This document shows, in pieces, positions 1-39,073 of a stretch of DNA of 39,073 nucleotides. Every line of letters begins with the position of its first letter. Within the stretch, counting starts at the first letter, position 1. Location: the NCBI GenBank assembly GCA_021163205.1, contig JAGGXF010000038.1, positions 1 to 39,073 on the forward strand, given 5' to 3'. Position numbers and translations under genes: made by a program. Origin of the DNA: Candidatus Aenigmatarchaeota archaeon (GTDB lineage: Archaea; Aenigmatarchaeota; Aenigmatarchaeia; GW2011-AR5; JAGGXF01). The notes below the pieces were generated by a model. It did no database searches. It was given only the letters and a program-made list of their open reading frames with translations, and was not told the DNA's origin.

Positions 1-77
1 AAAATGTTCTTGGCTGTCTTGAGCAATTTGATATCCATGCTCTTTTTGTCAGCAGGACCGACAATACACAATTTCAT
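1..77 (-). CDS. N-terminal fragment of a CDS running off the window edge (MKLCIVGPADKKSMDIKLLKTAKNI...), possibly ATP-grasp/RimK-like
   Basis: Open frame on the minus strand from ATG at 77 to the edge, with an AGGTG-like SD upstream; only 25 codons visible. Confidence 0.4.
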   Translation of the reverse strand, partial: MKLCIVGPADKKSMDIKLLKTAKNI

Positions 78-191
78 TGACCACACCTATTGATAAGAAT
101 TCGATAATCTCATATTAAAAGATTTCTAGCCTGGACGTTAATGACGGGATAGTGGTCAAGAATCTGTGGCTGTGATATCGTGAAGCAAAAT

Positions 192-407
192 TTAGCCGGT
201 TCTGACACCCCATGAAACACGTGCCCAGATGCGCTCGTGCACATAATAGGCAGCTGACTTAGAAATCAAGTCAGCAAGAGTGATCGAACCCGCCAGTGCC
301 ACACTGCCTGAGATAATCCAAACTATAATTGCTGTGAGCATCGTCGCAATAATTCTCCAGCTAACTGTTTTCACAACACTTCTTCTACGCATATCCAAGC
401 ATATCAC
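192..407 (-). CDS. DUF2061-like small membrane protein
   Basis: RRRSVVKTVSWRIIATMLTAIIVWIISGSVALAGSI... resembles DUF2061. Confidence 0.75.
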   Translation of the reverse strand: MICLDMRRRSVVKTVSWRIIATMLTAIIVWIISGSVALAGSITLADLISKSAAYYVHERIWARVSWGVRTG

Positions 408-497
408 CTGAATATGAATGAGCAGAACAACAGATAAAGCTTTCTATGATGAAGCAAACGAAAGCATAACAGAACCCTACCGAAAGCTTTATAAATA

Positions 498-519
498 ATT
501 ATGAACATATGTTCATAAT
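498..519. promoter_or_regulatory. 22-bp perfect palindrome ATTATGAACATATGTTCATAAT between the TATA-like box and the DUF134 start codon
   Basis: Sequence equals its own reverse complement; TTTATAAAT lies immediately upstream (488-496). Confidence 0.7.
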
Positions 520-940
520 GCCAAGGCCTCGAAAATACAGATTTGTTGGCACAGAACCAGAAGTCCTTTATTTCAAGCCAAGAGCCATTCCCCTGAGAGA
601 CCTAGAAGAGGTTAAACTTAATCTGGAAGAATTTGAAGCAGTGCGACTAAAGGACTGGAAAGAAATGAGCCAGGAACAGTGTGCCAAACAAATGAAGATT
701 TCACGACCAACTTTCCAGAGGGTTCTTCAATCCGCAAGGAAAAAAATAGCAGACTTTTTGGTGAACGGAAGGTCTCTGCGGATTGAAGGCGGGACATATG
801 TCATAAACGCGAGAAGGTTCAGATGTAGAAAGTGTGGATATGTGTGGAATCAGGAACGTGGCAAAGGAAGGCCAGAAGCATGCCCAAAGTGTGGGTCTAG
901 TGACATCAAATCAGAGCATAAGATTGTTAATAATATTTGA
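518..940 (+). CDS. DUF134 family HTH protein with C-terminal rubredoxin-like zinc ribbon
   Basis: MPRPRKYRFVGTEPEVLYFKPRAIPLRDLEEVKLNLEEFEAVRLKD..., HTH region, CxxC...CxxC; ORF 509..940 with likely start at 518. Confidence 0.85.
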   Translation: MPRPRKYRFVGTEPEVLYFKPRAIPLRDLEEVKLNLEEFEAVRLKDWKEMSQEQCAKQMKISRPTFQRVLQSARKKIADFLVNGRSLRIEGGTYVINARRFRCRKCGYVWNQERGKGRPEACPKCGSSDIKSEHKIVNNI

Positions 941-1013
941 GTTGTAGTGTTCGATTCGTAGAGAAGTTTCGTAAACTTGATCTACAAAATAAACTTCAAA
1001 GGAGGTGAGTTAA

Positions 1014-1355
1014 ATGCCAGGAGGAGATGGAACAGGACCTAATGGCACGGGTGGATACTGCACACCTTTACTACAAAGCGGTCAAATACGAGAGCCTCTG
1101 AGACTTGGTCTCAGTACGATTTTTGGCAGAGGCGCAGGAATGGGTATAGGATTTGGCAGAGGTTTCGGCAGGCGAGGACACAGAAGAATGTTCTATGCAA
1201 CGGGCTTACCAGGATGGGTAAGGTTTGGAACATTGCCGACATCGTTAGCACAGGTTAACAAAGACCAGCAAATACAATTGCTTGAGCAGGAGAAAACAAG
1301 GCTAGAGCAAGAGCTACAGAACATCATAAAAAGATTGGAAGAGCTAAGAAAATAG
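1014..1355 (+). CDS. DUF5320-like Gly-rich/coiled-coil protein
   Basis: MPGGDGTGPNGTGGYC... with C-terminal coiled coil; SD GGAGGTGAG upstream. Confidence 0.75.
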   Translation: MPGGDGTGPNGTGGYCTPLLQSGQIREPLRLGLSTIFGRGAGMGIGFGRGFGRRGHRRMFYATGLPGWVRFGTLPTSLAQVNKDQQIQLLEQEKTRLEQELQNIIKRLEELRK

Positions 1356-1385
1356 AATAAAAAGACTTGTAAAGGAGATGATTAT

Positions 1386-1549
1386 ATGCCAATTGGTAGG
1401 GGCCGAATGGGAGGATTTGATTTGGATTGGGCCCGAGTGGAGAATGTGTTTGCCCTAGCTGTGGCTATAAAATGCCACATCAACGAGGAATTCCTTGTTA
1501 TCAGCAGAAATGTCCGAAGTGCGGAACCATGATGACACGGGCGAGATAG
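1386..1549 (+). pseudogene. Small double-CxxC zinc-ribbon protein with apparent 1-nt frameshift (or alternative TTG start at 1427)
   Basis: MPIGRGRMGGF... in the frame of ATG 1386; GPSGECVCPSCGYKMPHQRGIPCYQQKCPKCGTMMTRAR* in another frame from about 1430 to 1549. Confidence 0.6.
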
Positions 1550-1598
1550 AACATTTAATGGTATCTGATAGACTTAAAGAGCAAAGGAGTTGATATAA

Positions 1599-2027
1599 TT
1601 GAGAATAGCAATAAGTTCTATGGCGCAGGGCTTGGATAGCCAGATGAGCCCTGTTTTCGGTAGGTGTCCATATTTTGTTTTTGTAGATGTTGACATGGAA
1701 ACCAAGGAAATAAAAAATGAAAAAAGTGTGGTGAATTCAGCAACTATGCAGGCAGGTGGTGCCGGAATCATGAGTGCCCAGCTTGTAGCAAATGAAAAGG
1801 CTGAGGCGGTTATTTCAGGGGCAACCGGTCCAAGGGCGTTTGGTGTTTTACAACAGCTCGGAATAAAGATTTTTCAAGGCGTTCCAAAAACTGTTAGAGA
1901 GAATATAAGCTTATTTATTGAGGGAAAGCTAAAAGAGATTTCTGCACCCGGTCCAATGGGACTTGGTCAGGGAGGTTTTGGTAGAGGCATGGGCAGACGA
2001 AGAGCCGGCAGAAGAAGAGGTTGGTAA
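1599..2027 (+). CDS. NifX/NifB-C-terminal (dinitrogenase iron-molybdenum cofactor, ORP-type) domain protein
   Basis: MRIAISSMAQGLDSQMSPVFGRCPYFVFVDV...GGAGI...VISGATGPRAFGVLQQLGIKIFQG; TTG start. Confidence 0.85.
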   Translation: MRIAISSMAQGLDSQMSPVFGRCPYFVFVDVDMETKEIKNEKSVVNSATMQAGGAGIMSAQLVANEKAEAVISGATGPRAFGVLQQLGIKIFQGVPKTVRENISLFIEGKLKEISAPGPMGLGQGGFGRGMGRRRAGRRRGW

Positions 2028-2030
2028 TAT

Positions 2031-3293
2031 ATGAAAACGAGCGGACAAAATAGCGCGAAAAAAATATTAGAAGAAGGCCAGAAGGCAGCAGCAATTGCTG
2101 CCCTGGTTTCGTTTTTGTTAGCCGTCATTAAAGCATTGGTAGGATTCTTGTCTGGCAGCATAGCCCTCATCAGCGATGCTTTACATAGCGGGGCAGACCT
2201 CGTAGTTATGTTGGCCTCGTGGTTCGGCCTGAAGATAGCACAAAGAAAGCCTGATGAAAAATTTCCGTATGGATATTATAAAGCAGAATCGCTGGCGACT
2301 TTATTTATATCAATTTTTATCATATATTCATCTTTTGAATTGATGAAACATGGTTACGAGAGACTTTTTGTATTGTCTAAAATCAACATACCTTTGGTTG
2401 CATTGTCCACCGCAACAATTTCTGTCGCCGCGTCTTTTTTTGTATCCAGATATTTGTCTAGCGTCGGAAAGAAGATAAACTCACAGTTGCTCATAACAAA
2501 TGCGAGAGAAAGAATGACAGACGTAATTTCTTCTGTTGTTGTTTTCATAGCCATATTAATGACGTATTATAAAGTCCCTTATGTGGAAGGATTTATCGCT
2601 ATTGTTATCTCTGTCTTAATATTGAAAGTTGGACTATCTTCTGCAAAAGACTCTGTCTTCGCTTTGATGGATGTGAGCCCAAGTAGAAAAAAAGAAGAAG
2701 CAATTAGAAAAATCATAAAAAACACGGAAGGTGTTGACGAACTCGGTGAACTGAAACTTAGAAAAGCCGGGCCATTTGTTTTCGGGGAAGCCGATGTAAA
2801 GGTCAAGAAATTTGCCAATGTCAGCAGAGCACACGAAATCGCTGACCAAATAGAAAGGAAAATAAAAGAGAAATTCAAAGAGGTTAATGCGTTTACTATT
2901 CATATAGAGCCTTATGAAAGTCAAAAACATAGGGTAGCAATACCGATAAAAAAGCCGAAAGGTTTGAACTCAGAAGTTGTCGAGCATTTTGGTCGCGCAG
3001 ATTATTTTCTCTTCGTTGACATTAATAAAAAAAAGATTAATCGGTTCTACTCAAAACCGAACCCAAATAAAACTAGGACTGTCCGCGCTGGCTTGTCGAC
3101 GGTGCATTTCCTCGTGAAAGAAAAGGTGGATGTACTCATAACAAAGGAGATGGGTGAGATATCGTTTCATAGTGCACGCGATAATTTGATTGATATTTAT
3201 AAGACAGAAGGCAAGACAGCAAAAAGAGTTATAGAGAACTTCCTGAAAAACAAACTCGTGAAACTCACGAAGCACACGAGGAAGAAAGATTAG
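2031..3293 (+). CDS. CDF-family cation efflux transporter with C-terminal NifX/ORP-type domain
   Basis: CDF core (ISDALHSGADLVVMLASWFGLKIAQRKPDEKFPYGYYKAESLATL) followed by VAIPIKKPKGLNSEVVEHFGRADYFLFVDI... Confidence 0.88.
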   Translation: MKTSGQNSAKKILEEGQKAAAIAALVSFLLAVIKALVGFLSGSIALISDALHSGADLVVMLASWFGLKIAQRKPDEKFPYGYYKAESLATLFISIFIIYSSFELMKHGYERLFVLSKINIPLVALSTATISVAASFFVSRYLSSVGKKINSQLLITNARERMTDVISSVVVFIAILMTYYKVPYVEGFIAIVISVLILKVGLSSAKDSVFALMDVSPSRKKEEAIRKIIKNTEGVDELGELKLRKAGPFVFGEADVKVKKFANVSRAHEIADQIERKIKEKFKEVNAFTIHIEPYESQKHRVAIPIKKPKGLNSEVVEHFGRADYFLFVDINKKKINRFYSKPNPNKTRTVRAGLSTVHFLVKEKVDVLITKEMGEISFHSARDNLIDIYKTEGKTAKRVIENFLKNKLVKLTKHTRKKD

Positions 3294-3319
3294 TGGCTCC
3301 GGTTTCAGGAGGGACATGT

Positions 3320-4114
3320 ATGAATATTGAAGAATTGCGCAAGATAGTACAAAAGAGAAGAGAAGCAATAAAGGAAAATATGAAAAACATAAAACACAAA
3401 ATAGCTGTCATGAGTGGCAAGGGCGGTGTTGGTAAAACAACCGTTGCCATAAACCTTGCGGTGTCCTTGGCAAAAAGGAAGAAAAGAAATGACGGGTATT
3501 CCGTCGCTCTTCTTGACGCTGACATAGATTGTCCGAATGTGAACAAATTCCTCGGGATAGAAGAACCATTCCAAATAAGGAATGATAAAATTATTCCCGT
3601 TAAAAAATATGATATAGATGTAGTTTCATTCGCATCGCTCCAAGAAAGAGAAGACCAGCCCATTATCTGGCGTGGTCCTATGCTCTCCAAGGCCATAATG
3701 CAACTTTTGGAGCAGGTTGAATGGGGTGAGCTGGACTACTTGGTCATTGACCTTCCACCAGGAACAAGCGACGCCTCTTTGACAATTATGCAAGAAATCG
3801 TGCCTGATGGCATAATCATAGTAACGACTCCACAAAGTGCAGCAGTTGTTGATGCAAAAAAATCAGCGAATATGGCTAAAGAACTTAAGATACCTGTCTT
3901 GGGTATCATAGAAAATATGTCTGGAGAAATATTCGGCAGTGGTGGCGGTGAAAAGGCTGCAGAAGAACTTGGAATAAATTTCTTGGGTAAAATAGAACTA
4001 GACAAAGAAATAGCCAGGTGTGCGGAAAAGAAAAAACCAGTTGTTCTTGAGTCGTTTGAACTCGCAGAAAAATTTAAAAAAATTGTAAATACTATTGAAG
4101 AGGTGTTAAAATGA
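3320..4114 (+). CDS. Mrp/NBP35-family P-loop ATPase (Fe-S cluster carrier)
   Basis: IAVMSGKGGVGKTTVAINLAVSL, DADIDCPN, DLPPGTSDASLT; internal ATG 3320 preferred. Confidence 0.9.
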   Translation: MNIEELRKIVQKRREAIKENMKNIKHKIAVMSGKGGVGKTTVAINLAVSLAKRKKRNDGYSVALLDADIDCPNVNKFLGIEEPFQIRNDKIIPVKKYDIDVVSFASLQEREDQPIIWRGPMLSKAIMQLLEQVEWGELDYLVIDLPPGTSDASLTIMQEIVPDGIIIVTTPQSAAVVDAKKSANMAKELKIPVLGIIENMSGEIFGSGGGEKAAEELGINFLGKIELDKEIARCAEKKKPVVLESFELAEKFKKIVNTIEEVLK

Positions 4115-4470
4115 GAATTGCGATTCCTATTAATGAAGACAAAGGACTGAATAGTGATGTCGCGTATCACTTCGGGAGATGTGAATCTTATCTTGTTCTA
4201 GACGAGAATGGCAAAGTTGTTGAAACCTTGGACAACGAGAGTGCGCACATGGGAGGGACAGGGCTCCCACCAGAGTTTCTCAAGAAGCATGATATTGATA
4301 CTCTGCTTTGTCAGGGAATTGGTCCAAATGCCGTAGAACTTTGCCAAAGACTCGGAATTGCTGTTTACACAAGCCAAGCAAAAACTGTCAAAGAAATATT
4401 TGATCTTTGGAAATCTGGAAAGCTCGAGAAGGCAACAAGAGAAGATAGTTGCAACGAACATAAAGCATAG
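4111..4470 (+). CDS. NifX/ORP-type dinitrogenase iron-molybdenum cofactor domain protein
   Basis: MRIAIPINEDKGLNSDVAYHFGRCESYLVLDENGKVVET...; overlaps the Mrp stop by 4 nt. Confidence 0.88.
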   Translation: MRIAIPINEDKGLNSDVAYHFGRCESYLVLDENGKVVETLDNESAHMGGTGLPPEFLKKHDIDTLLCQGIGPNAVELCQRLGIAVYTSQAKTVKEIFDLWKSGKLEKATREDSCNEHKA

Positions 4471-4572
4471 GCGTGCATGGGGTCTATTCAAAACTTAAAT
4501 ATATGGAAAAATTAAGATATAACATCATATAATTATGATTTTGTTTAAAAACTAGGCCGCATATATCAGGAG

Positions 4573-6042
4573 GTGAAAATGATGAAAACATCCTCTTTTA
4601 TCCTAGCTTTACTAGTCATGGCCACATTTATGACTGTCGTGTTTTCGGCAGAAATACAACCGGTCGCAATTCATAAACCAGAGATAAATAATGCTTCCGC
4701 AGACAATGTAATATGCGCTGTCTATTTTACAGGTATTGGTTGCCCGCACTGCGCAAAGGCGGACCCTGTCGTGCTTGGCAAACTTGTCAACGAGTATAAT
4801 AATCTGGTTATAATTGAGTATGAAATTTATCAAGAGCGGGACAATGCTCAGTTGCTCTATGGTTATGATTCTAACTACGACTCTGGTCTTGGAATTCCTC
4901 TAATAATATTTAGCAGGGATGAACATATTATTGGTGATACTCCAATTTTGAAAAATGTAAGAAAAACTATTGACAATCTTAGCTGGAACCCTTGCCCATT
5001 GCTGAACGGTTCTTCTGTTCCGTTTAGCCAGATGGACATTGCATCATTGCCCGGAAAGCCGAAGATATGGGCTAAGGACAGAATTCTGATAAAGACGGGG
5101 GAAGGAGGAGATAATGAACTACTAAAAGATTTGTTGGAAACCGAAACGCCTTGCTCTTTGCTGAATAATAAAAACTATGAGACAACCGATGCAAAACCTG
5201 CTCCACTCTCCGGAACTAGCGTGAAATTTGACAACGCAATAAAGCTAAAAGGCTGGGTCTTTCAATGGAACGGGGCTGGTTTGGAGAAGAACGGAAAGAC
5301 ACACGGCAACTGGACAGATATTGTAAACGAAGCAAACGTAAGTAAGGTAGAGTTGACCCTGCCTAAAATCGTTTCGCTGGCAGCTGTTGACGCAGTGAAT
5401 CCGTGCGCATTGGCTGTGCTTACACTGATGCTAATAGCAATACTTACTTACAATCCGAAAAAGAAAAGAAATGTTCTGCTGGCTGGTCTGGCTTTCAGCA
5501 TATCTGTCTTTGTAATGTATCTTTTCTATGGCCTGGTTATTATAAGATTCTTCCAGCTTATACAGACACTCACCACGATTAGACTGTGGTTATATAAAAT
5601 ACTTGGTTTGCTCGCAGTAATCCTTGGTTTGCTAAACCTTAGAGACTTCTTTCACTACAAACCTGGTAGGCTCGGGACAGAGATGCCCATGATGTTGCGG
5701 CCTAAGGTTAAGAAAATCATATCAAGAGTGACCTCCCCGAGGGGCGCGTTTGTGGTCGGGTTGTTTGTAACAGTGTTTCTCTTACCATGCACAATCGGAC
5801 CTTATGTCATAGCAGGTGGCATCTTATCTGCGCTTGAAATGGTGAAGACAATACCATGGCTATTGATTTACAACTCAATTTTTATTTTGCCTATGCTTGC
5901 GATAACCCTGATTGTCTACGCCGGAGTTAAAAGGGTTGAAGATATTTCCGGGTGGAAGGAGAAGAACATTCGCTATTTACACCTAGTCGCTGGATTGATT
6001 ATAATCTGTCTCGGTGTAGCGATGCTTATGGGCTGGGTATGA
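4573..6042 (+). CDS. Membrane protein: thioredoxin-fold CPHC domain plus CcdA/DsbD-like transmembrane domain
   Basis: FTGIGCPHCAKADP, then NPCALAVLTLMLIAIL and LLPCTIGPYVIAGG hydrophobic helices. Confidence 0.8.
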   Translation: MKMMKTSSFILALLVMATFMTVVFSAEIQPVAIHKPEINNASADNVICAVYFTGIGCPHCAKADPVVLGKLVNEYNNLVIIEYEIYQERDNAQLLYGYDSNYDSGLGIPLIIFSRDEHIIGDTPILKNVRKTIDNLSWNPCPLLNGSSVPFSQMDIASLPGKPKIWAKDRILIKTGEGGDNELLKDLLETETPCSLLNNKNYETTDAKPAPLSGTSVKFDNAIKLKGWVFQWNGAGLEKNGKTHGNWTDIVNEANVSKVELTLPKIVSLAAVDAVNPCALAVLTLMLIAILTYNPKKKRNVLLAGLAFSISVFVMYLFYGLVIIRFFQLIQTLTTIRLWLYKILGLLAVILGLLNLRDFFHYKPGRLGTEMPMMLRPKVKKIISRVTSPRGAFVVGLFVTVFLLPCTIGPYVIAGGILSALEMVKTIPWLLIYNSIFILPMLAITLIVYAGVKRVEDISGWKEKNIRYLHLVAGLIIICLGVAMLMGWV

Positions 6043-6197
6043 AAAATATTTTCAATGTGACCCAAAGGGATACTCTGCTCTAAAAATGGCATCGATGGGA
6101 TAGCTAAACATCACTAGTAAAATCACAGAGCAGACTAATGAGGACATCAAAAATCCTCTGAGAATGGTACCAGAATAATTAATCACTGCTGATATCT

Positions 6198-7058
6198 ATG
6201 AAAGCCATGAAGATTGCGATAACTGGAGGAAAGGGTGGAACAGGAAAGTCTACGATAGCCACAGCTCTTGCTTATGCTCTCAGCAATGAGAAAAAAGTAT
6301 TGCTCGTGGACGCGGATGTTGATTGTCCAAATGACCATCTTATTCTAAAAATGGAAAGAAAAAAGATTAAAACGGTAACACAAATGATTCCAAAGTGGGA
6401 CTTTGACAAGTGCATTAAATGCGGTCGATGTTCTGAGGTTTGCAAGGCTAATGCCATTGTATTTGTTCAAGGCAAGAATCCTATTTTTGTACCTGAGCAA
6501 TGCAGCGGGTGTGGCGCCTGTATCATAGCGTGTCCGACAAAAGCAATATCCGAATCAAGCAAAGAGATAGGAACGATATTTTCAGGCAAATATAACAAGC
6601 TAACTTTTCTTGGCGGTGAACTCCGACCGGGCGAGATTGCATCTGAGTTTGTCGTCGATGCATTAATGGATTATGTCAAAGAAGAAAGCAAAGAAAAAAA
6701 TTATGATTTTATTATAATAGACACTGCCGCAGGCACACATTGTGATGTAATCACGGCTCTAACTGGCGTGGACCTGGCAATAGCAGTGACAGAACCTACT
6801 CCTCTTGGTGCGCACGACCTAGAACTTATACTCAAACTGACAAAAATTCTGAAGGTTCCGACCAAGATTATACTGAACAGGGCTGATATCGGCAATATAT
6901 CACTGATACAAGACATTGCCAAGAAATATGGCGCGACCATTATCACAGAACTTGCTTATGATAAGCGCATCATCGAAGCTTATTCCAAAGGTGAGCCCGT
7001 CACAAACAAATCCGTTGATAAATTAATTGATGAAATCTGCAAAATGGTGAAAAAATGA
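6198..7058 (+). CDS. MinD-superfamily P-loop ATPase with inserted 2[4Fe-4S] ferredoxin domain
   Basis: ITGGKGGTGKSTIATAL; CIKCGRCSEVC..., CSGCGACIIACP. Confidence 0.9.
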   Translation: MKAMKIAITGGKGGTGKSTIATALAYALSNEKKVLLVDADVDCPNDHLILKMERKKIKTVTQMIPKWDFDKCIKCGRCSEVCKANAIVFVQGKNPIFVPEQCSGCGACIIACPTKAISESSKEIGTIFSGKYNKLTFLGGELRPGEIASEFVVDALMDYVKEESKEKNYDFIIIDTAAGTHCDVITALTGVDLAIAVTEPTPLGAHDLELILKLTKILKVPTKIILNRADIGNISLIQDIAKKYGATIITELAYDKRIIEAYSKGEPVTNKSVDKLIDEICKMVKK

Positions 7059-7945
7059 AAAAAATAGCAATTCTCTCTGGAAAAGGAGGAGTTGGAAAAA
7101 GCAGTATTGCGGCTTCTCTGGCTGTGATGCTTGCGCGCAACAAGAAAATCATAGCAGTGGACTGCGATGTTGACGCTTCCAACCTTGCTCTGGTTCTTGG
7201 GCTGAAAGCCGACGCATTCGAGTCGTGGCAACCTGTTCAAACAAGTGAGAAGGCGGCTCTGATACCAGAGAAATGCACGCACTGCGGTAAGTGCAAATCA
7301 GTCTGCAATTTTGGCGCAATAACTTGGGATGAAAAAAAAGGCGAACCAATATTTAATGAGCTTCTCTGTGAAGGATGTGGCGCGTGCCAACTGGTTTGCG
7401 ACGCAGACGCGATAGAACTGAAGAAGGTCGAGAATGCCAAGGTCGGTTTTGGGAGAACAAAATATGGCTTTTATATTGTGTCTGGCCAACTGAATATGGG
7501 CGAGGCTGGGAGCGGTAAAATAGTTTCTGTGGTCAAAGAACAGGCGTATGAACTGGCGAAAAAAGAGGGGGTAGAGATTGCTTTGATAGATTCCGCCGCT
7601 GGAATAGGATGCCCCGTAATAGCATCTGTGCGCGATGCTGACTATGGAATTGTCGTGACAGAGCCGACGCCGCCGGCTTTCAGCGACATGAAAAGAGCTT
7701 TGTCTGTTCTAGACCATTTCGGCATAAAATATGGCATCGTAATCAACAGATACGACATAAACAAAGAACTCACTGAAAAGATGGAAAAGTTTGCTAACGC
7801 ACATGATATACCAGTACTCGAAAAGATAGTGTACGACAAAAAATTCGTAGACGCGCTGGTAAACCTCACACCGATAGTAACCTATGATAAAAAATACGAA
7901 AAAATCTTTTCAAATATACTTGCCAAGGTAATTGATCATCTCTGA
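7055..7945 (+). CDS. MinD-superfamily P-loop ATPase with inserted 2[4Fe-4S] ferredoxin domain (second copy)
   Basis: ILSGKGGVGKSSIAASL; CTHCGKCKSVC, CEGCGACQLVCD. Confidence 0.9.
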   Translation: MKKIAILSGKGGVGKSSIAASLAVMLARNKKIIAVDCDVDASNLALVLGLKADAFESWQPVQTSEKAALIPEKCTHCGKCKSVCNFGAITWDEKKGEPIFNELLCEGCGACQLVCDADAIELKKVENAKVGFGRTKYGFYIVSGQLNMGEAGSGKIVSVVKEQAYELAKKEGVEIALIDSAAGIGCPVIASVRDADYGIVVTEPTPPAFSDMKRALSVLDHFGIKYGIVINRYDINKELTEKMEKFANAHDIPVLEKIVYDKKFVDALVNLTPIVTYDKKYEKIFSNILAKVIDHL

Positions 7946-8011
7946 CTTGAGTCTTTGCTTCATTCAAAATCTTTTTATTCTCACATCTTCAAGTTTTTAT
8001 ATAGTGGGAAG

Positions 8012-8392
8012 ATGAAAATCAAATGGAAAAACATTATTTTGCTTTCAGTCGGATTATTCCTTCTACTCTTACTTATCACCATTATTTTGACGCCGATGAC
8101 CGGATGTAAACAAATTGATGGGTGCAGGGCCTGCTGGAGCTGGGTCGCTGTGCCGCGAGAGTGTGGAAACAAGACATGTGAAACAGATCCAGCCATAGAG
8201 CAACACAATGCGCTTGTTGATGTCATTATGTGTGCCTGTGAAAAGGCTAAGGCAAACAACTATGCAGACAAGGAGATGAACAAGGAAATAGAGATGCTGT
8301 TCAAGGACGTTACAGCCAACTACACCGGCAGTGTGCGAGACATTTGTGAAGGCTCGCTGGGCGCTTCGCTTGTCAAATGGCGATACAAATAG
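8012..8392 (+). CDS. Hypothetical membrane-anchored Cys-rich protein
   Basis: Single N-terminal TM helix then CKQIDGCRACW...CGNKTCETD; ATG 8012 preferred over 7955. Confidence 0.55.
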   Translation: MKIKWKNIILLSVGLFLLLLLITIILTPMTGCKQIDGCRACWSWVAVPRECGNKTCETDPAIEQHNALVDVIMCACEKAKANNYADKEMNKEIEMLFKDVTANYTGSVRDICEGSLGASLVKWRYK

Positions 8393-8500
8393 TTTCTTTC
8401 TTTTTCTTGGCTTGTTTGTAAAGCTTTTTTGTAAATATTAGCTATAGACTTTTGAAAATCTTAGAAAATTCGACAAAAGGCGAAATCGAAAGCTTTATAT

Positions 8501-8533
8501 ACTACTAAGTATAATTAGTTACTAATAAGTAGT
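8501..8533. promoter_or_regulatory. Nested inverted repeats (ACTACT...AGTAGT; ATTAGT-T-ACTAAT) in the promoter of the 44-aa ORF
   Basis: Visible by eye just downstream of a TTTATATA box. Confidence 0.4.
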
Positions 8534-8557
8534 TAATAAATATGTGAGGTGTTGATA

Positions 8558-8692
8558 ATGATAAGCGAGTTTAGAAAGGAATTAGAAAAAATGCAAAAAA
8601 CTGTTGTTGACTCGATGTTCTCAAATGGTTTATTAGATTATAATACATTGAGCCAAGCTGTCGAACTTTACAGGCTTGAAAAGGCTTTTTAA
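8558..8692 (+). CDS. Small protein, 44 aa (MISEFRKELEKMQKTVVDSMFSNGLLDYNTLSQAVELYRLEKAF)
   Basis: SD GAGGTG at 8545-8550, TATA-like box upstream, A/T palindrome after stop. Confidence 0.6.
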   Translation: MISEFRKELEKMQKTVVDSMFSNGLLDYNTLSQAVELYRLEKAF

Positions 8693-8701
8693 TTTTACTA
8701 T

Positions 8702-8719
8702 TCTATTTTTAAAAATAGA
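8702..8719. terminator. Perfect palindrome TCTATTTTTAAAAATAGA after the 44-aa ORF
   Basis: 18-nt self-complementary A/T-rich sequence followed by TTT. Confidence 0.35.
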
Positions 8720-8815
8720 TTTGAGCTATACATAACTTTTAAATATTTCTTTGTAATATTTCTGCTTACGACGAAACGTCGCAATGCCTCGGTAGCTCAA
8801 CGGTTAGAGCGTCTG

Positions 8816-8855
8816 TCAAAGTTTTAGAAAAAGTTTGATCAAAAGTTTGGGCGAA
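8816..8855 (+). other. tRNA-Thr intron 1 (30/31)
   Basis: BHB: CGTC(8810-8813):GGCG(8850-8853), 5' bulge TG^T (8814-8816), 3' bulge AA^A (8854-8856), inner helix CAAA:TTTG. Confidence 0.75.
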
Positions 8856-8862
8856 ACTTGTA

Positions 8863-8902
8863 TCTGATCTGTCGACCGGCCTCGCCGGAATGATAGCACG
8901 AG
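8863..8902 (+). other. tRNA-Thr intron 2 (37/38), relaxed BHB
   Basis: Outer TCTGA:TCAGA, central CTTG:CACG with one mismatch at U33, bulges TA^T and AG^A; internal hairpin CCGGC-CTC-GCCGG. Confidence 0.65.
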
Positions 8903-8991
8903 ATCAGAAGGTTGAGAGTTCAAATCTCTCCCGAGGCTTAGGTTGAAAAAATAGAATTTTAAAAGATTAAACAATTTGCGCTGTGATTTAA

Positions 8992-9318
8992 ATGACTGAA
9001 AATAAAAAACTGATTTTGAAGGGGATTTTAGAAAATATCGAAAAAACCGAAACTATATATGACCATGAGAAAGGGGGAAAAGAAAAAATTGGAGAATCAC
9101 CACCTGTGGTTATCGTTCTTAGAGGAATTTATAATCATTTAATTATTAGTACTCAGAATGGACAAAAAAAGGAATTTCTTTTTCCTGGACATGTTTCGTC
9201 GACTTCTGAGGGAAATCCAATTGAAATTTACGAAGAGGGGCATGGTAGTTTTGAAATTTTTGATTTAAAATTAAAAAAACATTACAAGAGTCTATTTATT
9301 TCACCCAAATCCATATGA
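8992..9318 (+). CDS. Hypothetical protein
   Basis: 108-aa ORF with plausible composition; no family recognised. Confidence 0.5.
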   Translation: MTENKKLILKGILENIEKTETIYDHEKGGKEKIGESPPVVIVLRGIYNHLIISTQNGQKKEFLFPGHVSSTSEGNPIEIYEEGHGSFEIFDLKLKKHYKSLFISPKSI

Positions 9319-9424
9319 AACACCGCATTAAACTTTCTAATGTCAGCCCAAAGAATTTTATAACAGGACAAATTCTCGTCGTTGACGACGTATATAAATT
9401 AAAATAGAAGGAGATTAATCTCGG

Positions 9425-9562
9425 TTAACCTCTATATACAGGCATTTTAGCTGTAGGTTTTTTACTAACCTCGTATGCGCGTCGTCCTAGTTTTTCTATT
9501 TTTTCTCGATTAAACCCATCATCTCCAAGACCAAAAAGTTCTCTAATGTTAACCATACTCAT
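9425..9562 (-). CDS. Small hypothetical protein, 45 aa (MSMVNIRELFGLGDDGFNREKIEKLGRRAYEVSKKPTAKMPVYRG)
   Basis: GGTGAT SD before ATG, TATA-like box upstream, protein-like composition. Confidence 0.5.
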   Translation of the reverse strand: MSMVNIRELFGLGDDGFNREKIEKLGRRAYEVSKKPTAKMPVYRG

Positions 9563-9726
9563 CACCATATAATTATTACTCACAAATAGTATATAAAGTT
9601 AACGTCTGTGTGGTAATAACAACTATGAGAAAACTATCTGGACTGCTGGCAACACGTATTTTTTAATATTTATCATACTATGTTATATGTTAACTCTTTC
9701 CCGCGTTTGCGTTTGTGTCGGAGTTA

Positions 9727-9744
9727 AACGTTACTATTAACGTT
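9727..9744. promoter_or_regulatory. Inverted repeat AACGTTA-CTAT-TAACGTT upstream of the ThyX-like gene
   Basis: 7-bp perfect arms, 4-nt loop, 30 nt upstream of the preferred GTG start. Confidence 0.4.
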
Positions 9745-9774
9745 GTCGTTTTATTTGTCGTGTGGGGTGTTGGT

Positions 9775-11406
9775 GTGTTTGACTCATTTACAGAAGAAGA
9801 GAAGGCAATTTTAGAGCCGTTTTTCACGAATCTTGATAAGGATGTCTTTGCGCTCAGAAACCTGCCAGAGGTTGTCAAGGGAGCGCTCTTCGCGCGATAC
9901 AGCAGGTCTGACAAAAGCCTGCGAAGGGTGTTGCTCGATGAATTTATAAAAAAACCTGAAATGGGATTCAAACAAATCGTTCGCATGCAGACTGATTCTG
10001 GCGTTGACCAGATAGTTGCGATACAAAAGGCTGAGGAATTCTACGAGCGTGTGCTTATCGGCTTTGGCGACGACTCTGTCGCAGAGCTTGGCGGCGCACA
10101 TCTCGCAGTTGAGAATATTTCCAATATAGCAACAAAGGTCATCGAAGACGCGCGCATAGGAATATGTCCACTCGAAAAATCCACGAGATATGTTTATTTT
10201 GACCAGAAGCCCGGTGGAAAATATATGTATTACCGCGACAAAGACATAATGGAATCACGCTTTGCTGATTTGTATATAAACACTATGGATATGCTATTTG
10301 ACACTTATTCAAGTTTCATAGAGCCAATGAGAAAATTCTTAATGGAGCGATTTCCAAACGAGGGAATGAGCGAGCGAGCCTACAAATCTACAATACGCGC
10401 AAAGGTGTGCGACATAATAAGGGTATTACTACCCACAGGGACACTCACAAATGTCGGATTATTTGGCAATGGACGAGCTTTCGATTATCTGCTCACAAAG
10501 ATGTATGCACATCCCATGCGAGAAATGCGGGATTTGGCAGCAGCAATGCAGGAAGAACTGAGAAAAGTTATACCTCCGTTTGTGAAGCGATGCAATGACG
10601 AAAAACACGGCAAACCGTATCAAGCATTTCTGCGAGACAAATGGACAATAGCAAAGCTTTCGAAGGAAATCTTGAGAGATGTAACAGAGGCAGATGACAA
10701 AGAAAGTCTCAGGCTTATTGATTATGACAAGGACGCCGAAACAAAAGTCGTGGCAGCTATACTCTATCCAATGTCATCATTACCAATGGCTAAGATTAGA
10801 GAAAAAGTGGCAAGAATGTCCAGTGCTGAGCGCAAGAAGGTGATTAATGCTTATGTTGCCGGTCGGACGAACAGGCGTCACAAGCCAGGAAGGGCATTTG
10901 AAAATGTTTATTACACATTTGACATCTTGGGAGATTATGGCATATACAGAGACATACAAAGGCATAGAATATTGACACAAGAAAGACAGCTGATAACCAC
11001 AAAACATGGCTATGATGTTCCGGTGGAAATAGAAGATGCTGACTTGGCTGACAAGTTTAGAGAAGCAATGGACGCTGCGGCTGTGGCATTTGAGAAGATT
11101 TCAATGGTCATGCCATTACAGGCGCAGTATGTCGTTCCTATGGGTTACAAGATCAGATGGTACATAACCATGAACCTTCGCGAAGCTTACCACTTGTGCG
11201 AACTGCGGACGTGCATGCAAGGTCATCCCACCTACAGAAAATTGGCACAAAATATCTACAAGAAAATAAAAGAGGTTCACCCCGTGCTGGCAGAAGGTAT
11301 GAAATTCGTGGATATGAACGACTATTCATTGGAAAGAAAAGAGGCTGAAAAGCGCATAGACAAAAAAATAGAAGAAATTAAAAGAAAGTATGGCTATCAG
11401 AAATAA
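9775..11406 (+). CDS. Two-domain ThyX-like (FAD-dependent thymidylate synthase superfamily) protein
   Basis: FARYSRSDKSLRRVLLDEF; second ThyX-like half with RHRILTQERQLITT and MNLREAYHLCELRTCMQGHPTYR; GTG 9775 with GGGGTG SD preferred. Confidence 0.75.
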   Translation: MFDSFTEEEKAILEPFFTNLDKDVFALRNLPEVVKGALFARYSRSDKSLRRVLLDEFIKKPEMGFKQIVRMQTDSGVDQIVAIQKAEEFYERVLIGFGDDSVAELGGAHLAVENISNIATKVIEDARIGICPLEKSTRYVYFDQKPGGKYMYYRDKDIMESRFADLYINTMDMLFDTYSSFIEPMRKFLMERFPNEGMSERAYKSTIRAKVCDIIRVLLPTGTLTNVGLFGNGRAFDYLLTKMYAHPMREMRDLAAAMQEELRKVIPPFVKRCNDEKHGKPYQAFLRDKWTIAKLSKEILRDVTEADDKESLRLIDYDKDAETKVVAAILYPMSSLPMAKIREKVARMSSAERKKVINAYVAGRTNRRHKPGRAFENVYYTFDILGDYGIYRDIQRHRILTQERQLITTKHGYDVPVEIEDADLADKFREAMDAAAVAFEKISMVMPLQAQYVVPMGYKIRWYITMNLREAYHLCELRTCMQGHPTYRKLAQNIYKKIKEVHPVLAEGMKFVDMNDYSLERKEAEKRIDKKIEEIKRKYGYQK

Positions 11407-11587
11407 CCAGAGCAATAGAAGCAGAAACTCTTTTTATTCCATGTTATCGTTTGGCATGCGGGAGCGCGCAAAACATTCAGTCTTTAAATATCTTTCTGAT
11501 TAAAATAGATTTATAAAAATTATTCGGAACGTAGAATGAATATGAGTTATAAAAACCTAGCAAATAATTCTTTTTGAGGGTGGTAGA

Positions 11588-12295
11588 ATGGAAATACCCA
11601 TGAGTGAGCACATGGCATATGATCGAGCAATTGTTGTCTTCTCTCCTGAAGGACGTTTGTATCAGGTAGAATACGCAAGACAGGCTGTTGACAAGGCAAC
11701 AACAACTCTTGGTATCGTATTCAAAAATGGTGTTGCGCTTGTTGCTACAAAAATAATACCAGAATTAAGTGTTCAAGCAACATCAGAAAAAATATTTAAG
11801 ATAGATGAACACATAGGAGCCGCAACTTGTGGCTTAATAGCGGACTCGCGAGTTCTTATAGATTTTGCGCGCATACAAGCCCAAATAAATAGAATAACTT
11901 ATAACGAGCCAATTGAAATCAGGGCACTTGTCAAAGAGATTGGAGATAGGAAGCAGATATTTACACAATACGCGGGCATAAGGCCGTATGGTGTTTCTCT
12001 TCTGATAGGGGGGATGGACGGCAAGCCCCACTTGTACGAAACAGACCCATCTGGCACAATAAGAGAATGGAAGGCACACGTCATCGGGCGAGGAGCCGAT
12101 GCTGGAAGAAAGGTGTTAATAAAAAAATACAAAGAAAACATCAACAAGGAAGATGCGATAAAACTTGGTCTAGAAGCCCTGAAAGCTGCGAAGGAAAATC
12201 TTACGCCGAAATCAGTCGAAATTGGCATTGTCGAAGATAAAAAATTCAATATGCTGGGCACAGAAGAAGTTAAGAAGTTTCTGAAGATGAAGTAA
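11588..12295 (+). CDS. psmA: Proteasome alpha subunit
   Basis: YDRAIVVFSPEGRLYQVEYARQAVDKATTTLGI. Confidence 0.97.
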   Translation: MEIPMSEHMAYDRAIVVFSPEGRLYQVEYARQAVDKATTTLGIVFKNGVALVATKIIPELSVQATSEKIFKIDEHIGAATCGLIADSRVLIDFARIQAQINRITYNEPIEIRALVKEIGDRKQIFTQYAGIRPYGVSLLIGGMDGKPHLYETDPSGTIREWKAHVIGRGADAGRKVLIKKYKENINKEDAIKLGLEALKAAKENLTPKSVEIGIVEDKKFNMLGTEEVKKFLKMK

Positions 12296-12598
12296 ATACA
12301 GTGCTTTTATTTATCTATAGGTTATGACTGCCTGAACCATAAACACGATATAAATACCGGTTGTATAGAAGTTCTTTTGGCAGTTTATTTTTGATGGGCA
12401 CATGAAGATGGGATGAAACTAAAAATGCTGTACTGCCTATTATCTTTTCATCTCTGCAGGTCTTCAATGACTTAATCTTTCCCAGATAGCAGGCTAGATG
12501 AACACCCATGATAAAGAACCGAGCAGTTTAAATATATTTCTTTTTAATATAATCTAGTATTTGATGTACTTGCGCTGAAAAAGTACGTAGAATATAAC

Positions 12599-13312
12599 AT
12601 GTACCGTATTTACGTGATTACAATGGTTACTGTTGACGAAGCTGTTATAGCCAGATTGACAAAAGGAGATAAACACTTTGAAATACTTGTAGACCCTGAA
12701 ATGGCTTATGCATTCAAGGAAGGCAAACCTGTTTCTATACAAAAGATGCTAGCTGTGAATGAAGTCTATTCTGATTCTCATAAGGGGTTGAGAGTATCAC
12801 CTGAAAATCTTCAAAAGGTTTTTGGTACAAGCGATGTAATTGAAGTCGCAAAACAGATTCTTGAACATGGTGACATTCAGCTGACCACAGAATTCAAAAG
12901 AAAAAGACTGGAAGAAATAAAAAAGCAAATTGCAGCTCTCATATCCAAAACTTCATTTGACCCAAAGACTAAAAATCCCCATCCGCCAGAAAGAATATTG
13001 AACGCAATGGAGCAAGCAAGAATCCACATAACGCTCGACCCACCAGAAAGTCAAATAGAAAATGTTATAAAAGCAATAAGACCAATTCTTCCGATATCAA
13101 CAGATAAAATAAAAATCGAGCTAATGGTACCATCACAGTACACGGGACACGCATACGGTGTAATCAAAAGCTTGACAAATGTTGAGAAAGAAAAATGGAA
13201 TCAAGATGGCTCACTTCACGTGGTTGTTTCTGTAACAGCTGGGCTAAAGATGGAATTTTACGACAAGATTAATCATATTACTCATGGTGATGTCGATATA
13301 AAGGAGTTGTGA
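12599..13312 (+). CDS. Ribosome maturation protein SBDS/SDO1
   Basis: MVTVDEAVIARLTKGDKHFEILVDPEMAYAFKEGK...; exosome neighbourhood. Confidence 0.95.
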   Translation: MYRIYVITMVTVDEAVIARLTKGDKHFEILVDPEMAYAFKEGKPVSIQKMLAVNEVYSDSHKGLRVSPENLQKVFGTSDVIEVAKQILEHGDIQLTTEFKRKRLEEIKKQIAALISKTSFDPKTKNPHPPERILNAMEQARIHITLDPPESQIENVIKAIRPILPISTDKIKIELMVPSQYTGHAYGVIKSLTNVEKEKWNQDGSLHVVVSVTAGLKMEFYDKINHITHGDVDIKEL

Positions 13313-13353
13313 TGATTTTACTCAATTCGCGTGAAATTATAGGAGGATTGAAT

Positions 13354-14040
13354 ATGGCAGAAAGAGAACTTGTCATTCCGGGAGACCTTCTTGGAGAGGG
13401 GATTGCTGGATCAGGAACATATATGGAAAATGGAAAAATTTATGCAAGCGTGCTTGGACTAGCAGAAAGAAAAGACAAACTAATTTTTGTCATCCCTCTA
13501 AATGGCATATATAGTCCAAAGACAGGAGACGGTGTTATAGGGAAGATAGAAGACGTCGCATTCTCTCATTGGATTGTCAACATAAACTCCCCTTACTTTG
13601 GCGTCTTGCCACTTAATGAGGCGGTGACAGATTTTGTTGACTTGACAAAAACAGACTTGACAAAATACTTTAACTACGATGACATAATATTCGCAAAAAT
13701 TTCCAATGTCACAAAGACCAAGTCTGTTCAGCTCACAATGAAAGATAGAAAGTGTAGAAAGCTCTACGGTGGCCGACTAATAAAAATAACACCGGCAAAG
13801 GTTCCGCGTGTGATTGGAAAAGGCGGCTCAATGGTAGAAATGATTAAAAAATATACAGGATGCCAGATAGTTGTTGGACAAAATGGAATTGTCTGGATCA
13901 AAGGAGAGAAAGAAGACCTGGCAATAGAAGCGATACAATGTATAGAAGAGAAGTCGCACACAACTGGGCTTACAGACAAGATAAAAGAAATGCTAGAAAA
14001 TGAGGAAGGTGGTAATAATGGAACAAAAGCTAATAGTTGA
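13354..14040 (+). CDS. rrp4: Exosome RNA-binding subunit Rrp4
   Basis: S1/KH layout (VPRVIGKGGSMVEMIKKYTGCQIVVGQNGIVWIKG); AGGAGG before ATG 13354. Confidence 0.95.
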   Translation: MAERELVIPGDLLGEGIAGSGTYMENGKIYASVLGLAERKDKLIFVIPLNGIYSPKTGDGVIGKIEDVAFSHWIVNINSPYFGVLPLNEAVTDFVDLTKTDLTKYFNYDDIIFAKISNVTKTKSVQLTMKDRKCRKLYGGRLIKITPAKVPRVIGKGGSMVEMIKKYTGCQIVVGQNGIVWIKGEKEDLAIEAIQCIEEKSHTTGLTDKIKEMLENEEGGNNGTKANS

Positions 14041-14725
14041 TGGTAAAAGACTTGATGGAAGAGCACTCGACCAGCTTAGACCAATAGAGGCAAGGGCGGG
14101 GGTTCTTAAAAATGCGAATGGTTCTGCTTATTTTCGCATAGGAAAAACAATAGCAGTAGCTGGTATCTTTGGACCGAGAGAGGTGCACCCAAAACACATG
14201 GAAGAAGCTGAAACAGCTATCTTAAGATGCAAATACAACATGGCATCATTCTCGACAACAGAGAGGAATAGGCCGGGCCCAAGCAGACGCTCGAAAGAAA
14301 TATCCAAAGTTATGCGAGAAGCACTAATGCCTGTGCTATTCCTAGAAAATTTTCCGAAATCAGCTATAGACCTTCATGTGGAGATTTTGCAAGCAGATGC
14401 GTCAACCAGATGCGCGGCAATAAACGCTGCCTCTATAGCGCTGGCAGATGCTGGCATACCTATGAAAGATCTCATAGCCAGCTGTTCTGTTGGTATTGTT
14501 GAGGGACATATCGTGCTAGATGTTGCAGGAAAAGAAGACACAGAAGGTGATGTAGATTTGCCTATAGCGTATTATCCGAAACGCGACCTTATAACGTTAT
14601 TGCAAATGGATGGGATGGTTACGAAAGAGCAACTCAAGCAACTTTTAGAACTTGCAAAAAAAGGCGCTATGAAAATATATGAGATTCAGAGACAGGCGCT
14701 GAAGAGCAAATATATGGAGGAATGA
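14018..14725 (+). CDS. rrp41: Exosome 3'-5' exoribonuclease subunit Rrp41
   Basis: RPIEARAGVLKNANGSAYFRIGKTIAVAGIFGPREVHPKH; RNase PH fold. Confidence 0.96.
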   Translation: MEQKLIVDGKRLDGRALDQLRPIEARAGVLKNANGSAYFRIGKTIAVAGIFGPREVHPKHMEEAETAILRCKYNMASFSTTERNRPGPSRRSKEISKVMREALMPVLFLENFPKSAIDLHVEILQADASTRCAAINAASIALADAGIPMKDLIASCSVGIVEGHIVLDVAGKEDTEGDVDLPIAYYPKRDLITLLQMDGMVTKEQLKQLLELAKKGAMKIYEIQRQALKSKYMEE

Positions 14726-14729
14726 TATC

Positions 14730-15521
14730 ATGATATCTATAGACCCTGATGTAATAAAAGAGCTTGCAGATAAAGGGCTGAGGATTGACAGGCGGGCTTT
14801 TGATGAATATAGACCCATAAAAATAGAAACCGGGGTAATAGAAAAAGCGGAAGGTTCTGCAAAAGTAGAGCTGGGCGGAACGAAAGTTATTGCAGGAGTA
14901 AAAATGGAAGTTGGTGAGCCTTTTCCCGACAGCCCAGATGAAGGTGTTCTCATAACCAATGCTGAATTCTTGGCTTTTGCCCACCAAGAATTTGAAGAAG
15001 GGCCACCAAACGAAGATTCCATAGAGCTAGCTCGCGTGGTTGATAGAGCTATACGTGAATCAAAAGCAATTAACTTCAAGAAGCTTTGTATAGAAGAAGG
15101 CAAGAAGGTCTGGATGATCTTCATAGATATAGACATACTTGACCATGATGGAAACCTGATTGATGCCGCATCTCTTGCAGCCATAGCGGCACTTCTCAAC
15201 GCAAAATTTCCAAAGCTTGAAATTGTGGAAGAGGGCGACGAGAAGAAATATACGATAGATTATGAGCAGAAAACAGACCCACTTCCTATAGAGCAGAGAC
15301 CGATTACGATAACAGCTGCGAAGATAAACGGAAAAATTCTTCTTGACCCGAATATAGCTGAAGAAAGTGCAGTAGAAGGAGAAGTCAGCATGGGTGTCAC
15401 AGACAACATGATCGCATCAATACAAAAATCATCACCCGGGGGATTCACCATAGAAGAAATAAATCGCATTGCTGAAATATCTCTGAAAAAAGCAGCAGAG
15501 ATTCGTGGTCTCTTAAAATAA
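14730..15521 (+). CDS. rrp42: Exosome subunit Rrp42
   Basis: RNase PH-like; GLRIDRRAFDEYRPIKIETGVIEKAEGSAKVELGGTKVIAGVKMEVGEPFPDSPDEG. Confidence 0.95.
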   Translation: MISIDPDVIKELADKGLRIDRRAFDEYRPIKIETGVIEKAEGSAKVELGGTKVIAGVKMEVGEPFPDSPDEGVLITNAEFLAFAHQEFEEGPPNEDSIELARVVDRAIRESKAINFKKLCIEEGKKVWMIFIDIDILDHDGNLIDAASLAAIAALLNAKFPKLEIVEEGDEKKYTIDYEQKTDPLPIEQRPITITAAKINGKILLDPNIAEESAVEGEVSMGVTDNMIASIQKSSPGGFTIEEINRIAEISLKKAAEIRGLLK

Positions 15522-15588
15522 CTATAATACAAGCGCTAACCTTTCTTCTTTTTTATTTTTAAAACATCTTCAAATTAGCGGAGGTTGT

Positions 15589-16500
15589 ATGAAAAACGTA
15601 GAAGAACTTGTTAGAGCTGTTGTGCAAAGTGGCGCGAAAAAAATCTTTTTGCAATTGCCTGAAGGGCTCAAAACTTATATGACGGACATAGTTTGGGCGC
15701 TGAACAACGTGGGAATTGATTGTGTGGTCTCGGCAGAGCCTTGCTACGGCGCATGCGACCTCCGGGACAAGGAAGCTGAGATGCTCGATTGCGAGCTGCT
15801 CGTGCATGTTGGACATAATAAATTTTACAAAGCCATAAAAACGTGCCTGCCTGTTTTATACTTCACATGGCCAGTGTCAATTGAAAAAGATAAAATAGAA
15901 AAGATTCTGGAAAAGGAAATAAAAAAAATAAAGCAGAAAAGGATTGGTTTGGTTACTACTGTGCAACATCTTGACAACCTCGATGAAATCGTTGCTATGC
16001 TGAAAGAGTTGAAGAAGGAACCAATTGTGGGTGGGCAAATACTTGGTTGCTGGACGCGAAATGCCAAGAAAATAGATGCGCTAGTTGACTGTTTCCTCTT
16101 TGTTGGCTCTGGTATTTTTCATCCATTAGCAATCGAAACAGAAAAGCCTATTTTTATAATGGACCTTGAAAAAGGCGAAATCAGAAACATAGAACAAGAA
16201 AGACTAGAAGCAAGAAAACGAAAAATGGCGAGAATAGAGAAAGCCAAGGATGCAGAAATGTTCGGAATACTTATATCGATGAAACCTGGCCAGGTAGCCA
16301 CAAAAAAGGATATGGAAAAGATTAAAAAACTTTTAAAAGCTAAAAATAAGAAGTTTATTTTCATAGAGATGAACAACATAACCAGCGACAAGCTTCTTGG
16401 CATAAAGGTCGACGCATTCGTGAACACCGCCTGCCCCAGAATTGCTGAAAATAAATTTGAGAAACCCGTTGTAAACATGGATGAGCTGGACATGTTATGA
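15589..16500 (+). CDS. dph2: Diphthamide biosynthesis enzyme Dph2
   Basis: Conserved Cys motifs (ADP-like EPCYGACD, LGCWTRNA, NTACPRIA). Confidence 0.9.
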   Translation: MKNVEELVRAVVQSGAKKIFLQLPEGLKTYMTDIVWALNNVGIDCVVSAEPCYGACDLRDKEAEMLDCELLVHVGHNKFYKAIKTCLPVLYFTWPVSIEKDKIEKILEKEIKKIKQKRIGLVTTVQHLDNLDEIVAMLKELKKEPIVGGQILGCWTRNAKKIDALVDCFLFVGSGIFHPLAIETEKPIFIMDLEKGEIRNIEQERLEARKRKMARIEKAKDAEMFGILISMKPGQVATKKDMEKIKKLLKAKNKKFIFIEMNNITSDKLLGIKVDAFVNTACPRIAENKFEKPVVNMDELDML

Positions 16501-16527
16501 AACTCTATGCAAATCGTGGAGGTAATT

Positions 16528-16800
16528 ATGATGAAGATCAATATTATTGAAAATACAAAGGGAAAGCTCAAACTTGAGGTGGATACTGATCTTGCTTTTT
16601 TGAACCTTCTAAATGATTATCTGTGGAGAATAAAAGATGTTGACATAGCTGCTTTTACGAGGAAACATCCTTATATTGCCACGCCTGAGATTATGGTTAA
16701 GTCGCGCAACCCGAAAAAGTCTTTATTGAATGCTGTGAAAAAAATAAAGCTCGATGTAACATCTCTGAAAAAGCAGGCTGAACGCGACCTTGCAGAGTAA
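16528..16800 (+). CDS. rpoL: DNA-directed RNA polymerase subunit L
   Basis: NLLNDYLWRIKDVDIAAFTRKHPYIATPEIMVKSRNPKKSLLNAVKKI. Confidence 0.88.
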   Translation: MMKINIIENTKGKLKLEVDTDLAFLNLLNDYLWRIKDVDIAAFTRKHPYIATPEIMVKSRNPKKSLLNAVKKIKLDVTSLKKQAERDLAE

Positions 16801-16855
16801 GGGCAAATGATGCAAACTGGCTGGCCAATAAATATTTTATTTGAAAGTGTTTGCT

Positions 16856-17329
16856 ATGACAACCATAAAGGACGATGTTAAAGAGATTGCTATTGCCATT
16901 GTTGTTGCAATAATTTTTTATTACACGCTTGGGCTCTTGCTCCATACAGATTTACCAATAGTTTCTGTGTATTCTGATTCGATGCTGCCCATTCTTCATC
17001 GTGGCGATCTTTTGCTGTGTAGCAACTGGGGAGAAAAAAACAAGGGTGATGTTATTATATATATAAATCCAAAGATAGGGTACCCAATTGTCCACAGGAT
17101 AGTGTCTGTAGAAGAAAACGGCTTCATTACCAAGGGTGATCACAATGCGCGCACAGACCAGGAAGGTTTTGGTATCAGCCCTGTGACAGAAAACCAGATT
17201 AAGGGAAAAGTCCTGTTTGGTGTTCCGCTCCTCGGCTATCCAAGATTGTTTATAGACAGTCCCGCCAGGTTTATTCGTTGCGATATTCTTGGTGTTTTCT
17301 TTTCAACATGCGGCTCTCTACGAGTGTGA
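16856..17329 (+). CDS. Archaeal/ER-type signal peptidase I (S26)
   Basis: VYSDSMLPILHRGDLLL, GYPIVHRIVSVEE, KGDHNARTD. Confidence 0.85.
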   Translation: MTTIKDDVKEIAIAIVVAIIFYYTLGLLLHTDLPIVSVYSDSMLPILHRGDLLLCSNWGEKNKGDVIIYINPKIGYPIVHRIVSVEENGFITKGDHNARTDQEGFGISPVTENQIKGKVLFGVPLLGYPRLFIDSPARFIRCDILGVFFSTCGSLRV

Positions 17330-17465
17330 AGGTTTAAGAAGTTTTGCTTTCTTATTTTATGGAAAAGTATGACAAATGCGTCACACCAATCGTTGATTAA
17401 CGTTATAATATATTTAAAAAGTTTTTTGTTCAAAAGGAAGAGTGCATAATTTGGTTGGTGTCTTG

Positions 17466-17795
17466 ATGGTAGAGTTTTGTGAAAAATGCGGTTCCATAAT
17501 GGTTCCTGTTAAAACAAAAGATGGTAAAGGTAACTATCTTCTTTGTAGAAAATGTGGACATAAAGCATACAAATCTGTGAAGAGCTTTAAAATAACAGAA
17601 ACCATGAAAAAAAGAGAAAAAGTTACTGTTGTTGATAAAGATTTCACAACACTTCCAACAACGACAAAAATGTGCCCAAAGTGCGAGAATATGAAAGCGT
17701 TCTACTGGGTGCAGCAGACGCGCTCCATGGACGAGCCACCTACCCAGTTCTTCAAGTGCACGAAGTGCGGCTACACCTGGCGAGAGTACAAATAG
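17466..17795 (+). CDS. tfs: Transcription factor S (TFIIS-like)
   Basis: MVEFCEKCGSIMVPVK...MCPKCENMKAFYWVQQTRSMDEPPTQFFKCTKCGYTWREYK. Confidence 0.95.
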   Translation: MVEFCEKCGSIMVPVKTKDGKGNYLLCRKCGHKAYKSVKSFKITETMKKREKVTVVDKDFTTLPTTTKMCPKCENMKAFYWVQQTRSMDEPPTQFFKCTKCGYTWREYK

Positions 17796-17915
17796 GTAAT
17801 CTTTAAGAAGGTGTGCCGGTGCGCTGTTTCTCGGTTTTCTTCTTAAGATTTGTTACTGCTATGGCAACATATGATAATTATATAATTTTCTGATAAAAGA
17901 TAATAAGGTGATAAA

Positions 17916-18167
17916 ATGTCAGGTTATGGAAACGAAGAAAATCTCAGCCCCGAAGAAAGGGATTTGGCTATGGCTCGCCAGAGTCTCATCGAAGAGCTGG
18001 AAGCAATAAACTGGTATCAGGAACGAATTGGCACAGCAACAAATGAGGAGCTCAAAAAGATACTGAAACACAACAGGGACGAGGAAAAGGAGCACACCGC
18101 TATGCTTATGGAATGGATAAGAAAGAATGACGAAACACAGGACAAGATGTTCAAAGAGCATGATTAA
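17916..18167 (+). CDS. Encapsulated-ferritin-like (EncFtn family) mini-ferritin
   Basis: LIEELEAINWYQERIGTATNEELKKILKHNRDEEKEHTAMLMEWIRKND. Confidence 0.75.
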   Translation: MSGYGNEENLSPEERDLAMARQSLIEELEAINWYQERIGTATNEELKKILKHNRDEEKEHTAMLMEWIRKNDETQDKMFKEHD

Positions 18168-18169
18168 GT

Positions 18170-18802
18170 GTGATGAATGTGATCGAGGACCTGAAAAAGG
18201 AGATAGAAAAACTCAAGAAATCTGATATTGCGGAGCTCGTAAAAAAGCGCCTCGTGGAGTTCAAGGATTTCAAGACCAAGCCATCGGAAGAGTGGTTTTC
18301 GGAGCTTTGCTTCTGCATACTTACCGCGAATTCTTCGGCAGCGCTTGGGATTAAGATACAGAACGCGATTGGGGCGCGCGGTTTTCTTAGCATGCCACAA
18401 AAAGAGCTGGAAAAGCGGCTCAAGGAGCTTGGTCATCGCTTTTATAATATAAGAGCCGAATTCATAGTTAGGGCGAGAAAGTACAAGAACATCAAGAATA
18501 TTATCTCTGGCTTTGATGGAAAAAAAGCAAGAGCGTGGCTCGTGAAAAACATAAAAGGCATTGGAATGAAAGAGGCAAGTCATTTCTTGCGGAACGTTGG
18601 TTATACTGATGTATCGATAATTGATAGACACATCTTGAGCATCCTTCGAAAGCATGAATTGATACCACAACAAGCGATGACACCGAAAAGGTATGAAGAA
18701 ATAGAAAAGCTCCTCGAAGAAATTTCAAGAGAAACACAAACTAATCTTGCCGAATTGGACTTGTATTTGTGGTATATGAAAACGGGAAATATTCTCAAGT
18801 AA
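18170..18802 (+). CDS. ogg: N-glycosylase/DNA lyase, Ogg2 type
   Basis: HhH region VKNIKGIGMKEASHFLRNVGYTDVSIIDRHIL. Confidence 0.9.
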   Translation: MMNVIEDLKKEIEKLKKSDIAELVKKRLVEFKDFKTKPSEEWFSELCFCILTANSSAALGIKIQNAIGARGFLSMPQKELEKRLKELGHRFYNIRAEFIVRARKYKNIKNIISGFDGKKARAWLVKNIKGIGMKEASHFLRNVGYTDVSIIDRHILSILRKHELIPQQAMTPKRYEEIEKLLEEISRETQTNLAELDLYLWYMKTGNILK

Positions 18803-18914
18803 AAAGGCTTTTATAAGCCCGAATAAAATTAGGAATTATAAAGCTGTCTTTTCAACATCAAGTGCCACCGCCAGAATCAAGAAACTATTACATTTCTATC
18901 ATTATTGACTCAAA

Positions 18915-19871
18915 TCACAATTTATCCAACACAGCCCTGATTATTAGTGGTAGTAGCACGGTCGCATCGCCCTCTACCGTGATGAATTTTGCCTGCTGAC
19001 TGACCTTGCCCCAGGAAACAGCCTCTCTCATGCGCGCACCGCTTAGCGACCCGTCCCACTCCGGTGCTGTGGTTATGTAAACAGCGTAGTCTAGTCCGTC
19101 TCTGAACTGGTTCCACCATATAGTATGATGCTTTGATATTCCACCACCTATTATGAGCGCACCCGTCTTTTTGGCCGTATATATTATGTCACTCATCTTC
19201 TGCTCATCTTTCATCAAATTTATATTAAAGTCTTTGTGTCCGTCCTGCCAAAAGAACCACATCTGCCAGCCCCAAGCACCGTCTGTAGGCCCTGGAATGA
19301 ATACAGGAATCTTGTTTTTCCATGCCCAATATGTTATCGAGTCTTCCTTTTTCTCTTCGTCTTCAAGCCTTTTTCCGAATTCCCAGACAAGCTCGTATGG
19401 CGCCAGATCTTTCTTGCCTTCTTCGTACAACTCTTTCATAATTTGCTGTATTTTTTTCTCCAGGATTTCCCCATAGCATTCATTCGGTATAAGAATGTTG
19501 CCTTCTCGGTTTATTCCATCCTGACGAAGCTTTTTGTCATCAAGCATAAACGAGCCATGATAATAATCCTTCCACACCCTTGCTAAGTCATGGTCCATCG
19601 TTCCACATGTAGTTACGACGGCATCAACAAGTTTTTTCTTCAGCAGGTCCTTAATCAATCCTCGTGTCCCTGTTGAAACAAGGCAAGCGGGGAAAGAAAA
19701 CATTTTTGTGCAATTTTTGTCCTTGAACATATCTGTTAGAATATCGCAGGCGATACCAACCTTCTTTGCGACAAAGCCACCTGATTCTTTCATCTGCTCT
19801 GCCATCTCAGAAGCAGATTTTGCTTTGTCAATATCCAAGTCCTTTATCGGCTTGAGATTTTCTCGCATCAT
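18915..19871 (-). CDS. dys: Deoxyhypusine synthase
   Basis: GTRGLIKDLLKKKLVDAVVTTCGTMDHDLAR; GGGISKHHTIWWNQFRDGLDYAVYITTA. Confidence 0.95.
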   Translation of the reverse strand: MMRENLKPIKDLDIDKAKSASEMAEQMKESGGFVAKKVGIACDILTDMFKDKNCTKMFSFPACLVSTGTRGLIKDLLKKKLVDAVVTTCGTMDHDLARVWKDYYHGSFMLDDKKLRQDGINREGNILIPNECYGEILEKKIQQIMKELYEEGKKDLAPYELVWEFGKRLEDEEKKEDSITYWAWKNKIPVFIPGPTDGAWGWQMWFFWQDGHKDFNINLMKDEQKMSDIIYTAKKTGALIIGGGISKHHTIWWNQFRDGLDYAVYITTAPEWDGSLSGARMREAVSWGKVSQQAKFITVEGDATVLLPLIIRAVLDKL

Positions 19872-19963
19872 GACTTATAACGCTTGTTGACTAAATTTAA
19901 AAAGTTTTGCTTTTACTCTGGTGTGCAGAATTATAAACTAAGATTGCGTTCGTCAAAAGGAAA

Positions 19964-20887
19964 TCATTGAAATTTTTTAGGTAGATTTCTTGCAAGCTTA
20001 TCCAAATCTTTAATCACCTTATTGGGCGTGTATGCCTTCAGTTTTGAAACAATCTTCGAATCGTACAACATCTTTTTATCTAGCGGTATGTCAACGCCAT
20101 TTATTGTTTTAGCGTCGGACATGTGCAGCGAAAACGGCGCGCGACATAACTTGCCAGAAGGCGTCTGAGATGGGTCTATGTTAATTATATTGTTTCTCTT
20201 GTCATGACCACCCACCACTCTTATGCCAGTATTTTTTAGTTTCTCCTGAACATCGAGAACCCATTTTTCTGTTAGCGTTTCTGGCGCTTCCCTGTTTTTT
20301 GAGAACTGAAAATATTTTTCATAAAACTTTTCTGGCTTTGGCTTGTCTAAAAATAGAAACACATGAAAAGACGATCCTGTCCAACAGACGAAAGGCTCTG
20401 AAACAGGCATACTTTTAATGTCCTCTTTCATGACTTCAACTAACGTTTTCGTTACGAACCAAGCATGCTCTGACGAGACCCCGGAACCCCTATCTATGTC
20501 AAAGAACAATCGCTCTATAGGACGATGTGGCTTTTCTCCGTTTGTCGCATAGAAAAAATCTGATAGCTTTCGCGGAACAAAATAGCGCCATATGAGTTCC
20601 TGCTTCTTCGTTAATTTCTCTTTAACATCTTTCAGATGTTTTTTCCGAAGCGAGAAAAAATCTTCTGTGATCGCGGAGAAATCTTCTATGAATAACGGCT
20701 CGTCTTTTGAACCTCTTTTAATAAAAAAAGGCATACCCTTCGGCAACCAGATTTTTGATGCAATTTCCTTGCCTTGCAGAAACTTTTTCAACTTTTGTGC
20801 AACCACCGAATAATATAACAAAACGTCTGTTTCTCCAAATGGTTTGATAACGTCTTTCGACGACCTGGCCAAAGAAAGCAAAGACAT
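19964..20887 (-). CDS. Archaeo-eukaryotic primase (AEP)-like protein
   Basis: RLFFDIDRG (DxD), CWTGSSFHVFLFL (sxH), PSQTPSGKLCRAPFSLH. Confidence 0.75.
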   Translation of the reverse strand: MSLLSLARSSKDVIKPFGETDVLLYYSVVAQKLKKFLQGKEIASKIWLPKGMPFFIKRGSKDEPLFIEDFSAITEDFFSLRKKHLKDVKEKLTKKQELIWRYFVPRKLSDFFYATNGEKPHRPIERLFFDIDRGSGVSSEHAWFVTKTLVEVMKEDIKSMPVSEPFVCWTGSSFHVFLFLDKPKPEKFYEKYFQFSKNREAPETLTEKWVLDVQEKLKNTGIRVVGGHDKRNNIINIDPSQTPSGKLCRAPFSLHMSDAKTINGVDIPLDKKMLYDSKIVSKLKAYTPNKVIKDLDKLARNLPKKFQ

Positions 20888-20949
20888 AAATATACTTTAT
20901 GTCAAATAAAGTTTAAAAGTTGTCTGAACGATAGCGACAGGGGACACCA

Positions 20950-21585
20950 ATGAAAGACGAAAAAATAAAATGCATAATATTTGATATGGACGGCACACTT
21001 GTTGATTCCATGAATGTTTTGGTGAAAGCAGCAATAAGAGCAGTAAAAAAATATCTGAATCTTCCTGATGAGAAAATTGAGCAGGTTTACAGAGAAACAA
21101 CAGGCATGCCATTCTCGAAGCAGGTAACATTTCTAACAAAAGATGAAGAGGTGTGTAAAAAGATAACAGAAGAATTTAAAAAAGAAAAAAACAAGATATT
21201 CTTTGAGTGTCCACTTTTCGAAGACGCGGAAGAGGTAATAAAATACCTCAGAGATAATGAATATCTTATTTGTCTTTCTTCTGGCGCTTTACAGGAAAGT
21301 GTTGACAAATATCTGCAAAGACATCCCCTACAGCTGGATTTAGCTCTTGGTTTCAGGCCACCAAGCTTCAACAAGCTTTTGCATATGGACTTTATTATGA
21401 AAAAATTTGAACTCTCCAATGAAGAGCTTGCCTTTGTCGGAGATTCTCCGGCTGACATGAGATATGCGAATCATAAAGGTGTTCTAGCAATAGGTAAAAT
21501 CGGCACAGTTGATGCGGAAATGCTGAAGAGTGCTGGCGCAGGTATGATAATCAAGGACCTGAAAGAACTCGTGAATATATTTTAA
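20950..21585 (+). CDS. HAD-superfamily phosphatase
   Basis: IIFDMDGTLVDSMN...LSSGAL...FVGDSPADMRYA. Confidence 0.9.
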   Translation: MKDEKIKCIIFDMDGTLVDSMNVLVKAAIRAVKKYLNLPDEKIEQVYRETTGMPFSKQVTFLTKDEEVCKKITEEFKKEKNKIFFECPLFEDAEEVIKYLRDNEYLICLSSGALQESVDKYLQRHPLQLDLALGFRPPSFNKLLHMDFIMKKFELSNEELAFVGDSPADMRYANHKGVLAIGKIGTVDAEMLKSAGAGMIIKDLKELVNIF

Positions 21586-21608
21586 TATACTTATCATAAA
21601 TTAATTCT

Positions 21609-22118
21609 ATGCCCGAAGAAAAAATTACACTCGATAAGAAAACATTCCGAGCACTTTCTGTTGACACGCGCGTGAAAATAGTCAAGAGCCTCCTTGCGCG
21701 CAGAAAAACTTTATCAGAGCTTAAAGACGAATTGGGAATGAGCCCATCGACCGTAAAAGAACATATCGACACCCTTATCAATGCGGGGCTCGTCAAAAGA
21801 ATAGACGACAAGCATAAGTGGAAATACTATGAAATAACCAAGAAAGGTGAAAAGATTGTTGGTTCGAAAGAAACAAAGGTTTGGATAATTCTTGCTTTTG
21901 CTGCTATTGCTGCTGTCGGGCTGGTTTATAATCTACTAATGACCACGAGTAGCGTTGCGCGCATCGCACGCACAGCTGAAGAGGTGCGAGGCATCAGTGG
22001 CACGCTCGGAGCTGAAACGACTGCAGGATCGCAATGGCCGTGCATAATCCTTATTGTCGCCTTGATTATCGCTTTAGTCGCTGCGGCAGTCTATTTATAC
22101 CACAAAAGAAGGGGATAG
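21609..22118 (+). CDS. ArsR-like winged-helix protein with two C-terminal TM segments
   Basis: ALSVDTRVKIVKSLLARRKTLSELKDELGMSPSTVKEHIDTLINAGLVKRID plus hydrophobic segments. Confidence 0.8.
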   Translation: MPEEKITLDKKTFRALSVDTRVKIVKSLLARRKTLSELKDELGMSPSTVKEHIDTLINAGLVKRIDDKHKWKYYEITKKGEKIVGSKETKVWIILAFAAIAAVGLVYNLLMTTSSVARIARTAEEVRGISGTLGAETTAGSQWPCIILIVALIIALVAAAVYLYHKRRG

Positions 22119-22124
22119 AACATT

Positions 22125-22580
22125 ATGGACTGGCTTCATCTTACATTGCTTACTATCATGCCTGGATTGGAACTGCGAGCAGCAATACCTTATGCGCTCT
22201 TCAATGGCGATGGAATCGCAGGCATTTTATTTGTCTTGCTGCTCAATGTATTGATATTCTTTCCGGTGTGGGTTGGTCTGCTTCTCCTCTATAGGTTCGC
22301 AGAGAATTGGTGGATTGTCAAGAACGTTGTAAACAAAATCAGAGAGCGCGGGGAACCGTATGTCAAGAAATACGGTATACCTGGCATAGCCATATTCGTT
22401 GCAATACCGCTGCCGGGTAGCGGCGTTTATTCTGGTGCATTACTTGCCTGGCTTCTTGGACTAGAATGGAAGAAATCCTTTGTTGCGTGCGCGGTCGGAG
22501 TTATTTTTGCTGCTATCGCTGTATATCTAATAAGCACGGGGACACTCAGCGCTTTGAAGATATTATCTTTTAGTACTTGA
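22125..22580 (+). CDS. Putative small multidrug export protein (PF06695-like)
   Basis: LELRAAIPYALFNGDGIAG...IAIFVAIPLPGSGVYSGALLAWLLGLEWKKSF. Confidence 0.8.
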   Translation: MDWLHLTLLTIMPGLELRAAIPYALFNGDGIAGILFVLLLNVLIFFPVWVGLLLLYRFAENWWIVKNVVNKIRERGEPYVKKYGIPGIAIFVAIPLPGSGVYSGALLAWLLGLEWKKSFVACAVGVIFAAIAVYLISTGTLSALKILSFST

Positions 22581-22689
22581 AAATTTTTTTCAAGGCATTA
22601 TAGTAGTGTTCCCAGTCATTTTTTGTGGTATTTTCAGCTCCCTTCCTTTGTATTGCTCCTATCGCTTCTCCAAGTTCATCCAGTATCAT
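22570..22689 (-). CDS. Small hypothetical protein, 39 aa (MILDELGEAIGAIQRKGAENTTKNDWEHYYNALKKIFKY), downstream of thrS
   Basis: GGTGATG SD before ATG; downstream of thrS on the same strand. Confidence 0.5.
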   Translation of the reverse strand: MILDELGEAIGAIQRKGAENTTKNDWEHYYNALKKIFKY

Positions 22690-22694
22690 TCACA

Positions 22695-24593
22695 TCACCC
22701 GTAGAACACCGGTCGCTTGGTCAGAAGTCTTGGAAGCGGTAACGGCCTATATGGTTTATCTTTCGTTTCTTGGGTAATGAGTTTTACTAGGTCATCTGGT
22801 TTCATATTTTCAACTTTCCCAGATTCTCTAAAGCGCACAGCCAACTTGCCGCTCTTCTGCTCCTTCTCACCTACCACAACAATAAAAGGAACCCATTCGA
22901 GTTCAGCGTCTCTTATTTTCTTTTGTATCGACTCTGTTCGGTCGTCTATGTCAACACGTATCTTCTTATTTTCTATTTTATCTGCTATTTGTTTGCAGAG
23001 TTCGTTGAACTTGTCCGATACCGGGCAAAGCCGGACTTGCGTTGGTGACAACCACAACGGCAGCATAGGATTCTTTCCTTGCTTTTGCTCCATATAAGCC
23101 TTCTCAAGCAATGCGTACATAACCCTTTCGACAGCGCCGCTGGGCGAAAGATGGAGAATGATTGGATGTTTCTGCTTGTTATCCGCATCTGTGAACTTTA
23201 GGTCATATGTCTTACCATTCTCGACATCTATTTGGTCTGTTGTTAAACACGAAGCTTTGTCCAGCGCGTCAACAAAGTTCCATTCATGCTTTAAGACAAA
23301 ATAAAAAAACTGCTTGTCCCACATTTCTATAAGAGCTGGTTTGCCCCACTTTTTCACGAGACCAATCACATAATCTTTGTTATCGTTCCAGAAATCTTTG
23401 ACAACGCGAATAGCGAACTCAAAGTCATCGCGATCAAGTCCGACACCTTTCTGTATTTCATCTGCCAGGTCAAACCTGACAAGCATCTCCTCCTTTGCCT
23501 GTGCAATGTCTTTGCAAAGGGCATGACAATCAGGCATGGTAAATGCCCTTAATCTGCGCAAACCAGCAAGCTCACCGCGCTTTTCAACTCTGAAGCTATA
23601 TCTCGTAAGTTCATATATTCTCAATGGAAGATTTCTATATGAAATGGTTGCATCGTGTGCCATAAGGAACTGGCCAAAGCATGCCGCAAAACGCAGAAAA
23701 ACTTTTTTGTTGGGTGTTTCAATGATATATTGTCGCGCAGGAAACCGGTTCAGGTATTTCTTGAGTGACGGGTGTTCAAAATCATACATTATTGGCGATT
23801 CAACCTCCATTGCCCCGTATTCGAGAACTTTTTGCGTGACCCACTCTTCAATAAGAGCCTTAATCATTCTGCCCTTGGGATAATATCTTAGATTTCCTGG
23901 GTCGCTGCCGGGTTCATAGTCAACAAGCTCCAACTTCTTCATGAGTTTTATGTGTGGTGGCTCTTGCTTAACAAGCCTGCTTTTCTGCATCTCATACCTT
24001 GCAAACTTCTCGAGTTTTTTATGCTTTGAAAAATCAAAACCAACGATTTTTCCGTTCTTGATGCTTATTTTATTCATTCTGCCGCCCGGCTCGAGGATAA
24101 ACCACTCTGACTTGAGTGTCTCTTCTTTTTTGAGAGCTTCTGACAGTTGTTCTTTCGGTCCCCCTATTTTTATTTTTCTGCTCAGTTCTGACAAAGGATG
24201 TCCCTTACAACTGATGGTGAAAGATTTGTACCAGCCGAACGGACTCCTGTAAACCTCATATTCTGTACCAAGACTGGCTTCCATCTCTTTCAAAACCTTC
24301 AAAGACGCATCTGCCGAGGCAGGTTCAGAAGAAAGATGAACCCACGGATATATCACGAGCTTTTTTGCCTTTACCTGCTTTGCAACATCTTGTATCTCTT
24401 TTACAGCATCTGCCACAGCCTGTGCCGGACTGTCCTCATCAGAGCGTTCGACAGCTGTAAAAACAACGAGACAATCCTCAACGCGTTTTTTCTCCTTTAA
24501 AACCTCTTCTGCTGACTTTATTGCCTTCTCCTTTGGCTCATATTCAAGAAAATCAGAATGCACCAATAATAACTTCATTTTCAAAACCTCCAT
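22695..24593 (-). CDS. thrS: Threonyl-tRNA synthetase
   Basis: Archaeal N-terminal editing domain plus class II core; likely start MKLLLVHSDF at 24578. Confidence 0.97.
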   Translation of the reverse strand: MEVLKMKLLLVHSDFLEYEPKEKAIKSAEEVLKEKKRVEDCLVVFTAVERSDEDSPAQAVADAVKEIQDVAKQVKAKKLVIYPWVHLSSEPASADASLKVLKEMEASLGTEYEVYRSPFGWYKSFTISCKGHPLSELSRKIKIGGPKEQLSEALKKEETLKSEWFILEPGGRMNKISIKNGKIVGFDFSKHKKLEKFARYEMQKSRLVKQEPPHIKLMKKLELVDYEPGSDPGNLRYYPKGRMIKALIEEWVTQKVLEYGAMEVESPIMYDFEHPSLKKYLNRFPARQYIIETPNKKVFLRFAACFGQFLMAHDATISYRNLPLRIYELTRYSFRVEKRGELAGLRRLRAFTMPDCHALCKDIAQAKEEMLVRFDLADEIQKGVGLDRDDFEFAIRVVKDFWNDNKDYVIGLVKKWGKPALIEMWDKQFFYFVLKHEWNFVDALDKASCLTTDQIDVENGKTYDLKFTDADNKQKHPIILHLSPSGAVERVMYALLEKAYMEQKQGKNPMLPLWLSPTQVRLCPVSDKFNELCKQIADKIENKKIRVDIDDRTESIQKKIRDAELEWVPFIVVVGEKEQKSGKLAVRFRESGKVENMKPDDLVKLITQETKDKPYRPLPLPRLLTKRPVFYG

Positions 24594-24815
24594 TAAACAT
24601 TCCTGAACTGGCTATACGCCTACTTATAGATGCAGGGCATTTATATTTATTTTTTAAGAAACGATAGAAGCAGACATAACTAGAAATTACTGACTCACTA
24701 TTTTGCTTTTGCGAATGTTTGTTGTTCACCGGCCATCTGACCCTCACCTTGTGCATATCTATTTGACAGGAAATTTATTTAAATATAATTAATTTCATTA
24801 AATATTCATCCCAAT

Positions 24816-24908
24816 AGCCCCGTAGTCTAGCGGCCAAGGATGTGGGTCTTTGGAACCCAAGACGCAGGTTCAAATGAGCTGAAGGTTCTGAAAATCCTGC
24901 CGGGGCTA
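24816..24908 (+). tRNA. tRNA-Gln(UUG) with 20-nt T-loop intron (24875-24894, position 59/60)
   Basis: Acceptor AGCCCCG/CGGGGCT, anticodon arm GGGT-CTTTGGA-ACCC, T arm GCAGG-TTCAAA|intron|T-CCTGC; mature 73 nt. Confidence 0.9.
24875..24894 (+). other. tRNA-Gln T-loop intron with strict BHB
   Basis: Outer GCAGG:CCTGC, central TTCA:TGAA, bulges AA^T and AA^T, inner GAGC:GTTC, loop TGAAG. Confidence 0.88.
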
Positions 24909-24948
24909 TGCTTTTAATTTTCTTAAACCTGCACGACAAAATAAAATC

Positions 24949-25983
24949 ATGTCATATGAAAAAGTGGCTGAAGTAATTCTGAAAAAATATTTCCACATCA
25001 AGCAGGGAGAAAGGCTTTTTGTCATAACTGACACGGCTCGTGGCTTCACAGGGAAAGTCAGCCACAGCGTCTTCGACTGCGCGAATTCTGAGAACATCGA
25101 TTCTGAACTTATAAGACAGCGCGCTATAGATTCTGGCCCATGTGACGAAAAAGTCAAGAAGGTGTTTGAGGAACTTAAAAAAGGGGACTGCGTCTTTATA
25201 TGTCTGAACCATAAGCTCGGTAGTCTTTACCCATTCTTCGAGAAGGGCCTGCGTTCATTCATCAGACAGAAAGGTGCAAGATTTGCGTCAATGACCGGCC
25301 TGCTCAGCCTCAAAAAAGAACGAGAACATGATCTGGTTAATATGCTATTATTTGACACAGAACAAATGAGAAAAGCGGGCAACGCGCTGAAAGAACTGCT
25401 TTCCAGCGGGAATGACTTCGAGATAAAAGGCATTGACGGAACGAGAATATCTTGCTCAATATCCAATCGCAGGGCATGGTTCAACTCTGGCAAGTTTGAC
25501 AAACCAGGCACAGGAGGAAACCTGCCGGCAGGTGATGTGATGATATTCCCTGTCGAGGACAGCGTAAACGGAAAGGCTGTCATAGATATAAGTGTAAAAA
25601 TAGGGCCGGAAACTGTCGGCATCAAAAAAATCGTTATGAAAATAGAAAATGGCGTTATAAAAGACATATCAGGAGACAGTGATATAGTCGAAAAGATGCA
25701 AGAAGATTTAGACCATTTTGCTATGATAAACGAAAGGAGTGGAATGAAACCAGACGCAATAAGAACCATTGCAGAGTTTGGTATCGGTCTTGTTCCCGGA
25801 AGAACAATAGGTATTAACATAACTGATGAAAAACTGCTTGGCGTTGCTCATGTAGCCAATGGAAATAATTTTGGCCGGGGCGGCCGAAACAAGTGTCGTG
25901 GCCATAGGGAGCATCTATTCTGGCTTGAATGGTTTAGAATTGACGACAAGAAAGTAACGCCAAAAGCCATCTATAATCTATAA
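24949..25983 (+). CDS. M29-like aminopeptidase
   Basis: Resembles thermophilic aminopeptidase family: NLPAGDVMIFPVEDSVNGKAVID...IAEFGIGLVPG. Confidence 0.75.
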   Translation: MSYEKVAEVILKKYFHIKQGERLFVITDTARGFTGKVSHSVFDCANSENIDSELIRQRAIDSGPCDEKVKKVFEELKKGDCVFICLNHKLGSLYPFFEKGLRSFIRQKGARFASMTGLLSLKKEREHDLVNMLLFDTEQMRKAGNALKELLSSGNDFEIKGIDGTRISCSISNRRAWFNSGKFDKPGTGGNLPAGDVMIFPVEDSVNGKAVIDISVKIGPETVGIKKIVMKIENGVIKDISGDSDIVEKMQEDLDHFAMINERSGMKPDAIRTIAEFGIGLVPGRTIGINITDEKLLGVAHVANGNNFGRGGRNKCRGHREHLFWLEWFRIDDKKVTPKAIYNL

Positions 25984-26036
25984 CTCGTGAAATTATTTTA
26001 AATCTGTTTCTTTTAAATTCGTTTCTAATAATTTAA

Positions 26037-26462
26037 ATGGGGATTGGTATGGAACAGGCAATAATCTTTGCATTGATATCAACCGTGGTGTTTGGTATAA
26101 CCGCGATAATATACAAACTCATTAAGGTTGACCCCTATCTTCTCGTTTTTACAGTCTATTTGTTCAGTACCATAATAACTGGTATATTTTTAGTACTCAG
26201 AGGGCAGATATCCTCTATTATGCAAATATCAACCCAAAATGTTATTCTTCTAATAACCGTGTCTCTACTGGCAATCGTTGGGATGACATCCTTTATACTC
26301 GCGATACAATCTGGAAAGGTGGCAGTAGTGACGCCGATAAGAAACATGAGCTTGATTGTAACTGTAATAATAGCTGTCTTGTTTCTTGGTGAACAATTAA
26401 CAATCATGAAGATGTTGGGCGTGGCACTCGGTGCCATAGCACTGGTACTGCTTTCGGTATGA
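26037..26462 (+). CDS. EamA/DMT-type small transporter
   Basis: Four TM helices; VVTPIRNMSLIVTVIIAVLFLGEQLTIMKMLGVALGAIALVLLS. Confidence 0.85.
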   Translation: MGIGMEQAIIFALISTVVFGITAIIYKLIKVDPYLLVFTVYLFSTIITGIFLVLRGQISSIMQISTQNVILLITVSLLAIVGMTSFILAIQSGKVAVVTPIRNMSLIVTVIIAVLFLGEQLTIMKMLGVALGAIALVLLSV

Positions 26463-26474
26463 TAGGTGTAATAA

Positions 26475-26987
26475 ATGATAATAGTTCTTCGACTGGGGCA
26501 TCGTCCCGGAAGAGATGCGCGGTTGAGCACGCATGTGGGCTTGGCAGCTCGGGCGCTCGGCGCTGATGCTGTAATAATGAGCGGCGAACACGACGAGAAT
26601 ATCATTGAAAGTATAAAAAAAGTTACGAAAGAGTGGGGCGGTCATTTTCAAGTTAGTTATGAAAAGAACTGGCGAAACGTGATTAAGAATTTTCACGGCG
26701 TTTGCGTTCATCTGACGATGTATGGCTTGCCTATTCAAGAAAAGATAGATGAAATCCGAAAGAACAAAGACATTCTCATTGTCGTTGGCGGCGAAAAGGT
26801 TCCAGCCGAGGTTTATCAGCTCGCTGACTATAATATTTCCGTGACAAATCAGCCACACTCAGAGGTTGCGGCATTGGCTATCTTCCTTCACGAATACTTC
26901 AGAGGGAAAGAGCTTGATAGGGAATTCAAAGGCGGAAAAATAAGAATCATACCACAGGCGCGCGGTAAGAAAACAGATGAGGGATAA
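26475..26987 (+). CDS. trm56: tRNA (cytidine-56-2'-O)-methyltransferase Trm56
   Basis: [28 protein letters not shown]...[36 protein letters not shown]. Confidence 0.95.
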
Positions 26988-26996
26988 AAATGAAAA

Positions 26997-27203
26997 TCAG
27001 TCAGTAAAATTCTTTCTAGTAAAAAGAACGGCATAAGGAGCAATGAATTTGTATCTAAAATTCTTCAAAACACTATTTTTGTAATCGGTAAACTTCTTTG
27101 ATTCTTTTTCTTTTAATTCATATAGTTTATCAATAACTTTACCGCTTACTACAAGACTACTTATTCCATAGATAACAAAAGCTTTGGCGATTTCTGAATA
27201 CAT
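26997..27203 (-). CDS. Hypothetical small protein
   Basis: 68-aa ORF, hydrophobic N-terminus; no family recognised. Confidence 0.45.
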   Translation of the reverse strand: MYSEIAKAFVIYGISSLVVSGKVIDKLYELKEKESKKFTDYKNSVLKNFRYKFIAPYAVLFTRKNFTD

Positions 27204-27252
27204 AATTATAATGTCTAGGAAATATATTTAACCTTTTCTAAGTAGTAAAAAA

Positions 27253-28170
27253 TCACTTCATAAGCAAAACGACCCTACTGTCGGCTTTTTCATCCTTGAT
27301 GCGATAAGATGAGTTCTCCTCAATTTTTTCTGCGAACGCGCGAATTTCTGAGTGCTGCGGCATGTATGGTAAACCCAAGCGTTCGCGTGAATATCCAACA
27401 GCCATATAAGCCTTTGCCTCTACGAATTTTGGTCCAGCTTTCTCTACATGTTCTGCGTATTTTTCAGGGGTTATCATGTTTAGCCCCTTGACAAGTGTCA
27501 GTCTTATGACAGAGCGATTGAACTGGTTGAGCATTGATAAAGATTTCATTAATTTCAACCAACCGTCAGGTATTATTGGTTGGCAAGTTTTCTTATATGT
27601 TTCTTCGTCAGGAGCAGCTAGCGTTATATATAATTGATAAGGCTGGCTATCAAGCAAACGTTCGATCATATCTGGATTTGTTCCATTTGTCACAAGAAAA
27701 GAAGTCATTCCCCTGCTGTTTACGAGGTCTACAAACTCTGGTAGCTTTGGATACATCGTCGGTTCTCCTGCTAGGGATATGGCAACCTGATTCGGCTCCA
27801 TGGCTTCTTTGAATTTTTTCATATCCACGTTTGGATTTCCTTTGAATCCCTGAAGTATTTCTCGCTGCGCCTCTATTGCTTCGTCAAGTATCTGCTTTGG
27901 TTCGTCTACTGGCCCTACCCATTTAGGATATGTAATGGTTGTGTCTCGCCAACAAAACTGGCAACGTTGTGTGCAGAAAGGCAGCGCTGGTGTCATTTGC
28001 AAGCAGCGATGTGAAGCAATGCCATAGAATTTCTGCTTGTAGCAAAAATTTTTACCTCGAATTGCCTCGCGGGTCCAGCTGCATATTTTAATGGCTGAGT
28101 GCTTTGACGGTCCCACAAACCTATAACCGGCCTTTTCCAGCCTCGATATCGTTTCTCTTGTCAGTATCAT
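27253..28170 (-). CDS. taw1: tRNA 4-demethylwyosine synthase (TYW1/Taw1)
   Basis: Radical SAM CTQRCQFCWRD, SLAGEPTMYPKLPEFVD, LVTNGTNPDMIERL. Confidence 0.95.
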   Translation of the reverse strand: MILTRETISRLEKAGYRFVGPSKHSAIKICSWTREAIRGKNFCYKQKFYGIASHRCLQMTPALPFCTQRCQFCWRDTTITYPKWVGPVDEPKQILDEAIEAQREILQGFKGNPNVDMKKFKEAMEPNQVAISLAGEPTMYPKLPEFVDLVNSRGMTSFLVTNGTNPDMIERLLDSQPYQLYITLAAPDEETYKKTCQPIIPDGWLKLMKSLSMLNQFNRSVIRLTLVKGLNMITPEKYAEHVEKAGPKFVEAKAYMAVGYSRERLGLPYMPQHSEIRAFAEKIEENSSYRIKDEKADSRVVLLMK

Positions 28171-28203
28171 AATAGTTAAATCTTTTGAAAAAAGATTTTA
28201 AAT

Positions 28204-29025
28204 ATGTCTTTCAAGCGAAATCTCGCTGACAGGACAGGCCTGCCATTGAAAGTCTTGCCATCGAGCTACCAGAAGGTTGGTGATATAATATTAATCAAGC
28301 TTTTTGGTGAAGCCGCAAAGCAAAAAAAGAAAATAGGCGAAAGCGTGCTCGATATGTTCCCATACATCAGAACAGTCTGCATGATAAAAGGCATCACCGG
28401 AGAATATAGGACGCCGAAAATAGAGGTCATCGCTGGAGACAAGAATACTGCCACTATACATAAGGAGCATGGCTGTATTTATCGTATAGACGTGGCAAAA
28501 ATCATGTTCTCGAAAGGCAATCTTACGGAGCGCAAAAGACTCATAAACCAAATAAAGCCAAACGAAACAATCATTGATATGTTCGCAGGCATTGGCTATT
28601 TTTCCATAGGTATAGCGAAGAACACGAAGGTAAAAAAAATATACGCCATAGAGAAAAACCCCACATCATTCAGATTCTTGAGGGAGAATATAAAATTAAA
28701 CAAAATAAAAAACATAAAGCCGATTCTTGGTGATTGTCGATCTGTCGTACTGCAAGAAAAGGCAGACAGAATAATAATGGGCTACTTTCCTGGCACGGAA
28801 AAATTTCTGTCTACGGCTTTCTCGCTGTTGAAGGACAAAGGAATTATCCATTACCACAATGTTTACAAGCAAAGCGAGTTGTGGAGTACACCTTTAAAAC
28901 AACTAAGAAAAAGCGCGGAAGCACATGGCTTTGTTCTTATCAGAATCATGACAAAGAAAAAAGTCAAGAGTGTAGCGCCACGAACATATCATATAGTTAT
29001 CGATGCAAAGTTCAAGAAACGATAA
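28204..29025 (+). CDS. taw2: TYW2/Taw2-like class I SAM methyltransferase
   Basis: ETIIDMFAGIGYFSIGIAK; DRIIMGYFPGTEKFL typical of Taw2. Confidence 0.8.
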   Translation: MSFKRNLADRTGLPLKVLPSSYQKVGDIILIKLFGEAAKQKKKIGESVLDMFPYIRTVCMIKGITGEYRTPKIEVIAGDKNTATIHKEHGCIYRIDVAKIMFSKGNLTERKRLINQIKPNETIIDMFAGIGYFSIGIAKNTKVKKIYAIEKNPTSFRFLRENIKLNKIKNIKPILGDCRSVVLQEKADRIIMGYFPGTEKFLSTAFSLLKDKGIIHYHNVYKQSELWSTPLKQLRKSAEAHGFVLIRIMTKKKVKSVAPRTYHIVIDAKFKKR

Positions 29026-29821
29026 AATCAATGCACCACTTGTATATTCTGGGACCATATGGAAGGACCTTTTTTATCTCCTTGATTTTTGTCTTCATTT
29101 TCAGTTTTGATGCTTCCCTGCGCACAAGCTTCTTCCATTTATTAATCTCATTTTCAGGGGAAATAAAATAGAAATGAACAACGCCTTCTGGCTTCAGACA
29201 TCTTATAGCATAAACGAGATACTTGTATCCTGTTTCAGGAAGTGGCATTAAAACACGGTCACATGAACCATAAAATTCTTTTGCTACTTTTTGAACATCT
29301 CCTTGGATGACTCTAACATTAGTGAGTTTGTTTAGCACAATATTGCGCCGAAAATATCTGACACAGGCTGGGTTGAGTTCTATACCAACAACGTCAGATG
29401 CTTTCGTCTTTTTGCTGATTATTATTGGGAAAGGGCCGACACCGGCAAAGAAGACCATAATGTGTTCGCCTTTTCCCACCTTCTCTGCGACGCGTATGCG
29501 CTCTGTGCCTTCCCTCGGAGAAAAGTAGCATGTCCTCACATTTAGCAGAAATCTACAACCAGATTCTTTATGTTCTGTTATTGATTTATTGACACCTGCG
29601 ATTAGCTTTAATTTTCTCAGGCGATATCTCCCGGTGCGCGGTGACGCCTTTTTTAACACAGTTCTTATGTTTTTGTGCAAGTCGAGGATTGTCTGACCGA
29701 TAATTTTTTCGTAATTTTTGAGCTTGTCTGGAATTTCTATTATAGCTATATCGCCGATTTGGTCGAAACTCTTTGGCGCACCTTTAATACCTTTCTTTTC
29801 CAGCACCTGCTTTAGGTTCAT
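29012..29821 (-). CDS. trm5: Trm5-like tRNA (guanine-37-N1)-methyltransferase
   Basis: CRFLLNVRTCYFSPREGTERIRVAEKV...HIMVFFAGVGPFPIIISK...VGIELNP...DRVLMPLPETGYKYL. Confidence 0.85.
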   Translation of the reverse strand: MNLKQVLEKKGIKGAPKSFDQIGDIAIIEIPDKLKNYEKIIGQTILDLHKNIRTVLKKASPRTGRYRLRKLKLIAGVNKSITEHKESGCRFLLNVRTCYFSPREGTERIRVAEKVGKGEHIMVFFAGVGPFPIIISKKTKASDVVGIELNPACVRYFRRNIVLNKLTNVRVIQGDVQKVAKEFYGSCDRVLMPLPETGYKYLVYAIRCLKPEGVVHFYFISPENEINKWKKLVRREASKLKMKTKIKEIKKVLPYGPRIYKWCIDFIVS

Positions 29822-29900
29822 GATTAGAGTTGGCTAAAAAGTTTTAAAAGTGTTTTATCGCTATAATCTCTATACATAGTTTCCACACACAACACGATAT

Positions 29901-29993
29901 GGGCTCATGGTGTAGCTTGGTTAGAGTCTTTCGAGACGACAAACATCGGAGCTTTGGGAGCTTCAGACCCCAGTTCAAATCTGGGTGGGCCCA
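29901..29993 (+). tRNA. tRNA-Pro(UGG) with 18-nt D-loop intron (about 29925-29942)
   Basis: Acceptor GGGCTCA/TGGGCCC, anticodon arm GGAGC-TTTGGGA-GCTTC, T arm CCCAG-TTCAAAT-CTGGG; 93 nt, mature 75. Confidence 0.88.
29925..29942 (+). other. tRNA-Pro(UGG) D-loop intron
   Basis: Inner GTCT-TTCG-AGAC, 5' bulge AGA, central GTT:GAC (3 bp), 3' bulge AAA, outer TG:CA. Confidence 0.75.
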
Positions 29994-30001
29994 TTCCTTT
30001 C

Positions 30002-30103
30002 GGGTCCATGGTGTAGCTTGGCTAGGGTTTGGCGCGAAGCGCCGGACGGCAAACATCGGAGCTTAGGGAGCTTCAGACAGGAGTTCAAATCTCCTTGGAC
30101 CCA
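30002..30103 (+). tRNA. tRNA-Pro-like, anticodon AGG, with 27-nt D-loop intron (about 30026-30052)
   Basis: Acceptor GGGTCCA/TGGACCC, anticodon arm GGAGC-TTAGGGA-GCTTC, T arm AGGAG-TTCAAAT-CTCCT; 102 nt, mature 75. Confidence 0.82.
30026..30052 (+). other. tRNA-Pro(AGG) D-loop intron
   Basis: Inner GTTTGGCGC-GAA-GCGCCGGAC (9 bp), 5' bulge AGG, central GCT:GGC, 3' bulge AAA, outer TG:CA. Confidence 0.75.
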
Positions 30104-30115
30104 TTGGTGATTATA

Positions 30116-30412
30116 ATGAACTGTGAGTATTTACTGGAAAAAATTCAAGACAATCCGACAAATCCAGAAAACATAGAAGAAGCAACAAAAAATTGCAATG
30201 TTGAAGATGTTGAAAAAAGTGTTCGCCGAGGCCTAGAAGAAGAAATAGAAATATGGAAAAAGCAGGTCTATCCAAGTGTAGAGAAAGTTGAGAACAAGCT
30301 GAGGGAGTTGACGTATTATTTGAATTCCTTAAAAGGTGGTATAAAAGCTTATATAGATGCCATTACTGGAGGATACTACTCTGAGAATGGTCTCAGGAAG
30401 ATTAAAATTTAG
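30116..30412 (+). CDS. Hypothetical protein
   Basis: MNCEYLLEKIQDNPTNPENIEEATKNCNVEDVEKSV...; ATG 30116, GGTGAT SD; upstream extension overlaps tRNA-Pro. Confidence 0.6.
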   Translation: MNCEYLLEKIQDNPTNPENIEEATKNCNVEDVEKSVRRGLEEEIEIWKKQVYPSVEKVENKLRELTYYLNSLKGGIKAYIDAITGGYYSENGLRKIKI

Positions 30413-30455
30413 CAGTTGCCAGAACGCATAAAAGCTTTCTCTGCATAATTAAATC

Positions 30456-30656
30456 ATGCTCATGCGCGAGATTCTTAAAAAGCTCAAGAAGGAGCCGAAA
30501 ACGCTCGAGAAGCTTTCAAAAGAGGTCAAAACATCTTCTAAGGAGGTTATCGAGGCACTGAAAAGCCTCAAGCACATGCAGCTCGTTTACTATGAGGCAG
30601 ATTCATGGCACCTGACCGAAAAAGGCCTCGATGTCGCCAAAAGAATGAAAAAGTAG
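30456..30656 (+). CDS. Small winged-helix-like protein
   Basis: REILKKLKKEPKTLEKLSKEVKTSSKEVIEALKSLKHMQLVYYEADSWHLTEKGL. Confidence 0.7.
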   Translation: MLMREILKKLKKEPKTLEKLSKEVKTSSKEVIEALKSLKHMQLVYYEADSWHLTEKGLDVAKRMKK

Positions 30657-30695
30657 GCAGCAATTATTCACTCTTTTTGTATCCTGATTGTTTAC

Positions 30696-30719
30696 CACGG
30701 CTTTAATTATAAAACCGTG
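30696..30719. terminator. Hairpin CACGG-C-TTTA-ATTA-TAAA-A-CCGTG between the wHTH gene and proS
   Basis: 5+4 bp stem with one C/A mismatch. Confidence 0.4.
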
Positions 30720-30892
30720 TCAACATGCAAACCATTAATGGATTACTACCAATAAATTATGAAAAACTTGGCTTAATCGAAGCTTTAAACTTTTAAATCG
30801 GCGTGAACCAATTATTATTAAGTTTTGGCGCAATTAAGTCTTAGTAAGTTGTTTGTGTGCAACCCACACGCTACACATGATAGGTGTTCATC

Positions 30893-32332
30893 GTGTCAGA
30901 AGAGCTTGGAATAACAGTACCTAAGAAGAACTTTGGCGAGTGGTATCTCGAGGTCGTTAAGAAAGCCGGCTTGGCTGACCAGAGATATCCTGTCAAAGGC
31001 TTTCCTGTTTATATGCCGTGGGCAATGTTCATGATTAAACGAATAACAAGAATGTTTGAAGAAGAATTTGAGCGCACCGGACACGAACCCGCGGGATTCC
31101 CCGTGGTTATACCTGAATCGAGCCTCAAAAAAGAGAAGGAACATGTGAAGAGTTTTGAGAAGGAGGTTTTCTGGATAACACACGCCGGTAAGAATAAACT
31201 GGAAGAGCGATTGTTTTTAAGGCCCACGTCTGAGACAGCCATATATCCGATGTACTCTTTATGGATTCGCACGTATCAGGATTTGCCTTTGAAGCTGTAT
31301 CAAAGCGGACAGGTTTACAGATATGAGACGAAAATGACAAAACCGCTGATTCGCGGCAGGGAGTTCTTCTGGCTGGAATCGCATACCGTCCAAAAAACAG
31401 CCGAAGCTGCTCAAAAACAGGTAGAAGAGGATATGAGAATCACGGAAAATGTGATAGAAAACAAGCTAGGCATACCTTTTATGCTGTTTGAAAGACCACC
31501 ATGGGATAAATTCCCCGGTGCAGAATCTACCTATGCTTATGACACAATAATGCCAGATGGCAAAATAGCGCAAATCGCAACAACGCATAATTTGGGAAGG
31601 AATTTTTCTAAGCCGTTTAACATAACGTTCACGGATGAGAAAGAAGAGAAACAATACGCTTACCAGACGTGCTTCGGACCGGGCGTGTCTAGAATCTTAT
31701 CTGCCGTTGTTTCTATTCACGGCGATGACAAAGGCCTGATTCTGCCACCTGAGCTTGCGCCTGTTCAGGTAGTGATTATACCTATATTGAAAAAAGGGCA
31801 TGAAAACAAGGTGAAAGAAAAGGCACACTCGTTGTTTTCTGAACTGAGGAAAAGTTTTCGGGTTAGATTGGATGAACGCAGTTATAGACCAGGATTCAAA
31901 TACCACGAGTGGGAACTGAAAGGTGTGCCTGTACGCGTAGAGATAGGGCCTGATGATGTTGCGAAAGGACAGGTCACTATAGTCAGGCGCGATAGTGGGA
32001 AAAAACTAGCTGTTAGTGAAAAGGATGTAAAGAAAAAAATAAGCGATATCCTAAAAGATATTTTTGATAGCATGAAAAATAGAGCTAAGGCATTTTTTGA
32101 TGAAAATGTACGAGAGGCTAAAAATTACAAAGAATTAAAACAGAATCTAAAACGAGGCGGCCTTGTTAAGATATCATTCTGCTATGAAGAGGCTTGCGCA
32201 AAAAAACTAAAAAATGATACAGGTGCAGAAGTGAGAGGTATTGAGTTCGGGGCTAATGAGAAACCGGTCAATAAATGTGTTATATGCGGCAAACCCGCTA
32301 AAAAAGTTGTTTACGTAGCTAGAGCATATTGA
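30893..32332 (+). CDS. proS: Prolyl-tRNA synthetase
   Basis: NFGEWYLEVVKKAGLADQRYPVKGFPVYMPWA; class II core; GTG 30893 preferred. Confidence 0.97.
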   Translation: MSEELGITVPKKNFGEWYLEVVKKAGLADQRYPVKGFPVYMPWAMFMIKRITRMFEEEFERTGHEPAGFPVVIPESSLKKEKEHVKSFEKEVFWITHAGKNKLEERLFLRPTSETAIYPMYSLWIRTYQDLPLKLYQSGQVYRYETKMTKPLIRGREFFWLESHTVQKTAEAAQKQVEEDMRITENVIENKLGIPFMLFERPPWDKFPGAESTYAYDTIMPDGKIAQIATTHNLGRNFSKPFNITFTDEKEEKQYAYQTCFGPGVSRILSAVVSIHGDDKGLILPPELAPVQVVIIPILKKGHENKVKEKAHSLFSELRKSFRVRLDERSYRPGFKYHEWELKGVPVRVEIGPDDVAKGQVTIVRRDSGKKLAVSEKDVKKKISDILKDIFDSMKNRAKAFFDENVREAKNYKELKQNLKRGGLVKISFCYEEACAKKLKNDTGAEVRGIEFGANEKPVNKCVICGKPAKKVVYVARAY

Positions 32333-32442
32333 TACAGCAATTTGAGTGAGCATGTTTTTAATTTTAAATAGTTTACTATCATAAAAAAATTAAACAAGCA
32401 TGTTCTGAAAAAATTATAATAGATAACTGTGAGGTTGTTGAA

Positions 32443-33081
32443 ATGGATTTAGACGCTTTGAACGACGAACAAAGACGAGTGCTTAAGACGGGTACAACTA
32501 CCGTTGGAATTGTTTGCAAGGATGGTGTTGTTCTCGCGAGCGAGAGCAAGGCAACCATGGGCTATATGATAGCTCATAAAGAGGTCAAAAAAGTATTCCA
32601 AATAGATGATTTCATCGGAGCTACAACAGCGGGTGGAGTCGGCGACATACAAGCCCTAATAAGATTGATAAAAGCAGAAATAAATCTCTACAAAATGAAC
32701 CGTGGTGAGATAACTATAAACGCCGTGAGCACTTTGCTTGGAAATATACTCCACAACAATCGATACTTCCCACTGCTAGCAGTGATGCTTATCGGAGGAA
32801 AGGATAAAACTGGTTTTCATTTATACAGCCTATTTCCAGATGGCTCCGCAATAGAAGATAAGTTCATCTCAACAGGCTCTGGATCTCCCTTCGCTTACGG
32901 AGTTCTTGAGGACAATTTCAAGTCTGATTTGTCTGTGAATGACGCTATAAACATAGCTGTCAGGTCAATAAAATCTGCGAGAGAAAGAGACATAGCAAGT
33001 GGTGGAAAAAAGATAGTTGTGGCAAAGGTGACAGACAAGGGCTTCGAGTTTGTTGATGAGAATATCATAAAAAAGATATAA
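32443..33081 (+). CDS. psmB: Proteasome beta subunit
   Basis: TGTTTVGIVCKDGVVLASESKATMGYMIAHKEVKKVFQIDDFIGATTAGGVGD. Confidence 0.96.
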   Translation: MDLDALNDEQRRVLKTGTTTVGIVCKDGVVLASESKATMGYMIAHKEVKKVFQIDDFIGATTAGGVGDIQALIRLIKAEINLYKMNRGEITINAVSTLLGNILHNNRYFPLLAVMLIGGKDKTGFHLYSLFPDGSAIEDKFISTGSGSPFAYGVLEDNFKSDLSVNDAINIAVRSIKSARERDIASGGKKIVVAKVTDKGFEFVDENIIKKI

Positions 33082-33174
33082 TTAGGGGTATAGATATCTG
33101 ATTTTTTGTTTTACTATTCTATTTGTTTGGAATAATAACTGAGAATTTGGAACCATAAAAGAATCTAAAGGGTG

Positions 33175-35052
33175 TTTTGCAATATGACAATTTTGGAAGA
33201 AATAAAAGAAGGTCTACCAAAGGACGCGATGATATCAGAAGTTCTGTACGAAGCGAGCGAAATCATTTTGTATACGCAGAATAGAGAATTTTTTAGGAAC
33301 TCCACAAAACCTATTAAGAAAATAGTGGACAAGATAAAAAAAAGAATAGAAGTTAGGGCAGATCCAAGCATCATAAAAGACCCGGAAAAATGCAAGGAAA
33401 TTATAAAGAGCATAATACCGAAAGAAGCAAACCTAAAGGACATCTATTTCGAGCCTGAATTTAGCAAGGTTATTATTCACGCCGAAAAGCCGGGACTTGT
33501 CATAGGTAAAAATGGTGCGACACTAAAAGAAATAAAAGATAAGACTTTGTGGACACCGCAAATAAGACGCGCTGGAATAATTGAATCTGAACTCATAAGG
33601 TCAATAAGAAAAATGCTACATAAAGAGGTCGCTTACCGAAAAAAGTTCTTACATGAACTTGGGAAAAAGATATATGGCGAGAAAAAAGAAGTCGAATGGA
33701 TACGCGCTACTGCTTTGGGCGGCTTTCGCGAGGTTGGACGTAGTTGTATCTTGCTACAAACAAACAACAGCAACATCCTATTGGACTGCGGCATATCCGT
33801 AGGTTCGACAAAAAAGCCTTTCCCTTATCTGGAAGCGCCTGAATTTCATATACAGGATTTGGATGCTGTTGTGTTGTCGCATGCTCATATGGACCACTGC
33901 GGCCTTATTCCATATCTATATTCTTACGGGTACAAGGGGCCCCTATATTCAACAGCACCGACACGCGACCTGATGGCTATGCTACAGCTTGATTACATAC
34001 AAATCTGCCAGCGAGAAAACAGAAAACCTCCGTACGATTCGCGTGCTATAGAAGAGGCTATCAAGCACTCGATAGCGCTGGAATATGGTGAGGTTTCTGA
34101 CATAACACCTGATATGAGACTAACCCTGCAGAATGCCGGCCACTTGCTGGGCTCTTCTACTGTTCATGTGCACATAGGAGACGGCTTGTATAATGTTCTT
34201 TACACGGGCGATATAAAGTTTGCACCCACAACACTTTTCCAGCCCGCATCTACCGACTATACGCGTGTAGAAGCGCTGATAATAGAATCCACCTATGGTA
34301 GCGCTGATGCAAAACAGCCCCCAAGAAAAGAGGCAGAAAAGCTATTGATTGATACGGTCAAAGAAACAATTGCTGGAGGAGGTAAGGTTTTGATACCCTC
34401 TTTTGCTGTTGGTCGTGCTCAAGATGTTATGGCTATACTCACGATGTCTGACATAGATGTTCCCATCTATCTTGATGGCATGGTCTGGGATGCCACTGCT
34501 ATACACACAGCGTACCCGGAATTCTTGTCAAATAATATGAAAAACAAGATTCTCCACCAAGGCAAAAATCCCTTTGTGGATGAAAGACTGCACGCAATAG
34601 GCTCACAAAAAGAGCGAGAAAAAGTCTTTGAAAAGCAAGATCCTTATGTTGTGATAGCAACGTCCGGTATGCTTGTCGGGGGACCTGCCATGGAATATCT
34701 CCAGCGGTTTGCTCCTGACCCAAAAAACACGCTAATTTTTGTCGGTTATCAAGCTGAAGGGACGCTCGGTAGCAGAATACAAAAAGGGTGGAACCAAATA
34801 CCTCTCAAAAAGAACGGAAAAAACGAAGTATTGGAACTGAAGATGAGAATACAAACTATTGAAGGTCTTTCTGGTCACAGCGACCAGCCACAACTCATAA
34901 ACTTTGTCAAAAAACTCAAAACAAAACCGAGAAAAATTCTTGTTGACCACGGCGACAATTCACGCGCACTTGAGCTCGCCAGAACATTACACAAGGCAAT
35001 AAAGACAGAAACCATCGCGCCATACAACCTGGAAACGATTAGGTTTAGGTAA
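33175..35052 (+). CDS. aCPSF1-type KH/beta-CASP ribonuclease
   Basis: N-terminal KH domains, AHMDHCG, SSTVHVHIGDGLYNVLYTGDIKF, SGHSD. Confidence 0.96.
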   Translation, partial: FCNMTILEEIKEGLPKDAMISEVLYEASEIILYTQNREFFRNSTKPIKKIVDKIKKRIEVRADPSIIKDPEKCKEIIKSIIPKEANLKDIYFEPEFSKVIIHAEKPGLVIGKNGATLKEIKDKTLWTPQIRRAGIIESELIRSIRKMLHKEVAYRKKFLHELGKKIYGEKKEVEWIRATALGGFREVGRSCILLQTNNSNILLDCGISVGSTKKPFPYLEAPEFHIQDLDAVVLSHAHMDHCGLIPYLYSYGYKGPLYSTAPTRDLMAMLQLDYIQICQRENRKPPYDSRAIEEAIKHSIALEYGEVSDITPDMRLTLQNAGHLLGSSTVHVHIGDGLYNVLYTGDIKFAPTTLFQPASTDYTRVEALIIESTYGSADAKQPPRKEAEKLLIDTVKETIAGGGKVLIPSFAVGRAQDVMAILTMSDIDVPIYLDGMVWDATAIHTAYPEFLSNNMKNKILHQGKNPFVDERLHAIGSQKEREKVFEKQDPYVVIATSGMLVGGPAMEYLQRFAPDPKNTLIFVGYQAEGTLGSRIQKGWNQIPLKKNGKNEVLELKMRIQTIEGLSGHSDQPQLINFVKKLKTKPRKILVDHGDNSRALELARTLHKAIKTETIAPYNLETIRFR

Positions 35053-35068
35053 GAAAATGAGATTTTCT
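35052..35068. terminator. Hairpin AGAAAAT-GAG-ATTTTCT at the aCPSF1 stop
   Basis: 7-bp perfect stem, 3-nt loop. Confidence 0.4.
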
Positions 35069-35145
35069 GAGTAAAAAAGATTTAGAACCATAGCAAATCT
35101 ATTTAAAAATTCCGTTCGTATTTAATTCTACAAAAGGTGGGTCAG

Positions 35146-35187
35146 ATGATCGGTGGATGCCTTTGCAATGGCTGTTGTGGCCAGTAA
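35146..35187 (+). CDS. Candidate 13-codon Cys-rich mini-ORF (MIGGCLCNGCCGQ) upstream of tRNA-Cys/cysS
   Basis: AAAAGGTGGGTCAG SD before ATG; TTTAAAAAT box about 45 nt upstream; 4 Cys in 13 codons. Confidence 0.4.
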   Translation: MIGGCLCNGCCGQ

Positions 35188-35281
35188 AACAAAAGCTGAT
35201 TCTTCTAGATATCTCACTCACAGGCATTCCAATAAATATTTAATAAATATTTATAATGACAATTACAAGAGAAAATTAGAT

Positions 35282-35394
35282 GCGAGGTTGGCAGAACGGC
35301 CATGCATCCGGCTGCAGACGAACCTTTGGAAAAAGGTTATATCCAAACCAAAAGCAGAGACCGGAAGAAGGGAGTTCGACTCTCCCACCTCGCT
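35282..35394 (+). tRNA. tRNA-Cys(GCA) with 42-nt intron (35318-35359, position 37/38)
   Basis: Acceptor GCGAGGT/ACCTCGC, anticodon arm TCCGG-CTGCAG|intron|A-CCGGA, T arm GGGAG-TTCGACT-CTCCC. Confidence 0.9.
35318..35359 (+). other. tRNA-Cys canonical intron
   Basis: Central helix CTGC:GCAG, both bulges AG^A, outer TCCGG:CCGGA. Confidence 0.85.
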
Positions 35395-35419
35395 TTTTGA
35401 CGTTATTTCGACGGATTAG

Positions 35420-36853
35420 ATGATAGAAATGACTTTGAAGCTGTTTAACACATGGTCGAAAAAGAAAGAAATTTTCAAGCCGATAAAACCAGGCAAAGTT
35501 GGATATTATTCGTGCGGTCCTACTGTTTATTCTTCATCTCATCTTGGGCATGCGGTCACCTACATAAGGACTGATATGCTAAAACAGTTTCTGAAAAAGT
35601 GGAAAGGATTTGCGGTGAAACATGTTCAGAACATAACTGATTTCGGACACATGACATCTGATGCAGACGAGGGCATTGACAAGATTAAAAAAGCTATGGA
35701 AAGAGAGAGAAAGACAGCAGAAGAGATAACTAAATTCTACACAGAAGATTTTCATCGAGCCATGAAAAAACTGAAAGTAGAACCACCTGACGTGGAGCCG
35801 AAGGCTAGCGAAAATGTCGACGCAATGATAGAAACAATAAAAAAAATCATCGAGAATGGATACGCCTATGTAAAAGATGGCACTGTTTATTTCGATGTAT
35901 CGAAGTACAAGGATTATGGTAAGTTATCCGGAAAGAACATGAAAGAACAAGAAGAGCAACAAAGGGTAAAAGACCCGAACAAAAAAAATCCGAATGATTT
36001 TGTCTTGTGGGCAAAACACAAGCCAGGCCACTCACATGTGTGGAATTCACCGTGGGGTAAAGGAATGCCTGGTTGGCATATTGAGTGTTCTACCATGAGT
36101 AGAAAATATCTTGGCGGTGATTTTGATATTCACAGCGGTGGCGTTGACCACTACTTCCCGCATCATGAGAACGAGATAGCGCAAAACTATGGAGCGTTCG
36201 GAACAATAGGTGCCAACTACTGGGTTCACTTTGGCTTACTCTCAATAAATGGCGAAAAGATGAGCAAGTCCAAAGGAAACTTCATAACAATAGATGCTGC
36301 ACTAGAAAAATTCTCGCCAGAAGAAATAAGAATGTGGACATTTTCTTCGCACTACAAAAGTACGCTCGATTATTCCGAGGATAACCTAAGAAAAGCAAAA
36401 GAAAAACTTGACAAGATCAATAAATTCATACAAAGGCTTCTTGAAATTGCTGAGCCTTCGGAGAAAATTGAGTCAGATATCGCCAAAAAATATCATAAAA
36501 AATTTGAAGCAGCTATGGATGATGACCTAAACACACCGCAGGCACTTGCAGTTTTATTTGACCTTATAACAGAGGTGAATAAAAAAATCGAGAATAGATC
36601 GCTGACAAAAAAAGAAGCGGCAGATATTCTTTCGCTGCTGAAGAAGATTGATTCTGTTTTCAAAATAATGAATTTTGAGAAAGAGATAATAAAGATACCG
36701 GAAGATGTTAAGAAACTCATAGAAGAGCGCGAAAAAGCGAGGGCAGAAAAGAACTGGGAAAAAGCAGATGAGATTCGCGATAAGATAAGAAAAATGGGAT
36801 ACTTGCTTGAAGACAGCGAACAAGGTGTAAGATGTAAAAAAATCAAACAATAA
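35420..36853 (+). CDS. cysS: Cysteinyl-tRNA synthetase
   Basis: YYSCGPTVYSSSHLGHAVTYIRTDML; class I KMSKS (EKMSKSKGNF). Confidence 0.97.
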   Translation: MIEMTLKLFNTWSKKKEIFKPIKPGKVGYYSCGPTVYSSSHLGHAVTYIRTDMLKQFLKKWKGFAVKHVQNITDFGHMTSDADEGIDKIKKAMERERKTAEEITKFYTEDFHRAMKKLKVEPPDVEPKASENVDAMIETIKKIIENGYAYVKDGTVYFDVSKYKDYGKLSGKNMKEQEEQQRVKDPNKKNPNDFVLWAKHKPGHSHVWNSPWGKGMPGWHIECSTMSRKYLGGDFDIHSGGVDHYFPHHENEIAQNYGAFGTIGANYWVHFGLLSINGEKMSKSKGNFITIDAALEKFSPEEIRMWTFSSHYKSTLDYSEDNLRKAKEKLDKINKFIQRLLEIAEPSEKIESDIAKKYHKKFEAAMDDDLNTPQALAVLFDLITEVNKKIENRSLTKKEAADILSLLKKIDSVFKIMNFEKEIIKIPEDVKKLIEEREKARAEKNWEKADEIRDKIRKMGYLLEDSEQGVRCKKIKQ

Positions 36854-36938
36854 AATAAGCGGAATTGAAACCTTTAAAAGTCTTTTCCACTAAATCTTAA
36901 CATTATTAAAGATTTTAATTATAATCTTGTTAGTATAT

Positions 36939-36966
36939 GTAATGACATCAAGTATGCTGTCATTAC
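36939..36966. promoter_or_regulatory. Hairpin GTAATGACA-(10 nt)-TGTCATTAC in the leader of L37Ae
   Basis: 9-bp perfect inverted repeat 28 nt before the ATG. Confidence 0.55.
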
Positions 36967-36993
36967 GATACATCCATCCAAGAGGTAGAGAAC

Positions 36994-37209
36994 ATGGGAA
37001 AAAAGACAGGAAGTGCAGGAAGATTCGGCTCAAAATACGGTAAAAAGATTCGGGACAAAATAAAAGAAATAGACGCAAAAAAGAAAAAGAAATACAAATG
37101 CCCGTCTTGCTCAAGGATAGCCGTGGTTCGAGAAGCCTCGGGTATCTGGATATGTAAAAAATGTGGTGCAAAGTATGCGTCGGGTGCGTATGAATTCAAG
37201 TCAAAGTGA
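36994..37209 (+). CDS. rpl37ae: 50S ribosomal protein L37Ae
   Basis: GSAGRFGSKYGKKIR...YKCPSCSRIAVVREASGIWICKKCGAKYASGAYEF. Confidence 0.95.
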   Translation: MGKKTGSAGRFGSKYGKKIRDKIKEIDAKKKKKYKCPSCSRIAVVREASGIWICKKCGAKYASGAYEFKSK

Positions 37210-37224
37210 GCACAGCGTGATAAT

Positions 37225-37422
37225 ATGCGAAAAAAGGATGCAGAGTCACGGGCCGCCAAAAAGAGTCTTGTGCTTGCAGAGATTTTATTGCTCGGATTAA
37301 TAATATTTCGCTGGCTGAACACAGGAAAGGTTCTGTACGATATCATGATAGTTTTCATCGCAACCATGTTCATATATTTCACCCTCCTGCTTTACTACGA
37401 AAACTATAAGAATGGTGGTTGA
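37225..37422 (+). CDS. Hypothetical two-TM protein
   Basis: Two hydrophobic segments; between L37Ae and RpoP. Confidence 0.55.
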   Translation: MRKKDAESRAAKKSLVLAEILLLGLIIFRWLNTGKVLYDIMIVFIATMFIYFTLLLYYENYKNGG

Positions 37423-37548
37423 ATGTATAAATGCGTAAAGTGTAAAAAAGAGATAGAAAATATCGATCAGCCGAGATGTCCTTTTTGTGGGTTTAGAATA
37501 ATTGCCAAGGCACGCCCTCAGTTTGTCAAGAGAGTTGAAGCAAAGTGA
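37423..37548 (+). CDS. rpoP: DNA-directed RNA polymerase subunit P (Rpb12-like)
   Basis: MYKCVKCKKEIENIDQPRCPFCGFRIIAKARPQFVKRVEAK (41 aa; absent from ORF track). Confidence 0.9.
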   Translation: MYKCVKCKKEIENIDQPRCPFCGFRIIAKARPQFVKRVEAK

Positions 37549-37552
37549 TATC

Positions 37553-37765
37553 GTGAAGGCGAAATTCGAACTCATTGTTGAAAATCCGAAAATACTTGGC
37601 ACAATTGTAAAAGAAGAAGGTTCGAAGTTCCGTTGCCATATCAACAAAAAAGGGAAAAAACTTATCATCGAGATAGATGCGAAGGACATTGCTGGTGTCC
37701 AGGCAGCGGTAAACTCTTATATAGAAAAGATAAAACTTGCTGAAAAGGTTTACAATGAAATCTAA
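37553..37765 (+). CDS. pcc1: KEOPS complex subunit Pcc1
   Basis: KFELIVENPKILGTIVKEEGSK...INKKGKKLIIEIDAKDIAGVQAAVNSYIEKIKLAEKVY; GTG start. Confidence 0.75.
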   Translation: MKAKFELIVENPKILGTIVKEEGSKFRCHINKKGKKLIIEIDAKDIAGVQAAVNSYIEKIKLAEKVYNEI

Positions 37766-37824
37766 GAGAATAAAAAACAAATCTAAGCGCGTGCAGAAAA
37801 ATACATAAATAATGGGGTGTGAAT

Positions 37825-38166
37825 ATGGAAAAAGATGCTGAAAAACTTCTTGTTCAGTTGCAGATTCTCAACCAGCAGTTACAATCCATTCTTGCCCAGA
37901 AGCAGACACTAATGCTACATATCACAGAAATAGATCAAGCCGTGGAAGAAATAAAAGAAGGTTCGGGAAAGGTTTTCTCTATAATAGGTCCCGTGCTTAT
38001 TGAAAAGGATAAAAAATCCATTAAAAAAGACCTCGAGGAAAGAAAAGAGGAAACCGAACTTAGAATTAAAACTATAGAGAAACATGAAAAAATGCTGAAA
38101 GATAAGATAAAGGAAATCCAAGAAAAATTCGCGGAGATGCAGCCAACTTTAGGCACTTCCGAGTAA
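37825..38166 (+). CDS. pfdB: Prefoldin subunit beta
   Basis: Two coiled coils flanking IDQAVEEIKEGSGKVFSIIGPVLIEKDKK. Confidence 0.93.
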   Translation: MEKDAEKLLVQLQILNQQLQSILAQKQTLMLHITEIDQAVEEIKEGSGKVFSIIGPVLIEKDKKSIKKDLEERKEETELRIKTIEKHEKMLKDKIKEIQEKFAEMQPTLGTSE

Positions 38167-38179
38167 AGGGGGTGATAAA

Positions 38180-38446
38180 ATGGATGTAGAAACGATAAAC
38201 AAACTACTTGACCAAATAAAGGATGATAGAACAGTACCTAGAAACATCCGGTCCTCAGTTGAAGAGGCAAAAAACTATCTGAACGACGAAACCAAGGACA
38301 TGGCTGTCCGCATAAATTCTGCTATATCTATTCTGGATGAGATTTCTAATGATTCTAATATTCCTTTGTACACCAGAACAGAAATATGGAATATTGTATC
38401 GATGTTAGAGGTAATGAATGAAAAGAATAAAGAGAAAGAGCAATAA
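38180..38446 (+). CDS. UPF0147 family protein
   Basis: LLDQIKDDRTVPRNIRSSVEEAKNYLNDETKDMAVRINSAISILDEISNDSNIPLYTRTEIWNIVSMLE. Confidence 0.92.
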   Translation: MDVETINKLLDQIKDDRTVPRNIRSSVEEAKNYLNDETKDMAVRINSAISILDEISNDSNIPLYTRTEIWNIVSMLEVMNEKNKEKEQ

Positions 38447-38523
38447 CTAAAACTTAAAAAGATTGTCTTAAATATTTATACAACAAATTTATTTTATTCA
38501 AATGTTTAATGAGGTGGGAAAGG

Positions 38524-38922
38524 ATGGTACTCGATAGCATATTTGGTCGGTTTCGAAAAAAAGAACCGATTGACGAAGAAGAATATATTGAGTTGGATGT
38601 TGAGGGGTCGCGAACATCCGAGTCTGGAAAGATACTTATTGTGGTTGACAAGTTAGAAGATTATGCTGATTCTGACAGGATACAACGAAAGATGAGGGAA
38701 GGTAAGATTGTTCTTGTAAAGATAAAAGAGCTTAAGGACAAGGACATCGGTGAACTCAAAAGAGCCATATCAAGAATTAGAAAGACCTGCATGGCTGTGA
38801 ACGGCGACATTGCTGGTGTATCTGATGAATGGATTATTGTAACGCCAGAGTTTGCGCGAGTCCACAGGGAAGGGCTAACTGCCCAACCAAAGCCCGAAGA
38901 AGAGACGATTAAGAGTGTGTAG
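38524..38922 (+). CDS. sepF: Archaeal SepF-like cell division protein
   Basis: GKILIVVDKLEDYADSDRIQRKMREGKIVLVKIKELKDKDIGELKRAISRIRKTCMAVNGDIAGVSDEWIIVTPE. Confidence 0.88.
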   Translation: MVLDSIFGRFRKKEPIDEEEYIELDVEGSRTSESGKILIVVDKLEDYADSDRIQRKMREGKIVLVKIKELKDKDIGELKRAISRIRKTCMAVNGDIAGVSDEWIIVTPEFARVHREGLTAQPKPEEETIKSV

Positions 38923-39073
38923 GTTGTTATCATACATTCATATTGATATTAATCCACAATAGTTTTATGGTAGCATAATATTTTCTATCATAGAAACAAA
39001 CAAGACATTCAACAAAATATATATGAGAATAAATGTTATGAAAGGGACTACATAAAGAGCTAAATATTTGTTA

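Follow-up and report, generated by a model that had tools for sequence, protein, structure and literature searches.

The inserts that interrupt the D arms of two tandem tRNA-Pro genes raise the question of whether they are introns removed by protein splicing and, if so, where the splice sites lie and what tRNAs result. The genes are in a stretch of 39,073 nucleotides, here called the window, which is contig 6 of a 42-contig, 811-kb Aenigmatarchaeota MAG (G000) that is 91% complete. The tandem pair claimed in a sequence-only reading of the window was borne out, a UGG gene and an AGG gene lying 8 nt apart (Table 1), and this short spacer makes it probable that they are transcribed together. In both genes the acceptor, anticodon, and T arms are complete, and both have in common GTGTAGCTTGG[T/C]TAG...CATCGG with the D-arm insert between TAG and CATCGG. 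ARAGORN called 0 tRNAs in the window and an Rfam search at the window level missed both genes. When the whole genome was searched with Rfam the UGG gene was found with 43.4 bits and the AGG gene by its T arm only, with 13.3 bits. The genome G001 of the same genus retains both genes and both introns. The only further tRNA-Pro gene found in G000 has the anticodon CGG.

Table 1. Positions of the tRNA-Pro genes, their parts, and related genes (window coordinates; EndA on contig C18 of the same genome)
Feature	Position	Strand	Basis
tRNA-Pro(UGG) gene, 93 nt with 19-nt intron; 74-nt product, CCA not encoded	29901..29993	+	RF00005 43.4 bits, orthology
Intron A, AGTCTTTCGAGACGACAAA, 19 nt, Sprinzl 22/23; 4-bp hairpin, UUCG loop; central helix GGTT:GACA; bulges AG|A, AA|C	29925..29943	+	intronless orthologues
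Spacer TTCCTTTC, 8 nt, between both tRNA-Pro genes	29994..30001	+	sequence
tRNA-Pro(AGG) gene, 102 nt with 28-nt intron; 74-nt product; anticodon AGG (A34), 7-nt loop TTAGGGA	30002..30103	+	orthology; intronless orthologue in G007 is AGG by ARAGORN
Intron B, GGTTTGGCGCGAAGCGCCGGACGGCAAA, 28 nt, Sprinzl 22/23; 9-bp GC-rich hairpin; central helix GGCT:GGCA; bulges AG|G, AA|C	30026..30053	+	orthology; fold z -2.9
Prolyl-tRNA synthetase gene, downstream of the tRNA-Pro pair; context	30884..32332	+	tRNA-synt_2b, HGTP_anticodon, ProRS-C_1
Trm5/TYW2-type tRNA methyltransferase gene, just upstream, divergent	29012..29821	-	TRM5-TYW2_MTfase, TYW2_N_2
Second Trm5/TYW2-type methyltransferase copy	28204-29025	+	TRM5-TYW2_MTfase, TYW2_N_2
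EndA gene of G000	C18:10724-11002	-	PF01974 E = 2.7e-28; TIGR00324 endA 111.8 bits vs cut-off 59.6

Automatic gene models put the junctions of both genes 1-10 nt off and orthology was used instead. Intronless orthologues in G007, G032, G006, G009, G031, G056, and G039 read [T/C]TAG|CAT with no intervening A (G007 GGTTAGCATCGG, G032 GGCCTAGCATCGG, G006 GGTTAGCATCGG, G009 GGTCTAGCATTAG, G031 GGACTAGCATCGG, G039 GGTCTAGCATCGG). An A in front of CAT is lacking in these genes, which gives introns of 19 and 28 nt, products of 74 nt, and the site 22/23; the conserved A then falls at position 21. With the insert removed the 74-nt products align with intronless tRNA-Pro at identities of up to 95%, the value for the spliced UGG product against the intronless AGG gene of G007. 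Site 22/23 is in the D stem and not in the D loop, where the inserts had been placed, and it has already been listed among the non-canonical intron positions of archaea (PMC4090602). The junction proposed earlier, TTAG|...|ACATC, holds on its TAG side but is one base off on its ACATC side, and the inserts of 18 and 27 nt and the spliced products of 75 nt given with it have to be corrected by one base each. The UUCG-capped hairpin and the 9-bp GC-rich hairpin described in the inserts are seen in the sequence. That earlier register (AG|A...AA|A; central helix of 3 bp, 75-nt tRNA, 11-nt D loop) draws on 3-nt bulges AGA and AAA beside a 3-bp helix that are discernible in the sequence, and RNAfold gives three GUU:AAC pairs or a 3-bp GCU:GGC helix. 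It is nevertheless very improbable, for every intronless orthologue examined has TAG|CAT without the extra A, this A would place G and not A at position 21, and a 3-bp central helix is not the standard BHB form, which is 4 nt (PMC6379350).

In the orthologue-based register the BHB of each window gene has two 3-nt bulges and a 4-nt central helix made of three pairs and a terminal G-A mismatch, a slightly relaxed form, and its outer helix is weak. The bulges AGA/AGG and AAA that had been pointed out can be seen in the sequence. Introns at 22/23 with a conserved BHB layout and 3-4 central pairs occur in seven tRNA-Pro genes of G000, G001, G008, G017, and G024; the distant ones, in CGG genes of G008 and G024 and a UGG gene of G017, have four central pairs including G-C at the second pair. 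Across the seven genes this second pair is T-A, C-G, T-G, or G-C. It had been argued that the window genes differ here by a compensatory T-A to C-G change. The difference between GTT:GAC and GCT:GGC is real but it is not a single compensatory change, for G001, the sister species, has GGTT opposite GGCA in each of the two genes, that is, a T-G wobble at the pair in question. The T-A and C-G states of the window are thus two separate one-sided steps from the T-G wobble, one in an intron and one in an exon. Such steps are compatible with selection for pairing, not with a double compensatory change. Genomes with the exact layout are too few for classical covariation statistics: a scan of 160 genomes of the class found the exact 22/23 layout only in G000, G001, and G150, and in GTDB r220 only two records had it, both from Aenigmatarchaeota. 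The introns of G008, G017, and G024 came from a separate sequence search and not from the layout scan. The tRNA-Pro insert of G150, which is at the same place, does not fit since it has one central pair only; either the motif is a relaxed one or the insert may have been wrongly placed. This gene, tRNA-Pro(UGG) at L055 (3850-4080) of G150 (RS_17_31), is interrupted twice, by the poorly pairing insert at the D-stem site and by a second insert at about 59/60 in the T loop.

That spliced BHB introns are under selection, as had been proposed, is well supported by the intronless orthologues, by the seven 22/23 tRNA-Pro introns, and by a swap test on the 36 introns of the genome. In this test the junctions were re-optimised in every native and chimeric construct, and the central-helix score was 3.39 for native and 2.67 for swapped combinations (Mann-Whitney p = 7e-9, the swaps not being independent of each other). 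Choosing the junctions without a BHB term gave only a weak pairing excess, and junctions were poorly picked by that variant. An initial genome-wide pairing test was dropped as partly circular because its junctions had been chosen by BHB score, and the re-optimised swap test superseded it. Folding statistics were also rejected as proof: against shuffles the 38-nt motif of the second gene has z = -2.9, but the 29-nt motif of the first gene is no better than the shuffles. Because folding alone gives z = 0.06 for it, the motif of the first gene is established by homology.

A splicing endonuclease of the EndA type is encoded in G000 by a 202-aa open frame, and no second EndA was found in this genome even at E <= 10. 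Among solved structures the nearest is 3iey_A, the catalytic subunit from Nanoarchaeum equitans. Both proteins have an insertion (KKGPKSQKEH in G000) that lies between the catalytic Tyr and His and is absent from M. jannaschii. Compared with M. jannaschii there is no insertion at the presumed site, ahead of the EndA core, of the lysine-bearing CSL/ASL loop of broad-specificity EndA, a placement that rests on the residue numbers in PMC6379350. The Tyr-His insertion alone does not explain the intron load because the EndA of the intron-poor genome G007 has a similar one. Single-subunit alpha4 enzymes have been described as strict for canonical BHBs, and cleavage of relaxed or displaced motifs has been tied to two-subunit or epsilon2 enzymes (PMC6379350). 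Since EndA is single-copy here and yet alpha4 enzymes are strict, it must be assumed either that a divergent partner subunit escapes the profile or that the single-gene enzyme of G000, as a homotetramer, is broad. In G006, G011, G032, and G039 a second, longer EndA (410-455 aa) is present beside the short one.

The gene models, the junctions set by orthology, the BHB pairing, and the encoded EndA are read directly from the DNA, and from them we infer transcription, cleavage, ligation, and the role of EndA as the enzyme. Close to its 3' end the intron has G[A/G]CA, with which GG[T/C]T of the D loop would pair in the precursor, and the hairpin of the intron itself would stack on the other side of this central helix to form the BHB. 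Both bulges would be cut by the EndA-type enzyme of the genome, and the exons would be joined by a ligase, yielding tRNAs of 74 nt in which position 21 is the conserved A. RtcB is the tRNA-exon ligase in other archaea. Both genes could instead be decayed or non-functional copies that carry insertions and are not spliced, as D-arm insertions can mark tRNA pseudogenes in eukaryotes (PMC4090602) and ARAGORN calls neither gene. This is hardly credible, given that the stems, loops, and acceptor pairs are intact once the insert is removed, that G001 keeps both genes, and that only one further tRNA-Pro, with anticodon CGG, was found in the genome. Furthermore, all other resolved tRNA genes are interrupted too, and a genome cannot lack every functional tRNA. 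We are therefore left with tandem tRNA-Pro(UGG) and tRNA-Pro(AGG) genes, probably co-transcribed, each of which very probably has a short protein-spliced intron at 22/23 of the D stem, held in a BHB and cut by EndA to give 74-nt tRNAs.

The interruption of the whole tRNA set had gone unnoticed in the sequence-only reading. All 26 resolved tRNA genes of G000 carry one or two introns each, 36 in total. Those of the D arm lie between 15/16 and 22/23, and others are at 37/38 and at a few further places, although some junctions may be a few bases off. The stretches around tRNA candidates were examined, and these 26 genes are a subset of the full set, since genes with T-loop introns would be missed. 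An Rfam search of G000 gave no strong full-length tRNA match of normal length and the same search of G007, which is of the same order, gave mostly intronless tRNA genes; intron load thus varies within the order. The tRNA gene at window 8786-8938 (RF00005, 51 bits) has about 80-89 nt inserted, apparently as two introns. For G000 the two tRNA-Pro introns are ordinary, and total interruption is an extreme but known condition. It resembles that of the Asgard Atabeyarchaeia and Freyarchaeia, in which nearly all tRNA genes (92-95%) have introns, many at non-canonical positions and many with two per gene (PMC11291895). Here, in contrast, 26 of 26 resolved genes from an incomplete tRNA set are interrupted, in a DPANN-type archaeon with a genome below 1 Mb. 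The window introns also share the 22/23 site, short length, 3-nt-bulge BHB, and D-arm location with the non-canonical introns of Crenarchaeota (Thermoproteales) and Nanoarchaeota, which lie at 20/21, 22/23, 25/26, and other positions and likewise occur several to a tRNA within the same genome (PMC4090602); they differ in the Aenigmatarchaeota host, in the terminal G-A mismatch of the central helix, and in the single NEQ-like EndA gene found. D-arm splicing, already known in archaea, is thereby extended to Aenigmatarchaeota, in a genome where all of the resolved tRNA genes are interrupted. Such genomes appear tRNA-poor because standard tRNA finders miss genes interrupted in this way. The order, to which the intron-poor G007 also belongs, lends itself to studies of how introns are gained, lost, and exchanged and of the range of substrates open to an EndA that is apparently encoded by one gene.

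Exchange is suggested by the two tRNA-Pro genes themselves. In G001, intron B (28/28 identical) is in the UGG gene and intron A, with one change, is in the AGG gene, the opposite of the window, and it is likely, judging from these sequences, that the tandem genes have exchanged introns. The swapped arrangement might be an assembly error and involve no recombination or intron transfer, since an N run separates both genes in G001, its coverage is about 9x by the contig name, and the copies have up to about 20 identical bases in common. We consider this unlikely because in both genomes the acceptor, intron, and anticodon arm of each gene lie on one unbroken sequence, and the shared stretches, at no more than about 20 nt, are shorter than usual assembly k-mers. 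Near-identical 16-nt introns are also found in G000 in tRNA-Ile(GAU) and tRNA-Phe(GAA), on C2 and C18 (19/20; agatgcaatcgggcaa / agacgcagtcgggcaa), and their near-identity suggests intron transfer. Near-identical introns in different tRNAs likewise mark the intron transposition of Thermoproteales, as Fujishima et al. 2010 is cited in PMC4090602 and PMC3293823, and the counterparts here are the Ile/Phe pair and the A/B exchange of G001. Unlike the cases described in those accounts, the exchange here is between adjacent tandem isoacceptor genes, for which gene conversion is a simple alternative.

The introns belong to a known kind, and the part of this locus most worth following is the anticodon of the second gene, to which the earlier reading had also given no attention. 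Its loop TTAGGGA gives AGG, with A34 (window 30063-30071). According to reviews, archaea lack A34 tRNAs (PMC11066159; PMC8007984), and a survey of 167 archaeal genomes found them in only a few single genomes (PMC6000648). By pattern search tRNA-Pro(AGG) is present in 17 of 160 genomes of the class (G000, G001, G002, G005, G006, G007, G016, G020, G028, G035, G042, G048, G054, G139, G151, G155, and G159). In the same search tRNA-Pro(GGG) was found in other genomes of the class and 0 genomes had both, an exclusion that carries no statistics over the class since detection per genome is too incomplete. The cleanest case is G007 (94% complete, intron-poor, 34 tRNAs resolved), in which the gene is at G007:C48:6333-6406; by ARAGORN its proline tRNAs are AGG, UGG, and CGG, and a G34 tRNA is present for each of the Ala, Val, Gly, Ser, Thr, Arg, and Leu boxes. 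Another gene of this genome, at G007:C44:1110-1218, encodes tRNA-Ile(UAU) and has an intron at 37/38; the UAU anticodon has been reported as nearly absent from archaea (PMC6000648).

In the seven genomes compared, AGG genes are nearest to UGG genes (89-95%), versus 73-86% to GGG genes. No TadA was found in G000 (91% complete): its sole deaminase-superfamily gene is best matched to ComEB (dCMP deaminase type) and scores 40.5 bits against the TadA model, whose cut-off is 150. The TadA candidates of G000, G001, and G007 were all rejected as dCMP-type deaminases. CCC makes up 12% of the proline codons in the window genes and so must be decoded, and a tRNA-Pro with unmodified A34 decodes CCU and CCC to a similar extent in E. 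coli (PMC11066159). From the gene content, tRNA-Pro(AGG) would read both CCU and CCC and replace the usual archaeal GGG tRNA. We think it probable that an Aenigmatarchaeota lineage has fixed A34, AGG having replaced GGG and having arisen from UGG by anticodon change, perhaps repeatedly, and that it decodes CCU and CCC unmodified without TadA. No earlier report of an archaeal tRNA-Pro(AGG) was found in the openly searchable literature, subscription literature and tRNA databases being outside this search. If transcribed and unmodified, this tRNA contradicts the rule that archaea do without A34 anticodons and would allow the reading of the proline box by unmodified A34 to be tested in a natural system.

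Close to the tRNA-Pro pair (27253-30103 and 30884-32332) are a Taw1-type wyosine-forming radical SAM protein, the two Trm5/TYW2-type methyltransferases, and ProRS, and by their proximity these genes may form a cluster for G37 modification and proline decoding.
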